Positions 1 to 64,000 of a DNA stretch of 64,000 nucleotides are shown piece after piece. Positions within the stretch are counted from its first letter, which is position 1. Every line of letters begins with the position of its first letter. The DNA is taken from positions 15,324,701 through 15,388,700 of the forward strand of contig OY540816.1 in the NCBI GenBank assembly GCA_961205875.1, in the 5' to 3' direction. The translations under genes were made by a program, and so were the position numbers. The notes under the pieces are model-generated. The model made no database searches, was not told the origin of the DNA, and saw nothing but the letters and a program-made list of their open reading frames with translations. This DNA is from Sialis fuliginosa. Lineage: Eukaryota; Arthropoda; Insecta; Megaloptera; Sialidae.

Positions 1-6
1 TAAAAG

Positions 7-715
7 CAGGGCCGTAACTACCATCAGGGCAGCTGGGGCGGTACCCAGGGCACCCGAGCATAGAGGGCCCCCGAAAAAGGAAGGTTTTTTTTTACGAAAT
101 TAGATTTTAAAAGTTTTAAGTTAAACTCATTTTGATTCAACACGGAGAAAAATCAATTCAAAAAATCTGAAAAAAATTGAGAATATAGCTTTTAATTAGT
201 ACTTTCAATGAAAATTATAACGAATATTGTCAACAATTTTTTGGGCCCCTTTCCCATAGACTAAAAATTGTACTCACATTTTTTTTCACTTATCCCATTG
301 AGTTAGGTATCTATAGATGGGTCTCCTAAAATACAACAATAATGTTATATGACCTTCTGATTTACCCCTTCAGTCACGATTATTTGCTTTTAAATGTCTT
401 TATCAAAGCCCATCCCCCCTCTAATTTCTAAACTATCAATTAAAAAAATCTAAAAAATTCCAGAATGTAGCTTTTAATTAGTATTTTAAATTATAACGAA
501 CACTGTAGCGAAAACAGTTTATGAAAAATGTTGAAATAAGTATTTTTTATAAATCGTAGTGAGAATGGGTACGGAACCCTATCATGTGCGGGCCCAACAC
601 GCACTTGGCCGTTTTATTTATTTGGTCATCTTATCCCGTGAGCTGTTATGTTTTTTTTTAGAGTTCCCCAACTTAAAATTTTGTCAGAGGTCTTGAATTT
701 ATAACTACGCCATTG
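7..715. mobile_element. Probable degraded DNA transposon, hAT-like ends
   Basis: The left end CAGGGCCGTAACTA and the right end, read on the minus strand as CAATGGCGTAGTTAT, are imperfect inverted repeats of the CAGNGGCGTA type. The target-site duplication cannot be tested on the left because the window begins there. Interior has no coding frame. Confidence 0.35.
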
Positions 716-766
716 ATCACAATACTAAAGAGTTTGATGATTTGTGGTTTATGTACTTAATACATA

Positions 767-968
767 TGAGGAGCTGCGGAACAAACCCAGAAAAATCCAA
801 CTTTTTCTGTCTTTTTATAGTGGATTTGATAGCTTTTGTTCCGCGATATGTTTTTAAAAAGCCAAGAGGTTTTAGGAATATTTGATCCGAAATCTTTGGT
901 CAGTCAATCCGGTGAAAAAAATCATTTCGGTTCAGTGGATTTATCCGGTTTTGTTCTGCAGCTCCTCA
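767..968. mobile_element. MITE, TA target site (Tc1/mariner-like)
   Basis: Inverted ends of about 36 bp begin TGAGGAGCTGCGGAACAAA on the left and TGAGGAGCTGCAGAACAAAA on the right (minus strand). TA dinucleotides flank both sides (765-766 and 969-970). 202 bp, non-coding; a short open frame inside it is chance. Confidence 0.75.
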
Positions 969-1439
969 TATATCAATTGTTTGGAAAAAAAATAACTATA
1001 CACCCACGAACGAACTTTATTATTTTTTACATTGTATACATTCCAACAAAAAAGCATGAAATAAAGTATAATTAAGTTTCCTTAATTCACACACCTCCAC
1101 ATACTGACGCAAAGTTGTTTATATACTATGTACATAACCTATGTTCTTATCTACAAAGTGCCTCAAAAAAAAATTGGATGTTAAATTTAAATACATAATG
1201 TTATATTATATACTAAAAATGAATGTATTTTATCGTTACAATAATAATAATTATAGTAATAATAGTAATAATAATAAATAATTAACATAATAATAAAATT
1301 CCTAAAAATAAAAGTAAATACAGTTGTTTAATTGTTGTTGATTGCATTTGATATACTTATTTATTTATTTATATGTTTTATTTGTTTTCTTGATGTTGGT
1401 ATTGGATGGTTGATTGTTGATTGTTAATGATGTTGATAT

Positions 1440-4400
1440 TTATTCTGCAGCTGCACCTGCTGGTTTCCATCCATCGCACATTTTTCTTAAGAATGCTGTG
1501 AACATAATAAATTTCCAATTATTATTTTAATTGGTAACAATAATAAGCGATCTTCAGTTATTTTATCGGTTTGGTTGCGTATACATAAAATGGTTGCATG
1601 TAATAAAAAATTCGGGCAAGACATATACGGGTATATGCCATAAGGGTTCCGAAGTACGTACTACGTGGACTGTTTGAGGTCACAGATGCAATTTTGAGTT
1701 AGAAAAAAATATAAAATATATGGTCATACATTTCGACACTCCACATTTGAAAATAAAAAATTCTATGACCCCTCCTTATTATTTCAAATTTTAAAATGAT
1801 ATTGTCGTTGGTAGTCCCACCAAAACCTTATTACCAATTTTTTTCAAATTATTTGCTGAATTAGAGGTACGGGAGGCAAAATAAAAGACTGATGGCGCCA
1901 TTTTTGAGTTAGAAAAAAGAAATAAAAAATATGGCCATATTCTGCTAATTAAGATTTAATTTGATTTAAAGCCCCATACCGTCGCTATTTTTGATTTAGA
2001 AAAAAATAAGAAAGATGGTCAAATTTACTAGATATTTTGCTTTGACTGAAAAGGACGGACGGACGTCAAAGTAAGATTAATAGGGTTTCTTCGGAACCCT
2101 TAAAAATGAACTGAAAAATTATGGTTACATAATTATACAACCATTTTGATATGCCACTGAAATTAAATCATGCACATAAACAATGGCGTAACCAGGATTT
2201 TTATAGGGGGATTTTTTATGGAGGAGCTATTGACATATAACATACATTTCTGGTTACATCACTGTACTTAATTTAATTAGGAACATATATTTACTCTACT
2301 CTAAGTGCGTTATTCAAAAAACTTTCTATATACTATTTCATCTACTTTATAGCGGCGTTTTTTCGACAATCCTTAAATTAACACGAACCCATATTTGTTA
2401 AAAAAATAAAATAAAAATGAAAATAAAATTAAAAAATGTAATTGAAGAGATTGGTGTTACGAAAAGAACTTCATTTGAAATTCCTAAAGGTTTCATAAAA
2501 AACTCCTTTCCAAAAACTCTGTTCTGAAGTTTTATTCTTGTAATTCATTTCCAAACTAACATATTTTATTAATTAAATTTTGAAAATAGCCAAAAATGTG
2601 TTGCTATGTTAAAATCTGGATTTGTCATGTTATATTTTTTTGTTAAAATCCTAGCAGTCGATTTATTAAATAAATTGAATGGATGTTTCAGAACATAAGA
2701 ATAATAATATTATATACATAATATACCTGCACTCAAGAACATATTTACACATATCTAAAAACGACGTTTCGGTGTTAAGTGTTATTATTTATTAATTTTG
2801 TAATTTGATTAAAGTGATTGATTAGAAAAGTCGATTTTAGACAATATGTACACAATATAAAATTTACTAATATTGTTGAAATTCACACAAATGTACAATA
2901 ATATTTAATTTACAACTACCACAAATAATTAAATGATTTTCATATATACAATTAGAACATAAACATCAATAGTTTCTCATATACAGTGTGTCCCAGGATA
3001 GATGTAACAAGAGTACAATGAATAAAAAAAATTCTAATTTAACATTTGGGGATAGAGTCCTGCTTGATGTAAAACTAACGTATACTAAAAATTAGTTTAT
3101 TTGGTCTTCTACAGGGTATTTCATTAGCAAAGTTGAAAAAATTTCAAAGTGTCTGAAAATATATAGAGAAATAAAAGGGAAGAAGGTATAATATTTGACT
3201 TACATTGAAATTTGCAATTACAAGTAGGGCGTTTATTATAAATCTCGATTGTACTCTTGAATCGACCCTGAATATAGCAAATGTTTTTTGTTTCATACTT
3301 GATGAAAGTTAGCAAAAATATAATTTATATTTCAAATCTAATAATACATCATACTAAAAATGATATATGAAAATATATTTCATAAATTTAAATTGCGAAA
3401 AATTAAATTGAGTTTTTTTTACAAATAATGTAATAGTTTCCAAAATGTTTAACACAACTTAAAAATTAATAACATCGACTACCTTGTTTTAAAATCGTTA
3501 TTCTATTGTGCCGGCTAACTGTTTAGAACAAAAGACATAAATAGAAAGAAGAAGAAGAAGAAGAAGAAGAATCGTTATTCTGCTAGAATTACTAAATATA
3601 ATATGCGTTCAAGTTAAGCGAGACGTAATCCTTTAGCTGTGCGTTGCTGAAATATCTACATAATTCGCTAAATACTCACAAATATGTGATTAAATATCTT
3701 CAACTGTTTAGGAGATGATCTTCTTGAGGAAAGCTATGGAAAATAAATAAACAACAGGGTCACACATGGTGTTAATTAGTTGGGATTGAAAATGGCGGAG
3801 ATCGAATCTCGAATCTCTTTCCAGTTAATTTATATAAAATAAAGAAGTAATTGTGCAACAAAAGGGTGTGTACTGTGTATTCTACCTTTATCAATTCTTC
3901 ATTTAAATCTGTATTGTGAACTGGGTATGTCCAAAACATTTAGGATAAATAAATATTTACGGTAAATATGGAGAACATAAGTGGACTGACGTCACAACTA
4001 TAAAAATCACGTGTTGATGTGTTAGAATAGAGTAGAATGTGCTGTATCTTTAAGTAACTTAGGAATTTTTTTGCTGTCTCATAGGGAGTTTCACGCTATT
4101 GGTTGACGGCTAGTGACGTAGCTATTAATTTAACAAAATGGCCAGTGACGTCACTCGCACTACCCTCTCTTCGAGATTGATTCCCCGTTTTTAATCTAAC
4201 CAAAACTACCCGCTTTCGCCCCAATACATTGTCCCAACCAAGGACAGTTAACATGTATATATATTATTAGAGCATCAACTCTATTCTGAATAACTATATA
4301 CGTGATTTTGACAGTTGTAACATCAGTTCACTCATGTTCTCCGTATTAACGATGTTTTATTTTACAATACCAAACACTTACAAGAAATTAAAAATAACAA

Positions 4401-7400
4401 TTTCATGAATATTAAGTTTTAAACTCCCATAACATTCGAATCTTGGCTTCTGGGTGTAAGCCACTTCGATTTGGTCGAGTTATCGGCTAATAATACGACC
4501 AAAGCCAAGATCCATATCAAGATCATCGTGGAAGCCTCAAGATTTCCATAAAATTTTATACAAGCTATTTTCTGAATTTTTTTAATTATCATAAAATTTT
4601 CATTAAAGTTCAGTTCATTCTAAAATATTTATTTATACTAAATGTTTATACAAATATTATATAAGCTTTTGTTGTGTTCTTCTGGCAGTGTTTCTGTGTA
4701 TTGGACTGTCCCAAAAGACTGTTAGGAAGTTTCGCGATATAAGTATTATGAAGTATGTTGTCAATATATATATAAATGATTTTATGTACAGCAAACACAA
4801 AAAAAATCTGTTTAGAAGTATGTATTTTTACAGATTTTATAAAAAAATGGATTAATTAAAATATCTGAACAAAAATTTATTGTTGATAAATTAGATAAAA
4901 ATTGTAAACAATCAAACATTGAAATTAAACTTATATGCATTAGGGTGGGTCGAAAATAGGAAATTTTCGCGGATCAAATCGTTATAGTGCGCAAAATTTG
5001 CTACTCATTAATACAAGCAAAATATCATCATTTTTTTTTTTAAATCGGTCAATATCTTCAGATCGTGCAATGAGCCTAATGTTTCGAAAATTTGACTAGT
5101 GATTTTTTTTAAATGATAAAAAAATTATGGGTCAGATTTTGATGAAAATGGGTCGCAAGTAGAGCTGGGCGTGTGAGTAATTTTTGCTCACGATCACGCA
5201 CGCTCACGAGAGAAAATTTTGTAGTCACGCCCGCTCACTCACGGTTACAAAAAAGTATTCACGATCACGCCCGCTCACGAATTCTATTTTTTTACTCACG
5301 CCCGATCACGCACGACGGGTCACGCTCGTGACCCGAATAATATGTTATAAATAAAATGTTTAATGAATTTTTTTCGTGCAATATAATATGTGTATATTTT
5401 ATATTTGTATAATTTTTCACTATATTTTTAATATGTATAAAAATTCGATTAACAGATTATCATATATGCATGAGATCAGAAATTAAAGAAATATCAAAAT
5501 ATACATACATATACTCACGGACTCACGCACGACAAAAATGTACTCACGCCCGATCACGCCCGATTGTTTTATTTTGACTCACGATCACGCCCGCTCACGA
5601 TCCAATATTTGAAAATCACTCACGTCACGTCGGGTCATGGCCGTGACCCGACGTGACCCGAAAAATTCACGGCCCGCGCCCAGCTCTAGTCGCAAGTAGC
5701 AACTTTTTCGCTCTATTATGATTTGATCCGCGAAACGTTCCTATTTTCGATCCACCCTTATATGCATAGTAAACAATAACATTTTTTTAATAAACTAAAA
5801 CAAAAGGGACTTAAAACACACTGTCTTAGGTAAACAATTCAAAACAAATGAAGGTTGATAATTCCAACAAATAAAAACAAGTGCAATTTGCCTTCGATAA
5901 ATACGGGATGTACAAACGCTATAATACACTTTCAAAATAATACTGTCATCAAATAAAAGGAAATACTAATTTACGAATACTTACGTGCATAAGGAGTGAA
6001 TCCATCATCATCCTCTGGTTCCATGCAGTCCTTAAGGATCTCATCGACCTTAGTATCTTCAAGATTTTCACCTTGAAAATTATAAAATGTAAATTAAACA
6101 ACAAAAAATTATAATTGTGGTGAAAAACGATAAATTCTACGACCAATAATTTTCCTTAAAAATGCAAATAATATTTATTTGAATGCTTACCAAGAGACAT
6201 AAGGGTGTGAGAAAGTTCAGCAGACAACATAAGTCCGTCCTCATTCTTGTCATAGAGTTTCAAGCACTCCAAGAAGTCTTCGTAGCAGCCTTGCTCTTTG
6301 TCCTTCTTGCATTGTGCGAAGATTGGAAGGAACTCGTCGAGTTTTATTTTCTTCTCACCTGAAAATAATTCATAATGAAATATGTTTGTAAGCCCTCACA
6401 TCATTATAGTAACATAACCTAGTTTTTTTTAAAGGGGGGGGGGGGTATTTTTTGCGAATAACAACAATTTATAGAAATATATTACTCATACTATCAAGTG
6501 CGTATACAGCCTCACTTCTCGGAGGCGGTCATACAGAAAAAAATTATAAATTTTACTTTCTAATAGCAGCATATACATATATTTGAAATAAACGTATAAT
6601 AAATATATATATAACATTTATTTAGAGCTGTTGTTTTCGAGATATTAGTTAACAAACATTTTCTTGACTGCAAATTCTTTAATTGTTTATTTTACAAATT
6701 CGAATTTTCCAATAAACGGTAGTAGAGAGAGATGCACAATATGATAACTAAAAATGAAGTCAACTCAATTTCCTATAACTCATAAATATATCTTCATAAT
6801 ATCTAGTGTATTCTTGTGGGGGTCATGACCCCTTGACCCCCCCTCTTGTATACGCGCCTGCATACTATATAAGTATATCCTTACATTTCTTAGAAATGAG
6901 AAAAGCAAAGCAATATACTCTCTTAAACTGAATCAGTGAGAATACCACTAATTCCTTCAGTGAACGTAAAAGTAACTGAAAATCAGTGGTCTATACTAGT
7001 TCTCATTGATCAATCAGTGATTTTGAGTCTATTAACAATGATCCACTGATTTAGTTTTAGAGAGTACGCCATATTGTCATATATTTAAATGCATGTGATA
7101 TTTACCCTTCTTCTTGGTACCACCAAGCTTCTCAATGGTGGCAAGAGTGGGGTTGCTGTTGAGTGCTCTGAGCACATCACCAAGATTGAAGGCATCGATG
7201 GAGTTTTCTCCTGTGAAATCGTAGATGGAGAAGGCGAATGTGGCCCCTGGAAATGACAATTAAGAAAATGTTTAGTTAAATATAGATGCGTGTAATATTG
7301 ACTCTTAAAGAGATTGTTATAGTTTTCAAAATAGGGCTTCACACCGAGACGAAATTCGGCAACGTTTCGTATATGTGTATAAAAATGAATTTTTTATTTG

Positions 7401-10400
7401 AAAAATGAGACCGAAACTTTTTTCGGTCACGTGTATGGGCCGAGACCACTGAAATTTTGAAGAGACAAAACTGTTAGTTATAAATTCGAAACGAGACTTA
7501 CCTAAACTAAGTCTCGTCTCATCTCGTGTCGAATGAAGCCATATTTTTTTTATATTTTGACTATTTTGTTAATTAAATAGATAATATTACCACACAAAAA
7601 AATATTTCATATAAAATGAGTAAATTATGTAACATTGAATTCATTCATTTGCACTATCGGACAACCAAAAAATATTATAAAGCATTTAATAGACATTCAA
7701 AATAACTAAATTGTATAATTAACACTCTAATTTTATCATCCCTAAAAAAATAACAGACTAAAATAGCTTACTACCTTACCGATCCATATAAAATTATAGA
7801 TAATTCTGGCCCAGTCATGTATCTATAAATATATCTAGTGCTATTTTTATCTAACAATACTGGTGTGTAGAAAAACGTGCAATGCCCAACACTACACGAT
7901 GTAACAATTTTTCATGTTGTTACATAAAATCAATTTTGGTTGCTACACATTCAGTCTTTTAACGGCTATATTTTTTATAAATTATCTTTTTTCTTCTAGA
8001 TTCTTATTGGTCTGAAGTATAATCAAATATTAAATTTAAGTTATATTATAACTATAACATCTACATATATATTATATTATAAAACACAACGTCTCTCTGT
8101 CTGTCCGTTAGTGCGCTTATCACTAGAGAACCACTTATTCGATTTACAGTTTTTTTTATTCATAGATATGTTCCTTGTCTAGGTTTTAGTATATATTTTG
8201 TTACGTTAGGTAACATAAAGAATAAGCAGTGACGATAAATAGTAAATCAAGTCGGAAAAAAGTTTGCAATACTCTACCTAAACCGTTAAATATTGAACAA
8301 TATAATGTAATATGAATTATGTAGAGTAAAAAGAGGTAATTCAACTATATTTCTCAAAAATCCTTAACAATAAATCCATTGTCAACGCGAACGAATGCAA
8401 AAAATATAATATTTTGTGTTTTATAGATGTTCCTACGTAGATAAATATTTAAAAATATTATTTCAAAATTCAAAAATAGATATTACCTAATTCAAAATTG
8501 TTCAAATGATTAATCATAAGTTTTCTGCAGCTTTATGCAGTAGCGGACTAAGAGGGGGAGGAAAGCCCCGTGTCCCGTATGCAAAGGTAAAGGTAAAATT
8601 GTTAACCAACGGAAGAGCTTTTTTTTTTTACGAAGACTTTTTTCTCTCCAAAAAGTTTTTTTTTGGTTCTTCAAAAAAAAACTTTAATGGGGGGGGGGGG
8701 GGCATAACTAACATTCCACCTCGGGCCTCAATCTGGCTTTATGTATAAAATATAATTTTGTATTTTATAGATGTAAGTACGCAGATAAATTAACAATTAA
8801 TAGATATTTAAAAATTCAAATAAGTACAGTATAACTGATAAAATAATGATGCAATATTTTGAAACATCAGGATGTAAGTTTTTTTCCTACAGCAGTTCAC
8901 GGTCCTACCTGTATCCCGTACAATTATTTTTAACTGTTTGGAATCGAGGCCGGGGTCTATTTTTAAACTGCGCACACTCAGTGACTGGGGGACTATCATA
9001 TATCGAAGCAGGCCATGCCAATTGCCATATAAGACTGAGCATGGATATATTTAGATGTGGCAAATTTAGTGGTTAGTGCACCCAATCATGTAATTGCTGT
9101 ATGTACATCCAAAAATGGCTGGACTGATTAAAAAATATGTATAAATTATAAATGCATTATTATATTTAATTTGAGTTGATCAATAGAGATCAATGTTTTA
9201 ATGTTCACTTAATTATAATTTCTTCTTTTTATAATGATTTTTTTAGGGAAATTCAGTTTTTGTGATAATTTTAATAACTTTTTACTGATTTTTTAAATTT
9301 TGATTATTTTTTTTAAATGTTAGTAAAAAAGCACAAAGGTAAATAGTACTCACTTTCAACGTCAATTTTGCTGAGGTCAGACTGAAAAATGAAAACAAAA
9401 TTATTTTAATACGAATTTAAATTTTTTATTTTTATTGTAATTTTATTTGCATATCACAAAAAAGACAACTTATTATTTACATTTTTTTGTTTCAACTTTT
9501 TGATAACAAGCAATGCAAAAATAAAATAATACAAGAAATCATTTTATTTTGAATTTACTATCAAACATTCATCGTAAAACAAAAAATTTTATTTGAAAAT
9601 TAAAAGAAGAATTCGTATTGGCCTTTTGTCACTTGATAATTAAATACTAAACAGAAAACTAACTATTAAAGCATTTCTGATCGTTTTCTTCCAAAATCGA
9701 AAAGCGGTAATATACGAAGGCAATACCAAAAACTTTGATAGCGATGGTGGCATTTTATATTAAACAGTTAATTTATAAAAAATTAAATTTAAAAAATCAT
9801 AATAAATTATAAATGAAAAGTGCGTGAATAAGGAAGGAATGTCAACTGAAAAATAATAAGTTGTTTTTTGTCGTATTACCAAAAAATTAAAATAGGTTGC
9901 TTGGTATAATTATTACAATACATCATCTTGACAGTTTTAAAAATATCATTTGTTTTGTAAAAATAGGCGGTTTACGTAATAATTACATATTTCTTCAAAA
10001 ACCAATTATTACACCGATCGCGCTGATAAACGTTGGTAACTAAGATAATTAGCAAATAACACGTTTTCTTAAAAATATTACCATGGCGTTGAAATTTAGA
10101 TAGATACAGAATGCATAAATAAATACAAGGAAGATAAATTTTGTACTTCTAGATTAAATTTTGAACGTTATTTACTATATCTATCGCATCCTAACTACTT
10201 GGAAATAAAATTTATTTCTCTGGCTTCTATATTTAGATGTGTAAATTGCAAATGCATGCTATTTTTATATAATCATAAGTATGTTCTAGAAGTTTCTAAT
10301 AATTTTTAACGTCCTAAAATAAAATTAACAAATTTGAAAACATTTATTGGTTTTTAGGTATAAGCTGTTTTTTTTTTCTCCATGAAGCGCATGTACTATA

Positions 10401-10805
10401 CATTACATACTTAAGTTACTTCGGGTCTTTACAGAATGTGTAGTGGCTTCTACTAATATGGAAATCATTAGTAAGCAAAACTATCAAAACAGAATCCAAT
10501 CAGTTAATAAGTAAGTTTGAGGAATAGGTAATTTCTAGATATATGCATCATTTTTTCAACTTAACATTAACTTGAATACACCAGTAGATTTCCATGCAAA
10601 GAAGCCACTATTAAGTTATTAACAATTGCTTCTAGAAAACAAAACACTATTCACATTCCATAAAAACCAAAGCTTGCCGCGACCACGTTTTTCACTTACG
10701 ACGTTTCTGAGTATTAGGAAACATTTTAAATAATTTTCCGCACTTTGAGTATAATTTTGTAAAATGTGTATTTCCGCACTTAAAGTATTCACTTAGACTC
10801 ACCAT
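1440..10805 (-). CDS. Mlc1: Myosin alkali (essential) light chain, Mlc1-type, six exons
   Basis: Coding exons in reading order: 10803-10805 (only the ATG), 9354-9381, 7106-7246, 6191-6358, 5985-6071, 1440-1495; 483 nt, 160 aa. All introns have GT-AG ends. The protein is an EF-hand calmodulin-fold light chain that wraps the lever arm of muscle myosin II heavy chain and stiffens it. Recognisable family stretches are [46 protein letters not shown] and the end [14 protein letters not shown]. Length equals the usual 150-160 aa of insect alkali light chains. A first coding exon holding just the initiator ATG is a known pattern in muscle light-chain genes. Drosophila Mlc1 uses alternative C-terminal exons; I looked in the 4.5-kb last intron and saw no clear second terminal exon. 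The introns carry many small transposons. Very sure of family, less sure that 1440-1495 is the only 3' exon. Confidence 0.95.
1643..2100. mobile_element. MITE with GGGTTCCGAAG inverted ends, TA-flanked
   Basis: Left end AGGGTTCCGAAG is exactly inverted at the right (CTTCGGAACCCT), with TA on both sides (1641-1642, 2101-2102). The interior near the right end has a GGAC tandem run. Ends of this GGGTTCCG type occur in many insect genomes. Confidence 0.65.
2181..2264. mobile_element. Short hAT MITE remnant
   Basis: Ends CAATGGCGTAACCAGGA and, inverted, CAGTGATGTAACCAGAAATG. The flanking octamers CACATAAA and TACTTAAT agree at 5 of 8 positions, so the copy is old. 84 bp, non-coding. Confidence 0.6.
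3548..3571 (+). repeat. (GAA)8 microsatellite
   Basis: Eight uninterrupted GAA units in the last intron of the myosin light chain gene. Confidence 0.95.
3961..4350. mobile_element. MITE with roughly 50-bp inverted ends, carrying two TGACGTCA palindromes
   Basis: Left arm starts GGTAAATATGGAGAACATAA and runs through ACTGACGTCACAACTATAAA. The right arm inverted reads GTTAATACGGAGAACATGAG and continues in register through AAATCACG. TA dinucleotides sit at the arm starts. Two exact cAMP-response-element palindromes lie at 3987-3994 and 4146-4153. Located in the last myosin light chain intron. Confidence 0.75.
4941..5760. mobile_element. Outer MITE, interrupted by a younger hAT element
   Basis: Left end TAGGGTGGGTCGAAAATAGG and inverted right end TAAGGGTGGATCGAAAATAG match over about 40 bp (both continue to CGCGGATCAAATC). 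TATGCAT is repeated directly at both flanks (4934-4940, 5761-5767). Without the 529-bp insertion and its 8-bp duplication it would be about 283 bp. Non-coding. Confidence 0.8.
5160..5688. mobile_element. hAT MITE nested in the outer element, rich in CACG repeats
   Basis: Perfect 8-bp target duplication GTCGCAAG (5152-5159 and 5689-5696). Inverted ends TAGAGCTGGGCG and CGCCCAGCTCTA. The subterminal parts on both sides are built from many irregular repeats of CTCACGATCACGCCCG. Such clustered subterminal motifs in hAT elements are typically transposase-binding sites (family knowledge). No coding capacity. Confidence 0.9.
6495..6860. mobile_element. hAT MITE with perfect 8-bp target duplication
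   Basis: CATACTAT flanks both sides (6487-6494, 6861-6868). Inverted ends are CAAGTGCGTATACA and, on the other strand, CAGGCGCGTATACA. The inner flanks are rich in G and C runs. 366 bp, non-coding, in a myosin light chain intron. Confidence 0.88.
6918..7064. mobile_element. 147-bp MITE, TA-flanked, CTCTCT ends
   Basis: Left end CTCTCTTAAACTGAATCAGT; right end inverted CTCTCTAAAACTAAATCAGT; TA on both sides. The arms cover almost half the element, so the transcript would fold on itself. It lies 40 bp from a myosin light chain exon. Confidence 0.8.
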
Positions 10806-10990
10806 TATGATGCCGGTGGTGGTGGAGGTGTGTGCGCTTTTCGGCTCCTGAGTCTAACTCGCGTCTGGGAGAATGGACCAGAAGTGGGTCCGCTCCCGCC
10901 CCTCCCAATGCTTTTAACCGGGGGAAGGCGGGACGCCCGAACGACGTCGCGATGCCTCAACTACAGCACGACGCTCAGTAATGTCTATTT
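10806..10990 (-). promoter_or_regulatory. GC-rich 5' UTR and probable core promoter of the myosin light chain gene
   Basis: Directly upstream of the ATG-only exon, about 180 bp is far richer in GC than anything nearby. On the minus strand it contains a GC box (GGGAGGGGCGGGAGCGG, about 10890-10906) next to a TATA-like TTAAAAG (about 10912-10918). No transcription start can be proven from sequence. Confidence 0.4.
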
Positions 10991-12751
10991 ACGTACTCTT
11001 AAGAAACATAATATGAACACGTAACTTCAAGTCTTTTTGTACTTCTATTTGTTTGTCACCAATGCAAAAATAAATCCAAAAAAGAAGTTCAGATCTAAAA
11101 TATCCCAAATTATTAACCAGCTAATGCCCTATCTAATCTACAAATTGATGTAATTGATGGATCGAACATTGAAAACACATTACTTTCATTTGCTACATGT
11201 AAACGTTATCTACAAATGGATCATGTTATAATTAAAATCCATACCAAACGTTGTAATTTATGAACCAAATAAACCAACCAAATCTAAACTCTGTACAACG
11301 GTAACGTTTATTTTACCTTATGAATAAAAATTGATGAATACCTACCCATGGTAAAAAAATAAAAATAACATACAATATTTTTCAACTAAACTGAATTCAT
11401 TTATTGATATTTACAAAATACGATAAACTTGTTAATAATAATAATCATAATATATTAAAATTAAGAAAAAGTTCTAAAATGTCATGCAAAATAAGATTAA
11501 CTGTAATTTCCCACACCATAACCAAGGATCTGGGAAAAACTTGAAACTATGACGATCTGGCAACGGAGGATTTATTTTGGGACCACAATAAGCAACGACC
11601 TTAAAAGAATTGCTTCTCCCTATAAGTAAATCCGAATTCTTTATAAATGATGCATGACAAGTAGGTCAACGGTAATAACATTATAGCTTGACAATTATTC
11701 TAAATGTAATAAGTACAGACGTAAGAATAAACGACGGTTTTCATACACACAACACAGTGTACAAACTATAGAAGTTTACCTACACCGAAGTTCAATCAGT
11801 TTAAATAATTTTATTCAACAACGATGAAACGTGTTAACAAGATCTGAAGGGAGTTGATAATTTAAATACGAATTGTTTCATATATTTTAAAATTAAATAC
11901 TCTTCTTTTTGCTATATAATGATTTACGTTAAGGGGGTCATTTCTAAATTTGCCCCTTTACTGTTCTGCAGTTACTGTTAACATTGTTTAATAAAACAAT
12001 CATCTTATGGAAATCTTATATTTAACTTAATTCAGGAGCCTGCGTTATCATAGCGCGAATAACAATATACTATAGATCACAAAAATACCTCAATGTTGTT
12101 TTGTATTCGTCGGAAAATTTTAAATAAAAATAAACATACAACGTATTTATAATACTACTAAAATTAAATGCTCTTTAAAATCAAAAGAATAGAGATTCTA
12201 TTGTACTAAAAACTACTTCAGATTGTAAATGTTATTGAATTAATATTATATGAATGTAATTGTTATTAATAATTAGTCAATCTACCAAAAGAAGCAAACA
12301 CTAATGTGTAAGGCATATCTTTAATAATATTACTGCTGGTTGGTACATAGAATCAATCATCATCAACGGAGCTAACAAAATTTGCTAGCATGCAAGCACT
12401 TTCAAATGGGGTATTAATTCTGTGATAGTATCAGAACAGTGATACTTCAACTTATTATAACATAGTTTGCGACTGTGACCGTACAAAATAATTTTCATAA
12501 TATCACCATTGTTTTAACACCGTTGGTGTTTACCAACCACGCGTACACAAAACTTGTCAAACATTTCATGAAACTTCAACGATCACAAAGCTTCTCGTAT
12601 CTTCGATATTGCGAGGAAGCAATTATTGCCTAATGAATAATCTGAACCGCATTTCCACAAATAGAAAATTATTTTATTTTCATAAAACACATACATCCAT
12701 ATACGTACATAATCAATATTTGTGAGCATTAAAAAACTAGATCAAAACATT
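10991..12751. other. Intergenic region between the myosin light chain gene and the unknown 389-aa gene
   Basis: No coding frame that I can support. It should hold distal muscle-gene control sequences at its left end and the 3' UTR of the minus-strand gene at its right end. The only repeat I recognise is the MITE fragment at 12384-12581. Confidence 0.5.
12384..12581 (+). mobile_element. MITE copy 1 (GCTAGC family), 3' end missing
   Basis: Closely matches 19781-20000 in the same orientation, from GCTAGC through AAGCACT, CAGTGATACTTCAACTTAT, ATAATTTTCATAATATC and on to TTGTCAAACATTTCATGAAA. After about 12581 the similarity stops and the terminal inverted repeat seen in the other copy is absent. 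Confidence 0.8.
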
Positions 12752-15515
12752 TTATTTCTTTTCCATACAATCACATCTCTTCCTTGTATATCTTTTATTC
12801 CTTTGCCATTCTCCTTGTGCGAAGAAATTATACAACCTTCGGAAGAGACTTTTCTTTTGTTTCCCATCATCATCGCTCGTATTCGACATTTTACTTTTAT
12901 TACAGATCGTCTCTATGACTTCCATGGGCTCCCCATTACCTCCTAACACCGTAGTTTTGGATGTGACAACCTTTGGGTCCAAAATAACATCGACCATTTT
13001 CTCTGAATTCCTTTCGGACAACTTGAGCAGTTTCCTAGTAAAAAGTTTCGCTTTCTTTCGCAGTGTACTATTTTTACTGACATCCGTCTCATTTTCAGAA
13101 CTGCTGTAATCAGGATTCACTATGCCGATAAGATTCTCATCTTCGTCCTTCATAGATGTATCAATCGATTCGGTTTTTTCTTCTGTCTTAATATTTCCAG
13201 ATAAATGTTCTAACTGCAAAGATTTTCGTAAATCAACTTTACACGGTTTCTTATTAACGATTTCAGTTTCTGATTTACGACCACCTGAAACAGATCAAAA
13301 CTCATAACAATTTTAAAAAGGAAACATTTTTTTTTAATCTTGGTAAGCAGGAGAATTCAGTACATTTAATTTAAAATTGGGTGTGACTGTGTCGGGATGC
13401 ACAGTCGAGGAATTGACTAGAATACGTGGAAGTGGAGTTAAATAAAACTCAGATTCATTTAATTTTTTTTGTTACACAGAAACGTTTGAATATTTTTAAA
13501 ATGGACATAAAATGTTGCCGTAAACCTAAATAAAGAAATATATAACCATTATTGTATAATATCGTTATTTCTTATGATTTGTACGGACATAAAAATAATT
13601 AACGAAAACTTTTTATTTTTTATTCAATTTAAAAAACTTTAATCAAAAAATTAAAAACGTTAGGTCGTAGAGTATATATAATTCTCATATACTGTTATTT
13701 TTTCAATTCAATTAATGAATATTTACAAAAGCAATCGTGGAAATACATTTTTTTTAGAATATGAAGTTTTTCACTCATTAAAACTAGTTAAATGTTTTAA
13801 TTTTTACTTGTACCTCATAGATCTAATCGAAATCTATAATTTGAGACCCAAACCCGCGTGGTAGCTGCTCTGAGTGTCGAGATATAACTAATTTTAAATT
13901 TACGCTAGCGCACAAACTGATCTAAGCGCGTTAAATCAGGTTTCTAAAATGCCCACCCAGTATCTGGCGTAAAATACTAGATATTATTCACGTCAAAAAT
14001 AACTCACCGCCATCGATGGTTTGTGTACTGATCTCATAGAATCTCTTATTGCACCTCTCCTCACCACTCTGAATACTAGATGAACTTTCGTCCCTTATGA
14101 CAACATCACTTGATTGTATTTCAACCACCTCACCCTGCTGCATTACACCAAAGTTCAAATCCTTTATATCGCTAATCAGCTGCTTTATCTCTTTCTCTAA
14201 CTGAACATTTTCAAACACTTTCTTGTGTATCTCCTCAACACTTTCGCCGTTCTTTGTATCATATTCATTGCTGTTGTTATTATGGATTTCTACGTCAACA
14301 TTAACAAGTTCTTCTGACCGTCTTTTGTTCAGTTTTGTTCTAGATAAGTTGTTGAGGGCCTCTTTAAGTGACTGATCAGTGATGACAGGTCTTTTTGGAT
14401 ATTGGTAGTCTTTTATAGCTGGAAATACGACCGGACTGTTGCAAGGTGCACCGAACACCATTGGTAGCTTATTTTTCATGGAGTTTCTACCGATATCCAT
14501 CGAATTCCAGCTGTGTTGTTCTTCTAAAAAATATTTGAATAATGATCAAGATCAATTTATGTATATTCTTATAAAATTAAAATAATATTATATTTGCTCA
14601 TAATTTAACTTCTTATGACAAAAATATAAACAGATAATGTTTATTTGATTCCCATTAAAGAAAAAACTAAATTAAAAGATAGCAACGTTTAGAAATAAAT
14701 ATCGATATGGAGAACCATACATGAATTCTATGTTCTTTAATATCTTTTTAAATAATTTTTAATACATGAAAAATTTCAATGGAATTTGTCAAAAATAAAA
14801 CTCACCTTTGTATTATAAATAATAGTTTTCTAATGCCCTAATGTCGAAAACATAATACACATTCGTAGAATAACTAATTTCAGAATTTGAATTTAGTTGC
14901 ATTTCTGTCCAAGGTAACATGAATTAGTGACGTATTAATTAGTATTTAAAATTCATATTTTGGGGGTGGGTTTCACCCCTTCAATAGCTGCTTAGGCACG
15001 TACAAATAATAAGGTTCAATTAAACTACAAATGTACCAAGTCTTATCAAAATTAGTGAGATAATACTCGCAACGTTCACTTTTTAGACGATAAAAGTTAC
15101 AAAATTTCGAATATTTCCAAAACCCCTAATCCGATTAGCACCAAAATCAACAGATCTGGAGTACTCACTAAGACAAATATTTTTCCCAAAAATAATTCAG
15201 GTCGGTGCATTTTTACAGTAGTTATCGTGAACGAAAAAAATTCTACATCCAGACACACAGACACACGCACAGCCGCCATGCGGAAATCAACTTTTCTTTC
15301 AAAACATGGAAGTAACATCAAATACAAAATAACATACCTTTATCAGAAATTGTCATAGCATATTGAATAGTTTTGTCTAACATTTCAAAACACATTTTGT
15401 AATTTTTACTCGAGCGATTTCTGTCAATCTTCATTTCTAAAAACAAACATCGCGTACTAAATATTGAATATTCTTATAACAAAATATACTCACCGTAGTT
15501 AAACGGCGCTTCCAT
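12752..15515 (-). CDS. Unknown 389-aa charged protein, four exons
   Basis: Coding exons in reading order: 15494-15515, 15338-15436, 14008-14523, 12752-13284; 1170 nt, 389 aa, all phases consistent and all junctions GT-AG. I do not recognise the family. The N-terminus is MEAPFNYEMKIDRNRSSKNY. A middle stretch has MVFGAPCNSPVVFPAIKDY followed by a basic segment (KLNKRRSEELV) and a short amphipathic, coiled-coil-like part (QLEKEIKQLISDIKDL). The C-terminal third is Lys- and Glu-rich and ends with cysteines (RKRCDCMEKK). No signal peptide or membrane span is seen, so it is probably intracellular and partly disordered. Its start lies 570 bp from the start of the divergent 1195-aa gene, so a shared promoter region is possible. 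Its second intron contains a dispersed repeat. A real gene is supported by four compatible exons with good splice sites; function is unknown. Confidence 0.78.
14935..15305. repeat. Probable dispersed repeat in an intron
   Basis: One end carries GGGGGTGGGTTTCACCCC and the other carries GACACACAGACACACG-like sequence followed by GCACAGCCGCCATGCGG. This combination resembles high-copy insect repeats I have seen. I cannot name a family, and no second copy lies in this window. The short minus-strand frame in it is not a gene. Confidence 0.35.
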
Positions 15516-16085
15516 TTGAATTAATTTCGTATAATAACACAAATTAATGACAAGTTTTCGATTAAAATGATACACAAACGTTCATTTGTTATTCAATTTA
15601 AAATTACGAATTTGACATCCAGTTTGCTTTGATTTCTTCAATGTACGTATATAAATTAAATATTTTTAAACTGTTTGTTCTACAAGAGATGTTATTTTAA
15701 ACATAAAATTTTTGCTTTGTGGAGAATCATTTTTATTACCAATACAAAATGACAATAGGTAGTGAAACTGATGAATCAATTTTACCTAAATTACTATTTG
15801 TATTTTATTTATACAAAATATGTTCCTCTGATATGCATTTTATTATTATGTTGATTTTAATTTCGAGAGTACTTAATTAATTAAATAGATGCTTATAAAA
15901 ATTGAGTTAATTAATTAAGTGTTTGTTAAATATGTTTAATTTAAATCAAGAGTTCTGCGAAATTTCTAAAATGTTACAAAATTTTAAAAGACATGTCATT
16001 ATAAAAATTACCCGTATCGCGAAATGTGTTTAATTATATTATCAGGTATATTATTATTATAAAATTACTTAAAATTGAAAACGAT
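15516..16085. promoter_or_regulatory. Divergent intergenic region shared by two unknown genes
   Basis: 570 bp of AT-rich DNA separates the two ATG codons, so both transcription starts must lie here or in untranslated exons. A possible 3' splice site (TTATATTATCAG, ending near 16045) just before the plus-strand ATG suggests an untranslated first exon for that gene. No clear TATA or initiator stands out. Confidence 0.4.
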
Positions 16086-19000
16086 ATGCCTATTAAAAGA
16101 AAGCAAGGGGTTTCAAGTACTGACGACGAGGAAGAAATTATTTGTTTTAATTTAAATGACCAAGATAAGATGCTGCCAAACAACAAAGAAGCTGCGGGTG
16201 ATACAGAAAGTGATTGTTCCGATGAAAAAATAGGATTGCTTCTAGAAGTTGAACTAACGAAAAGCTTAGCACATTTGCTTGAAAACGAATCTGGAATTGT
16301 CGATATCAAACGCACATTGTGCTGTCATTCTTCAGATTTAAAAAATGTAATTGAAGATGTTAAAGGCGAACAATATGAAGACACAGTTCGTAATAGTCAT
16401 TTAAAAAATAATGAAAAAACATACCACGAAAATGTTAAAAAAGACGATCTCAAATCTAAATCTAAAGATCATGCAGTTGACGATTATTTAAGTACAATCA
16501 ATGAAAGCAGTAATCAGAATTTTGTAGTGTATACGTCGAAAAATAACGAGCTGAAAGAAAATGTTGTTCGGATGTTAACAAAGCGAATGAAAAATAAAAA
16601 TCAAAAAGATGAAAATGATCGCACAGAAAACAAATTTAAAGAAAATACAAAAAAATCAAATAAAAAAGTACAAAACGAGACAACTAATTCAAATGTGCTA
16701 CCACATCCAAAAACAAGTGATTCGGGATTTTCAGTTATGAGCGATCAAAAAACTAGAAATGATACTTATACAAATGCTACAATGAATACTTCATATAGAA
16801 CACGTTATTCCGAACAAGAAGATCACAAATTTAGCACAGAAACGAGAACAGTATACAAAGATAATGGGTGTAATTACACTTCTTTCGGTAGCAGCAGAAT
16901 TACACAATCAATAACTGAAGACAGATCAACTGCAAGTCTCAATAGACATGAAATATATGATGATAATATGAACAATGGCCGTGAAAATGAAATAAAACAT
17001 CTAAAATATCTAATACAATTGTTAGAAAAAACATTGTCTATGAAAGACCAAGAAACTTATCATAATTCTGCATTCGATTCGCAGCTACAGGAAAATCCAG
17101 CATATAATTTGATACATGGATCAAGAGATACTTTAGCTGCTTCATCACAAGCAGCTAAACTGTACCGATATGTTAAGAGATTGTGCAGAACACATTTAAG
17201 CCAATCAAAAAGCTATGTCCAGTTTCCAAACTGCACAAGGAAACCTCAAAACAACGAGTGTTTGACAGAAACGTGTGCTTGCGATACTTGTATTACGATA
17301 AAGCTTGTTTCGGAAGCGATGAAAAGACCATACGGCAGCTGGACGTCTATAAGGAGTAGCGAAACTCAGATTCAGGATGTATTTCCTAAAACTTCCGAAT
17401 ACTCGACGACGAAAAAGATTTTTCACGGTGTTGTTAACGAACGACCTAAGAGTCCACATCCGCGGGAACAGTTATTTCATCAGACTTTGATAAATAGAGG
17501 AAGAATTTCAGCTGGACAAAGTGTGGTAACTGAACAAAGTGCTTCAAATGAACAAAGAAATGTAAATGACCATAATATTGCAACTGAATCAAATGTAATA
17601 CCAGAAGAAGAAACGAGTCAAGATAGAAATTATCAAAACTTTTGTGTATTTGGGGATATTTGTACTAGGTTGAAAGTGGTTGAAGAAAAACTTGAGCAGT
17701 ATACGCCTTCGAAACACGTTCTGCATACAGAAGGAGAAATATCGATGAATAATGAAATAGGAATTCAGTGTTCATCGAAATTTCTTCTTTATGATAAGAA
17801 AGATAAGAAAACTATGAAAACTCCGGAAGATGAGGATAAAAACAGAAACGTAAATTTAGATTCGAAATCGAACCATATATTGGTTAAAACGAAAAGAATA
17901 AAGGAAGGCCTGTTAAATAAATTAGAAGATTATGAATTGCCATCTGAAAAGAAAGTAAGGAATTCAACTGATATTAAAAATGTTCAGTTTCTTGAAGCTG
18001 ATAAGATGTATAATACAAGACTTGATAAAGCAAAACTAGATGAAATAATTAACTTGGAAAGTATCACAGCAGATATGAAATCGAAAAGAAAAGACAAATT
18101 GGAAATTGTTCATCATATTACAGAAGAAAAAAAACATTCTAAAAAAACTAATAACGATATACATAAAAAAGAAAGTTTTCATATATACCCATCATTAAAA
18201 CAGAGTCAAGAAATTGAAGAAGGGCAATATGTGTTGCAAAAAGGAGGGGTCGATAACGCTAAAATAGAAAAAGCGAAATCTGAGAGTTATGATGAAGCTC
18301 AACTGAAAATAATTGATTGGCCAACAGACTTCAAAGGTTGTATTTGGTTATGGGATGGAGAAAAAATATCTCCCGGATTTGATTTGAAAGAGAATATTGA
18401 TATCTTAATAAATGATAAGATACAGAATTTGAAAGAAGGGATGCAAAACTTTTTAGAAGAGAAAATAAAAGAATTAAAAATAAAAATCAATTATATGATA
18501 ACATCTAAACCACCCAAAATTGATAACCATAATGAAACACGTGAGTATATAAAGAAACAAAATAAAATAAAAAATGATAGCGACGAATCGAAAGAAAGCA
18601 ACAATATTAATATTGGTAAACACCATCACGATCATTGTCATACAAGGAACAATGCTAGTAAACCAAGCAATTATCACCATAGGTGCGTTTTTTCATCGCA
18701 AACACGATTAGATATACTTCCGATTATAACACAACCGTATGAAGTGTCTACCCCAAAAAATAAAACCAAAAAAAGAAAACAAGAAACAAAAGAGAGCAAT
18801 CCTGTTATTAAAGGTACTGAAACAATTTCCAATCAAAACATGGCCGTAAAGAAAACAATATCTAGTAAACTAGCAAAACTGTTTAGTAGTAAAAAATCTA
18901 AAAATCATGAAGAGCGTTCTGTGGTGGTTCAAAATGAAAACCAAGAAAAGGATAATATAACATCCACCAGTACGTTTATGGTATCTTCACCTAAATTTGA

Positions 19001-21731
19001 TCGTGAGAAGCAAAAATCATTTATTCCTCGTTTAAATAAATTAACACAGAAACAAAAAACTGACATAGATAAGAACAGTACAACAGATGATATTTCAATG
19101 TCTGAAGACACGAATCAAATAGTTTTAAATAATGTCCATGCGTACCAACCAATATGTTCAAAACAAAATTTAAAAAATAAAGGCATGCTTAAAAAGAAGA
19201 ACATGCAGGTAATGAATATGATGGGAATGAAAAAGACTCCTGTGTATAAAATACAACAGTTACAGCAAGTTCAGTTTAAGAACAATTATGAGGAAAAACA
19301 AAAAACTAATGAGAAAAATATTACTGATGTTGCAAAAAATAAAGATGCGTATGAAAAATCTAATGAAGAAAAGGCTGACAATGAAGGAGACGCAAAGGGT
19401 AAAATATTTTAATAAGTATACTGTTTTTTTTCGTTGGCTTTTACAGCACAAAAAAAACATGACAAAATTAAAACTCGATGATGGAATAACGTTTTGAGGG
19501 TACCTGGATCACGTTTGATTACTTTGTCAGTACTCTCTGTATGTCTGTCTGTCGGTTTGTGGACACTTTACAACTATAAACGGTGAAACTTGAAATTTTA
19601 AATTCTCATCTCCTATTTTTCAAGACAATATCTTAACCGGAAATAGATGTTTACTTTTGTTAATTTCAAATTTTTTATTTTATGGTGATTGTAGAAGAAA
19701 ATGTAATGAATATTTTTTATAATAATAATTTAAATTATTTAGAAAAGGAGAAAATAGTTTTATGTCCGGTATTATAAACGAGCTAGCAAGCACTCTCAAA
19801 TGAGGTATTAATTTTATGATATTATCTATGGATTTACTATGGAATTTAGAGCAGTGATACTTCAACTTATTATAACACAGTTGGCGACTCTGAAAGTACG
19901 AAATAATTTTCATAATATCGCCACTGTTTTAATAGTGTTGGTGTTTATTTACAACACGTGTGCGAAAATTGTCAAACATTTCATGAAACTCCAAGAGAAC
20001 TGTCAGATAAGTTTATCATTCGAAAGTGCTTTCTAGCTAGCAAATTATTTTTCAAACAGTTGATAATAAAGAAAATAGTTTTAATTAAAAATTGTGGAGA
20101 ATATTATTATTAAAAATTTGTCTTCTAGCTATTTTTTCAGTATAATGAACTGTTTTCATGATTCGTATCTATATAATTACAGCTTTAATTAATTAAAATT
20201 GTACTAATATTTTTGTAGTTTCTGAAACGAATTTCAAACTACTAGAAAAAATTTATGAAGCGATCGTCAGTTACCCAGAATTAGCCTACACTAGTAAAGT
20301 ATCATCGAAAAAAGAAACACCGGGAGTTATTTACCACGAGGTGGAAATCAACATGGACGACTTGGTAAAAATGATCGATTCAAAAAACGATAAAGAAATG
20401 GATATGAATGTATGACTTATTTTCTTAGCAATTAAACAAGTTGAAACCAATAATAGCGTAATTGATGGGGGGGGGACCATTGTTCATATCAACATGAGAT
20501 TTTCATAACCACATCGGAAGTTACAGGTCAATAAAAGATCTGCGCTAAAAAAATTCAAAAAAATAATAACTTTGGGTGTAAACTCTAGATTTATCTCAAT
20601 TTGCTTTAAAAAATCCTGTTTTTTTTTTTTTTAAATTGATATTTACTTGACATATTAAATGTCGTATAAATTTAAATTTAGATTGAAATTGTCAAAAAAT
20701 TAAAAATATATGAAAAAATAATCAGGTGCGTCTTAAGAAAAATTTCGAACTAAAATTTTTTTAGTAAAATTGTATAAAAATTAAATTGTTAGCCAATACC
20801 AGGCAATATATCTGAACACTTTATCGGTTTTTATTTAAATTGTTCATTAATTAACTACCTTTGGTAAATTGAGCACGAGGAAGCACTGTGCATTTACTTG
20901 GCAGATGTTTTTTTAATTTGTTCAATTTACATGAAGTAAAAACAACTAATTTTGACTGTAAACTTCGGTAACTCGGTGAAAAAAATCTAAAAATTATTTT
21001 AAAGCTGATGGTCAAAGCTTACAAAAGGTATGTTTCAAATTTAGCTGTAAATATTTTTATACTCGAAGCACGCTGCCAAAGTTGTCAGAAAAATTTGAAA
21101 TTTTTGGCGCACATTTATTGACCTGTGATTTCTTAATATGTACATGAAAATAAATTTTTGTAAAGGAAACAAATAAAATACTTCAAGTTTTATTTTTGTT
21201 GACGAGTGTATGTATTGTTTAATTTAATAGAAACTAAAGCAATCGCCCCCCTTTAAATTATTTAATTTTTTAACGAGTGTAGTATATGTATTATACTAAT
21301 TATATTGATGTGGCTAATTTAACAATTTAACATCCCTTCAAGTAACGCTACTGTTTGAAACTTGTTAAAAATTTAAAATATTTTATCGATTAAATATTTT
21401 GCATTCTATGTTTGAATTGGCACAATTAATTATATTTTTAGAGTTATGATTAAAAGGAGTAAAATAACTATTTAATAGGAACTATTATTTACCGAATGTA
21501 CCTATTATATTTTATTCTATCAAACATTTAACATAAAAATGTATTTTTGAACCGTGACAATACAAAATCATTATATAGCAGTTGATTATTAGTTATTAAT
21601 AAAATAAAGAAGTGTAGGAAGGAAATCTAAATCTTGATTTGTTACAGGTTGATTCAAAAACTCCAGTTGAAACGTTCAATAATTTGAAATACAAATCATC
21701 TTCTACAGATCTAGAAAATGATATAGATTAA
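16086..21731 (+). CDS. Unknown 1195-aa lysine-rich, largely disordered protein, three exons
   Basis: Exons 16086-19398, 20219-20409, 21648-21731; 3588 nt, 1195 aa. I start at the ATG giving MPIKRKQGVSSTDDEEEIIC; the frame stays open upstream only from a non-ATG codon. The first exon of 3.3 kb is unusually long for this region. The protein is dominated by Lys, Glu, Asn and Ser, with low-complexity stretches and few hydrophobic runs. More ordered islands are a predicted coiled coil (EIKHLKYLIQLLEKTLSMKD), a Cys cluster (NNECLTETCACDTC, near residue 410) and a Trp-containing block (DWPTDFKGCIWLWDG) followed by an amphipathic helix with repeated Lys and Glu. The last two exons add YELAY-like and MDDLVKMIDS segments. 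I do not recognise the family. It might be a fast-evolving scaffold or cytoskeletal protein; that is a guess. The intact frame over 1100 codons in AT-rich DNA shows it is under coding constraint. Confidence 0.8.
19781..20042 (+). mobile_element. MITE copy 2 (GCTAGC family), with both ends
   Basis: Inverted ends: GCTAGCAAGCACTCTCAAATG at the left and, read on the other strand, GCTAGCTAGAAAGCACTTTCG at the right. It sits in the first intron of the 1195-aa gene. Copy 1 lies at 12384-12581. A 13-bp direct repeat (GAAAATAGTTTTA) lies outside both ends, at 19749-19761 and 20071-20083; that may be chance or a wider duplicated target. Confidence 0.8.
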
Positions 21732-22203
21732 AAATGTCAATTAAAAATTATAGTTTTTAATAATAATGTTGTTATTGTTATACAAATATTTTGTGTTGTT
21801 TATAATTTTTAAATATTGTTTAAATATTTTTGTGTTGTTTTAAGTATTTAAAATTTTTGGAAATCGAATTTTATGTTTACATCGTATGAGTTCAATTATT
21901 TAAGTACTTATATTAATTTTGGTGGAGGCGAGAGGAACTCGGAATTCTGTTTCTATACAGTAAGACCTATCTTAAAGTATACTCAGCGCCGGTTTTAGGA
22001 GGGGAGTGAACCAAGGTAACCGCCCAGGGTGCCAGGCCAGGAAGGGGGGCATAAGTGACTTTTTGTTTCAAATCAGTGTACAGGCTGTAATTTTTGAGTA
22101 ATTTTTTTTAATCTTAAAAATTATTAAGCCCGATGTTAATAAAAAAAAATCTATGCTCGCATATACTTATGATGCGCGGAGACCCAATTTCACGACGATA
22201 TTA
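21732..22203. other. Intergenic, 3' flank of the 1195-aa gene with a truncated transposon end
   Basis: No gene seen. At about 21988 a hAT-type end CAGCGCCGGTTTTAGGAGG begins, followed by CCGCCCAGGGTGCC, but I find no partner end, so it is a truncated fragment. Confidence 0.4.
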
Positions 22204-22211
22204 ATTTGGTG

Positions 22212-23320
22212 CAGTGGCGAAGCGTCCATAGAAGCAGGGGAAGCAGTACTTCCCTTACTTTATGGGTAAATTAATACAAATCTGTGTTTTCAGTTAATAA
22301 ATAATTTAAAAATATTATTAGAATATTCGTCTTTATAATGCGCAACTCAAACATTTTAACCAAAAATCAAAAATAGCATTTAATATTAATTTACACGCTC
22401 AATTATAAAATTTTAATACCTCTACGTCTTATTTTATTGTATTTTTCGTCTATATTTGTATGACGAAATGAAATTCACTGCAGGAAATTTCATTAAAATT
22501 TTTTGAATTTTTGATTTCATTAAAAGTATGTTTCTTGTATAGAAAATGACGTGAAAAGTTGAAATTTTCAAACCGCAGGTCTGAATCTCAAACCGTTCTC
22601 GAGATGTAGCCTCTCAAAGTTTCAGTTTTCTCAAAAATTTGAAGAAAAATGGCCTTAACTTTTGAACGCGTGGTCGGAATTGATTTTAGTTGACGGATTT
22701 GGAATCAGCGTGTCAAAATCTATATAATGACATGTATAATACCTTAAAACTTGAAAAAAATTTTTTTGCGAAAAATCGAAAAAATTCAAAGGGGTATACC
22801 TTAAAAAAATGTCGATTTTTGACCAAAATTTTTTTGTCCTATTTTAAAGTAATATACATGTCATTATATAGATTTTGACACGCTGATTTCAAATCCGTCA
22901 ACTAAAATCAATTCCGACCACGCGTTCAAAAGTTATGGCCTTTTTTCTCCAAAAATTTGAAAAAACTAAAACTTTGAGAGGCTATATCTCGAGAACGGTT
23001 TGAGATACAGACCTGCGGTTTGAAAATTTCAACTTTTCACGTCATTTTCTATACAATAAACATACTTTTAACAAAATCAAAAATTCTAAATTTTTTAGTG
23101 AAATTTCCTGCACTAAACTTCAACTCGTCATACAAATATCAACTAAAATATAAGAAAATAAGACGTAAAATCATTTAGTTACTATATAAATATATAAGAA
23201 TTTATTTTAAAAAGTAAAAGCTTGAACTTAAGGTGTTTCATAACTAGTTTTTTTGTTGATAGGAGGGGGAGGATTGACAAAATATGCTTCCCTTATTAAA
23301 AATTTCACATCTCGTCACTA
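22212..23320. mobile_element. 1.1-kb fold-back hAT-type element
   Basis: A perfect 8-bp target duplication ATTTGGTG flanks it (22204-22211, 23321-23328). The ends are CAGTGGCGAAGCG and, inverted, TAGTGACGAGATG, the hAT signature. The two arms (about 22212-22735 and 22850-23320) are inverted copies of each other over most of their length. For instance GTGTCAAAATCTATATAATG on the left returns inverted on the right, and both carry the CTCGAGA block and GAAAATGACGTGAAAAGTTG. A short spacer of about 110 bp lies between. No transposase is present. Any transcript through it would form a long hairpin. Confidence 0.92.
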
Positions 23321-23559
23321 ATTTGGTGTATAATGAATTATATTAGATATAGTTATTATCAAGGATTTACTTATAATACTTGTATTTATAAAATCGTTTG
23401 CTGCCAGTCATTGCAATCGCCAATATGTACAATGTACGAGGAAGATCTTGAGATAATTCTAATCATTTTGTATAAAAACTATTTTTTTTTAAAGTCATTC
23501 CATCGAAAAAGTTCAGAACTTCTGTGTAGTTATTCAAAATTTTCATTGTCCTGTTTTTT

Positions 23560-23840
23560 TATCGTGGAAACGAAACCGGACGGCTACGACACTCTCTTTA
23601 TCTCTCTCTCCTCATTGCACACTGACAGCTTGCGCCCAGAGCTTTCCATCCAACGTCTGGTTACCACGGCAACGGCCGGCGAGGCGGCGCAAGTGCATTT
23701 GCCCTGGAAACAGATCAATGAGCGGAAATCTTCGGGAAAACTCTTCCAGTCATCGTCGTCACATTTCGAACAACGTGCGTGTGTGTGTGCGCGCACACGT
23801 GCATTGGCGCGTCTAAGGAAGGCAAGATGGAATTGCTTCT
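23560..23840. promoter_or_regulatory. GC-rich island, possible promoter
   Basis: About 280 bp with much higher GC than its surroundings, including CGGCCGGCGAGGCGGCGC and a GTGTGTGTGCGCGCACACGTGC alternating purine-pyrimidine tract. Open frames cross it on both strands but have no family resemblance and no consistent exon structure. It may be an upstream promoter or untranslated exon of unc80. Confidence 0.3.
23660..23673. promoter_or_regulatory. Candidate X-box (RFX-binding) motif
   Basis: GTTACCACGGCAAC fits the RFX palindrome consensus of two GTTRCC/GGYAAC half sites with a 2-bp spacer. RFX factors drive genes of ciliated sensory neurons. It sits in the GC island 2.7 kb before the unc80 start codon. 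A single motif match is weak evidence. Confidence 0.25.
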
Positions 23841-25170
23841 ATCTATTTAGCAATAATTCTAGCTCGTATGGCCAAAATACTAAATCAAAATTATTGAGAA
23901 ATTAAAATTAATGAGAAAATTGATCGTCTATTTTAACTAAAACTGGAACAATTTCTGGTTGGATAATTGCAATGTTCCTTTGTTTATAGAATGTTTTGCT
24001 ACCACCAGATAATAGTTCCGGTTTAAGCCTTTTTGCTTGACTGAATTCACCAAATGGTCAAAAGATAAATGTATAAACCAGCCTCTTTATACATAATATA
24101 TTTTATATTGTTTACCTATACCTAAAATTGGTCCAAATCTATTGGAGTAATACCGACAATTATAAAAATATTGCACTAACAATTCAAAACATATCGGTTA
24201 TATCCTATCTTCCGTTTTCTCCAGAGGAATTTTCAGGATCCGACTATGTTAGTATGTGCGCGCATTGGACAAAGAAAACACGCGTGTTTTTTCTTGTTTA
24301 CTCGTACTTTTTATCATAATTATTTTTTCATTTTATTCGTAATTGTTGCTGTTAATTATTTACAATTAATTTCAATTTTAATTGTCACTTTTCAAAGGCA
24401 AGCTCATCCGTCTTTGTTGGAAAATAGTTATTTTGCGCACTTAAATGCTGAATGAAATACAGAAACTTATGGAACAAGGATACATGTATGGATTACATTG
24501 TTAGGTGATCTATCTGTTTCGTTTTCGCAATACTTTTATATTTGGTAATAGGCGCATTAATAATGGAGATGTCACATACCTGTTGTCGTATTCATAGCTA
24601 TTGCTGTCTCGTACTAGCAATAAAACTGTTACATTCAATTTATTTTGCGTGTTACGAACTTCGAAACAAGGAAAATCTTCCATTTTCCATGTACATATAA
24701 AGAATTATAGAACTAATCGTTTAAAAAACGTATTTTCATTGATATAAAATGAATGCAACAAACAGTTTTAAGAGCTTTTTAAAAAAAAATCTGATTTACT
24801 AAAGCGAATTTTCATGATGTTTGTTTTGCGGTCTAAATATAAAAAAGTCTGCATACAGGCAACAATAAATACAACTGGAACGGCAGACTTGTAGTTTCTG
24901 GAGTCCTGCGTGTAAACAATTTCTGAGATCCTTCACTCATTCAAGTCTCTATGAGCTAAGTTGATTCAAAAATCGACTTCAAAACATTTTCTTTATTGAA
25001 TGAGTAACAATGTTGTATGTGATGTACGTATAATTTAAAATTTATGAAATTTTGAAAGATTAACTGTTTTATTTACATTTTTATTGCTCACAACAATTAA
25101 AAACCCCGTTAGAAACAATTAAGCATCCATTACATTTAAAATTTTACACGCGGGAAACATTTTCCTTTTA

Positions 25171-25375
25171 TTACAGTTCCGCGTTCCATTTTCAGTACAC
25201 AAACTTTGGGAGGCTGCAAGAGAGAACGTGTTCGATTCTGTCTCACGTCATTCCAGGCGGGTTGCGTGCGGACCACACCTGGAACGTGCCGTCATTATGT
25301 CAGTGGGTGAAAACTGAATAATATGCGATTATGTGATATTGCAATTTGACGTCTTGCGTGACGGCGTACCTACAG
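25171..25375 (+). promoter_or_regulatory. Candidate 5' untranslated exon of unc80
   Basis: A locally GC-richer stretch ends in CCTACAG followed by GTAATT, a good 5' splice site. The first unc80 coding exon is preceded by a 3' splice site (AATTCTAG) two bases before its ATG, which requires an upstream untranslated exon. This is the best candidate I see; the 5' boundary is arbitrary. Confidence 0.35.
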
Positions 25376-26333
25376 GTAATTGCAGTTATGATTTATCTTT
25401 CAAATATCTACAACAATGCGCAAACACCTATATTTTTATATCGTTTATGATATTGTAAACAAATCGCATTTGTAACGTATGTGTTAAGTATGTATTAATT
25501 TTCCGTTCGATTTTAATTCAGAACTTGCATGTGTAAACTGTTATCGTGTTAGGGAAGAGTAATAATTGTTTGATGTTTATCTATATACTGTAGCAATTAA
25601 TTAAATTACTAAGTTGGTAGTAACGGATATTTTGAATTATATTATTGTACATAACTTTAAACTTGGATAACATCATTGTTATTTTATTAGAGAATTTAAG
25701 CACTTTATGGGTATAATTAAAATACATATTCCTGAAATTAAGTAATTTTTTTATTAGTAATATTCTTATTAAAATATTTTTGCAATATTTTCTAATTTAA
25801 ATATTTTGTAATGATTATATAAGTAATTCAATTTATTGTTCATTATATTTTAAATATATATACCTATATACGTGTAGAAATTATAAATATATGTATAGAA
25901 TTTAAATTTTCAAATTACTACCTACCTATATGTATTTTTTTGTAAAATATAATATATCATAATGGCTTTAATATTATGTAATATTGAAAAGATAGGTACA
26001 GAAAATCAATAAATTATTTCTTCAGGTCAACCTGAACATGTCTATATTTATAAAGAATTCAATGTAGATATTTATCTAAATATAAACAGGTAATATAAGG
26101 TGGGATACCAACCCATTACTATTTTATTCTTATTTATTTCAAGCCGTTTTCCTTTTATAGCAGATAAAATATTCAATATAATTTTAGTACTTCTGAATAA
26201 TATTTATGTATATATATATATATTTTTAAATATTACTATTTGAAGTATTTTACCATTTGCACTATTAATATTTACCCTTCAATAATGAAGGATTCATCTA
26301 CAGAATTGATATAAATATTTATTAATTCTAGCC

Positions 26334-29300
26334 ATGGAGAAGGTTCCCTCAATGAATGGTATAAACGATCAGTCCATTCCAGTTCCCATTCAAACATTCT
26401 TATGGAGACAAATCAGTCCATTTATCCGTCCAAAATTGGGAAAATTACACGAAGCATCATGTATGGTATGTAAATGTTAAAAATTATTTTTTTTTTTTGT
26501 AAATAAACGTAGAAATATTTACCTAGGGTATTATTGTATATGTTTTTTTATTAGAATATAAATGAATTAAAATAATGATATTTTAAATTTCAGCTTTCAT
26601 ATATAAATTTTTTCAATATTTTAAAATATATTTATTTATTAATCTGGCTCTAAATGTATGTATGTATTAATGTATTACTATTTTAAGTATTTAAAATTAA
26701 ATGATCAGGTATTATTATATTTTATAAATAAAAGTTACAAAAAAAAATATTTTTATTTTTCATATTAAACGCATAAATTTCAAACCATTATATTTTGCTT
26801 TTAGTATGAGGTGCATTTATATTAACTAATAATAATGTGAATGATTTTTTCTATAGTTCATTAAAATATGGTTGCCCTTTTAATTTTTAATAACACATTT
26901 TTAATTAGTAATGAGTAAAATAATAGTTAAAAATAATTTTCAATAAAAATTAATAAAAACTGGCAACTGTAACACGCTTCTGTAAATTATTGTAAAATAA
27001 TATTTTATTAAATGTGTATTGATGTTCCCTTGTCGCTACATGTTGCATCACCTCGCTATGTGTATGGTTTACTCTCACCTTCCAGTTCTGCCAACACGCT
27101 CCAGGTCATCACGTAAGTGCTTACACTGTCAGCTTGTAACAAATAATAACACGATAACCAATTTTTGCACTTAGTTTTGTTGAAATGAGAATTTTTTAAT
27201 TAAAATTGGATGAAAACATATCACATGTTTTATAAAAATATTTATATTTTATAAAAAAAAATTTAATTATGTCATATTTCAAATATTTAAAATGTTTCAA
27301 TTCAGTTTTGGTTCTGTATATTTAATATTAGAAAGCTTTTTATTATGTAAAAATGCTTGGTTGTTATCCTATACAGCTTAACTGCTTTTGATTGTGTCAC
27401 TTTTATAAACAATATTTTGATATAGTTTTTTGATATTGGCAGGAACTTAAAGAAGCTTGCAAGGTATGTTGATTGTAATATAAATGAAATAACATTTTTA
27501 AATAAAATAATAATATATTGAAATTTCTGTAGTCGTTTGAAAAAGTTTTGGTACAAAATATACAATTCGGTTTATCACCCAGTTTGACAGAGGCTCTACG
27601 GTCAATTCCACGATGGAGATTTATACAAGCTTCTTTACCGCACGTATTGCATTGTGCAGCAACTACCTTACACAACAGGTATGACTTGCTATATTACTCT
27701 CATTAACCAATAATAAGAAGAATTTAGGATAATTATAATTCCTTATGAAAATTATAATTTTAGAACAAAAGATGGGAACCTTCAAATACTCGGGGCAGTT
27801 GAAACAAAACTTTTATACACTTTACATTGGATAATCCTCGATGCTGCAGAAGAATGCGCAGATGCTGATTTTGAAAAAGGAGAATTTCACTCATCACCTT
27901 TTTATTATTTATTTTCAATTCCAACAATTACAGTATGTAATGATAATTTTGTTCATGTATCAGTGCTTCTCAATGTTTTTAGGCATAGGCTCACGGGAAA
28001 AAATAATTTAGATCTTACACATATACTTAAATTTTGAAATAGATCTACGTAGATCTAAATAGATTTTTTACTAACTTACTCAAATACATACAAATATATC
28101 TACTTTAATAATAATTAAAAATTTAATATATGTAGTAAAAAAGTTAAATTAAGCTGTTAGTGAGAGTAAAGTTACAATAGATCTACTTAAAGGAGGTTCA
28201 AATGTTGGAATTGTGGTGGCACAAATCACAGCTAAATCTATTTTAAAATTAGATTTAATTTGATCTACGTTGATCAATTTTTTAAACAAAATTTTATAAA
28301 AAAATATTAGCTGACTTTTCTAACACTTCTTACAGTTTGAAAAGCACTGTTATGTATCAATGTTTATTATTTCTTAAATACACAACTAAACTTAAAATTT
28401 TCTTTTTTTCTTTTAGCTATTTATTTATTTATTTGCACCAATATCTCAACACTTGAAAGAATCAGATTTTCAGAATTTTCGACTGGAAAATGGTTTGAAA
28501 ATTTGGCAAGCACTTTGGGAATTTCGCCACCCAGAAACAGCATGTTTTACAACACACTGTAAACCGAAACCGAAGATTTTAAATGCAAATAAACACTGTA
28601 AATTTCAACAACAATGCGGAGATATATTTGTAGGAAGTAAGTATTCTTTTTTTTTTTAATTTAGCACTTTGCTATATTAAAATCAGTAAATTTTATTTTT
28701 GCTAGTTATAAGTTATAATACTTGTTTAACTATTTCTTTGTGAAATAAACTAGATGAGTGGTATCGTTATTGAAAATATAAAAGGTAATTTGTAATTGTT
28801 TTAATTTTAGAAAAACCTTCAAAAGAAGAAATTTTACATGAAAGCAGTTCACCAATTAAAATTCCAGTACCTGATCATCAGCCACATGTTGCTAATACTG
28901 TGATAATTACTGCTCCAAGATCAACATCAGATGATGAGGTAAAATATTCAACCCTTTTATCATAAAAGTATGAATGTTGCTAATTCAAAATCCAATTTCA
29001 GGGTAGTTGGGTTTCATCACCTAAGGAAACAATTTTCCCTGAAACAATTCCAGAGGAAAGTTCCAGCACAGAAGAAGAGCATGTTGTTATTTTTCGATTA
29101 CCATCATTACACGAATCAGATAGTTTTTTAAAAGACCCTTCTATTTATACAGTATGATCATTTTCATTTTTTAAGCGTAAATGATTGTTTTAAAACAATT
29201 TAAATTTTAGGCGGACACAAGTTTGTTTCAATTAGCGATGTCAAAGAACGTTACAACAGTAAAAGCTAATTTAAAAGTTGATCCTTCAGTGATTCTTCCG

Positions 29301-32300
29301 GGTACTGAATCTAGAATTAAACCGCCGATGCAAAAAATGGGGTACGTTGTTTCGTCAAATAGTTTTTTTTTGTGTATGATGTTAATATCTGATATTATAG
29401 ATCTTCTACTGACAAAGATTCAGTTGATAGTGGGGGAAAAATCCCAGACAGATTTTCAAAAGAAGAAATGCATAAAGCTCATATGAACAGTCAGGGAATA
29501 GTTGATATATGTGCAGCAACGTTCTTAGATGTTGCCGTTTTAAGATGTCTTTTCATAACTCATTGGCAAGAAGAAGGTGTTCATTGGGCACTTTGTTTTT
29601 TATATAATAGGTATTTGTTTTAATTTCTAATCAAAATTGATTAGTTATTAAATATTTTGTTTCATTTATAGACTGAGAGATATTCATGATGAATACTCAA
29701 TCCAACAACAGCCTAGACGGAGAAGTAATTCACTACCAATACCAAAAATCGAAGTATCTATTTATCAAAGCCCAGAGACAAAAAAAGATGAACCAAAGGA
29801 TTTTATAGAAGTGCCTGAAGTTAAAGATGTATCTTTATTAGCTGGTAATAATATATATTTAATATTAAAACTTTTAAAAACAAATATAAGTTACATTTTG
29901 TTTTATAATTGTGATAATTTAGAGTCGCCATATCATGGAGCAAAGCAAACTGAAGATCCAGGTCATCAGAGAAGGGCTAGTGAAAAAACTAAGAAGCGAA
30001 TGAAAATGGCCGATTTAAAAGCTTTCGTTGAGACCAAACTTTTATCGAAATCTGAAAAAGCATTGGAAAAAATCGGTCACGATGAACCAAAAATTTTTGA
30101 TCATGTAGTACGATTAAATAAAATATATACAAGAACAATATTAATTTCTGAAAATCTTTTTTAGGAATACCACCACAGTTTAGATACCGGAGACGAACAT
30201 TTATCTCGTCCGAGTTCAGCACTCTCAAAAATGTTTGAACCGATTAGGGATCCACTTGGGATGACCAGTAATCTAGTAAAAGGAAAAAGCATGCCTAGTT
30301 TAAGGTAACACTTTTAATATTTAATTAGTTGTATTTTGGAAGTGTTATTTTTCTTCAAATTAATCAGGGCTATGGAACAGTATTAAATTAATTAATTTCA
30401 ACTACAGCTTCTAGTGTAAAGAAATTTACTTCAATTTCTGCTTCAACGCTATAAAGTTAATCACTCGTTTTACTTTTTTAATATGCACCAATATTAAAAA
30501 ATTCTATACTGTACTTTATACTTTATACAATAAAACCTCATGTTGTGATGTAAATATATAAACATATTTTATTAATTTAATTACAGTAAAATTTTTATTA
30601 TGTATTAAGCATGAAACCAACAACATAATGGATAACAGAATTTGTACGTTTAAAATATTTTACAATAGACTGTGTCATAAAAAATTAATTAGTGTCAAAA
30701 TAATATTTGAACAATATAAAATAATTTTTTTAACTGTTTTTTTTTGGTCATTCAATTATAAATTTTAATTCATAAATACCATGACCACTTTTTGCTCCTT
30801 GAGTTGTCACGTTGAGCCCTTAGCCCTGGGCTAGAGCCCTGTCAGCTCCTCTTTATTTATTTAACATACAGCATAACAATTAAATTAAACTTGTCTATAT
30901 AAATAAGTAGTATACGTTGTATGCAATGGGGTTTTATTGTAATAAATCTTCCAGCATTTCCTTCTTATAAATGTAACCTTTCTGTCTCTTTCTCTCTCTC
31001 AGCTGTTTGATAGATGAACTAACGGCTGGGGGGTAAGTTAAAAATACCAAAATCGTAGTGGAAACTGCTTTTTCAGTAGTCAATCAATTATTGATGCTTG
31101 CAGCATATTAATTTATGATTATGATTTATAATTTTGGACTATCCGTTATCAATAATTTTTTTAATTATTATGTCAAACAATCTTCAATAAACATATAAAC
31201 TTATGATGCATTGGTTTTTATAATTTTACAATAATTAGGAAATAAACTAATGATTTTAATCTAATATTTGAAATGGTACTTCTTCATTATCCTGTTGCAA
31301 ATTATCATATAGTATTTAAAAACAGTTTGTTTCTGCAAATATTGAGTCATTTGAGTCCCCAGCTTTGCACAGAAAGATTAGGCCCGCAGAGATTAGTTTA
31401 ACCAAGGATAGTTGTATTATGCGTATAATATATAAATTAGCAAGTACCTAAGTATTCTTATTTTCTAGTCAACTAAAATATTCCAATAAGTATCTACTTA
31501 TATTATAGTTTGAATAAGAAAAAAATGTTTTAATGGTTTGTTTGTATACGTAATAATTTAAAAATTTCATAATTTCTGATAGTCCTAATTATCATTATAC
31601 AACATACATTAAGTTTTAATATTATAATCAATAGCGATATCGCAATAAATTTTTTTAATTTTAAATATTTTTGTTTGGTTTAAGAACAAACAAACATAAC
31701 CTTAGATTTTTAGCTAAACATACATAACCTTAAAATAGATTAATTTGGTACATATGGTACATTATATACAAAATTAATCTTATATTATGTACAACCAAAC
31801 AAAAATAGTACAAAAATAATATATGAATCTATTTACTCTTCTGTTGTATTGAAAATTTTGTTAGGTCACGATTTGTTTTAATGCATGTATTTGCTTTCTA
31901 TACAATAAAATCACTGTAATACAGAATTGCTAAATTCATAGTAATTGTTTAAAAGCTTATACTTTTAAATATATACATATAAAAAAAACACATTTTTTGT
32001 ACTTCAGATACCAAAAATTATAATTTAAAACATAATGAGTGAATAATTTCATATATGTATGGCATTTCATCACTTTCTAAGATTAAACTCAATAGCAAAA
32101 ATCCATTATTTTAATCATTGCTTTCTTATTATAATATTTTGCACCACAAAAGTATGAACTGCATTCAATGACCTTTAAGTTTTGAATTGTGCTATGGAAA
32201 AATCCATGCATGTATTACATACAATTAGTAGTAGCAGTAACAAAACAGTTGAATTCTTTTGTAAATTAACACCGTTTGTACATTATAATAGATACATAGG

Positions 32301-35300
32301 AGAAATCCATTGGGATCGACGAAGGACAAGCCGTATTACCAACACGCAAGGGCCCGGTGCGCAGAATCCTATAATTACAGTTACTGAACATACTCCAACA
32401 CCTTCGCCAGATTATTTAAAGAGACAAGTAAGTAAACATAAATATTTTGAAATTATTATTAATGAAATTTTAATTTTTATATTACTAAAATAATTTAATT
32501 GTTGCTTAAATTTTTTTTTTACAATTCATTTTTACAGAGTTCTTTTGATAGTCAGCTGGATGCAATAAGCCTATACGGAAGTAAAAATAAAATTGTGCTA
32601 GAAAGAAAACCAAGTTTGACACGATCTCAAACGGATTCAAACATAACGTACCTCGGAGAAGAAATACAAGAAGCTCCTGGGTCCACCTGTTATATTACTA
32701 AAGATGGTGATCTAGATTATCAAGTTATATTAAAAGTAATTTAAAACAGTATCTATTATTTAACTTGCAACATATTTCAAAATAAAATAAAAATTTAATT
32801 TATTATAAATTTCAGGCTGTACATTCAGCTTCTTTACATGACAACGTATGCTGCAGCTTACGTGTAATTGAAGTGATTTTAAACCTTATCAATATCCTCA
32901 TGGATATGGGGGTGTTAAAACAATGTTTAAGAGAAGAAGCGATAAGTTCTGGAAAAGGTAAATCAGCTCAAACCAAAGAAGATCCATTGATTCCAGGATT
33001 ACCTACAGAAAAACCACCAGAACCAGCATCAACTAATACTGGTAAAGCAAATTTGTCATCCGATAGTGATTCGAAGAAAGATGAACAAATTTCACCTCAT
33101 AGTTTGATTATGAATATTATTACAAGGTTTGTAGATTTTATACCAATAAACTTATTATTAAACGTTAAAATCTGAGTATAAAAAATACAAGTTTAACATC
33201 ATATTACTATCAATTTCACAAATATACATTTTTTATAAATATTTTAGGGTACTGAAATATCTAGGATGTCCGCATGGCTGTGCTGATGCTCAAAGAGGAC
33301 CGACAGCTGAATGTTTAAGAACACAGTGTCAAAATATACTGACAAAGTTACATCGAGCAAGCCAGAAACAGTTCTCAAAATTTTTAAAAGATATGGTGAA
33401 ATATCAATCTATATCAGACACTTTAGATTTCTTTCATGCTTATGTTGGATTTTGCGTGGATCCAAGTTCTTTATTATCACCTTTAAGTAAGTAAGAAACA
33501 TCATTAAATTTAATTATTTATCATTATTGGATATTAATGAATATTCTTTTATTTAGCTGACCAAAAACGGACTTCCAGTAAATCTCCAGATATCGGTTCT
33601 CAGAGTGGATATGCTACAAACTTTGGTGCTGGAATAAGTGGAGGTGGTGTCAAAGGAATAGAAGGACAAGTAATTTCATACGTTTTCAAAATGTTGGTGT
33701 CACGTTTTGTAAAATCAAGTAAAGAACTTAAAACACAAGATAACATTGTGAGTTTAATATATTCATATTCAAGTATATTTGTTATATATTTTTCTATTTT
33801 AGTCTTTATACTGTGATGTACGACAATTGGTTACATATATAAAAGAAGCCCACGGAGGTATATTCAGAAGAATAGCATTGAGTGCGTTGCTCGATACAGC
33901 AAATAAACCAAATTTAAAAACTGATGTGCAAACTACAAGAGTAATACGGTACGAAATTTAATGAATTTATGAAAAATATTCCTGTTATAATTATTAATTT
34001 TATCATCCAGCCACATGCATCAAAACGAGACAGAAGAATCTCGTGAATCAACAATAGGTGAAACAGGTTCTACTGATGAAAAAGGAGCCAGAAAACAATT
34101 ATTCAAGAAACGAAGCACTTCTTCCAATTGTGCAGTATGTTTGATTGATCTTATAGTTATTTTTGATTGTTTTTAAACATAAATATTTACACATTTTACA
34201 GAGTTTATTAGAAACAGAAAATGAAGATCTGACTAAAAGTAGTCAAAGTCCAATAGGAAATATTAGAAAAAAGCATATTTTAACTCCACGTCACAGTGAA
34301 AGAACGCTAGGAATTATGGATCCAATTCCAAATAAAAAAGTTCCTCAAAATAAAGCAAAATTTGGAAGTTTAGGTAATGCAAAAAAAAAAATTAATGAAA
34401 AGTTAAATTCAAAAATAATCACAAGTCAAACATTTTCAGTAAATTGGTTCAAAAAGGACACGACCACATCAGCATCCACTGAAAGTGCTGATAACGGTGA
34501 CTCTCCAACTGAAAGTACAGGGTTTATACGACAGCCTTCAATGTACCCTGGAAAAACATATCAAAAAGGCAGTTCCAGGTATTAATTAAATATCTCAAAT
34601 AATATTTTATAAATCTTTTTTGCTTTGGTGGTTATTTTGCCCAACGTTTCATCACATATTGCAAAATTCTTCAAAGCTTTGAAAATCTATAAAGTCTTAA
34701 ATGTGAAGAAACGTTTGTTGAAATATCAATAATTGAAAAAATTACATCTTAACCGTTTTTAGTAACGTTGGACAAACCTTACAAAAAGCAAAACGAAGAA
34801 TGGGCGATAAACTAAACAAAATGGGATTAAAAAAAGGAAAAAAGAAAGACGGAAGCTTAGAAGAAATGCCAGGAGGATGTAAGTGTTATTTTTAATTAAT
34901 GATTTAATTAATAACTATTGATTAAATTATGTATTAATTAAAAAAAACTTCTTACAGATTTCAGTAGACGAAATTCTCTTGAAATGGGTGATACCTCCAG
35001 AGAATCTGAATTTGTAATACTGAAAGAACGTCGACTAGTATCTACTGAACCGGTTTGTGATGGAATGCAACGGTTATCGTTTTTATTAGAGACTTGTTCA
35101 CCAGGCACTGTGCCCGATCCACATTTGTTAGCTGCTATACTTGATTTGGTAAACATTAAATTGCAATATTTATTATTTATTGATTGAACTAAAATTATAA
35201 CTTATATTTCAGCCACACTCAGCAGTAGTTGCAAGAGCTGCATTCCTCTTAGAGTGTGCACATTTTGTACACAACTGCAACCGCAATCAATGGCCTAATT

Positions 35301-38300
35301 GGATGAAGTTAACATTACCCCTGTTTCGTCCTTCAGGACCTGTACAAGGTGCTAGTTTGGGCGTAGGAAGAGGAGCTGCACACCATGCACCCAAGAGGGC
35401 ACATGTTATGCAACGAGCTGCTGGAAAAATGTTTTATCAATGGGCGGAAGTGAGTTTTAATTTTTAATTTTATACCTTAGGCATTCACGATTGAAAAAAT
35501 TAATATTTTTTTTATAAAGGCAATTGGATCAAGATTAGAAGAACTTTTAATACAAGATAAACAATATGAATCACAAATAACAGCAATGATTTTAGATGAA
35601 CAAGGACAAAAAGATTTATTAGCACATGATGAAGAGGAAGATTTTCTCGATGAAGGTATTTTTCTTATTATATATATTTATAAGTGCATATGTTTTTTTT
35701 AAATTGTTTCAGAATAACTTCTCTCTTTAAAATAAATCCTCCATCAAAATAAAAAAATAATTATATTTTGATTTTATACCTTTTCAGCCAGTATAGGTTT
35801 ATATGGTACCGATTGCCCTATGGCCTTACGTCTAATCGCTTGTAATTTATTATTGGAAATAACTGCGTTTCTAAGAGAAACCTACCAGACTCTGCCAAAG
35901 ACAACTCGTATGTCGACCCGAGGGGAGAGGCCCCCTCCTTGGGAACGTATATACAGCCGTGAGGCAAACAGAAGGTGGAGTATGGCATTTTCATCGATGG
36001 GTCATTCTCAGACTTCCGCACAAAGTTTACAATCTATAATGGGTGACAAAGACGCTGGTATACACTTACTGACTGGTATTCGATATTGATGTTCTTCATT
36101 GCCTGGCTTATTTATAAGAGATTTCATACGGTATTGTTGGTTAGCTGAATAATTACATATTGTCATTATTTTTAACAAAACTATATCATTTAAGTCGATT
36201 GAAACAGATATATGCCTAAATTTTAATATAATATAAATAATAATAATAATAAGTATAATGTAGCTCAAGTAGCCAAAAATCTCAAAAATAATTTATTAAG
36301 CCTTATTTGTTTCAATTCTCTTGGACCTTATTGGTCATTTATTAAATTGAGGTAAGTCTAGCTTTTAGTATATTAGTGTGTAAATAAATTACAATCCTAC
36401 TTGGTTTTAATGACTTTAGTCTTTGAGTAAATAATTTATTAAATACGAGAAGAGTTGCACAACTAATGATGCACGAGCAATTACGATAACAAGAAGTTGG
36501 CCTGTGGCCAAGAACTTTTCAGCCATCATTAAAAATCCTTAATACAATAAAATTTAAACAAAATAACCGTTGTAACACTTTGTTAATATAATTTCAATAC
36601 TTGATTCATTTCTCCAACAAAACTATGCAATCTCTTATATACAGAGTTTTCCCCTGGATTTAATATATAACTCAGCTAAATTCCAAAAGCACTCGTAAGA
36701 ACATACTGATTTAAATATAATTTTGAATATTCCATATCAATGAAGGGTATGTTCTTAAATTGGTTTTTTAATCAGATTAATCATTTATCGATGCATGTAT
36801 TATAGTTATCAAGTATATATGCGAATAATGAAATATATAATATTTTCTGTAGTGGCATGATAGAGTGCTTGTTGGCTGTATTTCTTGAATGATTCCTTTT
36901 TAATAAGAATATGATGATTTTTTATTTATAAATAAAATGTTACAAACTTTGCGTTTATATAATTTTCATATGAAAAAATTTAATTTTTTGTAATAAGTGC
37001 CATGATAATTAATGTTTATTTCTATTATAGAATAATAAATATACAAACAGTTTGTAATATTTTTGTAATCATTTAATGAAAATATATTTGCTATATAAAA
37101 ATTAAGTGTGTAATGTTAAATGTATATATTATTTTTGATTTCTCACATTTTTTATTTTACATATTTGGGGAAAACGCTGTTTTAATAATAAAGTTGTTGT
37201 TCTGTATTTTAAAAATTTTAAATACACTAAAAAATTAAATATATTTATATAATGTATTATTATTAATTAAAGTAATTTAGAAAAGAACAATAGCTTTCAA
37301 ATAAATTGCTATCGCACAGCGATCATATAAAAGAATTATACGTATTTAAATGATATTTAATTTTAACAGGACCAGAACGGAAAATAAGTTTTGTGCTTCA
37401 TGAACCTGATAATGAATCAGAAGGTAGTAGTAATACAACAGTCACAATGCAGGTAATATAACAGTCACAGGAGTTTTTGGTGCTCAGGGGAATTAGTCCT
37501 ATCTCTGTTACATCATTTTCATACTCATAACACTACAAAAATTGATAATAAATATCTATGATAATCTAATATTAATTATTTAGGGCGAAGAACTGCAAGT
37601 GTTAGACAAAGATAAACGTCGTCCTCCTGCTTCAAATCGTTCATATTTTTTACGTCGAGGAACTGGAGGTCCACTAGCTGGCAGTGGTATTACAAGCGGT
37701 TCATTTAAAAGAAGAAGCTTAAAATTAAAACGTGCACCAAAAGAATGTAGAGAAATTGAAATGGAATGTGAGTTTTAATAAAAGCATTACACTATTATAT
37801 AAAAATAAATAAATTCAAATTGCAGTGAAACATGTAGATTCAATTCGATGTAAAAGAAAGGTGAGTTCAATATCAGATCGTAGCGATACTTCTGAACCTG
37901 GTGTAGGTCCTGGCCACGGATGCGACACAGGACGTACAGGTGGTGAGTCTGGTGGGGAAGAATCTCCAGGTGTTCTGAGTGATGAACAACCACCTGAAAG
38001 TCCCAGTGACAGTAACGAGACCGATGATACTTCAAAACACATGCCGTGGATTAAAGTACGTTCATTTAATATTTAGTATGATTTTATTTGGGTTGTTATG
38101 ATCAATATTTTGTTAATATATTTTTTTAAGGTCGTTGTTCAAACAATTAATTCATTCAATTATATTTGTTCTCATCAAAATTTTTGCCATCCAAATTGTT
38201 ATCGACGGAATATGAGAGCTGGTGCAAGACTGATCAAAGCTGTTCGGAAGGTGAATTTAGTTATAAATAAGTTTAATAAGATATGATTATAGTTTTATGA

Positions 38301-41300
38301 ATACATATTTTTTAGATATATGGTGAACAATTTGGATTTATTGAAGCTGGTGGATCAGTTTTAAATATGGAAACAAGTGATAATAAAATTAGAGATGAAA
38401 AGGAAAAAAAAGAAAAAAGTGCACGTGGTAGAAAAGTTTCTGAACAGACAAGTCAACAAACTTCACCTATCAGAAGAAAGGACAGTTTTGGAAGAAAAGA
38501 TAGAATTGATAGAAACATAGATAATGCTCAGAGCAGTCGATTAGCAGCATGTAGAGAATCATCGAAAGACTGTCTGGAATCTGATGTAGAGAAAAATAAA
38601 ACCGATTCAAAGAAAAAGAATCAAGCGACTAAAAAGACCGAAAAGTTAAAAGAACAACCACCAATTTTAAAATATATAAGAACACAGGTGGTTATTAAAT
38701 TATAATTAAAATCTAACAATAAAATTCTTTCAGAAATTTAGAACGATATATTAAATAGTAATTTTAATTTATTGTTAGGTTCGTGATGCATTTCATACGC
38801 CACTAGCGATACTTATTAAAGGAGCTGTAATTTTGTCAGAAGAACACTTTGTTGATACAATACGAGTTGCTTGGCAACTGTTATTGGAGTGGAATCAAGA
38901 GACTGCAGCTGCTGCTGCTTCATTGTTCATTTTAGGCAGTGTTCGAGCTCCTGCATACGCTACTGAAATCATGCATGCAGGCTTGAATCACGAAGACGCA
39001 GCTGTAAGAATTGATTCTATATTGAGGTAAATACTCTTTATATTAACCAAGAATATTCCAATGGTCACTACAAAAGCCTGAAATCTTAAATACATTTTAA
39101 ATTCTTGTTCAGATTTCAAGCCTTATGGAAGTTCCGTTATCAAGTTTGGCCGCGTATGGAAGAAGGCGCACATTTAACGTTTAAAGTACCTCCCCCGGGA
39201 ATAGAATTTACACTTCCTTCGCCAAAAATTGGTATTGAATCATTACCGGTAGTTGATCCTCCATGGATGCCTCAAGTGAAGACCAAAGTCGAAGAAGTTA
39301 CTATAAATCAAGAAAGACATGTAAATTTTTTAATACTTTGTTTTCTGATATTTTGCTTATTTAATATTCATTGATTGCAGAGATCTCTTGTAACTGCAAC
39401 TAAAACACGAAAAAAACAACAAACTGAATTAATCAAAATGGCACTTCAAGCGCAAGATGATAAGAAAAGAGAAGAAAGAGAAAATTTCTTACTCACTACA
39501 ATTCCAATAACAGTTCAAGCAGCTTATGAACCAAGTTTGTATCATGCTGGTGATGATCATGAAGAAGGTAATAAGAAAACATAAAAATAATTAAAAGTTG
39601 GCTTTTTTAAAGCTACTTGTAAATTAGTAAAGATTTATTGTGAACTATACTAGACTATTTAAAAAATTTCAGTAGCTCCTGCTGGTGACAATGAAGAACT
39701 TGGAGAAGGTAGTTCAAGAAATACAAGTCACCATCTTCATTCAGCGCATTCACTATTTCCATCAGTTTTATGTGCGGCTGTTATTGAAATAATAAATCTG
39801 TTGGATGACGCAGCTGTATCGCAAGATGGTTGTGCTGTATATGAAGTTGCTTATAAGGTTATAATTACATGCAATTTTATTTCATATACAGTCTGTCTAA
39901 TAAGAATGTGACCGATGTAACTTTTAAACTCTGTATTATTTTCTAGCAAAGATAGGACAATAACTAAGTCTTTCTGTATATGCTACTTTCTACCTGCTTA
40001 TTTTCAATATAATAAATTTTCCTGGTCCCACTCTTATTAGACTATATATCACACCTATTGTCTATGCCTGTATGTATTTTTAACTAAATATAATATCGTT
40101 TTGATTTCAAGGTAATATGGACATGTCTTGTAGAGGACAGTGCACTCTGTTTACGTTATGTACTTGAGCGTTTAACAAGGGAGAAGCAAGATCAGATGTT
40201 TAAAATACTGCGGCACTTGATTCGATTTATACCAAAGTTACCACAACAAGCTGCATTTGCATTATACAATTACATAATAGGTTATATTATGTTTTATACT
40301 CGTACGCCACATGAAGATGGACAAAAATTGATTGGAACAGCGCTTTCTATTTTATGGATGGTAAGATATTTTTAAGCTTTAGAATTTTTATGTTGAAAAT
40401 TATGAAATATTTATTTCAGGTTGTACACAGTGTACATGGAATAATGTTTAAAGATTTAAAACAAATTTTACGTAAAGAACAATGTGATGGATCTATTTTG
40501 CTAACTGCAAATGTGCCATCGGCGAAAAAAATTATTGTACATGGACCACAAGGTAATTTTACAAGATATGAATATCAAATAATTAAAACATGATCGAAAA
40601 TTATCTTACAGATGATGCAGGTGGAATTCCATCACAGTTTCCTGTGCAAGAAGATACGCAGTTTTGTCAAATTTTACGAGAAGCACTTGATTTCTTTGGA
40701 ATAGAAGAAAATTTACATGATGAATATTTTCTTGTTGATCATAAAACACGTATGTATCAGATAATTAAATAATAATAATAGTTGCAATGTAGATCAGGCA
40801 TAATCGACATTTTTTTATAGGCAAATTTTTTTTAAATAAAAATAAAAATTTTTTTTACAGACCAAATTCGTAATCCTTCATCTTATGTTCGAGATTTTTA
40901 CTTCTTCAAAAGATCACAGTATCCACAACTTGAACTCGTGCATATGAAACCAGATGAAGCATTTGAAGCCCTTCAAAAACAAGAACTATTGCAAAAATTT
41001 GTCGAAATAGGAAAAGTTCATCTTACATGGGCTATTCTGAAAAATGTCGATATGGTAAGTCCACTTGTAAAAAAATTTTAATTTTCCTAAAAAATTGTTA
41101 CAGACTAATAAAGGGAAGACCGAAATTTTTTTTTTTTTTACAAATTTTAAAAATGATAATGAAAACAAAAATTTTTGAAAGAATCTTAAAATAGAAATTT
41201 TAAGCTTTGATTTCCATTTTAATTAATTTATTTAAATGTTTTACTAATTGTAAATTTCACATTTAGGTTGTTCAAAGAGTGGTGTTTTTACATGAAGAAC

Positions 41301-44300
41301 TTATGAAGTTACCATCGTTCCCAAGAAAAGCATTAGAATCAGATTTAGATTTGTACAGAGGTGGAGAAATTGGGAATGTATGTTTTTGTTATATTTTAAG
41401 ATAATTACTGTTAAATAATGTTTTGCAATATTCTCTGTTTTGTAGATACTTCTTGGACTTGATGTTTTACATAAATTCATGTGGGTAAGATTAATTTCTC
41501 GAATGTTTGAAGCAATGGCTGGAAACTTTGCCTACTCAAATGACGTACATCTTTTTTTGAATGTTTTAAATGGAGCTCTAATACTACATTCAGAAAATTC
41601 TTGTATGTTACGATATGTGACAGCTACATACATCAATGCTGCCTTTCATTTTAAGAATATATTTTCAGTAAACGGGTAAGTTTTTATTTATTATTTAAAA
41701 TGATTGTTATTATTAAAATGATAATTGTAATTTCAGGTATCTCTTAATGATGCCTACATTGCTTCAAATTTATTCAAACCACCAGACAAATAAACTTGTT
41801 ACAACAACTATTGAATATGCGGTAAAGCAGTTTTATTTGATGAATCGTAAACCTTTCATTTTGCAAATGTTTGGATCGGTTTCTGCAATTTTGGATACAG
41901 ATGAGAATAGTACATATGGAGATGCACACAAGGTACATTCTATTCAATTATTTTGATAATTTATAAAATTTAATATACCTACTTATTATTTTTCTTAGGT
42001 ACCTTCGTCTTCATTATTTAATTTACTACTAAGTCTGGAAACTCCATCACCAGATCCATTGAACATAGCTGAGTTAGTGAAAGAAGAAAAACCATTGAAA
42101 GCTATAGATTTTTGTTATCACGATGAAGATGAAATGGTAACGGTTTTAGACTGCATATCTCTTTGTGTTATGGTAGTAAGCTATGCGGCAGATAGTATTC
42201 GTGGAAATCAAATGTTGGTGAGTGTTTAACTTTTATAAATGTTAGAGAATTTACTAAATCATTTGTAACCAATTCAATTTAGAATTTGTTTTCAATATTA
42301 TTAATTTAAAAACATTATTTTAGATTATTCTTGAAGCAATTTTACCTTGTTACGTAAAACACATTCAACTTCCAAGTTATAATAAAGGTGGAAAAACTGA
42401 AAAAGACATAATAAATCAGCTTGCTATTGCGGTTCGAACATTAGTAAATAATTGTGAAGCTTTGACAAAGTAAGATACATGTATTTTCGATATCATTAAT
42501 AGAACAATTTATATATCCATTTTATGCTATTTTAGAAGCTACAATGGGCCTTATAGGTCAAGCCCTGAACACAAAGGATCTAGCCAACGAAATTACAGCA
42601 GAGGTCCTTACTCTCCAGGATTTGACTTTGAAGAGGATTCACATTCTAAATATTTAAGTGAACATGGAAGAGCTAAGAGCACATACGATCATGATGCAGA
42701 AGATTCTGAATTACTACGGGCTGAATATAGACGACCTAGAGATGTATTACTATCATTAGTCGGTGATTTTAATTGGAGAACAACGACAAGACTGCAAGAG
42801 TTAAATAAAAAAACCCCGGACGGAAAACCAATTGAAATATTAGATATTAAATCGCATGTGGTAAATATATATTTCTATTTACTCAAGATGATTCTTAAAT
42901 TTAATAAATTTTTTTCTTTTAGCGCTTATCTGAAATTGCACATAGTTTATTAAAAGTTTCACCTTACGATCCAGAATCCATGGCATGTAGAGGACTACAG
43001 CACTACATGAACTATATTTTACCCTCCACGGAATGGGCTAATGATGCAATGAGACCCGCTCTAATAATGATACTCCGTAGATTGGATAAAGTGTTCCAGA
43101 AGATATCTAAAAAACCATCGATACGGGTATATATATATATATCTTATAATGGCATTATAAAATATAATAATTATTTATTTCAACAGCGTAACACAGACTG
43201 GGAAGCTGCTGGAGGACTTCTGAAGGGTATTTTTGAGACAATGTTGAAGTATCCTTATATAATGCACTGGCAGCACGTTAAGGCTTTAGTAAATACTGTA
43301 CAGACACTAATAGTGTGTGATGTAAATGTAACAGATGGTATGTCCTCGGCTACGTCTGCGCTGATGACTCAAGCACCCCCACCTGCATTCTGTACCATTG
43401 TTGTACGTCTGATAGCCCAACAGATCTTAAATACTGGTGTATGTACTGTTTTTAATTTATTTCATAAGTTTTATTAAAGAACAAATGTAAAATTAGCATA
43501 TCTTGTAGGATTTCTTTACATTAGAACAAGTATGTGGAGGGAATTCGATTTTCCAACACCAAGATAAAACAGAAAATGTAATAATGAATCTTATAATGCC
43601 TATTTGTTTACGTGTTGGAAGTGGACGTAAAGGTACATAGAAATATTTCAGTTATGAATATGATGGAAAAACTATAAAATATTATAATTTACAGATGTCC
43701 CAAAAATGGCTTTATCGGATATAAGTTTTGCTTTAGCTGTTGTACTGAATGCAGTATGTCCACCAATCAGCGGTAAAATCATACCAATGACAGTACAAAA
43801 CATAAAAACAGCTTCGGAAATGCGGACAGGAAGTTTAACTTTTACGGGAAGAGACACCAAACTACCGACAAAAATTAATAAGTCACTTTATCAAGTAGCA
43901 TTTTTAGGTAATGGTAGATTAATTTGGAATAACTGCAAAGTAAAGTTTATTCTAACTTAATGTACTATTAATTTAAATAACATTCTAGCTCTTAAAATGA
44001 TGGTAATTTGTTTTGACCAAGAATTACGATTTGAATGGATGCGTGTCGTATTCACAATGAGAACTTTAGGAAGACGCAACGAGGCATCTAATTTCATATG
44101 GGACTTCCTAGAATTTGTTGTGACATACAGAAGTCCTCTATTTATTCTATTACGTCCATATGTAGCACAAAAAGTAATATCAAACATATTTTATAACTAA
44201 TTAATATAATATATATATATTGATTATTTTGTTCCAGTTGATACAACCACCGATTTCTGATCATGAGCGCCACATGCAAAGTGTTATTAGAGACAAGTTA

Positions 44301-47300
44301 AATGGTATTGGGTTGCCTGAACCTAGATCTAAAGGTACAATATTGATGGACTTGGCACATCAAATGAAATCTTTGAAAGAAGAACTTGAAGATACAAGAT
44401 ATGGTAAATATATTTATAAACAAATGTGGTAATAATTAAATTATGTATAAAAATAAATATTTACAGGAATGAAAGAAGGATTTGATGGAAAGAAAGACAA
44501 TGTTGGCAACCAGACAAGTACAATAACAATAACAAATGAAACTCAGAGGCATCAGAGACCATCTTTGATTGAAATGTTGACGGGAGGGACAGAACTAGGA
44601 GCAGCCGTTGGTGTACGCAGTGCGGCAAGTTCCGGTGGAGGATCTGTTGGGAATAGCGGTCACTTGCATCACGGACATGATCTACCTGTAACTCCCAGCA
44701 TTGCGTCTTTGCAAACACAAAAAGGTAATTAAAATAAACAGTAAAAATATAACAAATAAAATAAATGTATGTATAATTTACTTTAATCAGAATCGACATC
44801 AAGTTTAAGTATAATGTCACCCGTTTTGAAGAAAATTATTCACGATGATAATAGACATAAGAGCAATATCGTTCCGGGCGGTGCAACAACAGGTATGATA
44901 TGTAGGTATATTATGTTCATTAGAATTTCTATTTTGTGTTTATATCGGCATGTATATGTTCTATATTTCGACGTTTATATCCATACACTTTAAATGTGAA
45001 GAAGTTTTTAGATAATTTGGAATAACACTGACATTTGACATTATTAAAAAGTATCTTTCAAACTGTTATTACTGATGAAAAAGTGTTTCAAACACAATAT
45101 TAATTTATAACTATTTTAATGTTGATTTTGGCTTCTGTATTAAGGGGGGAATCTAATTTTTTTTAAGTTAAAAAAATCTTGTTTTTAGGTAAGATAAATA
45201 AGATAGTTTCGCTTTGTCCATCCGAATGTCTGTTTGTATAAATTTTATACTGATTAAAATGAAATATGGTATACAGACGTAGATATAAATAAATAAATAA
45301 ACCATAATAGCGATAAGTTATGTATTTTTTTTAACTGCAAAAAATTTACTTATTTTTAAAGCAAAAATTATAATACCATTTGAATTTTTTGTTTGGGATA
45401 ATCTGAAAGATAGATATTATGTCAACCAGCGAACGAGGGACTCCACACGATTGTCTGCGACATATAGAGGCCATACATTTATTTATTATCGAAAATAAAT
45501 TACAATTTACTTAAAGATAAATAAAAACACCAATACAGATTTTTTATTTAATGATATTTTTAGTCCTTAAAATGAGATTCTCCCTTTAAAACTAAACTAT
45601 AAAGCACTAATCCTCAAATACCACTTAAATACAAAAGTTGAAATAATTTGCGCATCTGAAAAAACTATAAATAGGTAGTATTGAAATATTTTATAATTAA
45701 TTTGTTATTGATTATTTATTAATTTTTTTAATGTTTATTGTACTTTAGTAACAGTTTGAAAATAAAAAAAATCAATAAATAATTTTTAATGCAATTGATT
45801 TGCTTATTCGTGGCAGAGGAAAGGAATTTCTTTTTTTTTTTAATTAAAAATAATTTTAGTTGATATAATTGTTAGAAATGCTGGTGTGTAGATATTTGTA
45901 TTTTCATCTAAAATTATTTTTAATTTTATTTTTAAAGGTATTTTAATAGTAAGTAATATATATTATTTTATTTCTAGATTAATTTTAAATTTGTGCAGCA
46001 CTCAAATATCGTATTTACATTAAAGTAAAATAATTGAATTGATCTGACATAAAATAACTTTTTATTGTATAGTTTAAAAGTTTATAGTAAGTACGATATT
46101 ATATTTTAACTTACAATGAGTTTAAAAAATTCAATTAAAATTCAACTAACATATGGACACGTAGAAATATATTTTGTGTACAGTGGCATAATTTCATAAA
46201 ATCCTCAGTTATGATTTTATTAAATTTATGTTATTTCTATCATAATCTGAATCAAAATATTTAAACAATAAATCTAGCTTACTTCATTAAACTTTTATCT
46301 GAAAATCTGAACCAAAATAATTTATTTCAATATTAATATTTAATCTATTTAAGCCAGCGGTTCTTAAATTAGGGTTCGTGAAACATGTTTGGCATAAATT
46401 AAAGTACTTTTACATTTCTATTCACCAGTGATTAATTAGTATATAATGACCTTCTTTGTTTTTCTGTCAGGGAGGGGGTCCCTGAAAAATAATTGTTCAA
46501 AAGGAGGTCCCTAGACTACATAAGTTTAAGAACCGCTGTATTAAGCAATCTTAATCTAAAATTAATATTTGTTGTAAATATCACAAATTAAATTATGGTA
46601 ATTTAAAAAATTTGAAGAATTTTTAGGGAAATATTTTAGCAAGTAGCAAATTCTCTATGAATCTTGAATACAACATGTGATACATTTAATGAAATAAGCT
46701 AGTAGAGTACATGAATGACTCCGCTGGTAATTATGCCGCTGCCATTGTGTATGTAGCGTAAACATATCCGTGCTCCCTGGCACGCCACGAGTCTCCCCAA
46801 ATCTCGAGTGGTCGATGTATGTTTCCGTGCACCTGATTGCATGTGTTTCAGACCGCTCGCAGCATTCCTCTGACGATCATTTTGTGTGCGGATCCCATGT
46901 ACCCAAGACGTCCAAACTGCGCTTTGTTTCTTCTGTAGAATTTAAGCATTCTTCAGGTAAATGTTTAAGTGTCAGTATTTATTAGGTAGTAGTCAATGTT
47001 TTATGTTCGGAGCTGTCGAATAAAATCCTAATCGGAGATTTTCTGTGCTTTAAAAAATATTTGTGTGTCGATTCTAAAGTTAAATAAAACAGCGTAGAAT
47101 ATGTGTTAAGATAAGTCACATTATTGTCTATTTTTATATTATTGAATCCACTTGAATTAAAACAAAATTATATAGGTATATTTTATACAACTAGAAAACT
47201 CCAAATAATTTTTTGTAATAAATGTTTTTTTCTAATAGTCAAATAACATCTTTATCATTACATTATCTGTTATAGAAATAATAAAGTTAAGCTGGTAGTT

Positions 47301-48387
47301 GAATACTAGATTTATATTTTAGAATATGTTTACATATTTTGATTTTTACTATATCAATTACTGCAATTTCATGATAAAATATAGTTGTATATTTATTCTA
47401 AAGAAATTTTTTAGTAATAATGAAAAAATATGAATACATTTTTCATTACTAATAGAAATTCAGACAATACCGTTCAAATAAATAAACAAATTATAGGAGA
47501 AACGTCGACGACTCCACTGAGTCCCGCAAGTCCTGTAGACGATAGTTCTGGAGAAGCCGGTCGTGCTCCACGTTTACAAAGAATCAAACCTCAAAGTAGA
47601 AAAACTTTCAGGCTCAGGAGAAGTCGTAAAAGTCGTATCGAGGTAAAACAGCACACTTACAAATTACAGATACTCTCCTGTGTATTGTTCAAACTTACAA
47701 ATTCTCTCTTCACTGTTCTATTATTTTTCAAAACTTATTAAAGGTATCTCATATCCAACTCCAAGATTCAGAAGAAATCACGCCAGTTGTTGTACCTCCG
47801 CACACAACACCATTACAAACCCCAACGACAACACAGCCGCCAATTGTTGAGTTGGCAATGTCGGTGACTCCAACTAACCTGGAGCCGGTTTCAGAACCGT
47901 TTCGTATAAGACGGTTATCTTCACGTGGTTCACGGAACCAGGAGACGTCATGGGATTCAGAGAGTGTTGTTTCACAGACGTCTAGTACATCAGGTTTGAT
48001 TTTCTTTTAAAATCATACACTACACAAAAACAATTTACATTGATATTTATGCAATAAATTGATTTGATTATAATTTATAATATAAAATATGAAGTATTGT
48101 TTTTACTTTTAACAGGTTACCGTGAATCAATAAGCTTACAATTAAACAACATGGGAAGTCCATTGACTATTCCACCATATGCATCACCTGATAGACACGA
48201 GGTCGCATCAATAAGCAGTACCGCTACAATTAATAATTTCTTACCGTTTGACGGATCATCTCCGGATGGTTCTTTGACTGGGAATGGAGGAGAACGAGCA
48301 ACATTACTCAGTAGGACTGATCATACAGCATCACAGCAAAGTCTCTTGATGGTGTTTGAGACACAAGATGAAGATACGCTTATCTAA
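26334..48387 (+). CDS. unc80: UNC80, auxiliary subunit of the NALCN sodium-leak channel complex (58 coding exons)
   Basis: A very large HEAT-type scaffold that with UNC79 and NLF-1 supports the NALCN/narrow abdomen leak channel, setting neuronal resting potential. Exons 1-20: 26334-26465, 27086-27112, 27443-27463, 27533-27678, 27764-27932, 28417-28636, 28811-28938, 29002-29151, 29211-29341, 29401-29610, 29672-29844, 29923-30104, 30165-30304, 31003-31032, 32292-32427, 32538-32735, 32816-33126, 33248-33486, 33557-33747, 33803-33948. Exons 21-40: 34011-34134, 34202-34578, 34763-34878, 34958-35148, 35213-35449, 35520-35655, 35788-36057, 37370-37452, 37584-37767, 37826-38055, 38131-38250, 38316-38687, 38779-39026, 39113-39320, 39381-39567, 39673-39857, 40112-40360, 40420-40552, 40612-40749, 40861-41054. 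Exons 41-58: 41267-41377, 41446-41675, 41737-41932, 41999-42217, 42324-42469, 42536-42860, 42923-43126, 43187-43438, 43509-43632, 43695-43907, 43989-44173, 44238-44403, 44467-44724, 44791-44892, 46852-46956, 47497-47642, 47744-47993, 48116-48387. Sum 10566 nt, 3521 aa, no frame break; vertebrate UNC80 is about 3260 aa. Landmarks shared with human UNC80 as I remember it: PIQTFLWRQ, LPHVLHCAAT, LDVAVLRCLF, FRYQVWPRMEEGAH, LPSFPRKAL, LFLNVLNGALILH, LDIKSHV. Complete and apparently functional. Confidence 0.96.
27961..28349. mobile_element. hAT MITE in an unc80 intron
   Basis: Ends CAGTGCTTCTCAATGTTTTT and, inverted, CAGTGCTTTTCAAACTGTAAG. Flanking octamers TCATGTAT and TTATGTAT match at 7 of 8. 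The interior contains several AGATCTACGTAGATCTA-like palindromes. 389 bp, non-coding. Confidence 0.85.
31003..31032 (+). CDS. unc80: unc80 micro-exon 14, likely alternatively spliced (30 nt)
   Basis: A strong polypyrimidine tract (TCTGTCTCTTTCTCTCTCTC) and AG precede it and GTAAGT follows. Length is 30 nt and both neighbours join in phase 2 with or without it, so inclusion adds ten residues, CLIDELTAGG. It lies alone in a 2-kb gap between exons 13 and 15, a common setting for cassette exons. Confidence 0.65.
46355..46538. mobile_element. hAT MITE in an unc80 intron
   Basis: Inverted ends CAGCGGTTCTTAAA and CAGCGGTTCTTAAAC are nearly perfect. Flanking octamers ATTTAAGC and TATTAAGC agree at 6 of 8. 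This CAGNGGTTCTNAA end is classic for hAT elements. 184 bp, non-coding. Confidence 0.85.
46852..46956 (+). CDS. unc80: unc80 exon 55, phase-symmetric, possible cassette (35 aa)
   Basis: 105 nt, phase 1 at both ends, so it could be skipped without a frame change. It encodes DRSQHSSDDHFVCGSHV and continues to EFKHSS. It is flanked by introns of 1959 and 540 bp in a gene where most introns are 60-100 bp. Base composition is richer in GC than neighbouring exons. Serine- and histidine-rich; no domain recognised. Confidence 0.7.
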
Positions 48388-49469
48388 ATTTAATCTCTTA
48401 TACAGTCAGTGTAAATTGGATTGGATTTTATTTATATTTACAGTAATAAATTTGTTATTTTCGTACAATCGAAAAAAAAAAATACCAAACACTGAAGATT
48501 TAATAAAAAGAATTGAAAACATTCTTCAGTTTAAGACTAAATTTATTCACTCTGCTTAAGAAGTTAATAAATTCATTAATGAATCTTATGAAATTTTAAC
48601 ATCCATTTTGATGACAAAATATCAATATATATATAGCATACAATTTTATATGCATTTTACTTTCTCGTCTATAAAGATAATTAATCGGGAAAGCGATAAA
48701 TATTTTAATAATTGCAACAATCAAAACATTTTTCTCGTTTTCAACATTGTTATTTTTTAAATGAATAATTTAAAAGTATGAATTTTTAAATTGAAAAGAG
48801 AGATTAATATATAATACAAAAAAATACGTTAAAAATATTTCCATCCTAATATAAGAAAATAACGCCAATATAAAAAAAAATTATCAATGAAAAAATCACT
48901 AATAATAGTTTTTGAGGTAGTTAATTGTACTGAATACACTCGTCGTTAAGAAAAGTTCAAATTATGTACACATAATAACTGTATTAGTAAAATAATGTGT
49001 TAAACATATGTGTATTACTAGATAATATAATAATGATTATGGGATTGTATTAGGTTGATTTGAAATAATATTACTGGTTTAAAGTTTAATATTCAGAGAT
49101 GTTTTTGGAAAATGTAAAAAAAAACGTGAACATTTTCTCAAAAACTTGTATTGTCTCTGTTAGGAGAAGATTAATAAATTCTATGAAATGACTGTTTATT
49201 TCAAATCAACTTAATATTGTTTTATACGTGCCTGAATATATTATGTCTTCTTGCATAAAATGCACAAAACATACATTAAATCTCTTATTTGGCTGTTATT
49301 AAAATTGTATATTGAAATAATATATAAATAGGTAGAATGTAAGGAGGCTAAATATAAATAATTATGTTTGTTATTTTGTATACTAGAAGGGAGGAATGAG
49401 AATTAAAATAAAATATATACGTATACATTACAACTAAATATGTACACCGTAATCACAATTAACAATGTC

Positions 49470-49513
49470 ACTCAACATGTGTTTCAACTTTACAAAAAGT
49501 CCTCATCAGGAGT
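49470..49513 (-). ncRNA. Candidate minimal hammerhead ribozyme motif, left copy
   Basis: On the minus strand: ACUC (stem I), CUGAUGA core, stem II ACUUU-UUGU-AAAGU with an extra G·U pair, GAAA core, then C-ACAU-G as a one-pair stem III, UU at the cleavage position, and GAGU closing stem I with four pairs. Minimal type-I hammerheads with very short stem III are known from Penelope-like elements and retrozymes. The fit is by eye. One G after CUGAUGA is unpaired. Confidence 0.45.
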
Positions 49514-49917
49514 CTATACTAATACCAGAACTTTTGAGTAACCTTAAGCACCTTCTGCACTGTAATTTTTTTTACTATAGAACCAAGTGCATATTGTTTT
49601 TATGATGTTAAAGTATTGTTTGGTTTTTTTCAAAATCCTAGAGAGGTGTTAACCCTTAAATATGACCGGGTTGATAAATCTAGCATTGCTCATCGTATGA
49701 TTACATTAAATCACATATGGGACATAAATAATTTAAAATTAATTGCTATAATAACCAATTGTAGCAGATAGCTTAAAAATGATAAAAGTAGGATTTCTAA
49801 TAATGGTATAGGACCTATTCCAGCTTCTTTTGTCCTATTACCTTGCAGTTGATTGGTCTAAATCATAAAGCGAGATAAGCTCTTTTAGTATTTATTTATG
49901 CATGTCTGGTATTATAG

Positions 49918-49961
49918 GTTCCTGATGAGAACTTCTTGTGAAGCTGAAACACATGTTGAGT
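49918..49961 (+). ncRNA. Candidate minimal hammerhead ribozyme motif, right copy
   Basis: Same order on the plus strand: GUUC (stem I), CUGAUGA at 49922-49928, stem II CUUC-UUGU-GAAG, GAAA at 49946-49949, C-ACAU-G, UU, GAGU. The loop-closing pair of stem II is C-G here and U-A in the left copy, a compensatory change. One outer stem II pair is A·C, and stem I uses two G·U wobbles, so this copy looks weaker. Confidence 0.42.
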
Positions 49962-50727
49962 GCACATTTATTTTAAGTGACTAGAGTAGAAACCACAGTT
50001 TCTCCATTTTCCAGTAATATATATGATAGTGTTCACAATGATCGAAATATAAAAATATGTGTTACGTTTCTAAATTTGTACATTCTCATCAGTCCTTGTC
50101 AAGTATACAATGGTCATATTTATTATTCATTAAGATTAATAACGTAATACTGTTCATATTATTTTTAACAGGGTAGTATTATGTGTTTCATAATTACTGT
50201 TAATGTTGTTGTTATAATTGTTGTATTAAATGTCGTGTGCCAAAAAAAATATTTAGCATTTTTCATCTGTCTATAATAACTAGCGATGCAGTTCCTTTTT
50301 ATATTACATTTATTCAAAATGTTATGAAACACGTTCATTGAGAATTTTTATAGATTTAATTAGATGAAAAATGTTAATATATTTATTGATGTTATTTGCA
50401 ATATGACTTGCACTAAATGTTGCCAAAAAATGTGTAGACTGAATGTTAGAATAGTTGATGTTATTATATATTTACAAAATGTTGATTTATTTAATGTTGT
50501 CTGTTTATAGTTGTTTTTATTTACTGTGATAACGGATCACATTTATTGTTACGGAGTGGAATTTATGGAAAATAAGGATAGACTGATGAAATATTTTTAT
50601 TAACATGTATTAATAAATATACAATAAAATATTATGAATTACTATGTTTTAAATTTATTTCATATATCATTATAGTTATCACTCTCGTTCACAGGTTAAT
50701 TACACCTGTTTTATAAAGAATAAATAT

Positions 50728-52636
50728 TTATCTTGGCATATCAATACTTAAGTCAGCTATTACATAAGATACTACAGACCAAGCAGCTGTGCATAAATCT
50801 AAATGTTCACTTGATAAAACATCTAATTTATCAGCATCAGTGTGGTGATACCAGAAGTATTTATCATTTTTTGTTGTCAAACTAGCACCAGGTACATTTT
50901 CATTTTCTGTCCATACATCAATATCAGGACCTCCATCTAATGGACGTTCTGTTATTTTTGTTACATTTATTGGTGTCAGTAATCTAAAATGAATGACCTT
51001 AATCAAATCCTAATCAATGCTTATTTTTTAGTGTTCTTATAATTTATCTCCTACAATTAATACTTAAAAATTAATCATATATACATACTTCAATATTTCA
51101 TTAAAAATACAAATAGCTTCGTCATTGCCAGAAAATCCAAAACCAATTGGTTCAAATGTTCCCATATCACTTTCCATCATGAAATTAAATTTATCGGCTT
51201 CGTGTTTATGTTGAATATAATAACCATATGACCCAATTGTTGCTTGCTCTTCAGCAGTCCACAATATTGCTCTATAAAGGAATTGTAATATGATTATTGT
51301 GGCTTGCGATTTTCTTTTGCATGATGATAATCATAAAAATATAACTCAGTAGTTTATTAACTCTAATATAATGGCAACTATTTTTACAACAGAAAATTGT
51401 AGATGCACGCATAACCTAATATCTAGCTAATATAAATAAAATTTTAGTAACCTAATAGTTCTCTTTGGACGCAGACCAAGTTTCTTTAAAACAGCCAAAG
51501 TATTCCACGATATCATCATGCCACCTCCGTCATCCATGGCTCCATGTCCCACATCCCAACTGTCTATGTGTCCTGAGACCACAACAACGCTGTCAGGTTT
51601 CTCAGTACCTTGTAATTCAGCTATAGCATTCCGAGATTCTGTATTAGGTAAATTCTGTGCACCCATTTTCAAATTGACAACAATTGTTTCTCCTTTGTTG
51701 TACATTCTCTTTAACATTTTAGCATCTTCTACAGTTATACAAGCAGTAGGAATTTTTTTAACATTTTCATCATAAAATGCTACACCCGTATGTGGTGTGT
51801 TCATTGAAAATGGCGTCACAGATCGAACTAAAACCGCAATGGCTCCCAATCGGGAAGCTTCAATTGCTCCCTTTGTTCGATATACTACAGATTGACCATA
51901 GTTAATATATTCTTGGTTGAATACTACAATTTTTCCAGGTACCTGAATAAAAAGCAATTTGTTTTAGTAGTCTGAAAATTAAATATATGTATAGTAAAAA
52001 AATAAAATTACTTTGTTACTGTTATTTTTCATTTCATCAAATGAGTTAAAAATAACAGCTTCTGCGGTAATGCCATCTTTAGAAGTTCCAACACTTAAAC
52101 CTAATCCAAGCATTGACAGTTTTTGGTTTCTAGGTTGTATTAGTGTTGCTGATTCATCTCCTCTGAAGAATATTTTTAAATACATATCAAAATACAATTT
52201 AACTGTATTATTTTACAATTACCTAATCCAATTGGGAACAGTAACTGTCTCTCCTCGGACATTATCTAAATCTATTTGAGTAGATTTATTTAACATATAG
52301 TCAATAGAATTTTCTAAATTGATACTTCCTGTAAGACGTGCACTAAATATATCAATAAAATCCTAAAAAACAGTTAACGATATGATTTATAACATTTATA
52401 ACAACTTATTTTTAAAATATTACAATACCTACTTCTAAGTGATTATATGTAGTTCCCTTTGAATCCCCATTTACGAGTTCATTTATTAAAGTATTAGCGA
52501 TTTTTTCATAACTTTTTATTTCATTTTTCAGACTTTCAGAAATATTACATTTTGGTAACTCGATACTTTTTGAAACAGTTATTGTTATAAAAAATATAAA
52601 TAATATTTTATTTCTAAAAATATTTGGTATATTCAT
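50728..52636 (-). CDS. Carboxypeptidase Q-like M28 metallopeptidase, copy A
   Basis: Exons in reading order: 52433-52636, 52223-52362, 52012-52162, 51452-51942, 51089-51271, 50728-50983; 1425 nt, 474 aa, against 472 aa for human carboxypeptidase Q (plasma glutamate carboxypeptidase). The family hydrolyses dipeptides and is secreted or lysosomal. I chose the ATG giving a hydrophobic signal peptide (about residues 9-22). Zinc-site motifs are complete: SGHIDSWDVGHGAMDDGGG (His and bridging Asp), WTAEEQ (catalytic and ligand Glu), MESDMGTF (Asp) and FWYHHTDAD (His). A PA-like insert is seen around GKIVVFNQEYINYGQSVVYR. C-terminus IADLSIDMPR, as in the other copies. First in the tandem array and convergent with unc80. 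Likely an active enzyme. Confidence 0.96.
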
Positions 52637-52888
52637 CTTTGGAAAAATGTGAACATTAATATTATACTGAATTATAACAACAGTCAAGTATATATATAAT
52701 TAACATATAATTTTATCTTTACTTATCTGGAATCGACACTTTAATGATTGAGCTGTAAATAATAAAATATGTATTTACATTATCAGACAAGTATCATTAA
52801 GAAAGATTTGCAGCCCGACAAATATGTAACAAATTGTATACATATACTAGATTAGTCTGTATACATTTCACAGACTCACGTTAGGTAA

Positions 52889-53033
52889 CCCTGGTGAAAA
52901 GATCTTATAGATTCTCATAGAATCTAGATCTAGAAGACATAAAAAGATCTAATGAGTATACTCATTAGATTTCATAGAGATTATTGTGGTTTCTCTGAGA
53001 GTCTATGAGAATAAGGAGATCTTTTCTCCAGGG
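52889..53033. mobile_element. 145-bp MITE with CCCTGG ends
   Basis: Ends CCCTGGTGAAAAGATCTTAT and, inverted, CCCTGGAGAAAAGATCTCCT; both continue to ATTCTCATAGA. The centre has a palindrome, CTAATGAGTATACTCATTAG. Target duplication is unclear. Lies between copies A and B. Confidence 0.78.
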
Positions 53034-53062
53034 AATTAGCTCATTAAATTAATTCATATTAT

Positions 53063-53217
53063 CAGTGTTTTTTTTGTCAAACGCGTTCCGGCACCTTTTT
53101 TCCTTGGCATAGGAAAAGTTGCTTTAAATTTCATTTAAATGATATTTGAACATAATTTTCTTCAGTAAAAAGCTTGACAAGTGTGTGTTGGCACCTTTTT
53201 AATTAAAAAAAACCCTG
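53063..53217. mobile_element. 155-bp hAT MITE between copies A and B
   Basis: Ends CAGTGTTTTTTTTGTCAAA and, inverted, CAGGGTTTTTTTTAATTAAA, both leading to GGCACC or GGTGCC motifs. Flanking octamers CATATTAT and CATATCAT match at 7 of 8. Non-coding. Confidence 0.8.
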
Positions 53218-53577
53218 CATATCATTATTTACTTTAAAATTAATTAATTAAAAAGATACAGAAGCCAAATCTGTAAAATGATGAACCATTTAATGAAACT
53301 ATTGTTTTGTATTAAAATTTCGATTGATAATTCTTATCATTTTAAGTATATAAGTAGTACTTCAAGTAGATAAATTATATATTTTTTGTGAAGATAAATA
53401 AAACAATACAGCTACTCAAATATAGTCTAGATATATGTGTTGTTTAAAATTTAATAAATAAAATGTAAGGAACCTTCAACATAAAAATAAAAGAATTTAT
53501 TTTAATTATACATAATAACCAAAATGAAATATACATATGCATGTTGAGAAGATTGAAAACTAAAATTTACTTAACGC

Positions 53578-56126
53578 TCATCTTGGCATATCAATACTTA
53601 AATCAGCTATTACAAAAGAGACAACAGCCCAAGCAGCTGTGCAAAGATCTAAATCTTTAGAATTATAAATATCTATTCTATCAGCTTCTGTATGGTGATA
53701 CCAAAAGTACCTTTCATTTTTGGTTGATAATGTAGCACCAGGTATATTATCCCTATTTGTCCAAATCCTAATATCAGGTCCTCCTCTTAAAGGTCCTGTG
53801 ATCTTTGTTGCATTAATCGATTTCAATAATCTAGAAAAATGTATTTAAATATCAATTTCATTAAAATTAGAAAACCACACTATTCATATTAATTAATACA
53901 TACTTTAAAATTTCATTAAAAATACAAGTAGCGGCTTTGTTTCCACTAAATCCGAATCCGATTGGTTCAAAAGTTCCATTATCACTTTCCATCAAGAAGT
54001 TAAAATTTTTTATTTCATGTTTATGATCTTTATAATATTTATATGCACCTATTAGCCCTTGTTCTTCAGCTGTCCACAGTACTGTTCTAAAAAATTATAC
54101 AAAAGCAATTTAAAATGAATGTATTTTTTGCTCAATTAGGTACTGCATATTAAACATGGGTGAACATTACAATGGTATTTTATCTGAGCATTGCAGGATT
54201 TTGGGGTCTCTGTGGGAGTGTGTCTAGTCATACCCAGAGTAACAGCTTTTTGACTTACATTGTTTCACATTTGCATACATTTTCAGTTATCACCAATCCC
54301 CAACGTTAGTTATGTTGATTGGTTTAGGATATGTAAAATAACTGTGCGATTATATTTTCATGTACATTTGGGGTATTACTGTATTTATAACTTACATGAA
54401 AGTACAAGTTATTATTATATAAATTACAAAATGGATACATTTGTTTGAATTTACCTTATAGTTCTTTTTGGACGTAGTCCAAGTTTCTTCAAAATATTCA
54501 AAGCATTCCAAGACATCATCATACCACCCCCATCATCCATAGCTCCCTGCCCAATATCCCAGCTATCAATATGTCCTGAAATGATAACTACCTTTTCAGG
54601 CATCACTTCTCCTTGAAATTCAGTAACTACATTACGTGTATTAACGTCTTGTAAATTTTTGGCATCCATTTTTAAATGAACTGTTATTGTTTCATTCTTG
54701 TCATACATTCTTTTAAGCATTTGTGCATCTTCGATTGTAATACAAGCTGCTGGTATTTTAGTTACGTTATTATCATATTTTAACGTTCCTGTATGTGGTG
54801 TATTCATTGAGAATGGTGTAATAGATCGGATCAAAACTGCTTTTGCACCAAGTCGTGAAGCTTCTACTGGGCCTTTTAAACGAAATATGTTTGAATTTTG
54901 ATAATCAGTGTATTCTTGATTAAAAACAACAATTTTTCCTGAAACCTACATTATAAATTAAAATTAATGATTTGAAGTAAATAAAAATAGCTATTATACT
55001 TTTTCACTATTTTGTTTCATTTCATCAAATGAATTAAAAACAACAGCTTCAGCAATAACCCCTTCTGGAGGTGTTCCGATACTCAGACCTAATCCAAGCA
55101 TCGAAATTTTTTGTTTCCTTGGTTGTAATAAAGTAGCATATTCATTACCTCTAAATTCAAAAATTTTAATGAAATTGTTTGAACAAAAGCGATCTCTGAA
55201 TATTTCATATAGTGTGATGATTTTGAGGCCATCAAAATGTTTATAGTTTTGTTATGAGTTTACTTTTATAAATAAGTTGTAAATTATATTTAAACATAAT
55301 TTTATTGAATATATCATTAGAATGTTATTATTTAAAGGTTGTTGCAAGCGCAGAGCTACAGCCCATGAGTTTTTCCATTTATGCTGACTTAAAAATTGTT
55401 TTTACCTAATCCAATAAGGGGCTTCAACAGATTCTCCATGAACATTTTCAAGTCCTTCCTGTATTGATTTGTTTAGCATATAGTTGATAGAATTTTCTAA
55501 ACTTTCGCTACCAGTAACACGAGATCCAAATTTGTCAATGAAATTCTAAATGAAAATATTTGCATTTATTGTTTTTATTTGAAATTATATACAGTGGATG
55601 TTCCTTCTTGTGAATCTCGATACCTTTAATTTTTATTAAGTGACAGCTGTACAAATATAGGTATATAGGGGCTTCAATTAGATGTTTTAATTTTTTTCTG
55701 TGTTAGGGTATTATTTAACACCACATTTGCAACAAAATCTGTGAGTAGCAAAACTACTTAAAAAACTATTTTAGCCTTTGTCTGCAGCCTGGACTATTAT
55801 GCAAAAAATTAAAAGGTGGAAACAAATTTTGAATTAAAAAAAATCATTTATGGCCTTATTACCATCCCCACAGGTCCTGGCACCCAGGGTCTATGCATTC
55901 ACGCTTAAGACGCCCCTGTGAAACATACCTCTAATAAACTATATGTTGTTCCTTTGAAATCACCATTAACTATTTTGTCAATAATTGTATCAGCAATATA
56001 TTTATAATTTGCAATTTCATCTTTTATACGTCTATCAACATTGCATTTTAATAAATCTGTATTTATTAAATTACATTTTATATTTTTCACTATAAAAATA
56101 CTGACAACTATTGTTATTATTTTCAT
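53578..56126 (-). CDS. Carboxypeptidase Q-like M28 metallopeptidase, copy B
   Basis: Exons in reading order: 55929-56126, 55406-55545, 55000-55150, 54455-54945, 53904-54086, 53578-53830; 1416 nt, 471 aa. Intron positions and phases equal those of copy A. N-terminal signal peptide MKIITIVVSIFIVKNIKC. Active-site motifs complete: SGHIDSWDIGQGAMDDGGG, WTAEEQ, MESDNGTF, FWYHHTEAD. Third exon has GLGLSIGTPPEGVIAEAVVF, typical of the family. Ends IADLSIDMPR followed by TGA, where the other copies use TAA. Role as in copy A, with substrate choice unknown. In the region around the zinc-binding His it differs at DNA level much more from A and C than these do from each other. Confidence 0.95.
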
Positions 56127-56760
56127 TTTTTTTTTATATAGTAATATTTAAAGATGAATAAATATTTCTGAATTAATTTAAATTTCTTCTATCAATAGAT
56201 GTATTAGAAAAATAACATATTTTTAAGAAATATTAGAAATATTTATTCAATTGATTGATACTCCTACATGAAATTAGAATTTTATGAGATAACAAATATA
56301 GAAATAGAATAATTTTATTTTTATCTTATTTTATATGAAAAACTTATCATATAATGAATGTTATCAAAATAGAATATTTTACATCCTATCATGAATATAA
56401 AACTGATAAATTATGTATTTTAAATTAAAATAAAATATAATTATAAATATGCATTGAAAGTTTATTTTAATAAAAGTTTTTATTCAAACAATGTTTCACC
56501 ATAACTTTTATTATTATGGAACTTTTAATAATAATAAATAGTACATGATAATTAATAATAACAAGACGACTACATTTAATAATAAATTAGTCACTCGGTT
56601 GCCAATGTGATTACGTTTACTTTTTGACAATTTTTTAATTATAAACCATTATATTATCAAATATCGTAAGTCTATTACAGAGAGGGGAAAATGTTATATT
56701 GAAAAAAGCAATCAAATGAACAGAAAAATATATGGACCATTTTTAATAAATAATATTATT
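56127..56760. other. AT-rich spacer between copies B and C
   Basis: About 630 bp, very AT-rich. It should contain the promoter of copy B and the 3' UTR of copy C. I see no repeat ends and no coding frame. Confidence 0.6.
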
Positions 56761-58602
56761 TTATCTAGGCATATCGAAACTTAAATCTGCGATAATATAC
56801 GAGACTACAGCCCAAGCAGCTGTACACAAATCCAAATTTTTAGAATCAAGTACATCAATTTTATCTGCTTCTGTATGATGGTACCAAAAATACTTCTCAT
56901 TCTTTGTAGATAATGTTGCACCAGGTATATTTTCATTATCTGTCCAGAAGCTTATATCAGGTCCTTCTGTTTGCGGGTGTGATATAATTTTTGTAACATT
57001 TATTGATTGTAATAATCTATAAAATGATTATTATTAGTAAAGTAGTCTTAATTACCATTAAACAGTTAAGTAACTGGATAAGAATAATGTGTGTATAAAG
57101 ATGAGACTTGAAAAAACATTACATTACGAATATATAAAATTTAATAATTGTTCATAACATAATGTTTTGTTTAAAGTTAAAGAATGTATACATGTACATA
57201 CTTTAATATTTCTTCAAATATACAAGCAGCTTTATCTGTTCCACTGAATCCAAATCCAATTGGTTCAAAGGTTCCTAAATCACTTTCCATAACAAAGTTA
57301 AATTTATTTGCTTCGTGTTTATGTTCTTTATAATAATTTTTTGAACCGAATTTTCCTTGTTCTTCAGCAGTCCACAAGATAGATCTTATAGTTCTCTTTG
57401 AACGCAGACCAAGTTTTTTTAAAACAGCTAAAGTATTCCACGATATCATCATACCACCTCCATCATCCATGGCTCCATGTCCCACGTCCCAACTGTCTAT
57501 GTGTCCTGAGACCACAACGACACTGTCTGGTTTCTCTGTACCTTTCAGTTCAGCTACAGCATTCTGTGATTCTACATCGGGTAAATTCTGTGCATCCATT
57601 TTTAAATGAATTATAATAGTTTCATTGTCATCATACATTTTTTTAAGCATTTTCGCATCCTCGTTTGTAATGCAAGCTGCTGGTATTTTCGTCACGTTAC
57701 TATCATAACTTAACATTCCGGTGTGTGGGGTGTTTAATGAGTATGGTGTGACAGATCGCACCAGTACAGCTTTAGCACCAAATTCCGATGCTTTTGATGC
57801 ACCATGTACACGATACACGCTCGATTCTTCGTATATTGTGAAGTCTTGATTAAATACTACAATTTTTCCTGCTACCTGCAAACTATATAGTTAAAGCCAA
57901 AGTTCGAGAAATTATTAGATTGTATTGATTGTTAATTAAATATACCTTAGCTTTATTATTATTCATTTCATCAAAAGAATTAAAAACAATAGCTTCCCCG
58001 ATAATTCCTTCTGGAGGTGTTCCAATACTTAAACCTAAACCAAGCATAACTAATTTTTGATATTTCGGTTGTAGCAAAGATACAAACTCATTTCCTCTAA
58101 AATATAAAGTTATTGAATATCAACACACCTAGATTTAATTGGTTAGTTAATATCAGACTTACCTAACCCAATGAGGAATATTGCACTTTTCTCCATGTAC
58201 ATTATCAAAACCCTGTTTTGAAGATTGATCCAACATATATTTAATAGAATTTTCTAAATTTTCAGTGCCAGAAAGTCGACTTCCAAATTTATAAGTAAAA
58301 TTCTTTAGCAAAAATTGAATATTATAATATAGGTACTTATAAACTGTTCAAGTGTAAACATTAAAAATTAAACTTACCTTCAATAAATTATAAGTTGAGC
58401 CCTTAGATTCGCCATTGAGTATTTCATCTAATATTTTTTTAACTACATCTGAATAATTATGTATTTCTGTTTTGATATTTTCACCAATATCACAAGTAGG
58501 ATATAAGCTCCTGAGTTTTTTAGATGAATTTGGACAATCTTGTGTATCAGTTTGACAAGTAAATATTAACAATATGGTTATTTGAAATGTTATCAATTTC
58601 AT
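56761..58602 (-). CDS. Carboxypeptidase Q-like M28 metallopeptidase, copy C (one intron fewer)
   Basis: Exons in reading order: 58378-58602, 58163-58302, 57946-58096, 57202-57875, 56761-57016; 1446 nt, 481 aa. Signal peptide MKLITFQITILLIFTCQT, followed by a short Cys-containing extension that accounts for the extra length. Zinc-site motifs complete: SGHIDSWDVGHGAMDDGGG, WTAEEQ, MESDLGTF, FWYHHTEAD. The intron that splits the other three genes between RTIR or RTLR and the following LWT segment is precisely absent, so the two exons are fused (674 nt = 491 + 183). Over 57451-57536 it differs from copy A at only 6 of 86 bases, against 23 from copy B. Likely active enzyme. Confidence 0.95.
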
Positions 58603-59850
58603 TGTAGAAGCTTAACAATACATAAGTAATTTTATTATTTTTATATATAGATATATGTAGCTGTTATTTAATATTATTATATGTATTAAAAAGATGAAAT
58701 ATTACCCATGTCCCATATTATGGTCCAAAATAAATTTGTTTATATAGAAAAACAATTACAATTTATTAATATTTTTTTTGAGAATTTTTTTTTTTGTATT
58801 TAGAGAGCGGCATAAATTCGCAAGTAAGAATAACAGAAAACTAAATCAAAAAGTATAAAAGTATATAATTTATAATGTTAGTTTAAATAAAATATATATT
58901 TTTTTTATAATACAAAATATCTATAAAAATGTTAATATTTTTTTTAATTTCGAAACAATAAAATAATAAAACAATTTATCTATGTAAAAATTGCATATTT
59001 ATGTAAATGTTGATTAGATACAGTTTCAAATATAAATAATACTTTATTATAAGATAATATTTTAATAACAATAACACGTGGAGTATGGTTTAATAAAACT
59101 AAATAGGCAGGAGCGTATTTACGTAAGGGCAAAAAGGGTTCTTGCCTAAATTTGAAGGGGGTAACAAGTGCAATAATAAACTTTTTTTGTCATCATCTAA
59201 CAACCGGTGAACTTTTTTTATTACTATACCTTCTCTTTTTAGATACCATCTAAAATTATTAAAAATATTTTGCTTCCTCGCCATATTGAAGATATGAGAA
59301 GCTTTGTGATCGTTTTAAAATGAGAAAAAAAAAATTGTTCTCCGATTTCAAAATTTTAACTTTATCTTTCTTTCCATTTCAGGTCAAGACAAACACTTTT
59401 CGTTCTGTCCCCTATTTGATACCAAATAGTCCTACAATCAGGGCTGGAGGAAGGCCGATATGATACGGTGATTTTTACGTAGGTGCCAATCACAGAAGGC
59501 GGTAAAATTTGAATAAAATGCGTGAGAATAGCATTATTAGGATTCATTAAAAAGTGATATGAGTAAAAAAAAACGAAAGAGCGCAAAATGAATTTAAGGG
59601 ACGGCAAAATCGTAATTACAACCAAAAAAAATAACAGGGACAGAAAAGTGTGGAAAAAAAGGTGGTAATATGAATTTTTCATACACCATCTGAACCCCTC
59701 GCACCGGTCCTGCCTACAATGTCACTTGTATTAATTACATTCATTGTTTTATTATTATTTGAGTAAACATGTTATTCTATTGATCACTACATATAAAATA
59801 ATTTTCTAAAAATATACCATAGCACTACGGTTAATAGATATAATAGAATA
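58603..59850. other. Spacer between copies C and D with transposon debris
   Basis: AT-rich left half without features. From about 59105 to 59715 an element-like block starts CAGGAGCGTATTTACGTAAGG and ends CGCACCGGTCCTG; the outer bases are weakly inverted but no target duplication is visible. Two minus-strand frames in it have no family resemblance. Confidence 0.4.
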
Positions 59851-62203
59851 TTATCTTGGTATGTCAATACTTAGATCAGCAATTACATATGAAACTACTG
59901 CCCATGCAGCTGTACATAAATCTAGATTCTCAGGATCTTCAACTTCCATTGTATCAGCCGCTGAGTGATGGAACCAAAAATATCTCTCGTTTTCTGTGTT
60001 TATGCTAGCTCCGGGAACACCATCATTGGTCCATATACTTATATCAGGACCTCCATCTTGAGGTCGACTTACTTCTGTTACATTTATGGGTTGTAATAAT
60101 CTGTGAGAAGTCAGTTAAAATATAGTTATAGATTTTATATATTTCAAAAATATAAAAATGTTGATTGTGAAAGACTGACAATAAAATAATTTTATAGTCT
60201 TACTTGAGAATTTCTTGAAATAGACATGCAGCTTTATCTGTTCCTGAAAATCCAAATCCAAATGGTTTGAATGTCCCCATATCAGATTCCATTAGAAAAT
60301 CAAATTTTGATTTTTCTTTCTCATGTTCTTTAAAATATGCAAATGCTCCTACGTAACCTTGTTCCTCAGAAGTCCAAAGTATTGTTCTGTAAATAAATAT
60401 AATTTAGTTGTTTTTATTTATTTAAATAGTAATGTATAATTTTTATACCTTAAAGTACGTTTTGCTTGTAAATTAAGTTTTTTTAAAATTGCTAAAGCGT
60501 TCCATGATATAAATGCTCCACCTCCATCATCCATTGCTCCCTGACCTACATCCCAACTATCTAGATGCCCGGAAATTACAACTACTTTATCTGCGTATTT
60601 TGAACCTAAAGAAATATAAGAAAAAAATATTTCGACTGTTTCACCTAATTAATATTTTATAATGAAATAAATCTTCATAAAACTTATATTATTATTGCAA
60701 AACAAAAATATTTATTTGTTAAAACGGTGTTTTTGTTTTACCTAACACTGGAACTATACAGTTTATGTATGATGTCAGGTTTTACTTAAAGCCTTGCTCT
60801 AAAATTTAAATACATATAATAGATACTAACTAGGTTTTACGTTATTGATAGTTCCATAGTATTACTCATTCAGTGAATAATTTTAAAAACTTACCTTTAA
60901 TTTCAGCAATTGTATTTCTGGAAACAACATCTGGATAGTTCATAGCATCCATCTTAAGTAATATTTGTATTGTTTCATTTTTTAAGTACATTCTACGTAA
61001 CAGTTTAGCATCTTCAATAGTAATACAAGCAACAGGTATTTTTTTAACACCTGTTGCATAACTTTGCATGCCAGTGTGAGGCGTGGATAAAGAGAATGGA
61101 GTGACAGAACGAACTAAAGCAGCTACAGCACCATAACGTGATGCTTTTGATGCAGATCTAGATCGATATATAACAGTTGTACCATAGTTTATGTATTTTT
61201 CATTAAATACAACAATTTTACCTGAAACCTAATAATTTAAATTTACAATGTATTCAACTTGGTGATCTAAATCAGGTAGTGTTAATTAAAAGTTAAATAA
61301 ATGAAATTATTACTTTATCTTTGTTTGCTTCAAGTTCATCAAATGAATTAAAAACGACAGCTTCTGCAGTGATCCCTTCAGCAGATGTACCAACACTGAA
61401 ACCCAAACCTAACAATGGAAGTTTCTGATATCTAGGTTTTAATAGAAAGGCAGATTCATTCCCTCTGTAATATAATAAGTTAATATAATTTTTTATATGA
61501 TAACATTGCAATTATTTTTGTTTTATTACCTGACCCAATGTGATACCATAGCTTTTTCACCATGCACATTTTCAAGCCCAATGTCATTGGACTTCTTTAA
61601 CATGTAGTCTATGGCATTTTCTAAATTTTGAGATCCAGCTATTCGTGACCCAAATTTATCTACAAAATCCTATATTTTATGATTAATTAATTAAGATAGG
61701 AATCGATTATCTTTATGTTTATATAGAGATCTTATTTTTTATATTAATAAAACATTTAACATTCAATTGGAAACAACATTTTAGGTTAAAATTTATTTGA
61801 ATACCTACATTTAAATTGAATAATTATTTTTCAATATTTTGTACAGCGATTATTCAGCTGTTATTTTATTTTATAAAAAAGTTAGTTGTATATACACTTA
61901 TAGTCTATGTTCATATCTGCGGGTATATATTTATTATTCTGTGATTTGCGGGAGGATAATAAACAAGGACCTATTATTTTTTACCTGTAATTGTTTGTGT
62001 GTTGTCCCTTTAAAAGTTCCATTTGGATGAACAACTTCTTTTATAATTCTACTCGTAATAGCTTTGTATTTTTGAATTTCATCTTTTAATTGTTGAGGTA
62101 CAGCTCCTTCACAATTTTCTGCATTTAATTTAATGGACTTTTTGCAAAATATTAAAGGATTGGTTACAAGTAGTAGATAAAATAAAATAATTGAATTTTT
62201 CAT
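59851..62203 (-). CDS. Carboxypeptidase Q-like M28 metallopeptidase, copy D (one extra intron)
   Basis: Exons in reading order: 61985-62203, 61530-61669, 61314-61464, 60895-61228, 60449-60605, 60204-60386, 59851-60100; 1434 nt, 477 aa. Signal peptide MKNSIILFYLLLVTNPLIFC. Active-site motifs: SGHLDSWDVGQGAMDDGGG, WTSEEQ (Ser replaces the usual Ala before the catalytic Glu pair), MESDMGTF, FWFHHSAAD. An additional phase-1 intron (60606-60894) interrupts the long central exon after AEIKG; at this point A, B and C have uninterrupted sequence. GAFISWNALAI after the zinc motif resembles human GAFISWEALSL more than the MMxSW of the other copies, so D is probably the most ancestral-like member. Ends IADLSIDIPR. 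Confidence 0.95.
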
Positions 62204-64000
62204 TTTTAAAATATCCAGTATCTGTAAAATTTTAATTATGTATGTACTAATTTAAAAAATTATTTTAATACTACTCTGGCGTGAAAACAACACTGGTAAT
62301 CTGGTAGCTGACAAAAGTTTGAAGTGATTTCGAATTTAATTAATAAATACGTACTGTTTTCGATAAAATCACTCACATTCGATATATAAATTAACAATAC
62401 AAATTATTTACAATATAATAACCGTTCATCGAACTTTTTATCAGTTTTATCTTTCATTGATATTATCTGACGTATCAATGCGCGTTGCAAAATATGTACA
62501 TAGATATAAGATGTAACAGGGCAGTATTAAGTTCAACTTTTTTTATTTTTTAAAAAAAATGAAAATAGGTAGGCACCATAAAATGGGTAGGCACATAAAA
62601 ATATAAAGATTAGTATTCTTTTTATATGTGATTTAGAGTTTTTTTTGTTATATTACGGCAAATAATCTCTGGTGCCGAAGCCGGAGGTCAAATATTTTTA
62701 GATTGAAATTTTACAACCCAAAAATTGTACGTATACTATAATTTATTAATCATTATTATGGTAGCGAGCATGTTGGCTGCAGGCGTGGTCTCAGTATCCG
62801 TTAATTTGTATTTATTTCTTAGATTCATTTACAAATGGAAAATTGAATAAAAGATATTCAATAAAATATCTAGTGTATGTATATTTTATATTAAGAGTTT
62901 TGTTTTACAATTAAAATATACATTTTGGTAAATTTATCTAATGAACACCATTAAACGATATTTCTTTAATTACATACATATAACGAAGTTCTCATCACTA
63001 ATAATACATTTATTGTTATAATATCAATATTTTATAAACTAATATATTATGATGATTAAGAATATTTATCATTTCATTTAAATAATAAATATTTTTTTTA
63101 CATCTAAATACAGTAAGTTCTTTAAAACATAAAAAACAATTAAACTTCTTGAACGTAATAATAAAAAATGCACATGACTGAATTTTTAAAACTATTTGAG
63201 ATCTTTTATTGCAATTATAGAATTTTACATGTTTGATTTAATTTTTTAATTAAAGTAATACATTACAACCATTATATTTTGATTATATTCTAATGCTAAT
63301 ACCCCCTGATTCTACACATTGATTGTTTATGGATGAATTTATAAATAATATTATAACTATACATATAATTATAATAATATATTTAAGATATTGTTAATGG
63401 AATGTTCATGCTCATAAATAAATGAAAACCACATTTTATCTAAACATTAAATGATTACACACCAAATTGCTTGAATATTTAAAATAAAATCAAGAACTTA
63501 CTGCGATATTCAAGAATTTAAAATATAATTTGGAACACATATATGGCAATTAAATTACAAAAAAATTATAAAATTTAAAATAGCACTTACAAATTAAAAC
63601 AATATAATTTATAATAATTAAAATTTAAAAAAATATAAAATAATTACTGTTATACATATATAAAATTGGTATATAATATGGTCAATATAATTTTTTTAAC
63701 TATAAGCAGAGCCATACTTAAACTTTTTGAGGCCCGAGATGCAAAAATAATAAAACATAAATTTATAGCGGGTGAGTCAGAGAATGCGTTTCTTTTTTAG
63801 TCAATGCCTTCATGAAATCCCCAGCTAACACTTGTTTATAAGTATGGCTCTGATTATAAGAAGTTTTAGAACCCCTCCAAAAAGATATGACAAGAATATG
63901 AAAATGATGAATAGTGAAATTTTTAATAATAGATATTGATACTAGATACCTTTTTTAATCAGTACTGTCATTATTACTAAAAAACCGAGGGAGCATAAAT
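62204..64000. other. Intergenic region upstream of the carboxypeptidase array
   Basis: No coding frame that I can support. It contains the promoter of copy D at its left end and then long AT-rich stretches. The only clear element is the small hAT MITE at 63707-63852. Confidence 0.55.
63707..63852. mobile_element. 146-bp hAT MITE
   Basis: Inverted ends CAGAGCCATACTTAAAC and CAGAGCCATACTTATAAAC. Flanking octamers ACTATAAG and ATTATAAG match at 7 of 8. Non-coding. Confidence 0.85.

What the first reader, a model, noticed from the sequence alone, without database searches (positions are those of the whole stretch)
49461..49970. Inverted pair of minimal hammerhead-ribozyme-like motifs 3' of unc80
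Two about 60-bp segments in opposite orientation, roughly 440 bp apart, share CUGAUGA - 17 nt - GAAAC - ACAUGUU - GAGU. Each can fold as a type-I hammerhead: 4-bp stem I (ACUC or GUUC with GAGU), a stem II hairpin with UUGU loop, a one-pair stem III, and UU before the cleavage site. The stem II loop-closing pair changes U-A to C-G between the copies, and stem I keeps pairing through wobbles. Minimal type-I hammerheads with tiny stem III are established in Penelope-like retroelements and retrozymes, where the ACAUGU-like palindrome can let two molecules form a dimeric ribozyme. Here no reverse transcriptase frame is nearby, so this may be a small non-autonomous family or a remnant.
Basis: partly seen in the sequence, partly recalled or inferred. 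Interest (0 to 1): 0.72.

Follow-up and report, generated by a model that had tools for sequence, protein, structure and literature searches.

The report
Ribozyme-bearing ends of dead Penelope element
The two mirror-image hammerhead-ribozyme motifs are the worn-out ends of an old Penelope-type jumping gene, one of very many copies in this genome, and both the element and the ribozyme are of a kind already known.

Summary
The inverted pair is real: 53-nt arms, 87% complementary, and the only two hits of a simple hammerhead descriptor in the window. [quoted passage not shown] Between the arms lies a broken endonuclease remnant (49655-49885, tblastn E 2e-16). Relatives carry a reverse transcriptase and a GIY-YIG-like end domain, one in an 854-aa open frame. 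The 35-nt ribozyme core has 1,969 places genome-wide at up to 3 mismatches. Of 26 two-armed copies checked, 15 have 8-14-bp target-site duplications and 21 have a PLE "tail" at one end, none at both. Rfam gives no hammerhead hit at gathering score, here or in relatives. Yet seven sister PLE lineages in this genome carry the same core with rewritten but pairing stems, one extra base after A9 and a self-complementary stem III. This supports a dimer-type PLE hammerhead in the living relatives; both window copies are decayed. The mirror arrangement is best explained by reverse transcription primed on both cut target strands, with the two cDNAs joined head to head (inferred). Known kind, new host lineages, modest interest.

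The parts
49430..49528 (-). left arm: inverted 3'-terminal segment (pseudo-LTR part) of the PLE, without tail, containing ribozyme copy 1; outer end placed by eye at about 49428-49433, inner end by eye at about 49528
   Evidence: BLAST to relatives, coordinates and absence of tail
49469..49514 (-). hammerhead-like motif 1: stem I ACTC/GAGT, CTGATGA, extra G, stem II GACTTT-TTGT-AAAGTT, GAA, ACACATGT, T17, stem I
   Evidence: descriptor; inverted repeat; loose pattern
49529..49654 (.). piece of an unrelated dispersed repeat lying between the arms (captured, template-switched or later inserted)
   Evidence: genomic copies 80-96% identical to query 89-220 or parts of it; matches in L079 and L080
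49655..49885 (+). broken remnant of the C-terminal endonuclease region of the PLE frame (stops and gaps)
   Evidence: tblastn with the end of the L064 frame, 52% identity, E 1.8e-16
49917..49962 (+). hammerhead-like motif 2: stem I GTTC/GAGT, CTGATGA, extra G, imperfect stem II, GAA, ACACATGT, T17, stem I
   Evidence: descriptor; inverted repeat
49963..49976 (+). 3'-terminal segment after the ribozyme, partly eroded
   Evidence: sequence; BLAST to relatives
49977..50016 (+). optional PLE 'tail' ending CCAGTA; right end of the insertion
   Evidence: tail match with two edits on the right and none on the left

Best explanation
An old, broken insertion of an endonuclease-bearing Penelope-like retroelement. 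Each copy of this family keeps the last 100-130 nt of the element, which hold a minimal type-I hammerhead ribozyme of the dimer-forming PLE kind. Many copies hold two 5'-truncated pieces of the element head to head, so the ribozyme appears once on each strand. Shown: the family, the endonuclease and reverse-transcriptase frames, the two kinds of outer end, target-site duplications, the one-tail rule, and stem covariation across sister lineages. Inferred: the element protein cuts both target strands and primes a cDNA on each from the same 3' region of the RNA; the two cDNAs stop early and are joined by end joining, which makes the mirror pair. The ribozyme works, when intact, as a dimer through its self-complementary stem III. 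In this window both copies are decayed and probably inactive.
For: Inverted pair. Family size: 973 + 996 places at up to 3 mismatches, reversed control 0. Endonuclease remnant between the arms. L064 854-aa frame with RVT_1 E 6e-15; its end piece matches GIY-YIG PF01541 at E 0.0011, 19.7 bits, below the 22.6-bit cut-off. The ribozyme lies just 3' of that frame. Target-site duplications of 8 bp or more in 15 of 26 two-armed copies against 30 of 650 swapped flanks; of 10 bp or more, 13 of 26 against 2 of 650. Tail at one end in 21 of 26, at both in 0, at neither in 5; among the 15 with duplications 14 have one tail. The window itself: tail right, none left. Stem II outer pairs 30 of 32 in eight lineages with one extra base, 14 of 32 without; stem III self-complementary in 8 of 8. 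8 of 11 pairs with changes on both sides in four lineages, 0 of 500 shuffles. Junctions of 46 mini-copies: 32 different, 18 with 1-4 nt overlap, 5 blunt, 23 with extra bases. PMC11167929 (main text read): a PLE protein cleaves and extends both strands, and its tail matches two internal start sites.
Against: No Rfam hammerhead hit at gathering score in the window. Best sub-threshold RF00163 scores in relatives are 21.0 and 17.7 bits against 34. The plus copy gives only a 10.7-bit type III match, E 8.7. A covariance model built from four sister lineages does not find the window motifs convincingly: 49469-49514 ranks sixth at E 4.5, the other is absent, and it finds nothing at E up to 1 in 13 relatives including F1, F5 and F6. 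No clear target-site duplication was established for the window insertion. Pfam's GIY-YIG match is below its cut-off and absent from the scan of the whole frame at E up to 1. In 11 of 26 two-armed copies no duplication of 8 bp was found. Variable junctions do not exclude self-priming in some copies.
Confidence: 0.88

Rival explanations
1. Self-priming: one cDNA (or an antisense template) folds back at the hairpin AGACTGTATCAGTCT beside the ribozyme and copies itself, giving a palindrome; no second target strand is primed.
For: PMC3846280 (passages seen) proposes self-priming for palindromic Penelope copies in Adineta vaga. In 37 of 46 mini-copies the longer arm ends 8-11 nt past CTAACAG, i.e. 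in that hairpin.
Against: The arms differ in length and the junctions vary: 32 different among 46, 23 of them with added bases, although point mutations also count there. The tail is on one arm only in 21 of 26 and on both in none, whereas a self-copied arm should repeat it. L076 has two long arms that end at different depths.
Confidence: 0.25
2. A palindromic DNA transposon (MITE) whose terminal inverted repeats happen to resemble a hammerhead.
For: Short palindromic copies with inverted ends are common, and many ends lie near TTAA.
Against: Duplications vary from 8 to 14 bp. Ends are asymmetric, with a tail on one side only. Longer copies hold a reverse transcriptase and endonuclease and are truncated at the inner, 5' side.
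Confidence: 0.02
3. A retrozyme: a small tandem non-coding element that spreads as a ribozyme-processed RNA circle.
For: L020 holds a 176-bp ribozyme unit four times in tandem between the element's ends, with a 10-bp duplication.
Against: It is the only such cluster among the 100 listed of 488 matches to the non-ribozyme part of that unit, which is a separate dispersed repeat. Other copies are single or inverted, with PLE coding remnants.
Confidence: 0.04
4. The hammerhead resemblance is an inherited but inert sequence; what is kept is only a start-codon region or a protein-binding stem.
For: Neither Rfam nor my own four-lineage model finds the motif well. The published PLE inserts RNA equally well with a dead ribozyme (PMC11167929). 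No two-armed copy with both arms cut exactly at the predicted cleavage site and a six-base spacer was found.
Against: Core and both stems are held together across eight lineages with compensating changes.
Confidence: 0.12

Closest known systems
Minimal hammerhead ribozymes of Penelope-like elements (Cervera and de la Pena 2014; Lunse, Weinberg and Breaker 2017; neither was held, known here from citing passages in PMC7761336 and PMC6155905)
   Same: Type-I layout, minimal stem III, position in PLE terminal repeats; the title of the 2017 paper says such variants cleave as dimers.
   Different: Here one extra base after A9 in all eight lineages and a self-complementary stem III of 4 or 8 nt; I could not check whether those papers describe the extra base.
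Poseidon/PAc element of Anolis carolinensis (PMC11167929)
   Same: Reverse transcriptase with C-terminal GIY-YIG endonuclease, hammerhead in the pseudo-LTR, tail explained by two start sites of reverse transcription, both target strands cut and extended; the ribozyme overlaps the start codon, as in lineage F3 here.
   Different: In the window's own family the first ATG in the ribozyme is followed by a stop after 12 codons, and the ribozyme lies 3' of the frame.
Penelope families of Adineta vaga (PMC3846280)
   Same: Inverted pseudo-LTRs, 8-10-bp duplications, tail optionally at one of the inverted repeats, palindromic junctions, captured foreign DNA.
   Different: Here hundreds of very short two-armed copies; that paper's main text does not use the word hammerhead (term search).
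Animal retrozymes (PMC7229834)
   Same: Type-I hammerhead in small repeats, PLEs suspected as helpers.
   Different: The window element is a coding PLE remnant; only one tandem array was seen (L020).

Membership tests
Endonuclease-bearing Penelope-like element | Reverse transcriptase in one frame with a C-terminal GIY-YIG endonuclease | tested here: met
   L064 854-aa frame: RVT_1 E 6e-15; GIY-YIG E 0.0011 but under Pfam's cut-off. In the window only an endonuclease remnant. That the reverse transcriptase is of the Penelope clade was not tested by a tree; it rests on domain order and recalled motifs.
Endonuclease-bearing Penelope-like element | Inverted or direct terminal repeats with an optional 30-40-bp tail at one of them | tested here: met
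   21 of 26 two-armed copies with one tail, 0 with two; window: right end only
Endonuclease-bearing Penelope-like element | Short target-site duplications of variable length | tested here: met
   15 of 26 at 8 bp or more, swapped control 30 of 650; not established for the window copy itself
PLE-type minimal hammerhead ribozyme | Core CUGANGA ... GAAA with stems I and II | tested here: met
   Descriptor and cross-lineage pairing; in the window plus copy three of four outer stem-II pairs form
PLE-type minimal hammerhead ribozyme | Very short or self-complementary stem III suited to dimers | tested here: met
   Self-complementary in 8 of 8 lineages (the length of the segment was chosen by me). 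The window copies have the decayed ACACATGT
PLE-type minimal hammerhead ribozyme | Self-cleavage | not testable with these tools
   needs a transcript assay
Rfam RF00163 Hammerhead type I | Score at or above the gathering cut-off | tested here: not met
   0 matches in the window; relatives at most 21.0 bits against 34
Animal retrozyme | Tandem non-coding units of about 170-400 bp carrying the ribozyme | tested here: not met
   Window copy is a single two-armed insertion with coding remnant; only L020 is tandem among the 100 listed of 488 places
MITE / DNA transposon | Symmetric inverted ends and fixed-length duplications | tested here: not met

The most novel reading that the evidence does not exclude
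The hammerhead in these elements is kept mainly as an RNA-pairing device. Its self-complementary stem III joins two element RNAs, the dimeric protein carries both, and each cut target strand primes on its own RNA. The mirror-image insertions would then be the genomic trace of two RNAs being used at once, and self-cleavage would be a by-product or a late step.
Probability: 0.15. Interest if true: 0.75.

Novelty: new member of a known kind. Interest (0 to 1): 0.33.

Why it matters
By itself it adds a host to a known association between Penelope elements and hammerhead ribozymes. The genome has two uses beyond that. It holds eight PLE lineages whose ribozymes can be compared side by side, and well over a thousand copies of one lineage whose ends and junctions record how the element integrates. 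That makes the open questions testable: what the ribozyme does for a Penelope element, and whether both target strands are primed. It also shows that the Rfam models tried here are a poor filter for this ribozyme type.

Tried and rejected
Two RNAs per insertion: I asked whether the arms of one copy carry different versions of a C/T marker. Exact counts of mini-copies were 46 C/C, 1 T/T and 6 mixed, which is what chance pairing gives. Mutation after insertion would give the same, so it decides nothing. Marker discordance in 83 fetched arms is biased because loci were picked by likeness to the window.

Core conservation: 8 of 730 core positions differ against 247 of 5,911 other non-CpG positions and 41 of 455 CpG positions. 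The same picking bias applies, so I do not count it as proof of selection.

Cleavage trace: among arms that I list as ending inside the ribozyme or beyond it (13), none has its inner end within 3 nt of the predicted cleavage point (read off by hand). One arm, in L015, has its outer end near there. One search (both arms cut at the site, spacer exactly six) found 0. These are weak tests.

A covariance model from four sister lineages did not find the window copies. MAFFT misplaced GAAA when all seven sister motifs were aligned, so I compared stems by script. Sister pieces: the motif was found in 9 of 15 fetched pieces (L086-L100); L088, L089, L091, L093, L094 and L098 had none. L095 and L100 adjoin or continue L088 and L093; L098 is a real miss. 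Fold energies gave support only for L099 (z -3.1) and the predicted shape for L092. PDB search of the L064 frame gave only weak matches, best E 0.16.

Papers: PMC11167929, abstract and main text section 3 read in full. PMC3846280, PMC7229834, PMC6155905 and PMC7761336, passages only. Others in listings only. PMC4209133, PMC5785218 and PMC5850863 are not held.

Full report
What is there. The window holds an inverted repeat at 49469-49521 / 49910-49962, 87% complementary with 388 nt between. Each arm carries CTGATGA, a 17-nt hairpin segment, GAAAC, ACATGTT and GAGT on opposite strands. Rfam reports nothing for the window at gathering score and no hammerhead at E up to 10 for 49000-50500. For an 81-base piece there is only a 10.7-bit type III match at E 8.7.

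Family. The window is part of contig C8 of a 392-Mb, 20-contig genome. A 551-base query finds 59 matches with 40 of 627 candidates scored. A 75-base ribozyme query finds 45 matches with 40 of 134 candidates scored. The 35-nt core at up to 3 mismatches has 973 + 996 places and none for the reversed control. The usual form is CTGATGA-G-GACTTC-TTGT-GAAGTC-GAA-ACACGTGT-C|GAGTG. The window's ACACATGT-T differs from it at CpG sites.

Element. tblastn of the end of a related frame finds a remnant with stops at 49655-49885, E 1.8e-16, 52% identity. That frame, L064 307-2871 minus, is 854 aa. It matches RVT_1 at E 6e-15, and its last 137 aa match GIY-YIG at E 0.0011, just under Pfam's cut-off. A reverse-transcriptase fragment from L076 finds 150 scored matches in the genome at 30-100% identity, so several PLE-like lineages live here. 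Calling them Penelope-like rests on domain order, the motifs GIYK..SYIGQT and YVDD (recalled), the tail and the inverted ends; no tree was made.

Ends. Outer ends come in two kinds, about +96 to +104 and about +133 from the start of the ribozyme probe. Among 26 two-armed insertions from the fetched loci, 21 have the tail at one end, 5 at neither and none at both. Fifteen have a duplication of 8 bp or more, against 30 of 650 swapped flanks; 13 have 10 bp or more, against 2 of 650. Of the 15, 14 have one tail; in L065 the tail is shortened and missed by the script. In the window the tail is on the right (49977-50016) and missing on the left. A duplication could not be made out with confidence there. 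Loci were picked by likeness to the window, so these are not random samples.

Inner ends. Arms are cut at the 5' side. In 46 exact palindromic mini-copies there are 32 different junctions: 18 overlap by 1-4 nt, 5 are blunt and 23 contain extra bases, some of which may be point mutations. In 37 of 46 the longer arm ends 8-11 nt past CTAACAG. In the window the left arm also ends near there, after CCAGA at 49525-49529. It is followed by a piece of an unrelated repeat, which fits capture or template switching, and then by the endonuclease remnant. In L076 both arms are long and carry endonuclease sequence in opposite directions.

Ribozyme test across lineages. I fetched 15 pieces near the expected 3' ends or starts of sister lineages; 9 hold the motif. 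Counting one copy each, the window's family plus seven sister lineages (F1 at 54% reverse-transcriptase identity, F2 40%, F3 37%, F3b 36%, F4 34%, F5 and F6 30%) give 30 of 32 outer stem-II pairs if one base is left after A9. Without that base there are 14 of 32; halves swapped between lineages average 2.4 of 4. Stem I has 25 of 32 against a swapped mean of 1.75 of 4. The segment that would be stem III is self-complementary in 8 of 8: ACACGTGT twice, ACGT three times, AGCT once, AATT twice. For F5 and F6 the stem I pairing is poor (2 of 4) and other stem III lengths are possible, so they are the weakest. On a four-lineage alignment 8 of 11 pairs change on both sides, 0 of 500 shuffles reach that, and slid partners fall to 0-2. 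In F1, F3, F3b, F2 and F4 the extra base is U and makes ATG with its neighbours. In F3 an open stretch begins there (MDSEHCPKRRTPAMDK, read by me), as reported for PAc, whose frame starts at stem II (PMC11167929).

Results against. Rfam finds none of the sister motifs at E up to 10 and gives family copies 21.0 and 17.7 bits against 34. My four-lineage model does not find the window copies convincingly (one copy sixth at E 4.5) nor 13 related loci. Minimum-energy folds of the window copies are ordinary. Core conservation in fetched arms (8 of 730 against 247 of 5,911) is biased by selection of loci. So the case for the fold rests on comparison between lineages, and activity is untested.

How it probably works. 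PMC11167929 shows for a lizard PLE that the protein cuts and extends both target strands, that synthesis starts at two internal sites which bound the tail, that the ribozyme needs the protein to cleave, and that a dead ribozyme does not hinder insertion. Copies here look as that predicts: two 5'-truncated cDNAs, 3' ends outward, ends at the two sites, joined with microhomology or filler, flanked by short duplications. Self-priming, proposed for Adineta vaga (PMC3846280), explains one-tail copies and variable junctions less well but is not excluded. The idea that the palindromic stem III pairs two RNAs which then serve the two strands is my inference; marker counts neither support nor exclude it.

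Verdict. Observation right; reading half right. It is a decayed Penelope-like insertion with PLE-type hammerhead motifs, a known kind, in a genome that is unusually good for studying it.

Noticed in passing
L020 1428-2359: A 176-bp unit (ribozyme plus part of another dispersed repeat) stands four times in tandem between the element's ends, with a 10-bp duplication. Only such cluster among the 100 listed of 488 places.
   Followed up: partly
49529-49654: A piece of an unrelated dispersed repeat lies exactly between the two arms, perhaps captured during integration.
   Followed up: partly
G000 contig C10, 2234-40829: Reverse-transcriptase matches of one PLE lineage at about 3.59-kb spacing near the start of the contig, first on the minus strand and then on the plus strand: a large head-to-head tandem array, possibly near a chromosome end.
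   Followed up: no
L092 284-345: In lineage F3 the start codon lies inside the ribozyme core (A9, extra U, G) and an open stretch begins there; seen also in L096.
   Followed up: partly
L085 189-439 and 1843-2042: Two separate two-armed mini-insertions 1.4 kb apart, each with its own duplication of 14 and 12 bp.
   Followed up: yes
34073-34111 (+) and 50066-50092 (-): Two further matches to the loose pattern CTGATGA..GAAAC that fail the fuller descriptor; probably chance.
   Followed up: yes
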